Shown piece after piece: positions 1 to 46,848 of a DNA stretch of 46,848 nt. Each line of letters starts with the position of its first letter. Position 1 is the stretch's first letter. Source of the stretch: Burkholderiaceae bacterium (GTDB taxonomy: Bacteria > Pseudomonadota > Gammaproteobacteria > Burkholderiales > Burkholderiaceae_C); assembly GCA_905339355.1 (NCBI GenBank), contig CAJPFZ010000222.1:1-46848 (forward strand), read 5' to 3'. The notes below the pieces were generated by a model. It was not told where the DNA came from. It did no database searches and saw only the letters and a program-made list of their open reading frames with translations. Both the position numbers and the translations under genes were made by a program.

Positions 1-628
1 TCTTCAGCTGCACCGTCTCGCCGGTCAGCGGGTGGCCATTGACGGTCGGGCGGGCCGCCCCTTCGACGTGGGCGAACACATAGCCGCCCGGCCGCTTGGT
101 GATGGACGCCACCTGCACGCCGGGCTTGCCGACGGTCGTGACGACCTTGGTGAGGTTGACCTCGCGTCCAGCCGCGGCGCCGTTGAGCACGCGGATCGAC
201 GCCGGCACCACCGATGAGCCGAGCGTGCCGAAGCCGGAATTGCTGCCGTAGCCGCCGGTCGGTGCGTACGCCGGCGCCGAAGGCGGCGCGTTCGGCTGCG
301 TGCCCGGCTTCATGATCATCGTCTTTTCGTAGTCGGTGCCGTCCTCGACCAGGTACTTGATCTTGTACTTGCCGATCTCGACCGTGTCGTTGTGCGTCAG
401 CAGCTGCTTCTTGACGGCCTTGCCGTTGATGTAGGTGCCGTTGGTGCTGTTGAGGTCTTCGATGAAGACGTCGGCGCCGACCATTTGCAGCACGGCGTGC
501 TCGCCGCTCACTGCCAGGTTGTCGATCACGATGTCGTTGTAGGGGCGCCGGCCGAGGGTCGTCTTGTCCTTCGTGATCTGCACTTCCTTGATCACCACGC
601 CATCCAGCGATACGACCAGTTTGCCCAT
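1..628 (-). CDS. FHA-domain protein (3' end outside window)
   Basis: Reading leftward from the ATG at 628 the frame stays open for 209 codons to the window edge. Residues about 20-92 form a canonical forkhead-associated domain, a phosphothreonine-binding module: GRRPYND near 26-32, SGEHA at 41-45 and NSTNGTYING at 60-69 are the classic ligand-binding loops. A Gly/Pro/Ala-rich linker (about 105-140) leads to a second, more diverged FHA-like segment (145-209) ending in a VNGHPLTGE motif where the window stops. It lies 91 bp downstream of the PP2C phosphatase and Ser/Thr kinase genes on the same strand. It is therefore a good candidate reader of kinase-made phosphothreonine. Full length and C-terminal partner domain cannot be seen. 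Confidence 0.9.
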   Translation of the reverse strand, partial: MGKLVVSLDGVVIKEVQITKDKTTLGRRPYNDIVIDNLAVSGEHAVLQMVGADVFIEDLNSTNGTYINGKAVKKQLLTHNDTVEIGKYKIKYLVEDGTDYEKTMIMKPGTQPNAPPSAPAYAPTGGYGSNSGFGTLGSSVVPASIRVLNGAAAGREVNLTKVVTTVGKPGVQVASITKRPGGYVFAHVEGAARPTVNGHPLTGETVQLK

Positions 629-719
629 GCTTTGACCTCGTGCCTCTTTGTCTGTCTGTGTCGTGCCACCCGGCCTTGGCTGTCGGCGGCGGCCCTTCGC
701 TCGTGGTCGTGGCGCGCCC

Positions 720-1547
720 CTATCGCCTGAAGGGCCACCACGAGCGCGTCGGACCGCTGGTGCCGCGCACTCTTGCGAGTATCACCGAAATATTATCTTT
801 CCCGCCGGCATCGTTGGCGGCGTCGATCAAGGCCCCCCCGGCCTCCTCCAGGGAGTCGTGGCCCAGCAACAGCTGGGAGATGCTTTCGTCGTCGAGCATG
901 TCCGACAGGCCGTCGGAGCACAGCAGGTAGAGGTCGCCCGGCATCAAGTCGTGAAGATGCGTTTCAAGCAGTACCGTGTCCTCGACGCCGACGGCGCGGG
1001 TCACCAGGTTCTTGTTGGCCGAGAACGCCGCCTGCTCGGCGGTGATGAGGCCGGCGTCGATCTGTTCCTGCAGCAGCGAGTGGTCGTGCGTGATCTGCTG
1101 CAGCCGGCCGGCGCGCAGCCGGTAGCCGCGCGAGTCGCCGACGTGGCCCATCAGCAGCCGGCCGTCGCGAAACACGCCAACCACCAGCGTCGTGCCCATG
1201 CCGGCGTACTGCGGGTTCGAGTTGGCGGCGTTGAAGATCGCGCGGTTGGCGTTGTCGACGCAGATGTCCATCGCACGGCGCACGTCGGTATCGGAGGCGT
1301 TCGCCGAGGCTTCCTGCAGCCAGCGGCCGAGCTCGGTCTTGATGAATGCGGTGGCCATGCCGCTGGCGACTTCACCCGCGTTGTAGCCGCCCATGCCGTC
1401 GGCCAGCACGATCAGCGCCGAGGCCTCGTCCACGGCCACCGAGTCCTCGTTGTTGTTGCGAGCACGGCCAGTGTCGGTGGCGCTGAAGAACTCGAAACTC
1501 ATGGTGACGTGTGGCGGCGGTTCAGGCGGCAGTGAAATGTCCGGCAT
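720..1547 (-). CDS. PP2C-family serine/threonine phosphatase
   Basis: A 275-aa metal-dependent protein phosphatase of the PrpC/Stp type that would remove phosphate from Ser/Thr residues in the cytoplasm. The family motifs occur in order: RNNNEDS, then ADGMGG (metal-binding Asp), GDSRGYRLR, CSDGLSD and GGKDNISV near the C-terminus. Length is normal for a catalytic domain alone, with no membrane segment. The start is ambiguous: the ATG at 1547 gives a Pro-rich extension, while the internal ATG at 1502 begins MSFEF directly before the conserved fold. Neither has a clear ribosome-binding site. It starts 22 bp after the kinase stop, so the two are very likely co-transcribed and antagonistic. Confidence 0.93.
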   Translation of the reverse strand: MPDISLPPEPPPHVTMSFEFFSATDTGRARNNNEDSVAVDEASALIVLADGMGGYNAGEVASGMATAFIKTELGRWLQEASANASDTDVRRAMDICVDNANRAIFNAANSNPQYAGMGTTLVVGVFRDGRLLMGHVGDSRGYRLRAGRLQQITHDHSLLQEQIDAGLITAEQAAFSANKNLVTRAVGVEDTVLLETHLHDLMPGDLYLLCSDGLSDMLDDESISQLLLGHDSLEEAGGALIDAANDAGGKDNISVILARVRGTSGPTRSWWPFRR

Positions 1548-1569
1548 CGGGGGCGAAGAGCGCCTGCAA

Positions 1570-2868
1570 TCAAAGCGGGGAATTGTGCCTTGGATCGTCG
1601 CGCGAAAACCTCACAGTGGCCGCGAACCCATCAGATTCGGGGGGTGGCGCGTCAACGGGCGGCGTGGCGCGGCCCGCCGCCGGTCCGAGCGCCGCTTCGA
1701 TGGTGCGCAGATCGGACGCCATCTGCCGGCCGTCGGCATAACGCACTTCGGGGCGCTTCTCCAACGCGAGCGCCACCGCATTGGCCAGCGCCTCGGGCAA
1801 CTCGGGCCGCAGGCTGCGCACGTCTGGCGCGGGGTCGTTGGCGATCTGGTACATCAGCTTGGCCATCGAATCGGTCTGGTGCGGCAAGCGCCCGGTGAGC
1901 AGCTGGAACAGCATCACGCCGAGCGAATAGAGGTCCGAGCGCCCGTCCACGCGGCGCCCTGCCATCTGCTCGGGCGACATGTACGAGGGCGTGCCCAGCA
2001 CCATCCCCGTTCGCGTGCGGCTGGAGTCGGTGATGCGGGCGATGCCGAAGTCGGTCACCTTCACGCTCTCGTCGCCCGGATCGACCATCACGTTGGCGGG
2101 CTTGATGTCGCGGTGCACCACGCCCTGGCTGTGCGCGTAGGCAAGCGCCTCGGCCACGCGCGCGACGATGCGCAGCACCGTCGGCACCGGCAGGAGGTGG
2201 GGCGCGGCGGTGTAGCGCTGCAGGTCGTGGCCCTTGAGGTACTCCATCGCGATGTAGGCGAGGCCCTGGTCCTCGCCGGCGTCGAAGATGGTCACGATGT
2301 CGCGGTGCTGAAGGCGCCCCGCCGTTTCCGCCTCGCGGAAGAAGCGGGCGCGCGCCTCGGTCAGCTCGGCGCCGTCGAACTCGGCCGACAAGGCCATCGT
2401 CTTGATCGCCACCTGGCGGCCGATCTGGGGGTCGTGGCCAAGATAGATCGCTCCCATGGCGCCGCGGCCCAGCTGGCGGTCGATCTGATAGCGGCCGAGG
2501 CGCTTGTGCTCGAGCGCCGGGGCGGAGGGTGCGGCCGCACGCGCCGCTGGCGCGGCAGGCTTGGCGGCGGTGCCGGCTGCCATCGGTTGCGGCGCCGCCG
2601 TTCGCGCCTGCGGCTGCCGCAGGGCGGCGCGGCTCCAGCCCGCCTGCGCGAACACGATCGCCACGGCGCCCAACAGCGCCGGCCACGCGATGACCGGCTC
2701 GGCCACCGCCGCGACCGTGCCCAGCGCCACGGTCGACGCGGCCGAAACGAGCAGACCTGTGCGATGAGGCATCCGAGGCAGGATTGCCGCGACGTACAAA
2801 CCGCACAGCAACAGCACGAAGGCCGCGGCAGCGGCGGCTTCGGCGTGGTCGGCGATCAGCGATGGCAC
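1570..2868 (-). CDS. Membrane-anchored serine/threonine protein kinase
   Basis: Hanks-type kinase of about 432 aa. The start chosen is the GTG at 2868, because GAGGAG sits 7 nt before it; the TTG at 2874 is too close to that site. Hydrophobic segments occupy roughly residues 10-75, suggesting two or three membrane passes. An Ala/Pro-rich linker follows (about 80-118), then the kinase domain (about 125-400). Visible motifs are GRGAMG (P-loop), the VAIK lysine, HRDIKPAN (catalytic loop), DFG and GTPSYMSPEQ. The layout is reversed relative to PknB-like kinases, which carry the kinase first and a membrane segment plus sensor after. No sizeable extracytoplasmic sensor is visible. It heads the kinase-phosphatase-FHA set; the signal it reads is unknown. 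Confidence 0.93.
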   Translation of the reverse strand: MPSLIADHAEAAAAAAFVLLLCGLYVAAILPRMPHRTGLLVSAASTVALGTVAAVAEPVIAWPALLGAVAIVFAQAGWSRAALRQPQARTAAPQPMAAGTAAKPAAPAARAAAPSAPALEHKRLGRYQIDRQLGRGAMGAIYLGHDPQIGRQVAIKTMALSAEFDGAELTEARARFFREAETAGRLQHRDIVTIFDAGEDQGLAYIAMEYLKGHDLQRYTAAPHLLPVPTVLRIVARVAEALAYAHSQGVVHRDIKPANVMVDPGDESVKVTDFGIARITDSSRTRTGMVLGTPSYMSPEQMAGRRVDGRSDLYSLGVMLFQLLTGRLPHQTDSMAKLMYQIANDPAPDVRSLRPELPEALANAVALALEKRPEVRYADGRQMASDLRTIEAALGPAAGRATPPVDAPPPESDGFAATVRFSRDDPRHNSPL

Positions 2869-2910
2869 CGGCAAGCTCCTCGTGGCCTGGAACCCGCCGG
2901 ACGGCGAGAC

Positions 2911-3654
2911 TCAGGTGACGATACCCGTTTCTCGGCGTCGTGAAGCGGCCCATTTCCCAACCGCCAGCACGAACAGCGCGCCCGCCGCGCCGGCGCCATA
3001 GCGCACCATCGCCGCGACCTCGGGCGCGGCGCCTGCCTTGGCCGGCGCAGCGAGCGGCATCCAGCCGGTGACCGCCGGGTCGGTGACGGCCATGGTGCCG
3101 GCGATCCAGCCGAGCAGCATGCCGCCGCCGGTGATGATGAACGGGTAGCGGTCCATCAGCTTGATCACGAGCTGGCTGCCCCACACGATGATCGGGATGC
3201 TGACCAGCAGGCCGAACACCACGAGCGGCATCTTGTGATCGCCGCCGGCCGCTTCCGCGGCGCCCGCGATGGCGATGACGTTGTCCAGGCTCATCACGAA
3301 ATCGGCCACGATGACGGTCTTCACCGCCGCCCAGAGCTTGTCGCTCGCCTGAATGCTGCCGTGTTCGTCTTCGTGTTCGGGCAGCAGCAGCTTGACGCCG
3401 ATCCACAGCAGCAACACCGCGCCGACGATCTTCAGGTAGGGGATCGCCAGCAGCGTCAGCGCAAAGAAGATCAGGATGACGCGCAGTACGATCGCGCCGG
3501 CCGTCCCCCACAGGATGCCCTGCGTGCGCTGCGCCGGCGGTAGCTTGCGGCAGGCCAGTGCAATGACGACGGCGTTGTCGCCCCCGAGCACGATGTCGAT
3601 CAGGATGATCTGGCCGACTGCCACCCAGAAGTCGGGCGTCAGGAACTGCTCCAT
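2911..3654 (-). CDS. TerC/YjbE-family integral membrane protein
   Basis: A 247-aa polytopic membrane protein. It carries the acidic family motif DIVLGGDNAVVIALA near residue 20 and a repeated version, DFVMSLDNVIAIAGAA, in the second half; these membrane-embedded Asp/Asn pairs define the TerC superfamily. A charged His/Glu stretch (LLPEHEDEH) lies between the two halves. Members have been linked to metal (manganese) export or tolerance, but the substrate here cannot be read from sequence. ATG at 3654 has AAGG upstream. The stop is 42 bp before the kinase start, so it may be cotranscribed with the signalling genes. Confidence 0.88.
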   Translation of the reverse strand: MEQFLTPDFWVAVGQIILIDIVLGGDNAVVIALACRKLPPAQRTQGILWGTAGAIVLRVILIFFALTLLAIPYLKIVGAVLLLWIGVKLLLPEHEDEHGSIQASDKLWAAVKTVIVADFVMSLDNVIAIAGAAEAAGGDHKMPLVVFGLLVSIPIIVWGSQLVIKLMDRYPFIITGGGMLLGWIAGTMAVTDPAVTGWMPLAAPAKAGAAPEVAAMVRYGAGAAGALFVLAVGKWAASRRRETGIVT

Positions 3655-3798
3655 GGAAGATGCCTTCGCGTTGTGGCCCGTGCGGGCCGCGTTGGTACGA
3701 GTCTAGGCGACGCCCCGCGGTGACCGCTTCGTGGAACTACGCACCCGCCGCGTCGCGTTGCGACGAGGCCGCAAGGCGGCCTCGTCCGACCCGCCGAC

Positions 3799-4692
3799 TC
3801 AGATCAATCCCTTGAGCAGCTTGCCCATTTCCGATGGATCGCGTGTGACCGTGAAGCCGCACTCTTCCATGATCGCGAGCTTGGCGTCCGCCGTGTCGGC
3901 GCCGCCCGAGATCAGCGCGCCGGCATGGCCCATGCGCTTGCCGGGAGGCGCCGTCACACCGGCGATGAAGCCGACGATCGGCTTCTTCATGTGCTCCTTG
4001 CACCAGCGCGCCGCATCGGCCTCGTCGGGGCCGCCGATCTCTCCGATCATGATCACCGCATCGGTGTCGGGATCGTCGTTGAACATCTGCATGATGTCGA
4101 TGTGCTTCAGACCGTTGATCGGGTCGCCGCCAATGCCCACCGCGCTCGACTGTCCGAGGCCGATCTCGGTCAACTGCGCGACCGCCTCGTAGGTCAGCGT
4201 GCCCGAACGCGACACCACGCCGATGCGGCCCTTCTTGTGGATGTGGCCCGGCATGATGCCGATCTTGACTTCGTCGGGGGTGATGAGGCCGGGGCAGTTC
4301 GGGCCCAGCAGCAGGGTCTTCTTGCCGCCTTGGGCCTCCTTCTGCTTCATCTTGTTGCGCACGATGAGCATGTCCTTGATCGGAATGCCTTCCGTGATGC
4401 AGATGGCCAGATCGAGCTCGGCTTCGACGGCTTCCCAGATCGCATCGGCGGCGCCGGCGGGCGGAACGTAGATGACGCTGACGGTGGCGCCGGTGGCCTT
4501 CGCCGCTTCCTTGACGCTTGCGAAGATCGGAATGCCTTCGAAGTCTTCGCCGGCCTTCTTCGGGTTCACGCCGGCGACAAAGCAGTTCTTGCCGTTGGCG
4601 TAATCGCGGCACATGCGGGTGTGGAACTGGCCCGTCTTGCCGGTGATGCCCTGCGTGATGATCTTGGTGTCTTTGTTGATGAGGATGGACAT
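3799..4692 (-). CDS. sucD: Succinyl-CoA ligase (ADP-forming) alpha subunit
   Basis: 297 aa, the usual length. The alpha subunit binds CoA and carries the phosphohistidine intermediate in the TCA-cycle reaction succinyl-CoA + Pi + ADP to succinate + ATP + CoA. The N-terminal CoA-binding Rossmann fold shows [13 protein letters not shown] (13-25). GPNCPG is at about 130-135, the ligase signature [10 protein letters not shown] at 161-170, and [10 protein letters not shown] contains the active-site His256. It starts 29 bp after the sucC stop, forming the usual sucCD operon. No neighbouring TCA genes are in the window. Confidence 0.98.
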
Positions 4693-4721
4693 GATCGTTC
4701 TCTCGTTGCAAGGGCAGTGAG

Positions 4722-5882
4722 TTACTTCAGCGCGGCCATGACTTTTTGCGCGGCCTCGGCCATCGTGTCGGCGCTGATGATGGGCAGCCCCGACTCGGCG
4801 AGCATCTTCTTGCCCAGGTCCTCGTTGGTCCCCTTCATGCGCACCACCAACGGCACCTGCAGGTTCACTGCCTTGCAGGCAGCGATCACGCCTTCGGCGA
4901 TCGTGTCGCAGCGCATGATGCCGCCGAAGATGTTGACGAGGATCGCGCGCACCTTCGGGCTCGCGAGCATCAGCTTGAATGCTTCGGTGACCTTCTCGGC
5001 GGTGGCGCCGCCGCCCACGTCGAGGAAGTTCGCCGGCTCGCCCCCGAACAGCTTGATGGTGTCCATCGTCGCCATCGCAAGGCCCGCGCCGTTGACCAGG
5101 CAGCCGATGTTGCCGTCGAGCTGGATGTAGGCGAGGTCGAACTTGCTGGCCTCGACTTCCGCCGGGTCTTCTTCGTCGAGGTCGCGGTAGGCCACGATCT
5201 CCGGGTGGCGGAACAGCGCGTTGGAGTCGAAGTTGAACTTCGCGTCCAATGCCTTGACGTTGCCGTTGCCTTCGAGGATCAGCGGGTTGATCTCGGCGAG
5301 CGACGCGTCGGTCTGCATGTAGCAGGCATAGAGCTTCTTGAAGATGTCGACCGCTTGCGACTGCGAGGCCTCGGGCACGCCGATGCCGCGCGCCAGCTCG
5401 AGGCCCTGAGCCTCGGTCATTCCGGCGAGCGGGTCGATGAAGACCTTGATGATCTTCTCGGGCGTCTTGTGCGCGACTTCCTCGATATCCATGCCGCCCT
5501 CGCTGGAGGCCATGATGGCGACCTTCTGCGTGGCGCGGTCGGTGACCGCTGCGACGTAGTACTCCTTCTTGATGTCGGCGCCTTCCTCGATGAGCAGGCG
5601 GCGCACCTTCTGGCCTTCGGGTCCGGTCTGGTGCGTTTTCAGCTGCATGCCGAGGATCTCGCCGGAGAGCTGCTTCACGTCGTCGAGCGAGCGAGCGAGC
5701 TTGACGCCGCCGCCCTTGCCGCGTCCGCCGGCATGAATCTGCGCCTTCACCACCCAGACCGGGCCACCCAGCTTTTGCGCCGCCTCGGTCGCTTCGTGCA
5801 CGCTGAACGCGGGGTAGCCGCGCGGCACCGGCACGCCGAACTGGCGCAGGATTTCCTTGCCTTGGTACTCATGGATTTTCAT
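4722..5882 (-). CDS. sucC: Succinyl-CoA ligase (ADP-forming) beta subunit
   Basis: 386 aa, close to the usual 388. The beta subunit supplies the ATP-grasp nucleotide site and the succinate site. It begins [20 protein letters not shown], the typical family start, followed by [17 protein letters not shown] (nucleotide-binding loop), the NPL segment, and [18 protein letters not shown] with [11 protein letters not shown] towards the C-terminus. ATG at 5882 is preceded by a purine-rich stretch, with a 10-bp palindrome CTCTCGAGAG at 5891-5900. It is first gene of the sucCD operon, whose promoter should lie in 5883-6199. Confidence 0.98.
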
Positions 5883-6199
5883 GTCGGACTCTCTCGAGAG
5901 TTTTGGAAAAGGAAGCGGGGCGGTTCGGACCGAATTGTCGGCCGGCGCCGACGTGGGCGGGCGCGGGAAGTACGGATGCAGTCGCAGTGGCGCGGCGGGT
6001 GGGCAAGGCCATTGGAGAGGTCGCGGCGGGCCGTGGTGTGAGGACGCGGTGCCGGCGGCAGATCACTCGGTGCGCCAGGGAGGCGCATGAAATCCAGAAT
6101 CCAGCAACAGCCGGAGAATGTAGCATGCTGCCCTGCACCAAAACTGACAGCCCAGGGGACCTCCCACGGGCGACCAAGCGGCGCCGCGCACGGTGCGGA
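5883..6199. other. Intergenic region upstream of sucC
   Basis: About 317 bp between the sucC start and the recX stop. No convincing gene was found on either strand. It should contain the sucCD promoter on the minus strand. A TACATT hexamer (minus strand, near 6118-6123) could be a -10, but no good -35 accompanies it. A 7-bp direct repeat, AATCCAG twice, lies at 6090-6103. Confidence 0.4.
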
Positions 6200-6751
6200 T
6201 CAGTCTGATTCGGGCTCGGCTGGCTCAGCGGGCGCGCGGCCGGCCTGGCGCAGCACACGCGAAATGACCTCCGGCGAGAAGCCGCGTTGCGCCAGAAAGC
6301 GGGCCTGGCGGGCTCGCCCTGCCGCGTCAGCGGCGGGTCGGCCGAACTTGCGCTCCCACACCGCGGCGGCGCGATCGGCCTCGCTGTCCTTGAGCGCCTG
6401 GGCGGCGTCGGCCGGCAACGACAAGCCGTGCTGCGCCAGCTCCTGGCGTATGCGCAGGTTGCCGTAGCGCGCCGTCCGGGCATGCATGCGACTCTCGACG
6501 AATCGCTGTTCGCTCAAGTAGTTGTGCGTGCGCAGCCAGTCGATGACTGCGTCGACGCGGGCCATGTCGTCCTCGGCGGCCCCGTCTTGCTCAGCCGAGG
6601 CACCCGCACCGGCCTGCACGGCCTTGGCCGCCGCCTCGGCACGTGCATGGCGCAGCAGCTTGCGCCGCAGCTCGACCTCGCTGTGTTCACGCTGCGCCAG
6701 GAGGGCGAGCGCCCGGCCCTTGAGCGACAGCGGCTGCTTGCTGGTGGCCAT
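6200..6751 (-). CDS. recX: Recombination regulator RecX
   Basis: RecX binds RecA filaments and modulates their extension. The protein starts MATSKQPLSLKGRALALLAQREHSEVELRRKL, shown here only as landmark: SLKGRAL and REHSEVELRRKL are the RecX N-terminal signature, and later helices carry LSEQRFVES, RYGNLRIRQEL and RGFSPEVISRVL. Between the first two three-helix units is an Ala/Glu-rich insertion (about residues 40-65). The ATG at 6751 gives 183 aa; a TTG at 6796 would add 15 Arg/Ser-rich residues. Neither has a visible ribosome-binding site, so the start is uncertain. It follows recA on the same strand and is probably expressed by read-through from the SOS-controlled recA promoter. Confidence 0.92.
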   Translation of the reverse strand: MATSKQPLSLKGRALALLAQREHSEVELRRKLLRHARAEAAAKAVQAGAGASAEQDGAAEDDMARVDAVIDWLRTHNYLSEQRFVESRMHARTARYGNLRIRQELAQHGLSLPADAAQALKDSEADRAAAVWERKFGRPAADAAGRARQARFLAQRGFSPEVISRVLRQAGRAPAEPAEPESD

Positions 6752-6820
6752 GGAGGACGCCGACGATCTGCGCGCCTTCGTGCCGGACCGAGGCAATTCG
6801 CTTCGGCCCGCCCAGCGCTG

Positions 6821-7915
<1,095 letters not shown>

Positions 7916-7938
7916 CGATTCCTCCAAAAAGTTGCGGC

Positions 7939-7967
7939 ATTATCGCAAAAGCTGGATGTTTGTACAG
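7939..7967 (-). promoter_or_regulatory. recA promoter with LexA (SOS) box
   Basis: On the minus strand CTGTACAAACATCCAG occupies 7967-7952. It fits the CTGT-N8-ACAG LexA consensus with one mismatch in the right arm and keeps the CTG-N10-CAG core. A GATAAT hexamer (7944-7939) lies at a suitable distance for a -10, and TGTACA inside the box matches four of six -35 positions. A repressor bound here would cover the -35. Transcription would begin near 7932, giving a leader of about 16 nt with the GGAGGA site. Confidence 0.8.
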
Positions 7968-8109
7968 TGATTTGGGGCGCCCCCTGATTGGGGTATCTAG
8001 CGACCCGCGCGGCAACCGGCCGGGGGATGCGAAACCTAGAATCGGCAGGTGGTGGGGACGAGCGGCCACTCGCCGAGATGACGACACACACCACCCGGAG
8101 ACTTTGCAC

Positions 8110-8781
8110 ATGCGCATCCTGATCGCGGAAGATGATCAAGTGCTCGCCGACGGCCTGTTGCGTTCCTTGCGCAATGCAGGCTACGCCGTCGATCAGGTCG
8201 GCAGCGGCAGCGAAGCCGATGGCGCGCTCGCGGCGCATGAGTTCGATCTCGTTATCCTCGACCTCGGCCTGCCCAAGATCCATGGGCTCGAGGTCTTGCG
8301 CAAGCTGCGCGCCCGCGGCTCGAGCGTGCCGGTGCTGATCCTCACCGCGGCCGACAGCGTGGAGCAGCGCGTCAAGGGCCTGGACCTGGGCGCCGACGAC
8401 TACATGGCCAAGCCGTTCTCGCTGCAGGAACTCGAAGCGCGCGTGCGGGCGCTGACGCGGCGCGGACTGGGCACCGCGTCCACCATCATCAAGCACGGAC
8501 CGCTCACCTTCGACGCCACCGGCCGCGTGGCCTACATCAACGACCAGATGATCGAGCTGTCGGCGCGCGAACTGAGCCTGCTCGAGGTGCTGCTGCAGCG
8601 CTCGGGCCGGCTGGTCAGCAAGGATCAGCTGGTCGAGCGGCTGTGCGAGTGGGGCGAAGAGGTGAGCAACAACGCCATCGAGGTCTACATCCACCGGCTG
8701 CGCAAGAAGATCGAGCAGGGCCCGGTGCGCATCGCAACGGTGCGCGGGCTGGGTTACTGCCTCGAGAAGATTCCGGGTTGA
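8110..8781 (+). CDS. OmpR-family response regulator (TctD/QseB-like)
   Basis: 223 aa. An N-terminal receiver domain (1-118) has the acidic pocket EDD at 7-9, phosphoacceptor Asp51 in VILDLGLP, Thr79 and Lys101 in YMAKPF. It is followed by an OmpR-type winged-helix DNA-binding domain (about 128-220) with [30 protein letters not shown] and [13 protein letters not shown] lies upstream of the ATG. A CCTAGAAT sequence (8035-8042) could be a -10. Its likely partner kinase begins at 9526 in the same direction, but a gene on the opposite strand separates them. Targets cannot be deduced. Confidence 0.95.
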
Positions 8782-8795
8782 TTCGCCGAAAGCAG

Positions 8796-8817
8796 AAGGC
8801 CCGCCGAAGCGGGCCTT
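8796..8817. terminator. Shared hairpin terminator between convergent genes
   Basis: A perfect 9-bp stem AAGGCCCGC / GCGGGCCTT with the tetraloop CGAA lies 14 bp after the response-regulator stop and 19 bp before the stop of the convergent PEP-CTERM gene. In the minus direction the hairpin is followed by CTGCTTTC. In the plus direction the U-run is short (the stem itself ends in TT). It probably serves both strands. Confidence 0.75.
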
Positions 8818-8836
8818 GTGCATGCCGGCAGCCGGT

Positions 8837-9427
8837 TCAGCGCTGCCGACGGCGGCGCGCGACGAAGCCGATGCCCGCCAGCCCGGCCAGCATCAGGGCG
8901 TAGGTCGACGGCTCCGGGATGGCCGTCACTTCGACGTTGTCGAGCAGGGCGCCCACGTTGTCTCCGCCGAGGTTGGCAAAGGTCAGCGAGAACGTGCCGC
9001 TCGCGCCGGGAGTGAACATCAGCATTTGGGTGCCCAGCGGATCGCCCGAGGCCAGCGTGTAGGTGGCTGCCGTGCTGCCGAACCACACGTCGACGGTGTT
9101 CGAGTCGCCGCGGTGGCTCCCAGCCAGCTGGAAGCTCGCCGTGTAAGTCACGCCGGCGGTCAGTGACAAGGCCTTGGAGAACTCCCCGGCGTTGCCGGTC
9201 GAGCCGTCGAGGTCGATGTAGTGGCCGTTGCCTGGGATCAGATCGAAGAACGGCGGCGGCGCGCCGATCACGTCGACGGTGCCGTTGCTCACCGTCCAGC
9301 CGCCGGCAAAGCTCACCGCGTTGAGCCCGTTGGTATCGGCATCGAAGTTGTCGGAAAACACGATCACCGCCTGGGCGGCGGATGCGCCAACCAGCAGGCC
9401 GGCAGCGATGAAATGACGCAGGAACAT
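8837..9427 (-). CDS. PEP-CTERM sorting-domain exported protein
   Basis: 196 aa. A Sec signal peptide (about 1-20, ending ASAAQA) is followed by a Gly/Thr/Asp-rich beta-sandwich-like body. The C-terminus is a textbook PEP-CTERM tail: IPEPSTYALMLAGLAG (170-185), a hydrophobic helix, then RRRRQR. Such tails are recognised by exosortase (EpsH/XrtA type) during export in organisms that make exopolysaccharide. No exosortase gene is in the window. The ATG at 9427 has a very strong ribosome-binding site, AGGAGGTGA (9439-9431), predicting high expression. It lies antisense between a response-regulator gene and a histidine-kinase gene. The body has no recognised function. Confidence 0.93.
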   Translation of the reverse strand: MFLRHFIAAGLLVGASAAQAVIVFSDNFDADTNGLNAVSFAGGWTVSNGTVDVIGAPPPFFDLIPGNGHYIDLDGSTGNAGEFSKALSLTAGVTYTASFQLAGSHRGDSNTVDVWFGSTAATYTLASGDPLGTQMLMFTPGASGTFSLTFANLGGDNVGALLDNVEVTAIPEPSTYALMLAGLAGIGFVARRRRQR

Positions 9428-9525
9428 GGTTCACCTCCTCGGGATTCCACGAGCGTAGTCGCGCACGCGCTCGCTGCGCCCCCCGCAACCGCGGGGGTGC
9501 GGCGGGAGTTATTCTTGCTTCGCCC

Positions 9526-11025
9526 ATGCCTGCCCCCCGACGCGAACAGCGCTCCCTCTTCGGCGAGATCCTCGACTGGATGCTCGCGCCGCTGTTGCTG
9601 CTGTGGCCGATGAGCGTGGTGCTGACCTGGCTGGTCGCACAGAGCATCGCCAACAAGCCCTATGACCGGCAGCTCGGCGAAATGGTGCGGGTGCTGGCGC
9701 AGCAGGTGAGCATCGAGATGGCCGAAGGGGCGCCGGTGGCGAATTTCGAGCTGCCGGCGGGCGCCTCCGAGATCCTGCGCACCGACGAGGCCGACACCAT
9801 CTACTACCAGGTGCTGGGGCTGCGCGGCGAGTACCTGAGCGGCGACCGCACATTGCCGGTGCCGCCGGAGGAAGAACGCACACCGCCGGGCGAACTGCGC
9901 TACCGCGACGAGACGCTGAACAACGACACCGTGCGCGTGGCATACCTGTGGGTCGAGGTTCCGGGGCGCCCTGTGTCGTCGGCCCCGCTGGTGCAGGTGG
10001 CCGAGACGCTGGGCAAGCGCTCGCGTCTGGCCACCGAGATCATCAAGGGCGTGATCCTGCCGCAGTTCGTCATCCTGCCGTTGGCGGTGCTGCTGGTGTG
10101 GCTGGCGCTGGCGCGCGGCATTGCCCCGCTGAACGAGCTGCAGCAGCGCATCCGCCGGCGCGACAGCAACGACCTGAGCCCGATCGCCGAGCGCGATGTG
10201 CCGGAGGAGGTGTCACCGCTGGTGCGCGCCATCAACGACCTGCTCGCGCGCCTGGACCAATCGCTGCGCTCGCAAAAGCACTTTCTCGCCGACGCCGCGC
10301 ACCAACTGAAGACGCCGCTGGCCGGGCTGCGCACGCAGGCCGAACTCGCCCAGCGCGAGATCGACGCCGGCGCGGCGGACCCGAAGGCCGTCAAGCGCTC
10401 GCTGCAGCAGATCGCGTTGTCGAGCCAGCGCGCGGCGCACATGGTGAACCAGCTGCTGGCCATGGCACGCGCGGAGAACAAGGAACACGCCTCGCACCGC
10501 CAGAACGTCAACCTGGCGCGGCTGGCCGCCGAGACCGTGCGCGACTTCGTGCCGCGCGCGATGGAAAAGCGCATCGACCTCGGCTACGAGGGCAGCGAGT
10601 CGGGACCGCCGCTGCCGGTGACGGGGCACGCGCTGCTGCTGCGCGAGCTGATCCGCAACCTGGTCGACAACGCGTTGCAGTACACGCCCGCCGGCGGCAC
10701 GGTGACAGTGCGGGTCATGGACGACCCCTTCCGGCAGGTCGTGGTGCTGCAGGTCGAGGACTCGGGGCCGGGCATCCCGCCGGCAGAGCGCGAGCAGGTG
10801 TTCCAACCCTTCTACCGCGTGCTCGGCAGCGGCGCCGACGGGTCCGGCCTGGGGCTTGCGATCGTGCGCGAAATCGCCGAGCAGCACCAGGCGGAAATCA
10901 CGTTAGCAGAGGCCAACCTGCGGCATCGGCCGGGGCTCGCCGAGGGATCGGAGGGGTTCGGTCCCGGCGCGCGCTTCACGCTGCGATTCCCGGCGGCGGG
11001 CACGGGGCCGGCGGCGGGGTCGTGA
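9526..11025 (+). CDS. Sensor histidine kinase (TctE/QseC-like)
   Basis: 499 aa. A first membrane segment (about 20-40) and a second (about 175-197) enclose a periplasmic domain of about 135 residues resembling the N-terminal sensor of TctE-type kinases. A HAMP-like linker (198-250) leads to the dimerisation domain with phosphoacceptor His259 in DAAHQLKTPL. The ATPase domain follows with NLVDNALQYTP (N box), VEDSGPGIPP (G1), FQPFYR (F box) and GSGLGLAIV (G2). It probably phosphorylates the regulator at 8110. No ribosome-binding site lies close to the ATG; a 7-bp GC hairpin (9480-9497) and a TATTCT hexamer precede it. It converges on rodA with only 10 bp between the stops. Confidence 0.95.
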   Translation: MPAPRREQRSLFGEILDWMLAPLLLLWPMSVVLTWLVAQSIANKPYDRQLGEMVRVLAQQVSIEMAEGAPVANFELPAGASEILRTDEADTIYYQVLGLRGEYLSGDRTLPVPPEEERTPPGELRYRDETLNNDTVRVAYLWVEVPGRPVSSAPLVQVAETLGKRSRLATEIIKGVILPQFVILPLAVLLVWLALARGIAPLNELQQRIRRRDSNDLSPIAERDVPEEVSPLVRAINDLLARLDQSLRSQKHFLADAAHQLKTPLAGLRTQAELAQREIDAGAADPKAVKRSLQQIALSSQRAAHMVNQLLAMARAENKEHASHRQNVNLARLAAETVRDFVPRAMEKRIDLGYEGSESGPPLPVTGHALLLRELIRNLVDNALQYTPAGGTVTVRVMDDPFRQVVVLQVEDSGPGIPPAEREQVFQPFYRVLGSGADGSGLGLAIVREIAEQHQAEITLAEANLRHRPGLAEGSEGFGPGARFTLRFPAAGTGPAAGS

Positions 11026-11035
11026 ACCCGACGTC

Positions 11036-12196
11036 TCAGTGTTGGATCAGGCGCCGGTAGCGTGCGATCGACATCAGGATGCCCAGGCCCAGGCCCAGCG
11101 TGACCATTGCCGTGCCCCCGTAGCTCACGAACGGCAGCGGCACACCCACCACCGGCAGGATGCCGCTGACCATGCCCATGTTGACGAAGGCGTAGGTGAA
11201 GAAGCTCAGCGTGATCGAGCCGGCGAGCAGCCGCGTGAACACAGTGGGCGCGTCAGCCGCGATCATCAGCCCGCGCAGGATCAGGAAGCTGAAGCCGAGC
11301 AGCAGGCAACCCACCCCGATGAGCCCGAACTCCTCGGCAAAACCGGCGAAGATGAAGTCGGTCGTGCGCTCCGGAATGAATTCGAGGTGGGTCTGCGTGC
11401 CCTGCATGAAGCCTTTGCCGTCGATGCCGCCGGAGCCGATGGCGATCATGCCCTGGATGATGTGGAAACCCTTGCCCAAGGGATCCTTGGTCGGATCGAG
11501 CAGGGTGCAGACGCGGTTCTTCTGGTACTCGCGTAGCACCGGCCACTTGACCTCGGGCTCGCAGATGTGGTCGCCCGAAAGCACGATGGCCGCGATGCCG
11601 ACCGCCGCCACCGTCAGCACCGGCACGATGAGCTTCCACGGCAGCCCGGCGAAGAAGATCACGAACAGGCCCGCCGACAGGATCAGGATCGACGTGCCGA
11701 GGTCGGGCTGCTTCATCACCAGCCCGACCGGCACCAGCAGGATCAGCGCCGCGATGACGAAGTCGAAGCGGCGCAGCTGGCCTTCGCGCCTCTGGAACCA
11801 CCACGCCAGCATCATCGGCATCGCGATCTTCAGGATCTCGCTCGGCTGGATCACGGTCACGCCAATGTTGAGCCAGCGTGTCGCCCCCTTCTTCGTGATG
11901 CCGAACAGCGCCACCGCGATCAGCAGGCCGACCCCCAGCGCATAAACCGGCACCGCCACCGCCATCAGCCGCTGCGGACTGACCTGGGCCACGATGAACA
12001 TGATGGTCGCCGCCAGCAGCATGTTGCGGCCGTGGTCGAAGAAGCGCGTGCCGTGGTCGAAACCCACCGAGTACATCGTGAGCATGCCAGCCGCGGCCAG
12101 CAGCAGCACCGCCGTGGCGAGCGGGCCGTCGAAGCCGGAGAAGACCGGTTTGAGACGCTGCAGCGCCGACGGCTGCTCGAAGATTGCCGCGCTCAT
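11036..12196 (-). CDS. rodA: Rod-shape SEDS peptidoglycan polymerase RodA
   Basis: 386 aa with about ten membrane helices. SEDS-family glycosyltransferase that polymerises lipid II in the elongation machinery together with PBP2. Visible family signatures are GATRWLNIG, QPSEILKIAMPM, KQPDLGTSILIL, the large periplasmic loop, ERTTDFIFAGFAEEFGLIG and VGVPLPFVSYGGTAM near the C-terminus. The start at 12196 overlaps the mrdA stop as ATGA, indicating translational coupling to its partner transpeptidase. Longer upstream frames are shadows of mrdA. Confidence 0.97.
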   Translation of the reverse strand: MSAAIFEQPSALQRLKPVFSGFDGPLATAVLLLAAAGMLTMYSVGFDHGTRFFDHGRNMLLAATIMFIVAQVSPQRLMAVAVPVYALGVGLLIAVALFGITKKGATRWLNIGVTVIQPSEILKIAMPMMLAWWFQRREGQLRRFDFVIAALILLVPVGLVMKQPDLGTSILILSAGLFVIFFAGLPWKLIVPVLTVAAVGIAAIVLSGDHICEPEVKWPVLREYQKNRVCTLLDPTKDPLGKGFHIIQGMIAIGSGGIDGKGFMQGTQTHLEFIPERTTDFIFAGFAEEFGLIGVGCLLLGFSFLILRGLMIAADAPTVFTRLLAGSITLSFFTYAFVNMGMVSGILPVVGVPLPFVSYGGTAMVTLGLGLGILMSIARYRRLIQH

Positions 12197-14223
12197 GGCG
12201 CCGCTCCCGCGTTCTGCGCCACACGTTGCGGCGCAGACGCCGCTGCGGCCGCCGGCGCGCTGGCCGCTGCCATCGGCGGCACGCCGAGCAGGATGGACGA
12301 TGCGTCGCGCGGCGTGCCCGTCGGCGCGCCGGACAGGCCCTGGCGGGTGAGCGCCATGTCTTCTTCGCTCGGCACCAGGCCGAGCAGCGCGTAGTCGAAC
12401 ACGCGGCGCGCGATCGGGGCGGCCGCCTGCGCGCCGAAGCCGGCGTTCTCGACGATCACCGCCAGCGCGATGGCCGGCGCTTCCAGCGGCGCGAATGCGA
12501 TGTAGAGCGAGTGGTCGCGCTGGTGCTCCAGCAGCTTGGAGGCGTTGTACTTCTCGTTGGCCTTGACACCCACGGCCTGCGCCGTGCCGGTCTTGCCGCC
12601 GCTCTTGTAGGGCGCACCCATGAAGACGCGCGTCGACGTGCCCTCCTGCGTCACGCCGTGCAGCGCCCGCAGGATCAGGTCGCGGTGCTCTGCTCGTATC
12701 GCCAGCGGCGGTAGCGCGTCGTTGGCGATGCGCTTTCTTTCGTGGGTGACGATGTCTTCGATCTCGCTCACCAGCCGTGGCTTGAACCGCTGCCCGCCGG
12801 AGACCAGCGTCGCGGTGGCGCTTGCCAGCTGCAGCATCGTGAAATTGTTGTAGCCCTGGCCGATGCCCAGCGAGATCGTCTCGCCGGCGTACCAGCGCTG
12901 GTGCTCGGGCTTGCGGTAGTACTTGCGCTTCCACTCGGTCGAGGGCAGCACGCCGGTGACTTCGCCCTCGACGTCGATGCCGGTCTTGCGGCCGAAGCCG
13001 AAGGGCGACAGATGTTCGTGCATCAGGTCCACGCCCATCTCGTTGGCGAGCGAGTAGTAATAGACGTTGCTCGACTTGACGATGCTGCGGTACATGTCGA
13101 CCGGCCCGAGCCCGTGGTCGCCGTGGCTGCGGAACACGTGGCCGCCGAAGTTGAAGTTCGCGTTGTCCACGATGATCTGGCTCGGGCTGCGCTTGCCGCT
13201 GTTGAGCGCGGCCATGGCCATGAACGGCTTGAAGGTCGAGCCGGGCGGGTAGGTGCCGCGCAGGGCGCGATTGAGCAGCGGCTTGTCGATCGACTCGTTG
13301 AGGTCGCGCCAGTTCTCGACGTCGATGCCGTCGACGAAGAGGTTCGGATCGAATGTCGGTTTGCTGACGAAGGCCAGCACCTCGCCGTTGCGCGGGTCGA
13401 TCGCCACCAGCGCGCCGCGGCGCTCGCCGAACATCTGCTCCACCAGCGCCTGCAGCCGGATGTCGATCGACATGCGCAAGGTGTTGCCCGGCGTCGGCGG
13501 GTGGCTCTTCAGGAGGCGCACCGCGCGGCCACTGGCGCTGGTTTCCACCTCCTCGAAGCCCGTCACGCCGTGCAGCTCGCCCTCGTAGCTCTGCTCGACC
13601 CCCAGCTTGCCGATGTACTCGGTGCCGCGGTAGTTGGCCAGCACCTCGTCGGGCCACTCCTCCATCGCCTTCTTCTCGGTCTGGTTGATGCGGCCGATGT
13701 AGCCGATCAGGTGGCTGCCGACGTCGCCCAGCGGGTACTGGCGGAACAGCCGCGCCTTCACGTCGACCCCCGGGAAGCGGAAGCGTTGCGCCAGGAAACG
13801 GGCGACTTCGTCGTCGGCAAGCTTGGTGCGAATGGGCAGAGACTCGAAGCTCTTGCTTTCGTCGAGCAAGCGCTTGAAGCGCTTTCGGTCGCGCTGCTCG
13901 ATGGCGACCACGCCGGCCAGCGCATCGATCGTTGCATCGAGGTCGTCCACCTTCGACGGCATGATCTCCAGCGTGTAGGCGGAGTAGTTGGTCGCCAGCA
14001 CGACGCCGTTGCGGTCGACGATCAGGCCGCGGTTGGGCACGATCGGCAGCACGGCGATGCGGTTGGCCTCGGCCTGCGTGGACAACTGGTCGTGCTTGAA
14101 CACCTGCAGGTGCACCATGCGGGCCGCCAGCAGGCCGAAGCCGAACAGCACGAATGCCGCGGCCGCGACCAGCCGGGTGCGAAACCGGCTGAGCTCCCGC
14201 TCGACATTCTTCAGTTCAGTCAT
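12193..14223 (-). CDS. mrdA: Penicillin-binding protein 2 (elongasome transpeptidase)
   Basis: 676 aa. A single N-terminal membrane anchor (about 17-36) is followed by the pedestal domain and the transpeptidase domain. Active-site motifs are STFK at 329-332 (catalytic Ser329), SSN in the segment before VYYYSLANEMG, and KTGTAQ. The C-terminal tail is Ala/Pro-rich and makes the protein longer than E. coli PBP2 (633 aa). It cross-links nascent glycan made by RodA during rod-shaped growth and is a beta-lactam target. It starts 18 bp after mreD, so it belongs to the mreBCD-mrdA-rodA operon. Confidence 0.97.
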   Translation of the reverse strand: MTELKNVERELSRFRTRLVAAAAFVLFGFGLLAARMVHLQVFKHDQLSTQAEANRIAVLPIVPNRGLIVDRNGVVLATNYSAYTLEIMPSKVDDLDATIDALAGVVAIEQRDRKRFKRLLDESKSFESLPIRTKLADDEVARFLAQRFRFPGVDVKARLFRQYPLGDVGSHLIGYIGRINQTEKKAMEEWPDEVLANYRGTEYIGKLGVEQSYEGELHGVTGFEEVETSASGRAVRLLKSHPPTPGNTLRMSIDIRLQALVEQMFGERRGALVAIDPRNGEVLAFVSKPTFDPNLFVDGIDVENWRDLNESIDKPLLNRALRGTYPPGSTFKPFMAMAALNSGKRSPSQIIVDNANFNFGGHVFRSHGDHGLGPVDMYRSIVKSSNVYYYSLANEMGVDLMHEHLSPFGFGRKTGIDVEGEVTGVLPSTEWKRKYYRKPEHQRWYAGETISLGIGQGYNNFTMLQLASATATLVSGGQRFKPRLVSEIEDIVTHERKRIANDALPPLAIRAEHRDLILRALHGVTQEGTSTRVFMGAPYKSGGKTGTAQAVGVKANEKYNASKLLEHQRDHSLYIAFAPLEAPAIALAVIVENAGFGAQAAAPIARRVFDYALLGLVPSEEDMALTRQGLSGAPTGTPRDASSILLGVPPMAAASAPAAAAASAPQRVAQNAGAAP

Positions 14224-14241
14224 GGCGACCGCTCACCCGCT

Positions 14242-14763
14242 TCACAAGGGCCGGTTCTCGTCCGGGTCCGGCGCCCGGCGCTGCGGCGCGAGCAGCACCC
14301 AGGTCGCCACCGGCCACAGCAACGATTCGAAGACCGGAGCGAGCAGCAGTTCCCAGCCGGGCAGCATGCCGCCGGCGATCATGCGCACTATGAACGAAAC
14401 GGCGTGCGCGGCGCCGAACAGCGGCAGGATCTGCACCGCCTGCGACGGCACGGTGAACCAGCGCAGCCGCCGATGGATCGTGATCGCAAAGTAGCTCAGC
14501 AGCGTGTAGGCGAGGGCGTGCTGGCCGAGGATGGCGCCGTCGTGCACGTCCATCATCAGGCCGAACGCGAACGCGAGGCCGATCCCCACGCGGCGCGGCT
14601 GGTGAACGTTCCAGAACACCAGCACCAGCGCCATGAAGTCGGGCATCGCTGGATGGCGGCCGAGCGGAACGAGGTTGAGCCCGAACGCGAGCAGCAGCGT
14701 GAACCACACGAACAGCGGATTGACCGGCAGCAGCAGCTGGTCGGCGGCGCGCGGAAGAATCAT
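14242..14763 (-). CDS. mreD: Rod-shape-determining membrane protein MreD
   Basis: 173 aa, about five membrane helices, the usual length. Begins MILPRAADQLLLPVNP; the family-typical segment with PDFMALVLVFWNVHQPRRVG lies at about residues 41-60, followed by GLMMDVHDGAILGQHALAY. MreD links cytoplasmic MreB to the periplasmic part of the elongasome. The ATG at 14763 is preferred because the frame above it only reads through the tail of mreC. It is 31 bp downstream of mreC and 18 bp upstream of mrdA. Confidence 0.95.
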   Translation of the reverse strand: MILPRAADQLLLPVNPLFVWFTLLLAFGLNLVPLGRHPAMPDFMALVLVFWNVHQPRRVGIGLAFAFGLMMDVHDGAILGQHALAYTLLSYFAITIHRRLRWFTVPSQAVQILPLFGAAHAVSFIVRMIAGGMLPGWELLLAPVFESLLWPVATWVLLAPQRRAPDPDENRPL

Positions 14764-14794
14764 CGCGCGCCCCCCGTCATCGGCCGGAGGTGGC

Positions 14795-15721
14795 TCACTT
14801 GCGCACCCCCCGCTTCGCCTCAGGCGCGCCGGCCGCGGGTTCGGGCTCCGGGCGCGGCGGCATCTGTTGCGCAAGCGGCTCCAGCACCAGCACGTGGCGC
14901 ACGCCATCGGCCTGCGCTGCCGGCGCGAGCGCCACCCGCGCGAACCCGGTGTCGACCTTGCGGTCGATGGCGGTGACGCGGGCGACCGGCAGGCCCGGCG
15001 GGTAGATGCCGTCGACGCCCGAGGTGTGCAGCAGGTCGCCGATCTGCACGTCGGCGTTGCCGGCCATGAAGCGCAACTCCAGCCCCGAGCCGGTGGCAAT
15101 GCCGAAGGCGGCGCTGCGCGACTGGCTGCGCGTGTTCAGCACCGGAATCACCGCGTCCTTGTCGATCAGCAGCGTCACTTCCGAGGACAAGGGGTAGACG
15201 CGGGTCACCTGCCCGAGCACACCCGCTTCGTTGATGACGGGCGAGGCGAGCGCGATGCCCTGCGTGGTCCCGCGATCGATCACCACCTTGCGGGAGAACG
15301 GATCCGGGGCTTCGTACAGCACCTCGGCCGGCTGCGAGCGCACCGCGATCGCGGCACGCAGGTCCAGCAGCGCACGCAGCCGGTTGTTCTCCGCCTGCAG
15401 CTGCTCGACACGCGCGGCGCGTTCGGACTGCTGCGCGAGCGCGGCACGCGCCGCCGCTTCGTTGGTCAGCGCCTGCTGCAGCCCGATCGCGTATTCGCCG
15501 ACCGCGTTGAAGGTGTCCACCGGCACCCGCAACACACGCTCGACCGGGTGCAGCACGGTGGCGACCATGGTGCGCACAGGGTGCGTCAGCTTCAGTCGCG
15601 TGTCGGCCACCATCAGGAAGATGGCCAGCGCCGAACAGAAGCTGAGCTTGGTCAGCGCCGAGGGGCCTTGCCTGAAGAAAGGCGGCGGGGTCCGATCGAG
15701 GGTACCGAGCGGCGTGGCCAT
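14795..15721 (-). CDS. mreC: Rod-shape-determining protein MreC
   Basis: 308 aa from the ATG at 15721; an upstream in-frame start at 15769 would add 16 residues of low-complexity leader. A short cytoplasmic N-terminus, one membrane helix (about 25-40), a coiled coil (about 78-120, with LQAENNRLRALLDLR) and then the periplasmic beta-barrel domain containing DRGTTQGI and GVDGIYPPGLPV. The last 25 residues are Pro/Glu/Ala-rich. MreC activates the RodA-PBP2 pair. It begins 72 bp after mreB. Confidence 0.96.
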   Translation of the reverse strand: MATPLGTLDRTPPPFFRQGPSALTKLSFCSALAIFLMVADTRLKLTHPVRTMVATVLHPVERVLRVPVDTFNAVGEYAIGLQQALTNEAAARAALAQQSERAARVEQLQAENNRLRALLDLRAAIAVRSQPAEVLYEAPDPFSRKVVIDRGTTQGIALASPVINEAGVLGQVTRVYPLSSEVTLLIDKDAVIPVLNTRSQSRSAAFGIATGSGLELRFMAGNADVQIGDLLHTSGVDGIYPPGLPVARVTAIDRKVDTGFARVALAPAAQADGVRHVLVLEPLAQQMPPRPEPEPAAGAPEAKRGVRK

Positions 15722-15793
15722 GGTGTCAATCGAGTCCGGCGGGGGCCGGCGCGGCCCTCGGGCTGGCAAGCCGGCACGCCGGGTTCATGCGGC

Positions 15794-16855
<1,062 letters not shown>

Positions 16856-16925
16856 TTAGCAGGCTGGGTGCAATTCGGTGCGCGAAGCTGCCGTGAGCCT
16901 TGTTCCGTTGTGGTGGGCGACAGTG

Positions 16926-16947
16926 GCGCTGCGCAACGGCGCAGCGC
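16926..16947. other. 9-bp GC hairpin in mreB-gatC intergenic region
   Basis: Perfect inverted repeat GCGCTGCGC / GCGCAGCGC with the loop AACG. It is 89 bp upstream of the mreB start on the minus strand and 153 bp upstream of gatC on the plus strand. No U-tract follows in either direction, so it is unlikely to be an intrinsic terminator. It may be a leader structure or a protein-binding site. Confidence 0.5.
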
Positions 16948-17022
16948 ATTCACATTCAAATCGGGCACAGGCCCCGCTGGAAAGCCGCGTCGTCTCTCGG
17001 TTCACGGCTTCATCCGGAGGGT

Positions 17023-17031
17023 TGTGGATAA
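17023..17031 (-). promoter_or_regulatory. Consensus DnaA box
   Basis: The 9-mer TTATCCACA reads on the minus strand, a perfect match to the strong DnaA-binding consensus. It lies between divergent mreB and gatC, 69 bp before gatC, next to GATAAT (17037-17042), a possible plus-strand -10. It is a single box with no neighbouring copies, so it is not an origin. It could let DnaA influence expression of shape or tRNA-amidation genes, or it could be coincidence. Confidence 0.4.
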
Positions 17032-17099
17032 CCGAAGATAATACCCGATACCCCTTCGATTCCATCTCTCTTGGAACACCATTTCACGAGTGCATTTCC

Positions 17100-17399
17100 A
17101 TGGCTTTGACCTCCGATGACGTGAGCCGCATCGCGCATCTGGCCCGTCTCGAACTGCAGCCGGCAGAACAGGCGGCGATGCTCGCGCAACTGAACGGCTT
17201 CTTTTCCATCGTCGAGCAGATGAGCGCGGTGGACACCAGCGGCGTCGAGCCGCTGTACACGCCGCTGTCGGCCGTGACGGAAGTCGCACTTCGGTTGCGC
17301 GAGGACGTGGTGACCGAAGCCAACCAGCGCGAATTGAACCAGCGCAGCGCACCCCTCGTCGAGGATGGTCTCTTCCTGGTGCCGAAGGTCATCGAATGA
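17100..17399 (+). CDS. gatC: Asp-tRNA(Asn)/Glu-tRNA(Gln) amidotransferase subunit C
   Basis: 99 aa, typical for this small scaffold subunit that wraps around GatA and stabilises the GatAB interface. [19 protein letters not shown] is the family start, and [12 protein letters not shown] with LREDVV marks the conserved mid-region. The stop overlaps the gatA start as ATGA. It opens the gatCAB operon, which amidates misacylated Glu-tRNA(Gln) and/or Asp-tRNA(Asn). Confidence 0.96.
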
Positions 17400-18883
17400 A
17401 GTCGCTTCACGAGATGGGGGTGGCCGAGCTCGGCCGCGCGCTCGCGTCCAAGGAAGTCTCGAGCGCCGAAGCCACGAAACATCTGCTCGCCCGGGTTGCG
17501 AGTCACGAACATCTGGGCGCCTGGCTTGAGGTCGACGAGCAACACGCCGTGGCCCAGGCGCAGGCCGCCGACCAGCGGCGCGCAGCCGGCGCCGCCGGTG
17601 CCCTGCTCGGCGTGCCGCTCGCGCACAAGGACATCTTCGTCACCAGCGTGCTGCCGACGACAGCCGGTTCGAAGATGCTTGCCGGCTACATGAGCCCGTT
17701 CGACGCCACGGTCGTGCGCCGGCTCGCCGATGCCGGCACCGTGATGCTCGGCAAGCTCAACTGCGACGAGTTCGCGATGGGCTCGAGCAACGAGAACTCG
17801 GCCTTCAAGCCGGCGAAGAACCCGTGGGACACGAGCCGCGTGCCGGGTGGATCCTCGGGTGGTTCGGCGGTGGCCGTGGCTGCGCGCCTGGTGCCCGCCG
17901 CCACCGGCACCGACACCGGCGGCTCGATTCGCCAGCCGGCGAGCTTTTCCGGCATCACCGGCATCAAGCCGACCTACGGCGTGTGTTCGCGCTACGGGAT
18001 GATCGCGTTTGCGTCCAGCCTCGACCAGGCCGGCCCGCTCGCGCGCAGCGCCGAGGACTGCGCGCTGCTGCTGTCGGCGATGAGCGGCTTCGACGAGCGC
18101 GACTCCACCAGCGCCAACCGCCCGCCGCAGGACTTCCATGCGGCGATGCTCAAGCCGCGCGATGCCGGCACAGCAGCACAGCCGCTGAAGGGCCTGCGCA
18201 TCGGCCTGCCGCGCGAGTTCTTTCCGCAAGCGCTCGCGTCCGACGTGAACAGCGCCGTGCGCTCGGCGCTGTCGGAGCTGGAGAAGCTCGGCGCCACGCT
18301 CGTCGACGTGAGCCTGCCGCGCACGGAACTGTCGATTCCCGTCTACTACATCATCGCGCCGGCCGAGGCGAGTTCCAACCTGAGCCGCTTCGATGGCGTG
18401 CGCTTCGGCCACCGCGCGAAGAAGTACGCCGACCTGCTCGACATGTACAAGAAGACGCGCGCCGAGGGCTTCGGGCCGGAGGTGAAGCGCCGCATCATGA
18501 TCGGCACCTACGTGCTCTCGCACGGCTACTACGACGCCTACTACCTGCAGGCGCAGAAGCTGCGCCGCATGATCGCCGACGACTTCCAGTCCTGCTTCCG
18601 GCAGTGCGACGTGATCGCCGGGCCGGTCGCGCCGAGCGTGGCGTGGAAGCTCGGCGACAAGGGCGACGACCCGGTGGCGAGCTACCTTGCCGACATCTTC
18701 ACCTTGCCGGCGAGCCTCGCCGGTTTGCCGGGCATGAGCGTGCCGGCGGGCTTCGGCGAGTCGGGCATGCCGGTCGGGCTGCAGCTGATCGGCAACTATT
18801 TCGAAGAAGGCACGCTGCTGCACGCGGCGCATGCCTTCCAGCAGGCGACCGACTGGCATGTCCGCGCGCCGGCAGGAATCTGA
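17396..18883 (+). CDS. gatA: Asp-tRNA(Asn)/Glu-tRNA(Gln) amidotransferase subunit A
   Basis: 495 aa. Amidase-signature enzyme that hydrolyses glutamine and channels ammonia to GatB. The Ser-cisSer-Lys triad can be placed at Lys78 (AHKD), Ser153 (GGSSGGS) and Ser177 ([10 protein letters not shown]). Other family landmarks are [19 protein letters not shown] and [21 protein letters not shown]. Length is normal. It overlaps gatC by 4 bp and ends 4 bp before gatB. Confidence 0.98.
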
Positions 18884-18887
18884 CGCG

Positions 18888-20342
18888 ATGAGCACCAGCA
18901 GCAAATTGATCCGGGGCTACGAGGTCGTGATCGGCCTGGAAACGCACGCGCAGCTGTCGACGCACAGCAAGATCTTCAGCGGTTCGCCGACCGCCTTCGG
19001 AGCGGCGCCCAACACGCAGGCCTCGCCGGTGGATCTTGCCCTGCCCGGCACGCTGCCGGTGATGAACCGCGGCGCCGTCGAGCGCGCGATCCGCTTCGGG
19101 CTTGCCGTGGGCGCCAAGGTCGCCAACCACTCGATCTTCGCGCGCAAGAACTACTTCTACCCCGACCTGCCCAAGGGCTACCAGATCAGCCAGTACGAGA
19201 CGCCGGTGGTGCAAGGCGGCGTCATCGAGTTCTTCGTCGGGGACACGCCGCACAAGGTGAACCTCACCCGCGCCCACCTCGAAGAAGACGCCGGCAAGTC
19301 GCTGCACGAGGACTACGCTGGGCAGACCGGTATCGACCTGAACCGCGCCGGCACGCCGCTGCTGGAGATCGTCTCGGAGCCCGACATGCGCGCGAGCATC
19401 GAGGCGGTCGAATACGCGAAGGCGCTGCACGCGCTGGTCGTCTGGCTCGGCATTTGCGACGGCAACATGCAGGAGGGCTCGTTCCGCTGCGATGCCAACG
19501 TCTCCGTGCGCAAGCCCGGCGCGCCCTTCGGCACGCGGCGCGAGATCAAGAACCTCAACAGCTTCAAGTTCCTGCAGCAGGCGATCGACTTCGAAATCCA
19601 GTGGCAGATCGACCTGATCGAAGACGGCGGCGAGGTGCAGCAGGCCACCGTGCTGTTCAACCCCGACAGCGGCGAGACGCGCGCGATGCGCAGCAAGGAA
19701 GACGCGCACGACTACCGCTACTTCCCCGATCCCGACCTGCCGCCACTCGTGATCTCGCCGGACTGGATCGACGAGGTGCGCGCGCACATGCCGGAGCTGC
19801 CGGGCGTGATGGCCGCACGCTTTCAGAAGGACTACGGCCTGCCGGCCTACGACGCGTCGATGATGACGCAGAACAAGACCTTCGGCGCCTTCTTCGAGGA
19901 CGCGGCCCGGGCCTGCGGCCAGCCGAAGCTGGTGGCGAACTGGCTGATGGGCGAGGTGTCACGCCGGCTCAATGCCGAAGGCCGCGAGCTGGCGTCGAGC
20001 CCGGTGAAGGCGCCGACGCTGGCAACGCTGATTTCGCGCATCGCCGACGGCACGATTTCGAACAACGGCGCCAAGCAGGTGTTCGACGCGCTGTGGACCG
20101 GCGAGGGCCATGAGGTCGATGCCGTCATCGCCGCCAAGGGCCTCAAGCAGATGAGCGACACCGGCGAGCTCGACCGCATCCTCGACGAGGTGCTGGCGGC
20201 CAACGCGAAGTCGGTCGACGAATACCGCGCCGGCAAGGAAAAGGCCTTCAACGCGCTGGTCGGCCAGGCGATGAAGGCAAGCAAGGGCAAGGCCAACCCT
20301 GCGCAGGTCAACGAGCTGCTGAAGAAGAAGCTGGGCGGCTGA
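18888..20342 (+). CDS. gatB: Asp-tRNA(Asn)/Glu-tRNA(Gln) amidotransferase subunit B
   Basis: 484 aa from the ATG at 18888 (an in-frame ATG farther up lies inside gatA). The cradle domain carries [28 protein letters not shown] and [34 protein letters not shown] includes the phosphorylation/transamidation region, and [18 protein letters not shown] precedes the helical and YqeY-like tail domains that bind tRNA. It phosphorylates the misacylated aminoacyl-tRNA and accepts ammonia from GatA. Last gene of gatCAB; the convergent DUF4124 gene ends 55 bp downstream. Confidence 0.98.
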
Positions 20343-20397
20343 AAAGCCGCCTTCCAGGCGCCAGCCTGCGGCCGCACCGACCAGGCGCGCGGCCGGT

Positions 20398-21096
20398 CTA
20401 CCGAATCGTCGCCGGCTTGGCCGCCGAGGCCGCGGCGGCCGTTGACAAGGCGCCCATCGATCCGGCCGGTGCACCCGCCCACAGGCGGCGCAGCCGCGCA
20501 AGCTCGGCATCGTAAAGTGCGTTGATGCGCACCATTTCCGACTGCTGGTTCTGGATCAGCGAACGCTGCGCCTCGGTGGCCGCGTCGTTGGCGTCGAGCA
20601 GCTGGCGCAGCTTGTGCGGCAACTGCCTGCCGGCGTAGAACTCGGCTTCGTCCATCAGCGGCTTGCGGTCGGCGGCCAGCGCCGCCAGGCGCCTTTCGGA
20701 CAGCCGCACCGAGGCATGCACGTCGTCGAGCGCCGCGGCGCGGGCCTTGTTGTGCGTCGCCTCGTCGGGAAACCGCGCCATGAGGTTGCGGTCGCGCCGG
20801 GTGGCATCCTTCTGCGCTGCCCGGTCGACCTGCGCCTGGCGCTCGCGCGCCTCCTGTTCGGCGCGTTCGTCGGCCGTCAGCGTGGGCGGCACGATGCGCT
20901 TGACCGAGCCGTCGGGGTTGAGGAGGCGCTGCTCGCGGGTGGAGCATTCGACGATCGGCCGGTCGGACGTGAGCCGTTTGCCGTTGGCGTCGATGCAGCT
21001 GTAGATGCCGGGCGCCGCCCAGGCTGCGCCGGCGGCGAGAAGCCCCGCCGCACAACCCGCCCACCTTGCCGAACGCCAAGCCCCCCGCTTCACCAT
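20398..21096 (-). CDS. DUF4124-domain exported protein
   Basis: 232 aa. A basic N-terminus and hydrophobic stretch (about 10-28, ending GAAWAA) form a likely Sec signal peptide. A short DUF4124-like motif follows, with APGIYSCIDANGKRLTSDRP and VEC, where two cysteines could form a disulphide. The rest is a charged, Glu/Arg/Ala-rich helical region, probably coiled coil, with LTADERAEQEARERQAQ typical of these proteins. No enzymatic function is known for the family. The ATG directly abuts the pyrE stop (TGA then ATG with no spacer), so it is probably translationally coupled to pyrE. Confidence 0.85.
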   Translation of the reverse strand: MVKRGAWRSARWAGCAAGLLAAGAAWAAPGIYSCIDANGKRLTSDRPIVECSTREQRLLNPDGSVKRIVPPTLTADERAEQEARERQAQVDRAAQKDATRRDRNLMARFPDEATHNKARAAALDDVHASVRLSERRLAALAADRKPLMDEAEFYAGRQLPHKLRQLLDANDAATEAQRSLIQNQQSEMVRINALYDAELARLRRLWAGAPAGSMGALSTAAAASAAKPATIR

Positions 21097-21783
21097 TCAG
21101 ACCCCGTATCGTTCGCGATAAGCCGCAACCCGTGAATAATGCGCAGCCAGCGCCGGGTCGTCGTTGGACTGCAAATACTGCATGAGGTCGGCGAGCGTCG
21201 CAATGGAGATCACCGGCAACCCGTACTGAATCCGGAAATCTTCAACGGCCGAGTGCGCCGAAAGGTTGTCATCGCGCCCGCCGCGCTCCATGCGATCCAT
21301 CGCGATCAGCACCGCCGCGGGTTCCGCGCCGGCCGCGCGGATCATCTCCACCGACTCGCGCTTGGAGGCGCCGTCGGTGATCACGTCGTCGATGATGACG
21401 ACGCGCCCCGCAAGCGGCGCGCCCACCATCAGGCCGCCCTCGCCATGGTCCTTGGCTTCCTTGCGGTTATGGCAGAACGGCACGTTGCGGCCCAGGCTCG
21501 AAAGCGAGATCGCGCAGCCCGCGGCCAGCGTGATGCCCTTGTAGGCAGGCCCGAACAGCATGTCGAACGCCACGCCCGAGGCGAGCAGGCGCCGCGCATA
21601 AAATTCCGACAGACGCGCGAGCTTCGCGCCGTCGTCGAACAAGCCCGAGTTGAAGAAGTAGGGCGACAAGCGCCCGGCCTTGGTCTTGAACTCCCCGAAC
21701 CGCAGCACGCCGGAGCGGACCGAAAACGCGACGAAGTCCCGGGCCAGCGAATCATTGGCGGCAGCCGCGCTCATTGAGGACAT
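21097..21783 (-). CDS. pyrE: Orotate phosphoribosyltransferase
   Basis: Converts orotate and PRPP to OMP in pyrimidine synthesis. About 228 aa from the ATG at 21783, or 225 aa from the second ATG at 21774. Family landmarks are KTKAGRLSPYFFNSGLFDDG near the N-terminus, FGPAYKGITLA, HNRKEAKDHGEGG (flexible catalytic loop) and the PRPP-binding motif VVIIDDVITDGAS. The longer start has a weak GGAA upstream. The exonuclease gene starts only 4-13 bp away on the other strand, so each promoter must lie inside the opposing coding region. Longer frames reaching 21948 run antisense into that gene. Confidence 0.96.
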   Translation of the reverse strand: MSSMSAAAANDSLARDFVAFSVRSGVLRFGEFKTKAGRLSPYFFNSGLFDDGAKLARLSEFYARRLLASGVAFDMLFGPAYKGITLAAGCAISLSSLGRNVPFCHNRKEAKDHGEGGLMVGAPLAGRVVIIDDVITDGASKRESVEMIRAAGAEPAAVLIAMDRMERGGRDDNLSAHSAVEDFRIQYGLPVISIATLADLMQYLQSNDDPALAAHYSRVAAYRERYGV

Positions 21784-21787
21784 CGAA

Positions 21788-22573
21788 GTGTTCCGTCTCG
21801 TCACGTTGAATCTGAACGGCATCCGCTCGGCGGCGAACAAGGGCTTCGTGCCCTTTGCCGAGGGATTGGCCGCAGATTGTATGGGGGTGCAGGAAATCAA
21901 GGCCCAGGTCTGCGACATCGCGGGGCGCTTCGACAGCGTGGCGGGCATGAAGGGTCACTTTCACTGCGCGGAGAAGAAGGGCTACTCGGGCGTTGCGCTG
22001 TACAGCCGCAAGGAACCGAGCGACGTCGTGCTGGGCATCGGCAATGAGGAGTTCGACGCGGAGGGCCGCTATGTCGAGGCCCGCTTCGACACGCCCCGGC
22101 GCAAGCTCAGCGTCATCAGCTGCTACTTTCCCAGCGGATCCAGTGGAGAGCACCGCCAGCAGGCGAAGTTCCGCTTCCTCGCGCTGATGGCGCCGCATCT
22201 GATCCGCCTGAAGGCCGAACGTGAATTCATCCTCGTGGGCGACGTCAACATCGCGCACAAGGAGATCGACCTCAGGAACTGGCGCAGCAACCAGAAGAAC
22301 AGCGGCTTTCTTCCCGAGGAGCGCGCCTGGATGACGCATGCGCTCGACGAGATCGGGCTGGTCGACGTGTTCCGCGTGCTCAACCCGCGTCCCGAGCAAT
22401 ACACCTGGTGGAGCAACCGCGGACAGGCCTGGGCGAAGAACGTCGGCTGGCGGCTCGACTACCACCTCGCCACGCCCGCGCTGGCGGCCAAGGCGCTGCG
22501 CGAGCACATCTACCTGGAGCAGCGCTTCTCGGACCACGCGCCGCTCGTGATCGACTACGACTTCACCTTGTAG
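21788..22573 (+). CDS. xth: Exodeoxyribonuclease III / AP endonuclease
   Basis: 261 aa. The start is the GTG at 21788: GAGGA (21776-21780) lies 7 nt before it, and translation from there begins directly with the conserved FRLVTLNLNGIRSA strand. Catalytic motifs of the endonuclease/exonuclease/phosphatase fold are QEIKAQ (metal-binding Glu), GDVNIAHKEIDLRN, RLDYHL and SDHAPLVIDY (catalytic Asp-His). It cleaves 5' of abasic sites and removes blocked 3' ends in base-excision repair. An upstream in-frame extension to 21680 overlaps pyrE and is rejected. Confidence 0.95.
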   Translation: MFRLVTLNLNGIRSAANKGFVPFAEGLAADCMGVQEIKAQVCDIAGRFDSVAGMKGHFHCAEKKGYSGVALYSRKEPSDVVLGIGNEEFDAEGRYVEARFDTPRRKLSVISCYFPSGSSGEHRQQAKFRFLALMAPHLIRLKAEREFILVGDVNIAHKEIDLRNWRSNQKNSGFLPEERAWMTHALDEIGLVDVFRVLNPRPEQYTWWSNRGQAWAKNVGWRLDYHLATPALAAKALREHIYLEQRFSDHAPLVIDYDFTL

Positions 22574-22613
22574 GAGACCCGCGGCGCCGGCGGGCCACGC
22601 GGAATGCGGTGCC

Positions 22614-22619
22614 TAGAAT
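22614..22619 (+). promoter_or_regulatory. Possible -10 element very close to ampG start
   Basis: TAGAAT sits 6 bp before the ampG ATG in the only 52-bp gap between xth and ampG. It resembles a sigma-70 -10, but no good -35 is visible at the standard distance and no ribosome-binding site precedes the ATG. If used, the transcript would be nearly leaderless. Confidence 0.3.
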
Positions 22620-22625
22620 GCCCGC

Positions 22626-24290
22626 ATGACCGACCCCGTCGCCCGCGCCGCGCCGCGTTCACGCTTCGAGCTGGCGGCGCTGCACCGGCTGCTGGTGGTG
22701 GCGCTGCTGGGTTTCGCCTCGGGGCTGCCGCTCGCATTGACGGGCCAGGCGATGCAGGCCTGGCTCACCGCCGAAGGCGTGGGCATCGCGCAGATCGGCT
22801 TCCTGAGCATCGTCGGTCTGCCCTATACGTTCAAGTTCCTGTGGGCGCCGCTCATGGACCGGTTCGAGCTGCCCTGGCTCGGCCGGCGCCGGTCGTGGCT
22901 GGTGCTGACGCAGCTTGCGCTCGCCGGCGCGCTGTGGTGGATGGCGGCCACCTCGCCCGGCCACGCGATACGCGCGTTCGCGATGCTGGCGGTGCTGGTG
23001 GCCTTCCTCTCCGCGTCGCACGACGTGGTGAACGATGCGTACCGCACCGACTTGCTGCATGCGAGCGAGCGCGGCCTGGGCTCCTCGCTGAACGTCATGG
23101 GCTATCGGCTGGCGATGATCCTCTCCGGCGGCGTCGCCTTCATCTGGGTCGACCCCACGCAGGGCGGCGGCTGGACCTGGCCCGAGGTCTATCGGTTCAT
23201 GGGCTGGGTGATGGTCGGCGCCGCCGCCGTCACGGTGGTCCTGCTGCCGCGCCTGCCGATGCGCGCCAGGCCGACCAGCGAGGCGCGGCGCGATCTCACC
23301 GGCTTCTTCGCGGTGGTTGCCGCGGTCGCCGTGGGCGTGCTGCTCAGCGGCGGCATAGGCCAGTGGGTCGCCGATGCCCTGGCCTCGCCGGGCGGCACGG
23401 TGCATGCCCTGGTTTCCGGCGGGCTCGCCCAGCCGCTGGCCCAAACGCTGCTCGCGCCGTTCTTCGACGGCAGCGGGGTGAGCGCGGGACTGCAGGCCAA
23501 ATGGACCGACCTGCTGGCGCTGATGCTGGGCATCGCCCTCACCTTGCCGCTGGCCGCCTGGGCCGCACGCCGCGCGAGGTTCGACACTCTCCTCGGCGGC
23601 CTGCGCAGCTATTTCTCGCAAGCCGGCGCCGCGGCCTTTCTGCTGTTCATCGTGCTCTACAAGCTGGGCGACGCCTTCGCGGGTTCGCTGATGACGCCCT
23701 TCCTGCTGCAGGCGGTGCACTACAGCACGGCAGAGGTCGGCGTCGTCAACAAGATCCTCGGGCTGTGGCTCACCATCGCCGGCGCGCTGATCGGCGGCAC
23801 GCTGATGATCCGCCTCGGACTGTGGCGCTCGCTGCTGTTGTTCGGCGTACTGCAGATGCTGAGCAACCTCGGCTTCTGGTGGCTCGCCGTCAACGGCAAG
23901 GGGCTGCTGCCGGGGCTCACGATCCCGGCCTTCGACTGGAGCTTCGTGCAGCTGGCGCAGGCGACGCCCGTCGACGGCGGGCTGCTGCTCGTCATCGCGA
24001 TCGAGAACCTGTCGGGCGGCATGGGCACCGCCGCCTTCCTCGCCTTCCTGATGAGCCTGTGCAACCAGCGCTTCACCGCGACGCAGTTCGCGCTGCTGTC
24101 GGCCTTTGCCTCGGTCGGCCGCGTATGGGTCGGGCCGCTCGCGGGCGTGCTCGCCGAATCGATCGGCTGGCCCACCTTCTTCATCGTGTCGACCGTTGTG
24201 GCGTTGCCGGCGTTGCTGATGTTGTGGTGGCTGCGCGAGCCGGTGCGCGCGCTCGAAGTCGATCCCGACACGCCGCTGACGGACGATTGA
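22626..24290 (+). CDS. ampG: AmpG-like muropeptide MFS permease
   Basis: 554 aa, major facilitator superfamily with about 12-14 membrane helices. The N-terminal signature, with LLGFASGLPLALTGQAMQAW then SIVGLPYTFKFLWAPLMDR and LGRRRSW, is characteristic of AmpG. That permease imports GlcNAc-anhydroMurNAc peptides for peptidoglycan recycling and influences AmpC induction. The middle (about residues 225-325) carries an extra-long segment between the two six-helix halves. The C-terminal half has GTAAFLAFLMSLCNQRFTATQFALLSA, another AmpG landmark. A general sugar/peptide MFS role is the alternative. Confidence 0.88.
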   Translation: MTDPVARAAPRSRFELAALHRLLVVALLGFASGLPLALTGQAMQAWLTAEGVGIAQIGFLSIVGLPYTFKFLWAPLMDRFELPWLGRRRSWLVLTQLALAGALWWMAATSPGHAIRAFAMLAVLVAFLSASHDVVNDAYRTDLLHASERGLGSSLNVMGYRLAMILSGGVAFIWVDPTQGGGWTWPEVYRFMGWVMVGAAAVTVVLLPRLPMRARPTSEARRDLTGFFAVVAAVAVGVLLSGGIGQWVADALASPGGTVHALVSGGLAQPLAQTLLAPFFDGSGVSAGLQAKWTDLLALMLGIALTLPLAAWAARRARFDTLLGGLRSYFSQAGAAAFLLFIVLYKLGDAFAGSLMTPFLLQAVHYSTAEVGVVNKILGLWLTIAGALIGGTLMIRLGLWRSLLLFGVLQMLSNLGFWWLAVNGKGLLPGLTIPAFDWSFVQLAQATPVDGGLLLVIAIENLSGGMGTAAFLAFLMSLCNQRFTATQFALLSAFASVGRVWVGPLAGVLAESIGWPTFFIVSTVVALPALLMLWWLREPVRALEVDPDTPLTDD

Positions 24291-24397
24291 AGGGCGCCCG
24301 CATAAGCACCCGACTGAGGGCGAAACCGGCGGATTCAAGGCACCATACTTGCTCCGTCCCTGGGAACACCGCCCGCGAACCGCGACTCGGAAGCTTC

Positions 24398-25330
24398 ATG
24401 AACGCTCATTTCGACCCCCAAGCCGACTTCCAACCCGATCCCGCGCTCGGCCTGCACGCCTGGGGCTGCAACTGCGCGCTTCATTCGCGCCGGCGCTTCC
24501 ACGCCACGCTGCTGGGCGCCGGCGCCGCGCTCGCCTTGCCCGGCATCGCCGCGGCCGAGGGCGTGGTGGTGGACGATCGTTCTGGCCTCGCCCAGCTGGT
24601 GCCGGCCGACCAGATCGAAGCCGCTGCAGCGCAGCAATACCGCCAGATGCTGCAGCAGGCTTCGAGCCAGCGCGCGCTCGCGCCGGACGGCCACCCGCAG
24701 GTGGTGCGGCTGCGCGCGATCGCGCAGCACCTGATCCCGCATGTGCTGGCCCCCAATCTCAAGTCGACGCCGCGGGCGCGCGACTGGCGCTGGGAGGTCA
24801 ATCTTTTCGCCAGCAAGCAGATCAACGCCTTCTGCATGCCGGGCGGCAAGATCGCGTTCTTCTACGGCATCCTCGATCAGCTCAAGCTCAACGACGACGA
24901 GGTCGCGATGATCATGGGTCACGAGATGGCCCACGCGCTGCGCGAACACGCGCGCGAGCGCATGGGCAAGACGGCAGCGACCAACGGGCTGATCGAACTC
25001 GGTTCGGCGCTGTTCGGGCTCGGCAGCGGCGGGCGCTACCTCGCCAACATCGGCGGGCAGCTGCTGACGCTGCGTTTCAGCCGCGAGGATGAATCGGAAG
25101 CCGACAAGGTCGGGCTCGACGTGGCCGCGCGATCGGGCTACGACCCGCAGGCCGGCGTGACGCTGTGGCAGAAGATGGGGCAGGCGAGCAAGGGCTCGCC
25201 TCCGCAGTGGCTCTCGACGCATCCGCCGGGGACGTCGCGCATCCAGCAGATCCAGTCGACCTTGCCGGCGGTGCAGCCGCTGTATGCGCGGGCGGAGAAG
25301 CCTCGCCGGCGGTTCGATACGCCGGGCTGA
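24398..25330 (+). CDS. Tat-exported M48-family zinc metalloprotease
   Basis: 310 aa. The zinc-protease motif HEMAH is at 175-179 with the third ligand Glu232 in EDESEAD, giving an M48B-like peptidase domain (about 95-300) related to LoiP/BepA-type periplasmic quality-control proteases. The N-terminus is unusual: a 30-residue lead with a CNC pair (24-26), then SRRRF (30-34) and a hydrophobic helix ending AAA at about 53, which fits a twin-arginine signal peptide. Such export suggests the enzyme folds, possibly with its zinc, before secretion. The ATG at 24398 was chosen because the frame above is a shadow of ampG. Its stop is 22 bp from that of the convergent esterase. Confidence 0.9.
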   Translation: MNAHFDPQADFQPDPALGLHAWGCNCALHSRRRFHATLLGAGAALALPGIAAAEGVVVDDRSGLAQLVPADQIEAAAAQQYRQMLQQASSQRALAPDGHPQVVRLRAIAQHLIPHVLAPNLKSTPRARDWRWEVNLFASKQINAFCMPGGKIAFFYGILDQLKLNDDEVAMIMGHEMAHALREHARERMGKTAATNGLIELGSALFGLGSGGRYLANIGGQLLTLRFSREDESEADKVGLDVAARSGYDPQAGVTLWQKMGQASKGSPPQWLSTHPPGTSRIQQIQSTLPAVQPLYARAEKPRRRFDTPG

Positions 25331-25352
25331 GGCGCCGGCAGACGGCGGCCTT

Positions 25353-26015
25353 TCAGGCCAGCACGCGCAACAGCCACCGGTTCAGATCGGCGATCTCCTG
25401 CGCGCACACCGCGTGCTGCATCGGGTATTCATGCCACTCGAGCGGATAGCCCAGCGCCTGCAGCGCGTCGCGTGAGGCCACGGCGCGGCCGTAGGGCACC
25501 ACCGGGTCGCTGCGGCCGTGCGCCAAGAAGATCGGCACGTCGGCGTTGGCGCTGCTGCGTTCTGCGGCGAGCGTGGCGGCCAGCGGCAGGTAGCCCGACA
25601 TGCCGACCAGCCCGGCCAGCCGCTCGTCGTGACGCAGCCCCGTCAGCAGCGCCATCGCGCAGCCCTGCGAGAAGCCGGCGAGCACGATGCGATGGGCCGG
25701 CACGCCGCGCGCACGTTCGCTGGCGATCAGCGCCTGGACCATCGCCTGCGAGCGCCGCAGCCCCGCTTCGTCCTCGCGCTGCACCAGGTCCATGCCGAGG
25801 ATGTCGTACCAGGCGCGCATCACGTAGCCGCCGTTGATCGTCACCGGCATCGTCGGCGCGTGCGGGAACACCCAGCGCACCGGACCGACGCTGGACAAGT
25901 CCATCTCGTCGGCGAAGGGGACGAAGTCGTTGCCGTCGGCGCCGAGGCCGTGCAGGACGATGATGCTGGCGGTCGGGTTCGGACCGGTTTCGATGTCGAT
26001 GGTGTCGAGTGCCAT
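25353..26015 (-). CDS. Carboxylesterase/phospholipase of alpha/beta-hydrolase fold
   Basis: 220 aa, matching the small carboxylesterase/lysophospholipase-like family (EstB of Pseudomonas, YpfH). Catalytic triad: Ser116 in GFSQG, Asp170 in HGRSDPVVP, His201 in PMQHAVC. The oxyanion region is LHGLGADGNDF (21-31), and FPHAPTMPVTINGGYVMRAWYD is typical of the family. There is no signal peptide, so it is cytoplasmic. It lies 51 bp after the SulP gene on the same strand and may be part of that transcript. The natural substrate is unknown. Confidence 0.92.
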   Translation of the reverse strand: MALDTIDIETGPNPTASIIVLHGLGADGNDFVPFADEMDLSSVGPVRWVFPHAPTMPVTINGGYVMRAWYDILGMDLVQREDEAGLRRSQAMVQALIASERARGVPAHRIVLAGFSQGCAMALLTGLRHDERLAGLVGMSGYLPLAATLAAERSSANADVPIFLAHGRSDPVVPYGRAVASRDALQALGYPLEWHEYPMQHAVCAQEIADLNRWLLRVLA

Positions 26016-26066
26016 GGGCGAATCATCGCATCCGGCGGGCTCCTTCGCCCCGCGCTGGCAGAGCGA

Positions 26067-27743
26067 TCAGACCACCGGCGTCACCGGCGACTCGCCGCGC
26101 ATCGCCTGGTGGTGGCTGAGGTATAGGTCGCCCGCGAACCAGCCGCGCCAACCGCCCATGCGCAAGCCGTCCAGCACGGGCCCCTTCACTTCGCTCAGGT
26201 CGAGCCGGATCCCGCGTCCGGCCAGCATGTCGTGCAACGCCCGCAGCGCCGCGAGACCGCTGAAGTCGATGTGGTTCACCGGCGACATCTGCAGCACGAC
26301 TCGCCGCGTGCCGGGGAATTGCGCGAGGTGCTGCAACACCACGTCGCTCAGCTGCCGCGCGTTCGTGAAGAGCAGGCTCTCGTCGATGCGCAGCGCCAAC
26401 ACCTCCGGCACCAGTTCGACCTCATGGCGGTCGACGTTGCGAAAGTGCTCGGTGCCCGGCACGCGCCCGATCAGCGCCACATGCGGCCGCGCTGTGCGCT
26501 GCAGCAGCAAGGCGATCGAGCCGACCACGCCCAGCGCCAGGGCCCACGCTACCCCGTGCAGCACGGTCAGCGCGCAGACCGCCGCCATCAACACCCACTC
26601 GGGTCGGGCGTAGCGCCAGGCTTCGCGAAACGGCCGCCAGTCGAGCACCGACAGCACGGCGACGATGATGGTCGCGGCGAGCACCGCATTGGGCAGGACC
26701 GCCAGCGGCCGCGCCAGCAGCACGATGGCCAGCGCCATCACGAACGCGGTGAACACGCCGGCCATCCGGCTGCGAGCGCCGGCGTCGAGGTTGACGACGC
26801 TGCGCGTGAAGCTGCCCGCCACCGGCATGCCCGAGCCGAGCGACGCGGCGACGTTGGCTGCGGCCAGGCCGGCCAGCTCGCGCCGCGGCACGATGCGCGT
26901 GCCCTGGCGGCGCCCCAGCGACTCCGCCACGACCAGGCTGCTCACGAAGGTCACCAGCGCGATCAGCGCAGCGCTCGGCAGCAAATGCCACCACAACCGC
27001 GCGTCGAGCGGCGGCGTGGCCCAGCTCTCGCCCAGCGCCGGCAGCTCGCCGACCAGCGCCACGCCGCGCGCGCCGGCACCGCTAGCGGCGGCCACAGCCA
27101 TCGCGATCGCCAGCACCATCAGCGGCGCAAAGCGCGCGAGAAGCGTGGCGCGTGCGGCAGGCATGTGCCGCGAGAGCCAGCGCACGGCGTGGCGGCGCAG
27201 CAGCCACAGCGCGGCGAGCGCCGCGGCGCCGTAGAGCGCGGTCAGCGGCCACCACGGCGTCGGTGCATCGGCCCACGAGGCGAGCACCCGCGGCAGGTTG
27301 GAGCCCTGCGCCGCCGCGCCGAGCAGCACCGGCAGCTGGCTGAGCGCGATCGACAGCGCCGCGCCGGTCTCGAAGCCGTGCAGCACCGGCACGCTGAGCA
27401 GTGCGGCCAGGGCGTCGAGCCGCCACCACGCGGCCAGCGCCAGCAGCAGCCCGACTTCGGCGGCGAGCACGAGTGCGACCGCATGCGGGTTCGCGCCGGC
27501 CGGCGCATCGGCGATCGCCTGCGAGACCATCAGCGCCACGATGGCCACCGGGCCGATGCCCATCACGGGGCTGGAACCGAGCGCGGCGTAGGCCAGCAGC
27601 GGCAGCAGGCTGGCGTAGAGGCCGGCCTGCGGCGGCAGGCCGGCGAGCAAGGCGTAGGCGAGGCTCTGGGGGATCAGCAGGACGCTGACGATGAAGGCGG
27701 CGATGAGGTCGTCGCGGAGGGTGGGGAACGGGGAGACAAGCAT
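26067..27743 (-). CDS. SulP-family inorganic anion transporter with STAS domain
   Basis: 558 aa. The membrane part (about 1-400) begins with the SulP signature VLLIPQSLAYALLAGLPPQAGLYASLLP and has 10-14 helices. A C-terminal STAS domain (about 425-550) includes VNHIDFSGLAALRALHDML, where SulP/STAS proteins keep a conserved Asp-Ser. The family moves sulfate, bicarbonate, chloride or C4-dicarboxylates; substrate cannot be told from sequence. No carbonic anhydrase or sulfur gene is adjacent. The start ATG at 27743 has no clear ribosome-binding site. The 167 bp upstream holds hairpins and a short tandem repeat after the Bug gene. Confidence 0.92.
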   Translation of the reverse strand: MLVSPFPTLRDDLIAAFIVSVLLIPQSLAYALLAGLPPQAGLYASLLPLLAYAALGSSPVMGIGPVAIVALMVSQAIADAPAGANPHAVALVLAAEVGLLLALAAWWRLDALAALLSVPVLHGFETGAALSIALSQLPVLLGAAAQGSNLPRVLASWADAPTPWWPLTALYGAAALAALWLLRRHAVRWLSRHMPAARATLLARFAPLMVLAIAMAVAAASGAGARGVALVGELPALGESWATPPLDARLWWHLLPSAALIALVTFVSSLVVAESLGRRQGTRIVPRRELAGLAAANVAASLGSGMPVAGSFTRSVVNLDAGARSRMAGVFTAFVMALAIVLLARPLAVLPNAVLAATIIVAVLSVLDWRPFREAWRYARPEWVLMAAVCALTVLHGVAWALALGVVGSIALLLQRTARPHVALIGRVPGTEHFRNVDRHEVELVPEVLALRIDESLLFTNARQLSDVVLQHLAQFPGTRRVVLQMSPVNHIDFSGLAALRALHDMLAGRGIRLDLSEVKGPVLDGLRMGGWRGWFAGDLYLSHHQAMRGESPVTPVV

Positions 27744-27808
27744 CGGGGTGGGATGAGGGCGCGCGGGGCAATTCTGGGTTGTTGTACTGGATGCCGTGTT
27801 AACTCAGT

Positions 27809-27912
27809 CGCGGGGCATCGAGCCCCGCTCCTTCGCCGATCGCTGCGCTGGTCGATCCCCTTGAAAGGGGCCCCTCGCCCTTCGCTCCGCTCTCTCCTTC
27901 GCTCCGCTCTCT
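27809..27912. repeat. Cluster of hairpins and a 17-bp tandem repeat
   Basis: Three elements in about 100 bp follow the Bug gene. A 7-bp stem GCGGGGC / GCCCCGC lies at 27809-27827 with a 5-nt loop. A hairpin CCCCTT / AAGGGG lies at 27857-27870. A 17-bp unit, CCTTCGCTCCGCTCTCT, occurs twice in tandem at 27879-27895 and 27896-27912, the second copy running into the Bug stop codon. It may serve as terminator/processing region, or be a member of a dispersed intergenic repeat family. Confidence 0.6.
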
Positions 27913-28903
27913 AGTCGACCTTCGCCCCCGACACCTTCACGACCTGTGCCCACTTCTTCGTCTCGGCAGCGATATAGGCCGCGAAATCGGCGGGGGGCAT
28001 GCCGCTCGGGATCGCGCCTTGCGCAAGCAGCCGCTCCTTCAATGCGGGTGTCGCCATCGCTTTCGCCGTCTCCTGCTGGATGCGGTTGACGATGTCCGCG
28101 GGCGTGCCGGCGGGGGCCAGAAGGCCGAACCAGGAACTCGCGTCGAAGCCGGGCAGCTTGGCCGCCTCCGCGACGGTCGGCAGCTCGGGCAGCGCGGCGC
28201 TGCGCTGGGCGCTCGTCACGGCCAGTGCCTTGAGCCGGCCTGATTTGATGTGCGGCAGCGCAGACGGCAGGTTGTCGAACATCAGGTCCATCGTGCCGCC
28301 GATCAGGTCGAGCAGTGCCGGGCCCGAGCCGCGGTAGGGGAAGTGCACCATGAACGTCCCCGTCATGCTCTTGAACAGCTCGCCGCTCAGATGGATCGAT
28401 GTGCCGTTGCCGCTGGAGGCCATGTTGAGCCGCCCGGGGTTGGCCTTGGCATGGCGGATCAGGTCGGGCACGGAATCGATCTTCAGCGCATCGGCTTTCG
28501 CCGGGTTCATCACCAGCACGTTGGGAACGCCCGCCACCAGCGTGATCGGCGCGAAGTCCTTGATCGGGTCGAAGAGCATCTTCGGGTACAGCGACTGGTT
28601 GATGCCGTGCGTGCCCACCGTGCCCATCAGCAGCGTGTGCCCGTCGGGTGCCGCCTTCGCCACCTCGGCCGCGCCGACGTTGCCGCCCGCACCCGCCTTG
28701 TTGTCGACGATGAACTGCTGGCCGAAGACGCGCGCGAGTTCCGGCGCCAGTGCGCGCGCGAGGATGTCGGTGGTGCCGCCGGGCGGGAAGGGCACCACGA
28801 TGCGCACCGGTCGAGAAGGCCATCGGTCTTGTGCGAACAGCGTGGCCGGCAGAAGGCCGGCGGCGGCCAATGCAAGGAGCTGGCGGCGGTAAACGCGGTG
28901 CAT
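27911..28903 (-). CDS. Bug/TctC-family extracytoplasmic solute-binding protein
   Basis: 330 aa from the ATG at 28903, which has AGGAAG upstream; the longer frame to 29065 lacks this and is rejected. A signal peptide (about 1-24, ending LFAQ) precedes [19 protein letters not shown], the hallmark strand-loop of Bug proteins that contacts a carboxylate ligand. [23 protein letters not shown] and [15 protein letters not shown] are further landmarks. These are periplasmic receptors of tripartite tricarboxylate transporters, hugely expanded in Burkholderiales, where many act without linked TctA/TctB membrane genes. None is present here, so this is an orphan member; ligand unknown. Confidence 0.95.
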
Positions 28904-29152
28904 CGTTTCTTCCTTGTGCTCGGTGGACAGGGTGAGCAGTGTGTGCCCCGGCTTCCGCACGCGGCCAGAGGGCAAGCCCCGAGGTGAGGACTTCGACACC
29001 CCGCAAGGGCGCGCACGGCGGCATCCGGCTTGCCGGGCCCGCCGATTGCTCGGCGTGGCAAGCACGAGCCTGTAATTCCTGACGGGTGCGCAAGCCGCAC
29101 CGCTGTGTCACATTGAGTCGCCCCACGAGCCAACGAGCCACGCGCTGACCCC

Positions 29153-31291
29153 TTGAGCAATTCCAACCACGGGACCGCCTACCCGGAACTCGGCGCCATC
29201 ATCAGCCGCGTCCAGTCGCGCTTCATTCGGGCCGCCCCGCCCACCGAGGTGTTCGATCCGCTGCTGACCGATCTGCTGGAGGTGACCGGCAGCGAGTACG
29301 GGTTCATCGCCGAGGTGCTGCACGATCCGGCGGACGAGCGTCCCTTCCTGCGCATCCTGGTGCTGACCGACATCGCCTGGGACGAACCGACCCGCACGAT
29401 CTGCGAACGCCATCGCAGCGGCGAGCAGCCGATGGAGTTCCACCGCATGGAGACGTTGTTCGGCGCCGCCGTTCGCAGCGGCGAGGTGGTGATCGCCAAC
29501 GACCCCGCGCACGACGAACGGCGCGGCGGGGTGCCGTCGGGCCACCCCCCGCTGCGCGCCTTTCTCGGCGTGCCGCTGTTCCATGGCGGCGAAATGCTGG
29601 GCCTGGTGGGCCTGGCCAACCGGCGCGGCGGCTACGACAAGGGCCTGGCCGACTTTCTGCAGCCCTTGTTCTCGAGCGTCGCCGCGATCATCGGCGCGGT
29701 CCGCCTGGACGCACAGCGCCGCGCAGCCGAGCAGGCGCTGCGCGAAAGCGAGGAGCGGCTGCGCAACACCTTCGAGATGGCGGCGGTGGGCATCGCGCAC
29801 GTGGCGCCGGATGGACGCTTCCTGCGCGTCAACAGGCAGCTGAGCAAGATTCTCGGCTACCCGCCCGAGGCGCTGCTGAAGATGCGGGTGCACGACCTGA
29901 CGCTGCCCGAAGACCTTCAGCTCACGATCGCACATGCCAACCGCCTGATCGAAGGCAGTGCGGACAGCTACACGCTGGAGAAGCGCTTTCGCCACGCCGA
30001 GGGCGGCATCGTCTGGGTGTCGAAGACGGTGGCGGCGGTGCGCGACGCCGCCGGCCGGCCCGCCTACTTCATCGCGGTGATCGAGGACATCACCTCGCGC
30101 AAGCAGACGCAGGCGGCGCTGCTCGCGGCGCAGGCCGCCGAACGGGCCAACGCCGCCAAGACCGAGTTCCTTTCGCGCATGAGCCACGAATTGAGGACGC
30201 CGCTGAACGCGGTGCTCGGCTTTTCGCAGCTGCTGCAGATGGACAGCGCGACGCCGCTCGCCGCCGACCAGCTGTCCAAGCTGAAGCACATCGAAGACGC
30301 CGGTGCGCACCTGCTGGCGATGATCAACGACGTGCTCGACCTGTCGCGCATCGAAAGCGGCGGCATGCCGCTGACGGCCGAGACCGTGAGGCTGCGCGTC
30401 GCCGTGCAGGAGGCGGCGGCGCTCGTCAGCACCGCCGCGCGCGACGCCGGCGTGCGGCTCGAGCTGAAGCCGCCGCCGCACGACAGCAGCCTGGGCGATC
30501 ACGTGCAGGCCGACCACCTGAGGCTGCGCCAGGTGCTCGTCAACCTGCTCAGCAACGCGATCAAGTACAACCGCGAGAACGGCAGCGTCATAGTGCGCTG
30601 GGGCGCCACGCCCACGGGCGACGCGGTGCAGCTGCAGGTGAGCGACACCGGCCAGGGGCTCACGCCCGAGCAGCAAGCGCACCTGTTCGAACCGTTCAAC
30701 CGCCTCGGCGCCGAACGCAGCAGCATCGAAGGCAGCGGCATCGGGCTCGTCGTCACCCAGCGCCTGGTGCAGCTGATGGGCGGCAGCATCGACGTCGACA
30801 GCCGGCCCGGCGTGGGCAGCACTTTCACCGTCACGCTGCCGTCGGCGCCGGGGGGCAACACGCGCCCGGCGCCGCTGCGCGAAGCGCTGCCGGCCGCGGA
30901 GACCAGCGCCGGCGGGCCGCGGCGCACGGTGCTCTATGCCGAAGACAACCCGATGAACGTCGAGCTGGTGCGCGAGGTGATGCGGCTGCGCGCGGACTGC
31001 CGGCTGCTGGTCGCGCGCAGCGGCCGCGAGGCCGTCGCGCTCGCGCAGCGCGAGCGGCCCGACCTGCTGCTGCTCGACATGCACCTGGGCGACATGACCG
31101 GCCTCGACGTGATCCAGCACCTTGCCCACGACCCGCAGCTCGCCTCGGTCCCGGCCATCGCGCTGTCGGCCGATGCGATGCCCGCGCCCATCGCCGCGGC
31201 GCAGCGCGCCGGTTTCAAGGCCTACCTGACCAAGCCGCTGAACGTGGCCGAGCTGCTGCGCCACATCGACGAGGCGCTCGGCACCGCCTGA
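29153..31291 (+). CDS. Hybrid histidine kinase (GAF-PAS-HisKA-HATPase-REC)
   Basis: 712 aa, with no membrane segment, so probably a cytoplasmic sensor. Domains in order: GAF (about 15-185, with LRAFLGVPLFHGGEMLGLVGLANR), PAS with PAC (about 198-318, FEMAAVGIAHVAPDGRFLRVN), HisKA with His345 in RMSHELRTPLNAVLG, HATPase (about 455-570, NLLSNAIKYNRENGS, DTGQGLTP, GSGIGLVVTQRL) and a receiver domain (about 590-712, EDNPMN, Asp in LLLLDMHLGDMTG, Lys in YLTKPLN). The start is a TTG at 29153, the only start codon after the upstream stop at 29114-29116; no ribosome-binding site is visible. It converges on the GGDEF gene with 20 bp between stops, so it may feed into cyclic-di-GMP signalling. Confidence 0.93.
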   Translation: MSNSNHGTAYPELGAIISRVQSRFIRAAPPTEVFDPLLTDLLEVTGSEYGFIAEVLHDPADERPFLRILVLTDIAWDEPTRTICERHRSGEQPMEFHRMETLFGAAVRSGEVVIANDPAHDERRGGVPSGHPPLRAFLGVPLFHGGEMLGLVGLANRRGGYDKGLADFLQPLFSSVAAIIGAVRLDAQRRAAEQALRESEERLRNTFEMAAVGIAHVAPDGRFLRVNRQLSKILGYPPEALLKMRVHDLTLPEDLQLTIAHANRLIEGSADSYTLEKRFRHAEGGIVWVSKTVAAVRDAAGRPAYFIAVIEDITSRKQTQAALLAAQAAERANAAKTEFLSRMSHELRTPLNAVLGFSQLLQMDSATPLAADQLSKLKHIEDAGAHLLAMINDVLDLSRIESGGMPLTAETVRLRVAVQEAAALVSTAARDAGVRLELKPPPHDSSLGDHVQADHLRLRQVLVNLLSNAIKYNRENGSVIVRWGATPTGDAVQLQVSDTGQGLTPEQQAHLFEPFNRLGAERSSIEGSGIGLVVTQRLVQLMGGSIDVDSRPGVGSTFTVTLPSAPGGNTRPAPLREALPAAETSAGGPRRTVLYAEDNPMNVELVREVMRLRADCRLLVARSGREAVALAQRERPDLLLLDMHLGDMTGLDVIQHLAHDPQLASVPAIALSADAMPAPIAAAQRAGFKAYLTKPLNVAELLRHIDEALGTA

Positions 31292-31311
31292 AACACCCCG
31301 CGAGACGCGCC

Positions 31312-33390
31312 TCAGGCCGTGGCGTCGGGCGCCCCCGGACCCGGCGTCTGACGCAGCGTCACGCGGCCTTCGTGCCAGGCGCGCTCGAAATCGCCCTCGA
31401 TTGCGCGCAGCGACTGCGCATCGCTGGCCGATGCCGACACCAGGCCCACGGCGCGATTGCGGCCCTGGCTCTTGGCGGTGTACAGCGCCATGTCGGCGAG
31501 GTTGACCGCCTGCTCCCACTGCAGCGCCACCCGGTGGGGCGGCAGCGGAAAGCTCGCATAGCCGATCGACGCGGTGACCCACAGCGCCTGGTTCTCCACC
31601 AGCACCGGCGTGCTGCCGATGCTCGCGAGCACGCGCGCGGCCAGCTGGTCGGCCTGCTCGGTGCCGAGCGCTTCCGCGACGATCAGGAACTCCTCGCCCC
31701 CCCAGCGAACCACGAGGTCCTCGTCACGCACCGCCGCGTTGAGGCGCCGCGCCACTTCGATCAACACCACGTCGCCGGCAGCATGGCCATGGCCGTCGTT
31801 GATGTGCTTGAAGTGATCGATGTCCACCAGCAACAGGCTGCCCGCGAATCCGCGCTTGCCATCGCCCGCGGTGGCCTGCATCACCGCATGGAAATGGCGG
31901 CGATTGGCGAGGTCGGTCAAGGCGTCGCGTTCGCTTGCGACGCGCAGCAGCGCGTGGCTCGCCTCGAGCCTGCGGTGGGTCTCGCGCACGCGGCGCACCA
32001 GCAGCACCGCGAACACCACCGACAGCGTCATCAGCGCGGCCAGCACCAGCCAGATGCGCTGCGTCAGGTCGCGGTTGGCAAGCGCGGCAGTCTTCAAGGC
32101 GTTGTCGCTGCGAACGAGCTCGATGCGGCGCTGCTCGGCCTCGGCGTCGTAGCGGGCCTGCATCTCCTTCAGCGCAAGATCCTGGTTGCGCTGCATCAGC
32201 TGCGCGCTCAGCGCGCGCTCGCGGTGGTACAGCTCGAGCGCGTCGCGCATCTCGCCGACGGCGGCCAGCGCCTGGCCGAATTCGCGCAGCGTCGTCGCCT
32301 GCTCCGCTTGCGCGCCGCTGCGCACCTCGAACTCCAGCACCCGCGCCATGTCCTTCCGGCCTTCGGCGATGCGCCTCAGGCCGATCTTCGCCAGGCCCGC
32401 GTTGTTGACGAGCGTGCGCTCGGTGCGCCGGTCGTTGAACTCGCGCACCGTCGGCAGCGCCTCATTGGCGGCGCGCAGCGCGTCGGCCGGGCGGTGGCGG
32501 CGAACGTAGGAGTCGCTCAGGTTCACGAGCAGCTGCGCCTGCAGCCGGCGCGCCCCGGCCTGACGCGCGAGCTCGTAGGCCTCCTCCGTCGCGCGCAGCC
32601 CCGCGTCGGCGTCGCCGCGCAGGTCGGCCACCAGCGCCTCGTAGCTTTTCGCGCGCGCCATCAGCGCCGCATCGCCCACCTGTGCGGCCATGCGCTTGGC
32701 TTGGGCCACGGAGCGCTGCGCGTCTTCGTGCTGGCCGGCGTTGGCCGCGATGAAGGCCAACGAGCCGAGGCTCAGCGCCTTGCGGGCGATGTCGCCCGCG
32801 GCGTCGGCGAGGTCGAGCGCTGTCTGCGCGTGCTGCTGCGCCAGCGGAAACCGGCCAAGGCTCATGGCACGGCGCTCCAGCAGCTGCAGCGCGCGCCAGA
32901 GCGCGCGGTAGTCGCAGGTCTGCGCGGGCAGCGTGCCGTCGGCGGTGCGGCTGCAGCCGGGCTGGTAGATGGCCGCCGCCGACTCCGCGTGCGTGGCGGC
33001 CACGGCAAGCTGGCCTGCGGTCTGCGCCGCGACGGCGCGCACCAGGCTCGCGTCGGCGGCCGCCAGCGGCAGCGCGCCGTCGCGCGACATCTCCCGCAGC
33101 TCGTCGGCCAGCGCGTGGGCCTCGGCTTCGCGCCCCGCCTGTGCCTGGATCAAGCCCTCGGTCTGCAGCAACAGGCGCGCCGCCGCGCCGGGCGGCGTAG
33201 CGGCGCGCAGCTGCCGCAGCTGCGCGATCGCCGCCGCCGGATGATCGAAGCCGTCGCGCAGCAGCCGGTCGATGCGCGCTTCGAGCGCATCCGCGGCGCA
33301 GGCGGCATGCGGCAACAGTAGCGCGGCGCACGCCAGCGCGAGCCGGCGCAGGCCGCTCGTCATGGCGGAGCCGGCGCACAGCCGTCTCAT
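31312..33390 (-). CDS. TPR-GGDEF diguanylate cyclase (second of tandem pair)
   Basis: 692 aa. A signal peptide or anchor near the N-terminus (ending HAACAA) precedes a long helical TPR-like periplasmic region, a coiled segment (about 440-480), one membrane helix (WLVLAALMTLSVVFAVLLV) and the GGDEF domain. The catalytic motif is intact GGEEF (564-568), with the inhibitory-site motif RDED five residues before it, so the enzyme should make cyclic di-GMP under product control. The start at 33390 overlaps the upstream paralogue's stop as ATGA and has GAGG 8 nt before it. An internal ATG at 33363 would give a more compact signal peptide but has no ribosome-binding site. Confidence 0.9.
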   Translation of the reverse strand: MRRLCAGSAMTSGLRRLALACAALLLPHAACAADALEARIDRLLRDGFDHPAAAIAQLRQLRAATPPGAAARLLLQTEGLIQAQAGREAEAHALADELREMSRDGALPLAAADASLVRAVAAQTAGQLAVAATHAESAAAIYQPGCSRTADGTLPAQTCDYRALWRALQLLERRAMSLGRFPLAQQHAQTALDLADAAGDIARKALSLGSLAFIAANAGQHEDAQRSVAQAKRMAAQVGDAALMARAKSYEALVADLRGDADAGLRATEEAYELARQAGARRLQAQLLVNLSDSYVRRHRPADALRAANEALPTVREFNDRRTERTLVNNAGLAKIGLRRIAEGRKDMARVLEFEVRSGAQAEQATTLREFGQALAAVGEMRDALELYHRERALSAQLMQRNQDLALKEMQARYDAEAEQRRIELVRSDNALKTAALANRDLTQRIWLVLAALMTLSVVFAVLLVRRVRETHRRLEASHALLRVASERDALTDLANRRHFHAVMQATAGDGKRGFAGSLLLVDIDHFKHINDGHGHAAGDVVLIEVARRLNAAVRDEDLVVRWGGEEFLIVAEALGTEQADQLAARVLASIGSTPVLVENQALWVTASIGYASFPLPPHRVALQWEQAVNLADMALYTAKSQGRNRAVGLVSASASDAQSLRAIEGDFERAWHEGRVTLRQTPGPGAPDATA

Positions 33391-35441
33391 GCCGCGACCT
33401 CGCTGGTGGCCGACGGGCCTTGCAGCAGCGTGAGCGTCACCTGCCCGTCGCGCCAGGCCGACTCGAGCGAGCGCGTGATGTCGTCCAGCGTCGCCTCGTT
33501 GCGAGCCTGCAGCAGGCGCACGCCGTAGGCGCGGTTGCGCCCGTGCGCCTTGGCGAGGTACATCGCGGTGTCCACCAGGTTGATTGCCCGCTCCCACGAC
33601 ACCGGCAGCATCATCGGCTCGATCGGGAAGGTCGCGAAGCCGATCGAGCCGGTGACGTGGATGGAGTCACCCTCGTGCCGCACGGGCGCGCCGGCCATTG
33701 CGCTGAGCATGCGGTTGGCGAGCGCCTCGACCTGCTCGGGCGAGAGCGTGCGCACGACCACGAGGAACTCCTCGCCGCCCCAACGCACGATCAGGTCCTG
33801 CTCGCGCAGCGTCTCGCGCAGCCGCCGCGCCATCTCGATCAGCACGGCGTCGCCGGCGGCGTGGCCGTGCGTATCGTTGATGCGCTTGAAGTGGTCGATG
33901 TCGATCAGGAACACGGTGCCGGCAAGCTTGCCGTCGGCCGCGAGCTGCTGCATCGCCGCCTGGAAGTGGCGCCGGTTGGCGAGTCCCGTCAGCGGATCGC
34001 GTTCGCTTTGCGCCAGCAGCTGGACATTGCTCGATTCGAGCGCGCGGTTGCTGTTGCGCATGCGCCGATACAGCATCGTCAGCACCACCAGCGACAGCAC
34101 GAAGGTCGCCGCCAGCAGCCACCACAGCCGCTGGCGCAGGTCGCCGCGGCGCAGCTGTTCGCTCTTGAGGGTGTTCTCGCGCTGGAGCAGCTCGAGCTGG
34201 CGCGTGCGCCGCTCGGCGTCGAAGCGCTCCTGCATCTCGACGATCGCCTTCTGCTGGTCGCGCTGGAAGATCTCGTCGTGCAGCCGGCGATAGCGGTGGT
34301 AGGCGTCTACCGCGCCGGCCAGGTCGCCGGCGCGCTCGAGGTACTGCGCCAGCTCGAGCAGCGACGAGACCACGCTCGGGATCGCGCCGCGCCGCTCGTC
34401 GATCTCGATCGCCTCGTTGACGAAGCGCTTGCCGAGCGGGATGTTCTTCATCGAGATGTGCGCGAGCCCGATGTTGGCGAGTGCGACGATCTCGCCATTC
34501 ACGTCCTTGAGCTCGCGCACCAGCGGCAGCGCCTGCTCGGACAGCGCGAGCGCCGTCTTGTACTGGCCGCTCTTCAGGTAGAAGTCGGCCAGGTTGGCGA
34601 GGTACAGCGCCTCGTCGGACTTGGCGCCGGCGCGGCGCGCGCTGTCGATGGCCGCCTCCATCGCGCGCCGTTCGCCTTCGCGGTCGCCGAGTTCGCCGCG
34701 CAGGAAAGTTTCGGTGTTGTGCGCGCGGCCGAGCGCCGCGTGGTCCTGGGCTTGCTGGGCGATCTGCATCGCCTCGGCATTGAGCGCGACGGCGCGGTCG
34801 ATCTGCTTGGCCTCGTAGTAGAAGTAGGCGAGCCCGCTTCGGACCTCGGAACGGCGCCAGGCGTCGCCGATCCGGTCGGCCAGCTGCAGCGCCTCGTGGA
34901 ACAGGCGCAGCGCGTCCTCGAGCTTGCCGGCATCGCCCTTGATGCCGGCCTGCGCGAGCAGGTAGCGCAGCCGCGTGCGTGGCGCCGGGTCGGGCGGCAG
35001 CCGCTGCATCGCTTCGCTCATCAGCGCATCGGCCTTCTGCAGGTTGCCTCGCTGCGCCAGCGCCCGCGCGCGCACGAGCAGCGCCGCCGAGCCGGCCGCG
35101 GCGCCGGCGGGGCTACGCACCCACTCCGACAGCGTCTGCGCCACGCGGTCGGCCGCCTCGGTGTCGGACGCGAAGGCGAGCAGCAGGCCGCGCACCGTCA
35201 ACAGCTCGAGCCGCTCGGGGCTGAACGGCGCGGTCAGGGGCAGCAGCTGCTCGAGGGCGTGCGCGGCTTCGCGCGGGCGGGCGTCGCCCTGGTGCTCGAT
35301 CTCGGCGATGCGCGCGCTGAAGTCCGCAGCACCGTGCGTCGCGGGCGGCGCTTGCGCCGGCATGGCGACCGCGGCGCAGGCGGCCCACAGCAGCGCGCCG
35401 GCCGTGGCCGCGCGCAGCAGCGCCCGCAGCACTTGCGTCAT
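33387..35441 (-). CDS. TPR-GGDEF diguanylate cyclase (first of tandem pair)
   Basis: 684 aa, same architecture as the next gene. Signal peptide (about 1-27), TPR-like helical repeats in the predicted periplasm (about 40-420), a membrane helix at about 439-458, then GGDEF. The active-site motif is GGEEF at 555-559 with the inhibitory-site REQD at 546-549, so it is predicted active. TPR landmarks include LGRAHNTETFLRGELGDREGERRAMEAA and ANLADFYLKSGQYKTALALSEQALPLVREL. The two proteins share clear similarity in GGDEF and in repeat layout, so they probably arose by tandem duplication. It starts divergently from the MaoC gene. Confidence 0.91.
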   Translation of the reverse strand: MTQVLRALLRAATAGALLWAACAAVAMPAQAPPATHGAADFSARIAEIEHQGDARPREAAHALEQLLPLTAPFSPERLELLTVRGLLLAFASDTEAADRVAQTLSEWVRSPAGAAAGSAALLVRARALAQRGNLQKADALMSEAMQRLPPDPAPRTRLRYLLAQAGIKGDAGKLEDALRLFHEALQLADRIGDAWRRSEVRSGLAYFYYEAKQIDRAVALNAEAMQIAQQAQDHAALGRAHNTETFLRGELGDREGERRAMEAAIDSARRAGAKSDEALYLANLADFYLKSGQYKTALALSEQALPLVRELKDVNGEIVALANIGLAHISMKNIPLGKRFVNEAIEIDERRGAIPSVVSSLLELAQYLERAGDLAGAVDAYHRYRRLHDEIFQRDQQKAIVEMQERFDAERRTRQLELLQRENTLKSEQLRRGDLRQRLWWLLAATFVLSLVVLTMLYRRMRNSNRALESSNVQLLAQSERDPLTGLANRRHFQAAMQQLAADGKLAGTVFLIDIDHFKRINDTHGHAAGDAVLIEMARRLRETLREQDLIVRWGGEEFLVVVRTLSPEQVEALANRMLSAMAGAPVRHEGDSIHVTGSIGFATFPIEPMMLPVSWERAINLVDTAMYLAKAHGRNRAYGVRLLQARNEATLDDITRSLESAWRDGQVTLTLLQGPSATSEVAA

Positions 35442-35545
35442 GCCGTCAGCGCCAGCGCCTCGCGCCGCCGTGCTTGGGCACGCGGCTGCACCGGCACGGC
35501 GATATCGCTAGGATGACCGCCGCACCGTTTCTCGGAGAAACCCGC

Positions 35546-36022
35546 ATGAATGAGAACACCCCTTCGGCAGAAGACCGACCCTTTTGGTATTGGGAGGATT
35601 TTCGCGACGGGGAGGTCCACGAGTTCGGCGCGACCGCGGTCAAGGCCGACGACATCGTGCGGTATGCCTCGCAATTCGATCCGCAGCCGTTCCATGTCGA
35701 CGCAGCCGCTGCGGAGCGTTCGGTGTTCGGCGGTCTGGTGGCGAGCGGCTGGCACACCGCGGCTCTGGCGATGCGCATGATGTGCGACGCCTACCTGCTG
35801 CGCTCGTCGAGCATGGGCTCGCCGGGTGTCGAGCAGCTCAAGTGGCTGCGCCCGGTGCGACCCGGCGACACGCTGCGCGTGCGCATGACAGTGATCGAGT
35901 CGCGCGAACTGAAGAGCAAACCGGGTGTCGGCTTGGTGAAGAGCCGGCACGAGGTGCTCAATCAGCACGGCGAGGTGGTGATGCAGGTGGACGCGTTCGG
36001 CATGTTCGGCCGTCGGCCCTGA
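35546..36022 (+). CDS. MaoC-family (R)-hydratase, single hotdog domain
   Basis: 158 aa. The region YASQFDPQPFHVDAAAAE with FGGLVASGWHTAALAMRMM is the MaoC/hydratase-2 signature: a catalytic Asp-x(4)-His pair (Asp in FDPQPFH and the His) in a hotdog fold. Such enzymes hydrate trans-2-enoyl-CoA to (R)-3-hydroxyacyl-CoA, feeding polyhydroxyalkanoate or fatty-acid pathways. The ATG at 35546 has GGAGA 9 nt upstream; TAGGAT at 35509-35514 is a plausible -10. It is a single gene, divergent from the GGDEF pair and convergent with the permease gene. The acyl substrate is unknown. Confidence 0.92.
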   Translation: MNENTPSAEDRPFWYWEDFRDGEVHEFGATAVKADDIVRYASQFDPQPFHVDAAAAERSVFGGLVASGWHTAALAMRMMCDAYLLRSSSMGSPGVEQLKWLRPVRPGDTLRVRMTVIESRELKSKPGVGLVKSRHEVLNQHGEVVMQVDAFGMFGRRP

Positions 36023-36051
36023 CTTGCGCGGTCAGTACCTGTTCGACTCGT

Positions 36052-37344
36052 TCAACGCCGCGCGCGGCCACCGCGCAGCAGCAGGTGCAAGAGGATTGCG
36101 CCGAAGGTGGCGGTGCCGATGCCGCCCATCGAGAACTTGTCGCCGAACTTCAGCGTGTAGTCGCCCGTGCCGAGGATCAGCGTGACGGCGGCGACGATGA
36201 GGTTGACGTTGTCGCCGAAGTCGACCTTGTTCTCGACCCAGATCTTGGCGCCGGCGACCGCGATGAGCCCGAACACCACGATGCTGACGCCGCCCATCAC
36301 CGCCAGCGGGATGGTCTGCAGCAGCGCGCCGAACTTGGGGCTGAAGCCGAGCACGATGGCGATCAGCGCGGCAACGACGAACATCGCCGTCGAGTAGATC
36401 TTGGTGGCCGCCATCACGCCGATGTTCTCGGCATAAGTCGTGACCCCCGTGCCGCCGGAGGCGCCGCTGACGATGGTGGCGAGCCCGTCGCCGATGAAGG
36501 CACGGCCCATGTACGGGTCGAGGTTGCGGCCGGTCATCGCGCTCACGGCCTTGATGTGGCCGAGGTTCTCGGCGATCAGGATCACCGCCACCGGCGCGAT
36601 CAGCAGCATCGCCTGGGCGGTGAACACGGGCGCGGCGAAGCCGGGCAGGCCGAACCAGGCGGCGTCGGCCACCTTGGCGAAGTCGATCGGCTTGCCGAGC
36701 CCGGCGCCGTTGGTGAGCACGGCGTAGACGATGCTCGCGACGATCAGGCCGACGAGGATCAGCAGGCGCTGCGTCATGCCGCGCGTGTAGACCGCGACCA
36801 GCCCGACGCTGACGAAGGTGACGGCCTGCATCCAGGCGTCGAAGCCGGTCGGCGCCATGTTCTTGATCGGCACGCCGGCGAGGTTCAGGCCGATCACCGC
36901 GACGACCGCGCCGGTCACCACCGGCGGCATCAGCGCCTCGATCCAGCCGGTGCCGACCGCCGCGACGATCACGCCGATCAGCATGACCACCACGCCGCAG
37001 GCGATGATGCCGCCCAACGCGACGCCGAGGTTGCCGTTGGCACCCTGTCCGGCATAGCCGGTGGCGGCAATCACCACCCCGATGAAGGCGAAGCTCGAGC
37101 CCAGGTAGCTTGGCACCTTGCCGCCCACCACGACGAAGAAGATCAGCGTGCCGACCCCGCTCATCAGGATCGCGACGTTGGGGTCGAAGCCCATCAGCAG
37201 CGGCGCCAGCACGGTGGCACCGAACATCGCGATGACGTGCTGCACGCCCAGCGCCGCGGTCTGCGGCCAGGGCAGGCGCTCGTCGGGTGCGACGACGCGG
37301 CCGGGTTGCGCGTCGGTCACGCGCCAGGCAGGGATCAAACTCAT
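36052..37344 (-). CDS. Uracil/xanthine-type permease (NCS2, UraA/RutG-like)
   Basis: 430 aa, about 14 helices. The ATG at 37344 is preferred over one 14 codons earlier because GAGGAG precedes it at good spacing. NCS2 landmarks are LGVQHVIAMFGATVLAPLLMGFDPN, GSSFAFIGV, the helix-8 segment with AVILIAENLGHIKAVSAMTGRN, and SGASGGTGVTTYAENIGVMAATKIYS, which contains the substrate-contact Glu/Gly residues of UraA. Uracil is the likely cargo, though thymine or xanthine remain possible. No pyrimidine catabolic genes are adjacent. Confidence 0.92.
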   Translation of the reverse strand: MSLIPAWRVTDAQPGRVVAPDERLPWPQTAALGVQHVIAMFGATVLAPLLMGFDPNVAILMSGVGTLIFFVVVGGKVPSYLGSSFAFIGVVIAATGYAGQGANGNLGVALGGIIACGVVVMLIGVIVAAVGTGWIEALMPPVVTGAVVAVIGLNLAGVPIKNMAPTGFDAWMQAVTFVSVGLVAVYTRGMTQRLLILVGLIVASIVYAVLTNGAGLGKPIDFAKVADAAWFGLPGFAAPVFTAQAMLLIAPVAVILIAENLGHIKAVSAMTGRNLDPYMGRAFIGDGLATIVSGASGGTGVTTYAENIGVMAATKIYSTAMFVVAALIAIVLGFSPKFGALLQTIPLAVMGGVSIVVFGLIAVAGAKIWVENKVDFGDNVNLIVAAVTLILGTGDYTLKFGDKFSMGGIGTATFGAILLHLLLRGGRARR

Positions 37345-37521
37345 GGGGGCTCCTCGGTTTTCTTGGTTCTTCGCGGCGTGTGGCACGCGAGGGCTCTGGC
37401 CGGTCGTCGTGCGACCGCCGAAATCCAGTGTAGGGGCCGAGGGATGGGGAACGGAAGGGGGCGCGCGCGCTGGCCGCCGGGTGCCGGCGTCCGAGGCGCT
37501 GAGTACAGCGATCGGGCCGAC

Positions 37522-37589
37522 AAAAAAGAAGGGGAGCGGGACAGTGAGCCGGGGACTCGCTCTCTCCTACCCCGGCGTGCCCGCTCCCC
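37522..37589 (-). terminator. Nested hairpin intrinsic terminator
   Basis: An outer perfect 10-bp stem GGGGAGCGGG / CCCGCTCCCC (37531-37540 with 37580-37589) encloses an inner 7-bp stem GCCGGGG / CCCCGGC (37548-37554 with 37570-37576). Read on the minus strand the structure is followed at once by TTCTTTTTTG. That is a strong rho-independent terminator for transcripts arriving from the right. The only candidates for that transcript are the two small genes at 37658-38077 and whatever precedes them. It also insulates the permease gene. Confidence 0.85.
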
Positions 37590-37657
37590 TGGACGTCAAC
37601 TTTTCGACGAACTCAGGAGGGCTTGTACCCTCGCCATTCAATCGAGTGAGTGCTTCT

Positions 37658-37846
37658 TCACTTGACGTCGACAGCGCCGGAACGCAGAAACAGGCAGAGC
37701 TGCGCGGGCGCGCGGCTCGATTGCAGAACCTGGAAGCCTCGGGCCGGCGCAGTGGCCGCTGCCGGTGAGACCGGCGCCGGGCGGCGCGGTTCAGCGGGGC
37801 TGCGCTTCAGGACCGAGGGCATGCGGGGAACGTAGGTGCTGGACAT
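37658..37846 (-). CDS. Small protein, 62 aa, unrecognised
   Basis: Second gene of a probable two-gene operon. The ATG at 37846 is 6 nt after the previous stop and has AGGAT 8-9 nt upstream. About four fifths of codons end in G or C. The protein is basic, with a Pro/Ala/Arg-rich first half and a hydrophobic patch near the C-terminus (AQLCLFLRSGAVDVK). There is no clear membrane helix, signal peptide or known motif. A strong terminator begins 69 bp after its stop. I recognise no family; it could be a real small protein or a chance frame in GC-rich DNA, but spacing, ribosome-binding site and terminator favour a gene. Confidence 0.5.
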   Translation of the reverse strand: MSSTYVPRMPSVLKRSPAEPRRPAPVSPAAATAPARGFQVLQSSRAPAQLCLFLRSGAVDVK

Positions 37847-37852
37847 GGCGGG

Positions 37853-38077
37853 TCATCCTGCGGTGAATTCGCTGGGGGCAAAGTTCGGAACCGGCGGCAT
37901 CGTCAGGGCCTGGGCGGCGCGGCTGATCCAGGCGCCGAGGTTCAGGGGGGACGGCAGGCGCGGCGCGCTGGGCTGGGCCAGGCGCAGCATCGAGGAAGCG
38001 CCGCCACGGCAGCTGGGCGCTGCGCGGCGAGTCTGGCGCGGGCCCGCGGTGGGGCGAAGACGAGAATTGAGCGGCAT
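37853..38077 (-). CDS. Small protein, 74 aa, unrecognised
   Basis: First gene of the probable small operon. The ATG at 38077 has AGGAC 9 nt upstream. A longer in-frame start at 38176 exists but lacks such a site. The N-terminal 35 residues are Arg/Pro/Ser-rich and very basic; the C-terminal 40 are less charged, with PLNLGAWISRAAQALTM and an acidic end. About four fifths of codons end in G/C. One cysteine (Cys23). No family recognised. The 178 bp upstream, before the hydrolase stop, includes a comparatively AT-rich stretch near 38235-38260 that could hold the promoter, but no convincing -35/-10 pair was found. Confidence 0.5.
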   Translation of the reverse strand: MPLNSRLRPTAGPRQTRRAAPSCRGGASSMLRLAQPSAPRLPSPLNLGAWISRAAQALTMPPVPNFAPSEFTAG

Positions 38078-38255
38078 ACGACGGCGTCCTGTGTCTGTAG
38101 GCCGCCCATCGGGCCGGCCCGTGTGTCCACACAGGCGCAGCTTCCATGCCAAGGCGATTGCCGCCGCCGTGCCCAACTCCTGCCGGGCGGACGGACAAAT
38201 TGCGTCTTTCAGCCGGTGCGTGCGTACCGAAGCGTGACCAAAAAGTGAACGGTTG

Positions 38256-39185
38256 TTACTTGCGCGGACTGGATGTGTCAGTCGGAGTGGTGCCGACCAA
38301 GTGCCGCAGCGCTGCGATGGCCGCCGCCGCGTCCCCCAGCACCCGCGTGTGGCTCAGGCCCTGCGTTGCATGCAGCGTGGCCTGCGGCAGCGCCCGCACG
38401 ATGCGCTGAGATGCGGCGATCGGCGCCACCCGGTCGCCCTCGTCGTGGATGACGAGCGTCGGGTGTGCGACGCGCGGCCCCAGCCACTCGGGCTCGAACT
38501 CGGCAAGCGGCACCCCTTCGACGGTCTCGATGTGCGCCCGCATGCGCTGCGGCACGCTGTCGGCGAGTCCGAAGCTGCCGGCGAACCAGCGCATGAAGAC
38601 GGCCGGCGGCGACGAGGGCGCCACCAGCACCAGCCGGCCGACCGGCAGGCCGCGCGCCGCCGTGTGCAGCGCCGCCAGCGCGCCCAGCGAGTGGGCGACG
38701 ACGGCGTGCAGGGGGCCCAGGCGCGACGCCGCGGCATAGATCGCGCGGGCGAACTGCGGCAGCGTCGAGCGCCAGCCGCTGCTGCGGCCGTGCGCCGGAA
38801 AGTCGAGCAGCACAGGGTCGAAGCCGGCTTCAGCGAGTGCGTCGCCGAGGGGGCGCATCTGCAGCCCGCTGCCGGCCCAGCCGTGCACCAGCAGCACCAC
38901 GGGGCGGCCGGCGTCTACGTCGGCGCGGCGGTAGGCGGCGAGTGTCACGCCCTCGAAAGGCCAGGCCACCGTGGTCCACGGGGCCGGCACGGCGCGGCGC
39001 ATCGCGAACTTCCAGGGCAGCGGGGTGAAGAACAGGCGCAGCGCAGCGCGCGTGCCCCAGGCAGGCGCCAGGGCGTCGATGGTGCGCAGCGTGGCGCCAA
39101 GCGCCTGGGCCGTGCGGCTTGCGGCGTAGAAGGCAGCGGCGGGGTTCGCGGGGTTGGCGGGGTTGGCGGAAGTCGGTGGGTTCAT
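38256..39185 (-). CDS. Alpha/beta-hydrolase family protein
   Basis: 309 aa from the ATG at 39185, which has AGGAG 9 nt upstream; longer frames to 39314 overlap the small membrane-protein gene antisensibly to its frame and are rejected. The fold landmarks are VVLLVHGWAGSGLQMRPLGD (oxyanion loop), LDFPAHGRSSG, the nucleophile Ser in VAHSLGALAAL, Asp in HDEGDRVAP and His in QGLSHTRVLGD. Residues 5-17 contain a short Asn-Pro-Ala repeat. No signal peptide. It lies 28 bp after the 39-aa gene and probably shares its TetR-controlled promoter. Substrate unknown. Confidence 0.9.
   Translation of the reverse strand: MNPPTSANPANPANPAAAFYAASRTAQALGATLRTIDALAPAWGTRAALRLFFTPLPWKFAMRRAVPAPWTTVAWPFEGVTLAAYRRADVDAGRPVVLLVHGWAGSGLQMRPLGDALAEAGFDPVLLDFPAHGRSSGWRSTLPQFARAIYAAASRLGPLHAVVAHSLGALAALHTAARGLPVGRLVLVAPSSPPAVFMRWFAGSFGLADSVPQRMRAHIETVEGVPLAEFEPEWLGPRVAHPTLVIHDEGDRVAPIAASQRIVRALPQATLHATQGLSHTRVLGDAAAAIAALRHLVGTTPTDTSSPRK
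39141..39167. repeat. 9-bp minisatellite inside hydrolase gene
   Basis: Three tandem copies of a 9-bp unit (GGGGTTCGC once, GGGGTTGGC twice) encode Ala-Asn-Pro repeats at the hydrolase N-terminus. The in-frame unit length means slippage would change the linker by three residues without breaking the frame. Confidence 0.75.
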
Positions 39186-39213
39186 CTCTGGCTCCTGTCG
39201 GGCGGGCGTCGCC

Positions 39214-39333
39214 TCAAAACGGGCCGAAGTCGGCGTTGCTGCGCGGCACGCCGCGCCACAGGCGAGCCACCAGGCACGCGGCACGTACGGCGGCGAAAGC
39301 CAGCAGGAAGACAAACAGCAGGGCGATCAACAT
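39214..39333 (-). CDS. 39-aa single-pass membrane microprotein
   Basis: An ATG at 39333 with AAAGGAA 5-6 nt upstream opens a 39-codon frame ending TGA at 39214. The peptide starts MLIALLFVFLLAFAAV, a membrane helix of about 20 residues, followed by a basic-aromatic tail (RLWRGVPRSNADFGPF). It lies between a TetR-type operator (39350-39367) and the hydrolase gene 28 bp downstream, so it should be the first cistron of that unit. Nearly all codons end in G or C. I do not recognise the family; size and topology suggest a membrane-associated regulator or accessory peptide. Confidence 0.65.
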   Translation of the reverse strand: MLIALLFVFLLAFAAVRAACLVARLWRGVPRSNADFGPF

Positions 39334-39349
39334 GGCGTTTCCTTTCGTG

Positions 39350-39367
39350 TTCGCACGATCGTGCGAA
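39350..39367. promoter_or_regulatory. TetR-type operator, perfect 18-bp palindrome
   Basis: TTCGCACGATCGTGCGAA is perfectly self-complementary and ends 16 bp before the microprotein ATG. Its 12-bp core GCACGATCGTGC recurs once, in the promoter of the adjacent tetR gene. Two copies flanking one TetR gene strongly suggest the binding site of that regulator. No clear -35/-10 pair surrounds this copy. Confidence 0.8.
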
Positions 39368-39426
39368 ATTGAGACAGGGTGGACGACGACGGGTGGGGTG
39401 TCTCCGAAGCGTTCCGGGTGAGCCGA

Positions 39427-40056
39427 TCAGAGAGGCTGCTCGCCGGACGACGACGCCGGCTGCAGCGAGCGGATCAAGCGCTCGTAGGCGGTCCACGCAC
39501 GATCGGCGGCGCGCGGGTCGCGAAGAAAACGGGCGTCGCGCATCAGCGCGACGAACAGGCCGTCCATCTCGAAAACGAGCTGGTCGGCGTCGATGTCGGG
39601 TCGCAGGTGGCCGAGTTCGATGGCCTGGATCACCGAGCGCTTGAGCGCGGTGCGCCAGCCCTGCACGCCTTCGAGCAGCTTGTCACGCAGCGGGCCGTCG
39701 CGGTCGTCGAACTCGAACGCGCCGGCGCAGTAGATGCAGCCCTGGCGGATTTCGACGTCGCGGGCGCGCTGCAGCCACAGCCGCATGATCGCGTTCAGCC
39801 GCGGCAAGCCGCGGGGCTCGCGCATGGCGGGCACGAACACGTCCTGCAGAAAGCGGCGGTCGTACTCCTCGATGACGGCGATCTGCAAGGCCTCGCGCGA
39901 GCCGACCCGCGAGAACACGCCGCTCTTGGACAGGCCCAGGCGCTTGGCGACCTCGCCGATGGTCAGGCTCTCCAGCCCGTCGGTCGCCGCCATCTCGATG
40001 GCGGTGTCGAGGATGGCGGTGAGCGTGAGGCCGCTGCGATGAGTCTTGGTTTCCAC
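39427..40056 (-). CDS. TetR/AcrR-family transcriptional repressor
   Basis: 209 aa. The N-terminal helix-turn-helix domain (about 12-60) reads AILDTAIEMA, then LTIGEVAKRLGLSKSGVFSRVGSREAL. The C-terminal ligand-binding domain has CIYCAGAFEFDDRDGPLRDKL, a segment of the TetR subgroup with a conserved FDDR(D/P)G motif. The start is a GTG at 40056; no other start codon occurs before the DNA-binding helices. The promoter -10 ends only 6 nt before this GTG, so its mRNA is predicted leaderless. It probably represses itself and the microprotein-hydrolase unit, 94 bp downstream on the same strand, through the shared palindrome. The inducer is unknown. Confidence 0.93.
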   Translation of the reverse strand: METKTHRSGLTLTAILDTAIEMAATDGLESLTIGEVAKRLGLSKSGVFSRVGSREALQIAVIEEYDRRFLQDVFVPAMREPRGLPRLNAIMRLWLQRARDVEIRQGCIYCAGAFEFDDRDGPLRDKLLEGVQGWRTALKRSVIQAIELGHLRPDIDADQLVFEMDGLFVALMRDARFLRDPRAADRAWTAYERLIRSLQPASSSGEQPL

Positions 40057-40062
40057 GGGTGG

Positions 40063-40090
40063 AATTTAGCACGATCGTGCGAAGTGTCAA
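40063..40090 (-). promoter_or_regulatory. tetR promoter with operator in spacer
   Basis: On the minus strand TTGACA (40090-40085) and TAAATT (40068-40063) are separated by 16 bp. The -35 is a perfect sigma-70 match. The palindromic core GCACGATCGTGC (40080-40069) fills the end of the spacer, so a bound repressor would block RNA polymerase. Six bases (CCACCC) separate the -10 from the GTG start codon, placing the transcription start at or next to the first codon. Confidence 0.85.
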
Positions 40091-40144
40091 GCCTGTCGGC
40101 GCGGCACACGCCGGCCAGAGGCCCGCTTGTCATTCATGCTGGAA

Positions 40145-40161
40145 CCCCCTCCTGGAGGGGG
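40145..40161 (-). terminator. Hairpin after ABC-transporter operon
   Basis: CCCCCTCC / GGAGGGGG form a near-continuous inverted repeat (7 bp with a 3-nt loop) 38 bp after the ABC ATPase stop. It is a plausible end of the transporter transcript, though no long U-run follows. The same GGAGGGGG would also act as a ribosome-binding site for a 16-codon frame at 40087-40137. Confidence 0.45.
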
Positions 40162-40199
40162 CAGGGGGAGCTCAACATTCACCCGCCCGGCGGCGGCCG

Positions 40200-41897
40200 T
40201 CAGGCCGCCGCCCGATATCCGCGCGGGATCGCGCCCATCAGCCTTCTCGTGTACTCCTGCGTGGGCCGGTCGAGGATGTCTTCCACCGGCGCCTGCTCGA
40301 CCACCTCGCCGTCCTTCATCACCAGCACCTCGTCGGCCATGAAGCGCACGACCGCCAGGTCGTGGCTGATGAAGATGTACGAGAGGCCGAGTTCGTCCTG
40401 CAGGTCCTTCAGCAGGTTGAGCACCTGTGCCTGCACCGACACGTCGAGCGCGCTCACCGCCTCGTCGAGCACCAGCACCTCCGGGTTCAGCGTCAGGCAG
40501 CGCGCGATCGCCACGCGCTGGCGCTGGCCGCCGGAGAACTCGTGCGGGTATTTGTGCATCGCCGTCTCGTCGAGCCCGACCTTGGCGAGCAGCGCGCGCG
40601 AGCGCGCCTCGCGCTCGGCGGCATCCTTGCCCACGCCGTGGATGGTCAGCGGCTCGACCAGCGTCTGGCCGATCGTGAAACGTGGGTTCAGGCTCGCGTA
40701 CGGGTTCTGGAACACCACCTGGATGCGCCGGCGCATCGGCAGCAGCTCGCGCTTGGGAATCGCCAGCAGGTCGCGGCCGTCGAACATCACCTGGCCGCCG
40801 GTCGGCCCGCCGTTGGGCTCGTGCAGGCGCAAGAGCGTGAGGCCCATGGTCGTCTTGCCCGAGCCCGACTCGCCGACCACGCCCAGCGTGTGGCCACGGC
40901 GCAGCTTGAAGCTCGCGCCCTTGACCGCCCGGAACTCCTTGCGGCCGAACACGCCGCTGCGCAGCCAGAAGCTCTTGGTGAGCCCGGTCGCCTCGATGAC
41001 GACCGGCGCGTTCGGATCCTTGGCCTTGCCGGCAGCGACCGCGCCGTGGCCGGCGATGTGGTCGTCGATCACCATCAGCCGCGCGCCGCGCCGCTCCAGC
41101 GTCGGCCGGCAGGCGAGCAGCGCCTTCGTGTAGGCGTCCTGCGGATTGGCGAAGATCTGCGCCACCGGACCCTGTTCGCGCACGATGCCGTTGCGCATCA
41201 CCACCACGTGGTCGGCGATCTCGCCCACCACGCCGAGGTCGTGACTGATGAACAGCATGCTCATGCGGTGTTTTTCCTTCAGCCCGCCGAGCAGCTCCAT
41301 GATCTGACGCTGGATCGTCACATCGAGCGCGGTCGTCGGCTCGTCGGCAATCAGCAGCTTGGGCTCGCAGGCGAGCGCCATCGCGATCATCACGCGTTGC
41401 TGCTGGCCGCCCGAGAGCTCGTGCGGATAGGCCTTGAGCCGCCGCTTCGGCTCCGGCAGGCCCACTTCCTCGAGCAGCGCCTCGGCGCGCGCGAGCGCCT
41501 GCTTGGGCGACATGCCCAGGTGCTTGATCAGCGGCTCGCACAGCTGCGTGCCGACGTTGAACACCGGGGTCAGCGAGGTCATCGGGTCCTGGAACACGCA
41601 GGCGATCTCGCGTCCGCGGATCGCCTGCAGCTCGGGCAGCGTGGCGGCGAGCATGTCGCGGTCCTGGAAGCTGATGGCGCCGCGACGCTCGGCGTTGTCG
41701 GGCAGCAGGTTGAGGACCGACATCGCGGTGACGCTCTTGCCCGAACCCGACTCGCCGACCAGCGCGACTGTCGTGTTCTCGGGCACGTCGAAGCTGACGC
41801 CGGTCTCGTCGTTGCCGACCGCCTTGGCGCGCAGCACCGCGCCGTCGACGACGCCCATGCGGAAGCTGACACGCAGGTCCTTGATGGAAAGCAGCAT
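40200..41897 (-). CDS. Dual-ATPase subunit of peptide-type ABC transporter
   Basis: 565 aa containing two complete ATP-binding cassettes, like YejF or a DppD-DppF fusion. First cassette: Walker A GESGSGKS (48-55), LSGGQQQR signature and [12 protein letters not shown] (Walker B). Second cassette: GESGSGKT near residue 345, [12 protein letters not shown] and [12 protein letters not shown]. Between them is the oligopeptide-permease C-terminal motif, with [18 protein letters not shown]. In the second Walker B the usual EPTSALD reads EAVSALD. It starts 6 bp after the permease stop with GGAG upstream. It energises the two permeases at 41904-43900; cargo probably peptides. Confidence 0.95.
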
Positions 41898-41903
41898 CTC
41901 GTC

Positions 41904-42965
41904 TTACTCCAGTCCGCGCAGCTTGGGATCGAGCGCGTCGCGCAGCGCGTCGGTGAAGAGCGAAAACGCCGTGACGAAGACCGCCATGAAAGCCGTGGCC
42001 GCGACCAGCTGCCACCAGTGGCCGAGGATCAGCTCGCTTTGCGCCTCGGCCAGCATCGTGCCCCAGGACACGTCGTCTACGCCGACACCGAGGCCGAGGT
42101 AGGAGAGGATCACTTCGAACTTGATGAAGCCCACGACGAGCAGCGACATGCGCACCAGGATCACGTGGCTCACGTTGGGCAGGATGTGGCGGAACATGCG
42201 CGACGCCACCGACGCGCCGATCGCCTCCGCCGAGCGCACGTATTCGCGCACCGAATGCTTGAGGAACTCGGCGCGCACCTGCCGGTACACGCCCGTCCAG
42301 CCGACCAGCGCGAGGATGATCGCCACGCTGCCGATGCCGCGACCGAAGATCACCGCGAACACCAGCAGCAGCAGGATGTCGGGCATTGCGGTGAACACGC
42401 TGTACAGCCACTCGAGGAAGTCGCCGATGCGCCCGCCGAAGAAACCCGCGAGCGCGCCGAGCAGCGTGCCGATGATGGCCGCGATCACCGCGCCCAGCAG
42501 GCCGACGAAGACCGAGGTCTGCGTGCCCTTGGTGGCCTTGGCGAGCACATCGCGCCCGAGCCGGTCGCCGCCGAAGGGCAGCGTCTCGGCCTTGGGCCGC
42601 TCTTCCGACTTGAACTTGGCGGCGCGCTCCTCCCACTCCTGGTAGCGCGGGGCGAGCGGGTCGACCGCCGAGATGTCGACATTCGGGCCCTTGGGCACGG
42701 GGATCGCGCTCGACTCGACCTTGGGCGCCGGCCCGACAATGGTCGGGGGCGCGCTCGGCAGGCCGACCTCCATCTGCCACTCCTTGGCCACGAGGCCGGC
42801 CGCACTCGCGAGGATCAGCCCGATGAAGAACAGCACCACGATCAGTGAGCCGACGCCCACGCGGTCGGAGCGCAGCCGCTTCCAGGCCGCCCGCCAGACG
42901 CCCTCGGGGCGGTGCATGCGTGGCGCTTCGGTGGGCACCGGTGAATCCGTCAGTACCGTGCTCAT
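41904..42965 (-). CDS. ABC transporter permease, DppC/YejE type
   Basis: 353 aa. A cytoplasmic N-terminus with a conserved WKRLRSDRVGVGSL start, first helix (about 38-58), a large periplasmic insertion (about 60-140, Pro/Glu-rich) and then five helices. PFGGDRLGRDVLAKATKGTQTSVFVGLL is the DppC-type entry into the core. The EAA loop that docks on the ATPase is EYVRSAEAIGASVASRMFRHILPN. The start overlaps the previous permease stop as ATGA. The large insertion resembles YejE more than DppC. Longer frames reaching 43817 are shadows of the upstream gene. Confidence 0.94.
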   Translation of the reverse strand: MSTVLTDSPVPTEAPRMHRPEGVWRAAWKRLRSDRVGVGSLIVVLFFIGLILASAAGLVAKEWQMEVGLPSAPPTIVGPAPKVESSAIPVPKGPNVDISAVDPLAPRYQEWEERAAKFKSEERPKAETLPFGGDRLGRDVLAKATKGTQTSVFVGLLGAVIAAIIGTLLGALAGFFGGRIGDFLEWLYSVFTAMPDILLLLVFAVIFGRGIGSVAIILALVGWTGVYRQVRAEFLKHSVREYVRSAEAIGASVASRMFRHILPNVSHVILVRMSLLVVGFIKFEVILSYLGLGVGVDDVSWGTMLAEAQSELILGHWWQLVAATAFMAVFVTAFSLFTDALRDALDPKLRGLE

Positions 42966-43900
42966 TTGAGAACCACCCGCGGATCGGTCAGCTTGTAGAG
43001 GATGTCGGCGCAAAGATTGATCAGCATCGTCAGCATGCCGAGGTAGATCGCGACCGCCTGGATCACCGGATAGTCGCTGCGGTTGACAGCGAGAATGATC
43101 TCGCGGCCCAGGCCCGGGATCGAGAAGAAGACCTCGATCAGGAAGGAGCCGACGAACACGCCCGGCAGCGCGAGCGCGATGTTGGTGAGGATCGGGATCA
43201 TCGCGTTGCGCATCACGTGGCGGAACAGCACCGTCCGCTCGGTCATGCCCTTGGCGCGCGCGGTGCGCACGTAGTCCTGCCCGAGCTCGTCGAGGAAGAA
43301 CGTCCGGTACAGCCGCGTCTGCGGCGCCACGCCGACCAACAACGCGAGGAACAGCGGCAGCGGCACGTAGGTGATCAGGTTGGTGGCGAGGCTGTCGCTC
43401 CAGCCCTGCACCGGAAACCAGCCGAGCTGGAAGCCGAAGAAGTACTGGCCGAGGATGATGTAGACCAGGAAGGAAATCGACAGCGCTACCGTCGTGATCA
43501 CCATCAGCGTGCGGTCCGCGAGCGAGCCGCGGCGGTAGGCGACCCACATCGCGATCGGCAGTGCGATCAGCGTATCGAGGATGAGGATCGGCAGCATGAT
43601 CGTGAGCGTGGCCGGCAGGCGCGTCGCGAAGATGTTGCTCACCGCCTCGCCGGTGGCCCAGCTGCGGCCCCAGTCGAAGGTGACGACGCCCTTGAAGTAG
43701 ATCCACAGCTGCACGTACCAGGGCTCGTTGAGCCCGAGCTGCTGGCGGATCGCGTCGATCTGGGCGGCGCTGGCGTTCAGGCCGCCGAGGATTTCGGCGG
43801 GGTCGGCGCCGACCCACTTGAACAGGAAGAAGACCAGCAGCAAGACCCCGAGCAAGGTCGGGATCATTTGCAGCAGGCGCCGGATCACATAGGCGGCCAT
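42962..43900 (-). CDS. ABC transporter permease, DppB type
   Basis: 312 aa. The family start YVIRRLLQMIPTLLGVLLLVFFLFKW is followed by a periplasmic segment with IRQQLGLNEPWYVQLWIYFKGVVTFDWGRS and five further helices. The EAA loop is DYVRTARAKGMTERTVLFRHVMRNAMIP. First gene of the three-gene unit permease-permease-ATPase; no ribosome-binding site is obvious before the ATG at 43900. The substrate-binding protein that normally accompanies such systems is not in the window; upstream is a divergent gene. Confidence 0.94.
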   Translation of the reverse strand: MAAYVIRRLLQMIPTLLGVLLLVFFLFKWVGADPAEILGGLNASAAQIDAIRQQLGLNEPWYVQLWIYFKGVVTFDWGRSWATGEAVSNIFATRLPATLTIMLPILILDTLIALPIAMWVAYRRGSLADRTLMVITTVALSISFLVYIILGQYFFGFQLGWFPVQGWSDSLATNLITYVPLPLFLALLVGVAPQTRLYRTFFLDELGQDYVRTARAKGMTERTVLFRHVMRNAMIPILTNIALALPGVFVGSFLIEVFFSIPGLGREIILAVNRSDYPVIQAVAIYLGMLTMLINLCADILYKLTDPRVVLK

Positions 43901-44173
43901 GGTGGGTTTTGCATCTCGGGTGGAGCGTCGACGAAAGGCGCGAGTGGTCTAGTCCACCGGGTGGGTGGCCGTCCCGCGGCGCCGCCGGATGGGCGACAAC
44001 GCGCGCAGTCTAAGCGCGCCGGCGTCCGGGCCCGCCCCGCGTTTGCCCGGGTGGCGCGTGGGGTGTTTCGCCGCGCGCACTGGCGGAAATCCACAAGCGC
44101 CGCGGCGTGGCAAGACAAGCCGGCGACGATTCCGTTGCCCTAAGCTCGGGCCCTCGGCTGACGAGGAAGCGCA

Positions 44174-45781
44174 ATGCGACGCTGGAACGGTTGGGGCGAC
44201 GACACGATCGCCATGGATCTGCAGGGCAACGCGCGTGCGTTTCTCGCTGAGAACGTCGGCGACGCGGCGGCGCCCACCGACGCGGCGCTCGAGACGGCGC
44301 TCGCGCAGGTCGCCGCGCAGCCGTCGCGCCTGCCGCCGCATCCGCTCGTCAGCACCGCCGACGAAGACCGGCTGAGTGCGAGCTTCGGCCAGAGCCTGGG
44401 CGACTGGCTGCGATTGCGCTTCGGCCGGCTCGGGCCCGTCAGCGACGGCGTGGCGTGGCCCGAAAGCGCCGACGAGGTGCGGCAGCTGCTCGACTGGGCG
44501 GCCGACACCGGCGCGCTGATCGTGCCCTGCGGCGGCGCGACCAGTGTCGTCGGCCACCTCACGCCACCCGGCGGGCGGCCGGTGCTGACACTCAACATGA
44601 CCCGACAGCGCCGGCTGCTGCAGCTCGATCCGCTCGCGCAGCTCGCACGCTTCGAAGCCGGCGTCACCGGGCCCGATCTCGAAGCCCAGCTGCGCGCCCA
44701 TGGCTGGACGCTCGGCCACTTTCCACAGAGCTTCGAGTACTCGACGCTGGGCGGCTGGATCGTCACTCGATCGTCGGGCCAGCAATCGGCGCGCTACGGC
44801 CGCATCGAGGCCTTGTTCTCCGGCGGGGTGATGCAGACACCGACCGGGACTCTGGCGATCCCCAGCTTTCCGGCCTCGGCCGCCGGGCCCGATCTGCGCG
44901 AATGGGTGCTCGGTTCCGAAGGCCGGCTCGGCGTGCTGACCGAAGCGACGGTGCGCATCTCGCGCCTGCCGGAATGCGAGCGTTTCGTCGGCGTGTTCCT
45001 GCCCGACTGGGCCCGCGGCGAGGCGGCCGCGCGCGACCTCGCGCAGGCACGCCTGGGACTGTCGATGCTGCGGCTGGCGAACCCGACCGAGACGCTGACC
45101 ACCTTGCGCTTGGCCGGCCACGAGAGCGCGATCGCCTGGCTCGAACGCCTTCTGCGCTGGCGCGGCTGCGGCACGAACAAGGTGATGCTGATGATCGGCC
45201 TCACCGGTTCCAAGCGGCAGGTGCGCGCGATGCAGTCGCAGGCCGCGCAGATCCTCAGGCGTCACGGTGGCGTCTCCACCGGCACGCTGCTCGGCAGCAA
45301 GTGGCAAGCCAACCGCTTTCGCGGCGTCTACCTGCGCAATGCCTTGTGGAGTGCGGGCTACGCAGTCGACACGATGGAGACCGCCATCGACTGGCCGCGC
45401 GTGCCCGGCATGATGCAGGCGATGGAGCAAGCCGGCCGCGAGGCGCTGGCCTCGCTCGGCGAGCGCTGCCATGCCTACACGCACCTGTCGCATGTCTACC
45501 CGCAGGGTTCGAGCGTCTACAGCACCTTCGTGTTTCGCATCGGCCCGGACTTCGACACAAGCTGGGCGCGCTGGCGCGCGCTCAAGGATGCCGTGAGCGC
45601 CGCCATCGTGCGCGAGGGCGGCACCATCACGCATCAGCACGGCGTGGGCAAGGACCACGCAAGCTACCTGGCCGCCGAAAAGGGCGAACGCGGCCTGCGC
45701 GGCCTGCGCAGTCTGATCGAGCACTTCGATCCGCAGCGTGTGCTGGCCTCGGGCAACCTCCTGCCCGACGACCCGCGATGA
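44174..45781 (+). CDS. FAD-linked oxidase, alkyl-DHAP synthase-like
   Basis: 535 aa. The opening MRRWNGWGDD and the tail ITHQHGVGKDH closely follow alkyldihydroxyacetonephosphate synthase (AGPS)-type flavoproteins. An N-terminal PCMH FAD-binding domain has VPCGGATSVVGHL (pyrophosphate loop) and FPQSFEYSTLGGWIVTRSSGQQSARYG. The C-terminal FAD-oxidase domain has GLTGSKRQVRAM, THLSHVYPQGSSVYSTF and a His-x-His-Gly-Val-Gly active-site segment. AGPS exchanges an acyl for an alkyl chain on DHAP in ether-lipid synthesis, but bacterial relatives may oxidise other 2-hydroxyacids. GAGGAAG precedes the ATG. It overlaps the next, GlpD-like gene as ATGA, a meaningful partnership since that enzyme class yields DHAP. 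Confidence 0.88.
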   Translation: MRRWNGWGDDTIAMDLQGNARAFLAENVGDAAAPTDAALETALAQVAAQPSRLPPHPLVSTADEDRLSASFGQSLGDWLRLRFGRLGPVSDGVAWPESADEVRQLLDWAADTGALIVPCGGATSVVGHLTPPGGRPVLTLNMTRQRRLLQLDPLAQLARFEAGVTGPDLEAQLRAHGWTLGHFPQSFEYSTLGGWIVTRSSGQQSARYGRIEALFSGGVMQTPTGTLAIPSFPASAAGPDLREWVLGSEGRLGVLTEATVRISRLPECERFVGVFLPDWARGEAAARDLAQARLGLSMLRLANPTETLTTLRLAGHESAIAWLERLLRWRGCGTNKVMLMIGLTGSKRQVRAMQSQAAQILRRHGGVSTGTLLGSKWQANRFRGVYLRNALWSAGYAVDTMETAIDWPRVPGMMQAMEQAGREALASLGERCHAYTHLSHVYPQGSSVYSTFVFRIGPDFDTSWARWRALKDAVSAAIVREGGTITHQHGVGKDHASYLAAEKGERGLRGLRSLIEHFDPQRVLASGNLLPDDPR

Positions 45782-46848
45782 AGCGCGACGAGAGCCTCGC
45801 CGCGCTGCGCGGCGCGCCGATCGACCTGCTCGTGGTCGGCGGCGGCATCGCCGGCGCGGGCATCGCGCTCGAAGCGGCGCGCACCGGCGCGCGCGTCGCA
45901 CTCGTGGAGGCGCGCGACTACGCGAGTGGCGCCTCGTCGCGGTCGTCGAAGCTGGTGCACGGTGGCCTGCGCTATATCGCGCAAGGCCAGTTCGGCCTCA
46001 CGCGCGAATCGGTGCGCGAGCGCGATGCGCTGCTGCGCGACGCGGCCGGCCTCGTGCAGCCGCTGCGCTTCCTGCTGCCGGTGCGCTCGCACGACCGGAA
46101 CGGCCGCGTGAGGCTCGGGCTGGGCCTTGCGCTCTACGACCGCTTCGCCGGCCGGCGCACGCGCCGCTGGCACGGCCCGGCCGAGCTGCTGATGCAGGCG
46201 CCGGCGCTCGATGCCCACGGGCTGCAGGGCGGCTGGTCCTACCTTGACGCGCAGACCGATGACGCGCGCCTGGTGCTGCGCGTGCTGGCCGAGGCGCGCC
46301 GCGCAGGGGCGATCACGCTGAACCACCTGGAGGTCGAGGCGCTCCTGCGGGGCGAGGACGGCGCGGGTGTCAGCGGCGCGATGCTGCACGACATCGCCGG
46401 TGGCGAACGCTTTGCGCTGCCGGCACGCTGCGTGATCAGCGCGACCGGCGCCTGGGCCGACGAGCTGCGCGCCCGCCTCGGGCGCCCGCGTGCGCTGCGG
46501 CCGCTGCGCGGCAGCCACCTGCTGTTCGCCGCCTGGCGCTTTCCGCTCGCGCAGGCGGTGGCCTTCTTTCATCCGCACGACGGCCGCCCGGTGTTCGCGC
46601 TGCCGTGGGAAGGCGGCACCCTGGTCGGCACCACCGACCTCGACCACCGCGTGGATCTCGGGCAGGAGCCCGCGATCAGCGCCGGCGAACTCGACTACCT
46701 GCTGGCAGGGCTCGCGAGCTGCTTCCCGTCGCTCGGCCTGGCCGCACGCGATGTGTTGTCGACGTGGTCAGGGGTGCGCCCGGTGGTCGCGTCGGGGCGC
46801 GACGTGAACCCCTCGAAGGAACCGCGCGAGCAGCTGGTGCTTCAGGAG
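45778..46848 (+). CDS. GlpD-like FAD-dependent glycerol-3-phosphate dehydrogenase (cut by window end)
   Basis: The frame is open from the ATG at 45778 to the window edge (357 codons seen). IDLLVVGGGIAGAGIALEAA is the dinucleotide-binding Rossmann motif, and DYASGASSRSSKLVHGGLRYI is the GlpD/GlpO signature around the FAD. RPLRGSHLLF, LVGTTD and the segment near WSGVRPVV match the substrate half. The reaction would be sn-glycerol-3-phosphate to DHAP with electrons to quinone. The protein is about 500 aa in this family, so roughly a third is missing. The ATGA overlap with the AGPS-like gene implies co-translation; whether it is the housekeeping GlpD or a dedicated paralogue cannot be decided here. 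Confidence 0.9.
   Translation, partial: MKRDESLAALRGAPIDLLVVGGGIAGAGIALEAARTGARVALVEARDYASGASSRSSKLVHGGLRYIAQGQFGLTRESVRERDALLRDAAGLVQPLRFLLPVRSHDRNGRVRLGLGLALYDRFAGRRTRRWHGPAELLMQAPALDAHGLQGGWSYLDAQTDDARLVLRVLAEARRAGAITLNHLEVEALLRGEDGAGVSGAMLHDIAGGERFALPARCVISATGAWADELRARLGRPRALRPLRGSHLLFAAWRFPLAQAVAFFHPHDGRPVFALPWEGGTLVGTTDLDHRVDLGQEPAISAGELDYLLAGLASCFPSLGLAARDVLSTWSGVRPVVASGRDVNPSKEPREQLVLQE

Follow-up and report, generated by a model that had tools for sequence, protein, structure and literature searches.

A candidate RpoN-controlled operon encoding two small basic proteins and ending in a structured RNA, from one family of Burkholderiales

Two short consecutive frames on the minus strand, followed by a strong hairpin, raise the question of whether such a locus holds genes at all and, if it does, what the proteins and the RNA might do. 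The frames lie in a 46,848-nt stretch from a Burkholderiaceae bacterium (referred to here as the window), and a sequence-only reading of that stretch had described them as an unrecognised small-protein operon with its own terminator, naming a non-coding RNA as the alternative. The frames are called P1 and P2, and the features of the locus are collected in Table 1.

Table 1. Features of the P1/P2 locus in the window
Feature	Position	Strand	Description and basis
Upstream dyad 1 (CTGACACATCCAGTC), enhancer-like	38267..38281	(-)	TGAC/GAC..GGTC(A/G) by eye across loci; imperfect in the window
Upstream dyad 2 (GTAACAACCGTTCAC), enhancer-like	38245..38259	(-)	Commonest form TGTAAC-N6-CTTAC
Putative sigma-54 -24/-12 promoter	38135..38151	(-)	TGGCATG-GAAG-CTGCGC; recurrence across loci (see text)
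P1	37853..38077	(-)	74 aa; core PSCRGGASSMLRL and a predicted helix; family search, codon tests, AlphaFold2
P2	37658..37846	(-)	62 aa; probably disordered; C-terminal FQVLQSSRAPAQLCLFLRSGAVDVK with clamp-type QLCLF; family search, motif tallies, background count, AlphaFold2
Stem before the main hairpin	37592..37669	(-)	Arms GACGTCAA (from 37669, overlapping the end of P2) and TTGACGTC (37599-37592); sequence, fold
Structured RNA/intrinsic terminator	37522..37600	(-)	13-bp stem with bulged U, inner stem, loop GAGAGCGAG, U-run; covariance model R1

Two small genes under coding constraint

Both frames start with ATG and are separated by 6 nt, and AGGA precedes each start codon, so the basic description of two closely spaced minus-strand frames of 74 and 62 aa with ribosome-binding sites was confirmed. 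Third-position GC is 0.82 in P1 and 0.81 in P2, against 0.90-0.95 in three neighbouring genes. The products are very basic, with pI values of 12.0 and 11.6, and neither has a Pfam or NCBIfam match at E<=1 or a match in PADLOC; PHROGs gives one weak match for P2 (E 0.48). As the sequence-only reading had it, no recognised family accounts for either product, and P1 and P2 are best described as two protein families that match no curated family searched. The operon is preceded, on the same strand, by an alpha/beta-hydrolase-like gene, a TetR-like gene (assigned by eye, NCBIfam giving nothing at E<=1e-10) and an oligopeptide-type ABC transporter, the ATPase of which scores above the NF008453 cut-off, with the YejF and GsiA models below theirs. 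The downstream neighbour is an NCS2-type permease.

Short Pro/Arg/Ala-rich frames in GC-rich genomes often look coding, and the present frames, which are of that composition and come from a GC-rich genome, could on that ground be taken for spurious frames lying over a terminator. Conservation makes this very improbable indeed. DNA similarity extends over the region in 4/4 other genomes of the genus that were examined, with both frames open and the hairpin almost unchanged; frames broken in close relatives, which the sequence-only reading had given as one refutation, did not occur, and its description of an unrecognised two-gene operon is supported. The substitution pattern that it proposed to check is also found: in the five genus genomes, a set chosen for DNA similarity with no motif involved, changes within the conserved blocks fall mostly at synonymous sites (pS 0.588 and pN 0.135 in the P1 core; pS 0.503 and pN 0.072 in the P2 tail).

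A wider pairwise codon test used 28 distinct P1 and 30 distinct P2 sequences caught by motif patterns. In this set, pN is lower than pS in 352/378 P1 pairs and 374/435 P2 pairs, the remaining 26 and 61 pairs showing no such difference. Median dN/dS values of 0.66 for P1 and 0.68 for P2 indicate weak selection over the whole proteins, because large parts of both drift. For the whole conserved blocks pN is biased low, since the motif columns by which the sequences were collected lie inside them; with the pattern columns left out, pS and pN are 0.344 and 0.140 in P1 and 0.513 and 0.277 in P2. Several different codons are used for the conserved residues of both proteins. Together with the family profile matches described below, these tests indicate that P1 and P2 are real coding genes under coding constraint, and the spurious-frame reading was rejected on the cross-genome conservation and the codon tests.

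Profiles of the two proteins were matched to 399 genomes of the family at a threshold of E<=0.001. The P1 profile (A2) matches 40/399 genomes, in 17/141 genera, and the P2 profile (A1) matches 27/399, in 10/141 genera; 22 genomes are on both lists, and in five genomes of this search a weak P2 match occurs with no P1 match. A wider P1 profile matches 3/399 genomes of the order, of which two belong to the same family and one is marginal (E 8e-4), and the operon has so far been seen only in one family of Burkholderiales. The 22 named loci, gathered with the peptide pattern CRGGASS[LV]LR, come from Rhizobacter (a member of Sphaerotilaceae), Piscinibacter, Methylibium and metagenome-assembled genomes. 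A tblastn search places the same ABC-transporter ATPase upstream in 16/22 of them; L100 retains the hydrolase, the TetR-like gene and the permease, and none of the five neighbours was found within the available DNA at L083, L091, L094, L095 and L098. P1 is barely recognisable in three genomes (G088, G199 and G135), and in one genome (G219, locus L137) a single 62-aa ORF contains both cores, RGGASSLLRL ... QQLSLFGPP. It is on this conservation across genomes that the beyond-chance status of the operon is judged to rest.

Some more divergent loci were also detected. A second, diverged set of P1, P2 and RNA is present at L052 (G131:C816), in the same genome as L058; no other genome searched has two sets. 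Weak P2 profile matches occur in four genomes of the genus g153 (L041, L048, L049 and L050), and near the one at L041 there is a weak RNA match of 28.9 bits; these may be very diverged members. Directly before the P1 start codon, many loci other than the window preserve a GGAYGTCGTTG stretch that extends beyond the Shine-Dalgarno sequence and is perhaps a translational control site.

A sigma-54-type promoter and upstream dyads

Sigma-54 promoters are recognised by a GG-N10-GC core of the TGGCAC-N5-TTGC type. The core TGGCATGGAAGCTGCG at 38151-38136 agrees with this consensus at its fixed spacing and lies about 60 bp before P1, and a transcript would be expected to start near 38125. The strict pattern has one match in the window, with 0.28 expected, and it is also matched in 26/100 shuffles of the window. 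Taken by itself, the window is thus weak proof; the weight of the promoter call lies instead in its recurrence across loci. The pattern GGYAY-N6-TGC is rightly placed at 51/52 loci, which give 35 rows after identical ones are dropped and 34 distinct sites, L096 being L068 at a second match. The one exception, L104, is from the same genome as L120, in which the box reads TGGCATG-N4-GCGC. Among loci selected by the RNA, the box is found by pattern in 13/18, in addition to the variant in L120, and was not found in three loci of the genus g83 (L127, L128 and L131) or in L132, which is on a short contig. A sigma-70 promoter was considered and rejected, none being found at 37000-39500.

Upstream of the promoter are two dyads that resemble enhancer sites. 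Dyad 1 falls within the 3'-terminal part of the alpha/beta-hydrolase gene and has the general form of roughly GACnAAnCCGGTC across loci. A loose pattern for dyad 2 matches 25/35 rows and misses 10/35. The distances from dyad 2 to the GG of the -24 element are 79, 89, 99-101, 108-112 or 122 bp, in steps of about 10.5 bp, or about one helical turn. Over the 25 rows, phase coherence is 0.76-0.84 at periods of 10-11.5, a broad peak that fixes the period poorly. For the five cluster values (79, 89, 100, 110 and 122 bp) it is 0.96, with P ~0.003 against random spacings, although these values were chosen after inspection and the loci, where related, are not independent observations. With up to three mismatches allowed, the double dyad occurs once in 6/8 genomes, always at the P1/P2 operon, and is absent from the window's genome (G000) and from G002, where it is degenerate. 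Since it is found only at the operon's own site, it offers no regulon from which a function could be read. Taken together, the promoter and the dyads suggest that the operon is probably switched on through RpoN.

A structured RNA at the 3' end

The hairpin extends from 37590 to 37530 and is followed by a T-run to 37522. It had been described as a nested hairpin of 10+7 bp; the nesting and the T-run are present, but the outer stem is of 13 bp with one bulged U, around an inner stem of 7 bp. Its folding energy is -40 kcal/mol (z -3.1), and 1/200 shuffles folds as well. A terminator scanner omitted it, the loop being longer than the scanner limit of 8. Stems of the GGAC..GTCC type, like the one before the main hairpin, can be seen by eye in other genera.

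A covariance model, R1, was built from 17 sequences and matches 37/329 family genomes at E<=0.01. Of these matches, 34 are strong (>=55 bits) and come from 15 genera; the other three, at 24.8-27.4 bits, were treated as chance. Outside the family, only the window's own genome matches among 200 genomes of the order, and the two further matches among 171 genomes of the class (26.0 and 24.2 bits) were also treated as chance. The strong match is in single copy in 33/34 genomes, on which basis the hairpin was rejected as a dispersed repeat. Two copies were found in G131 and in G003, the latter not among the R1 matches listed.

Covariation was examined in 53 matches from 62 chosen loci, 43 of them distinct and one (L041) weak at 28.9 bits. 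Paired bases fill 97.1% of cells, 13/17 pairs show two-sided change, and 0/500 shuffles are as good; the alignment was fitted to the model and leans towards it, and sliding the partners lowers pairing to 51-64%. The bulged U and the loop are near-invariant in the 43 distinct rows, a degree of invariance that exceeds what a terminator needs.

The RNA and the two genes are not always found in the same place. In the genus g83, of which three of the four RNA-bearing genomes were read (loci L127, L128 and L131), the RNA stays downstream of the same ABC-transporter gene, and neither P1 and P2 nor the promoter was found there. Conversely, the RNA was not found at the P1-bearing loci L065/L099 and L068/L096. 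The operon and the RNA are thus usually found together but can be separated. The non-coding RNA that the sequence-only reading offered as its alternative is borne out insofar as the hairpin is a conserved structured RNA that persists in g83, but it does not exclude the operon. Its statement that nothing else could use the terminator is only partly right, because a sister genome, G003, has a near-copy behind another gene, so that the element can serve other genes. This near-copy (L016, 991-1072 on the minus strand) has 89% identity over 78 query bases and follows what appears by eye to be a LivK-like binding-protein gene, with no P1 or P2 seen there. At the g83 loci the place of P1 and P2, which lies very approximately 150-570 bases upstream of the loop of the RNA, is occupied by two small ORFs. 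They start with MK and combine a W-x-x-W motif, or something like it, with a hydrophobic segment rich in Ala. In the same three loci the hairpins are preceded by CTCCTCC.

No Rfam family reaches its gathering score within the window. The Xanthomonas RNA sX12 (RF02231) likewise has a stem ahead of a GC-rich terminator hairpin, but the present RNA scores 15.3 bits (E 6.5) where the gathering score is 106, and is not a member. Two described betaproteobacterial RNAs, S17 of B. pertussis (PMC11722255) and NcS25 of B. cenocepacia (PMC10117139), also end in intrinsic terminators. The S17 sRNA (precursor) is described as holding a putative 32-residue ORF; it is transcribed from a sigma-A promoter, and a stretch of 27 nt close to a C/U-rich loop is conserved (PMC11722255). 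On a comparison of descriptions, the P1/P2 RNA is set apart by its sigma-54-type promoter, its two ORFs and its conserved terminator loop and bulge.

The tail of P2 and the possible role of the operon

AlphaFold2 gives low-confidence models of both proteins, with one helix of note in P1 (residues 44-58, pLDDT 65) and no secondary structure in P2 (pLDDT 64). A profile search for relatives of P2 with solved structures returned none at E<=10. P1 has the conserved core CRGGASSLLRL. P2 varies from 41 to 64 aa across loci, and its best conserved part is its end, VLQ[S/T]xRAPAQLSLFLRPG. This end contains a pentapeptide that corresponds to the DnaN-binding consensus QL[S/D]LF (PMC12309361), also given in the form QLxLF (PMC4549789). 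In the window the pentapeptide is QLCLF, with C at the third position in place of S or D. Among 30 distinct P2 tails, 21/30 have QL[S/C]LF, a figure biased upward because the tails were collected with a motif-like pattern, and 23/30 have QxxLF. The nine tails that deviate from QL[S/C]LF are QRSLF (two), QLSFQF (three), QLSFFF, QLSLY, QLSLW and QLSLL. The pattern missed the P2 tails at 5/51 loci, three of which end in QLELDF (one) or QLELQF (two), and no recognisable tail was found at L073/L095, which represent one genome. In three further genera the tail is QLTLPW, QLCLPF or QRALPL, the last in G094. Most of the deviating tails, among them QLELDF, QLELQF, QLSFQF, QLTLPW and QLCLPF, look hexapeptide-like and not decayed; a tight-binding clamp peptide, QLSLPL, has been described (PMC12309361).

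In the window and the 22 named loci (23 loci; stop-to-stop frames of >=40 residues), QL[SDC]LF occurs 15 times in 604,655 six-frame residues, and all 15 occurrences are in P2. Polymerases, Hda, repair proteins, transposases and a few toxins are known to bear clamp-binding motifs. By eye, the known clamp users of the genus have looser versions: MKQIPLA[L/F/I] in Hda (four genomes), LPLFD in Pol IV (three genomes) and ELDLF in a UmuC-like protein (one genome). The P2 tail looks, from these comparisons, like a plug for the DnaN sliding clamp.

The reading that is considered reasonably probable is therefore of an RpoN-controlled bicistronic operon that encodes two basic, mostly disordered micro-proteins, of which P2 would dock on the clamp, and that ends in a structured RNA terminator. 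An enhancer-binding protein would bind the two conserved dyads and activate sigma-54 polymerase at the conserved promoter, giving a single mRNA of about 0.6 kb from which the two constrained frames would be translated. The QL[S/C]LF tail of P2 may occupy the peptide-binding cleft of DnaN, where P2 would either compete with polymerases and Hda or bring something to them. P1 may act together with P2, because both cores share one ORF in G219. Replication or repair might thereby be retuned under the condition sensed by the activator, and for the nature of that signal the peptide-type transporter next to the operon gives no more than a hint. The hairpin would end transcription and protect the 3' end of the mRNA; it may in addition build up as a small RNA, with the loop as its pairing site. 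A more far-reaching version, which is regarded as doubtful, holds that the sigma-54 transcript has a dual function: a P1/P2 complex occupying the clamp would slow or redirect replication, and the 3' hairpin, with its near-invariant loop, would be a separate trans-acting RNA that reprograms mRNAs under the same signal. In that case the enhancer-binding protein might sense a nutrient signal, the oligopeptide-type transporter hinting at peptides or nitrogen.

Other explanations differ in which product they hold to be central. It is possible, if somewhat unlikely, that the principal product is the RNA: a precursor driven by sigma-54 would release its 3' end as a regulatory sRNA, with its two stems and U-run and with the loop GAGAGCGAG as seed, and the ORFs would be secondary passengers. 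The g83 loci, where the RNA stays behind the transporter gene with P1, P2 and the promoter not found, are consistent with this, as are the near-invariant loop and the near-copy behind another gene in G003. However, the P1 core and the P2 tail are constrained at the protein level, the RNA is unmatched at the P1-bearing pairs L065/L099 and L068/L096, and plain terminator function accounts for the stem and the U-run. An explanation that keeps the proteins central but gives the QLSLF tail another partner, such as a protease, a polymerase or a membrane target, and treats the clamp-consensus match as convergence, is also viewed as possible though not favoured. Linear motifs are short, the clamp assignment is drawn from sequence, and the P1 core, for which no motif is known to us, is equally conserved. 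Against such convergence, the background count has no QL[SDC]LF outside P2, and most of the deviating tails fit pentapeptide or hexapeptide forms of the clamp motif.

A toxin-antitoxin pair acting on DnaN, in which P2 would block the clamp and P1 would restrain P2 in the manner of SocAB or RipAB, is improbable. Two small adjacent genes with a clamp-type motif on one of them would suit such a pair, and SocB is described as binding the clamp through a motif (PMC9690074) and the RipA toxin as acting on DnaN (PMC12795458). The operon nevertheless has a shared chromosomal place, with the ATPase upstream in 16/22 named loci, and there is a single copy in 33/34 genomes that have a strong RNA match, unlike mobile modules. 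The fused ORF in L137, the sigma-54 promoter and the small size of P2 (41-64 aa, with no predicted structure) also argue against it.

The preferred reading, of an RpoN-controlled operon with a clamp-docking P2, can be compared with known clamp ligands. The tail QLSLF of PolC, the peptide QLSLPL and transposases represent proteins with the DnaN clamp-binding motif (PMC12309361, PMC4549789). Like them, P2 has a consensus pentapeptide near its C-terminus, in a usual place and in a tail without predicted structure; unlike them, it has no recognised enzyme or folded domain, being, at 41-64 residues, little more than a tail, and it stands behind a sigma-54-type promoter. Small modules with a product described as acting on the clamp, as P2 would do, are those of SocB in Caulobacter (PMC9690074) and RipA in S. 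pneumoniae (PMC12795458); P1/P2 differs from both in its shared chromosomal place, its sigma-54 promoter and, in one genome, the presence of both cores in one ORF. That a product can take the docking site of the clamp is already known from SocB (PMC9690074). The setting, with a sigma-54-type promoter, two micro-proteins, a structured 3' RNA and a shared chromosomal place, is new to the authors. Open-licence literature on small proteins that bind the clamp or are linked to RpoN, and on the sRNAs of these genera, yielded no account of the operon.

If the preferred reading is true, these previously unnamed genes may link an environmental signal to DNA replication, and would form a direct line from that signal to the replisome. 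They would place a tiny, nearly motif-only protein behind an enhancer-dependent promoter in ten or more genera, mostly in one chromosomal place, and would add two protein families and one structured RNA without match in the curated families searched here. Elsewhere on the minus strand of the window, at 31312-35441, two head-to-tail ORFs (31312-33597 and 33387-35441) both contain GGEEF and, by eye, have the look of paralogous diguanylate cyclases.
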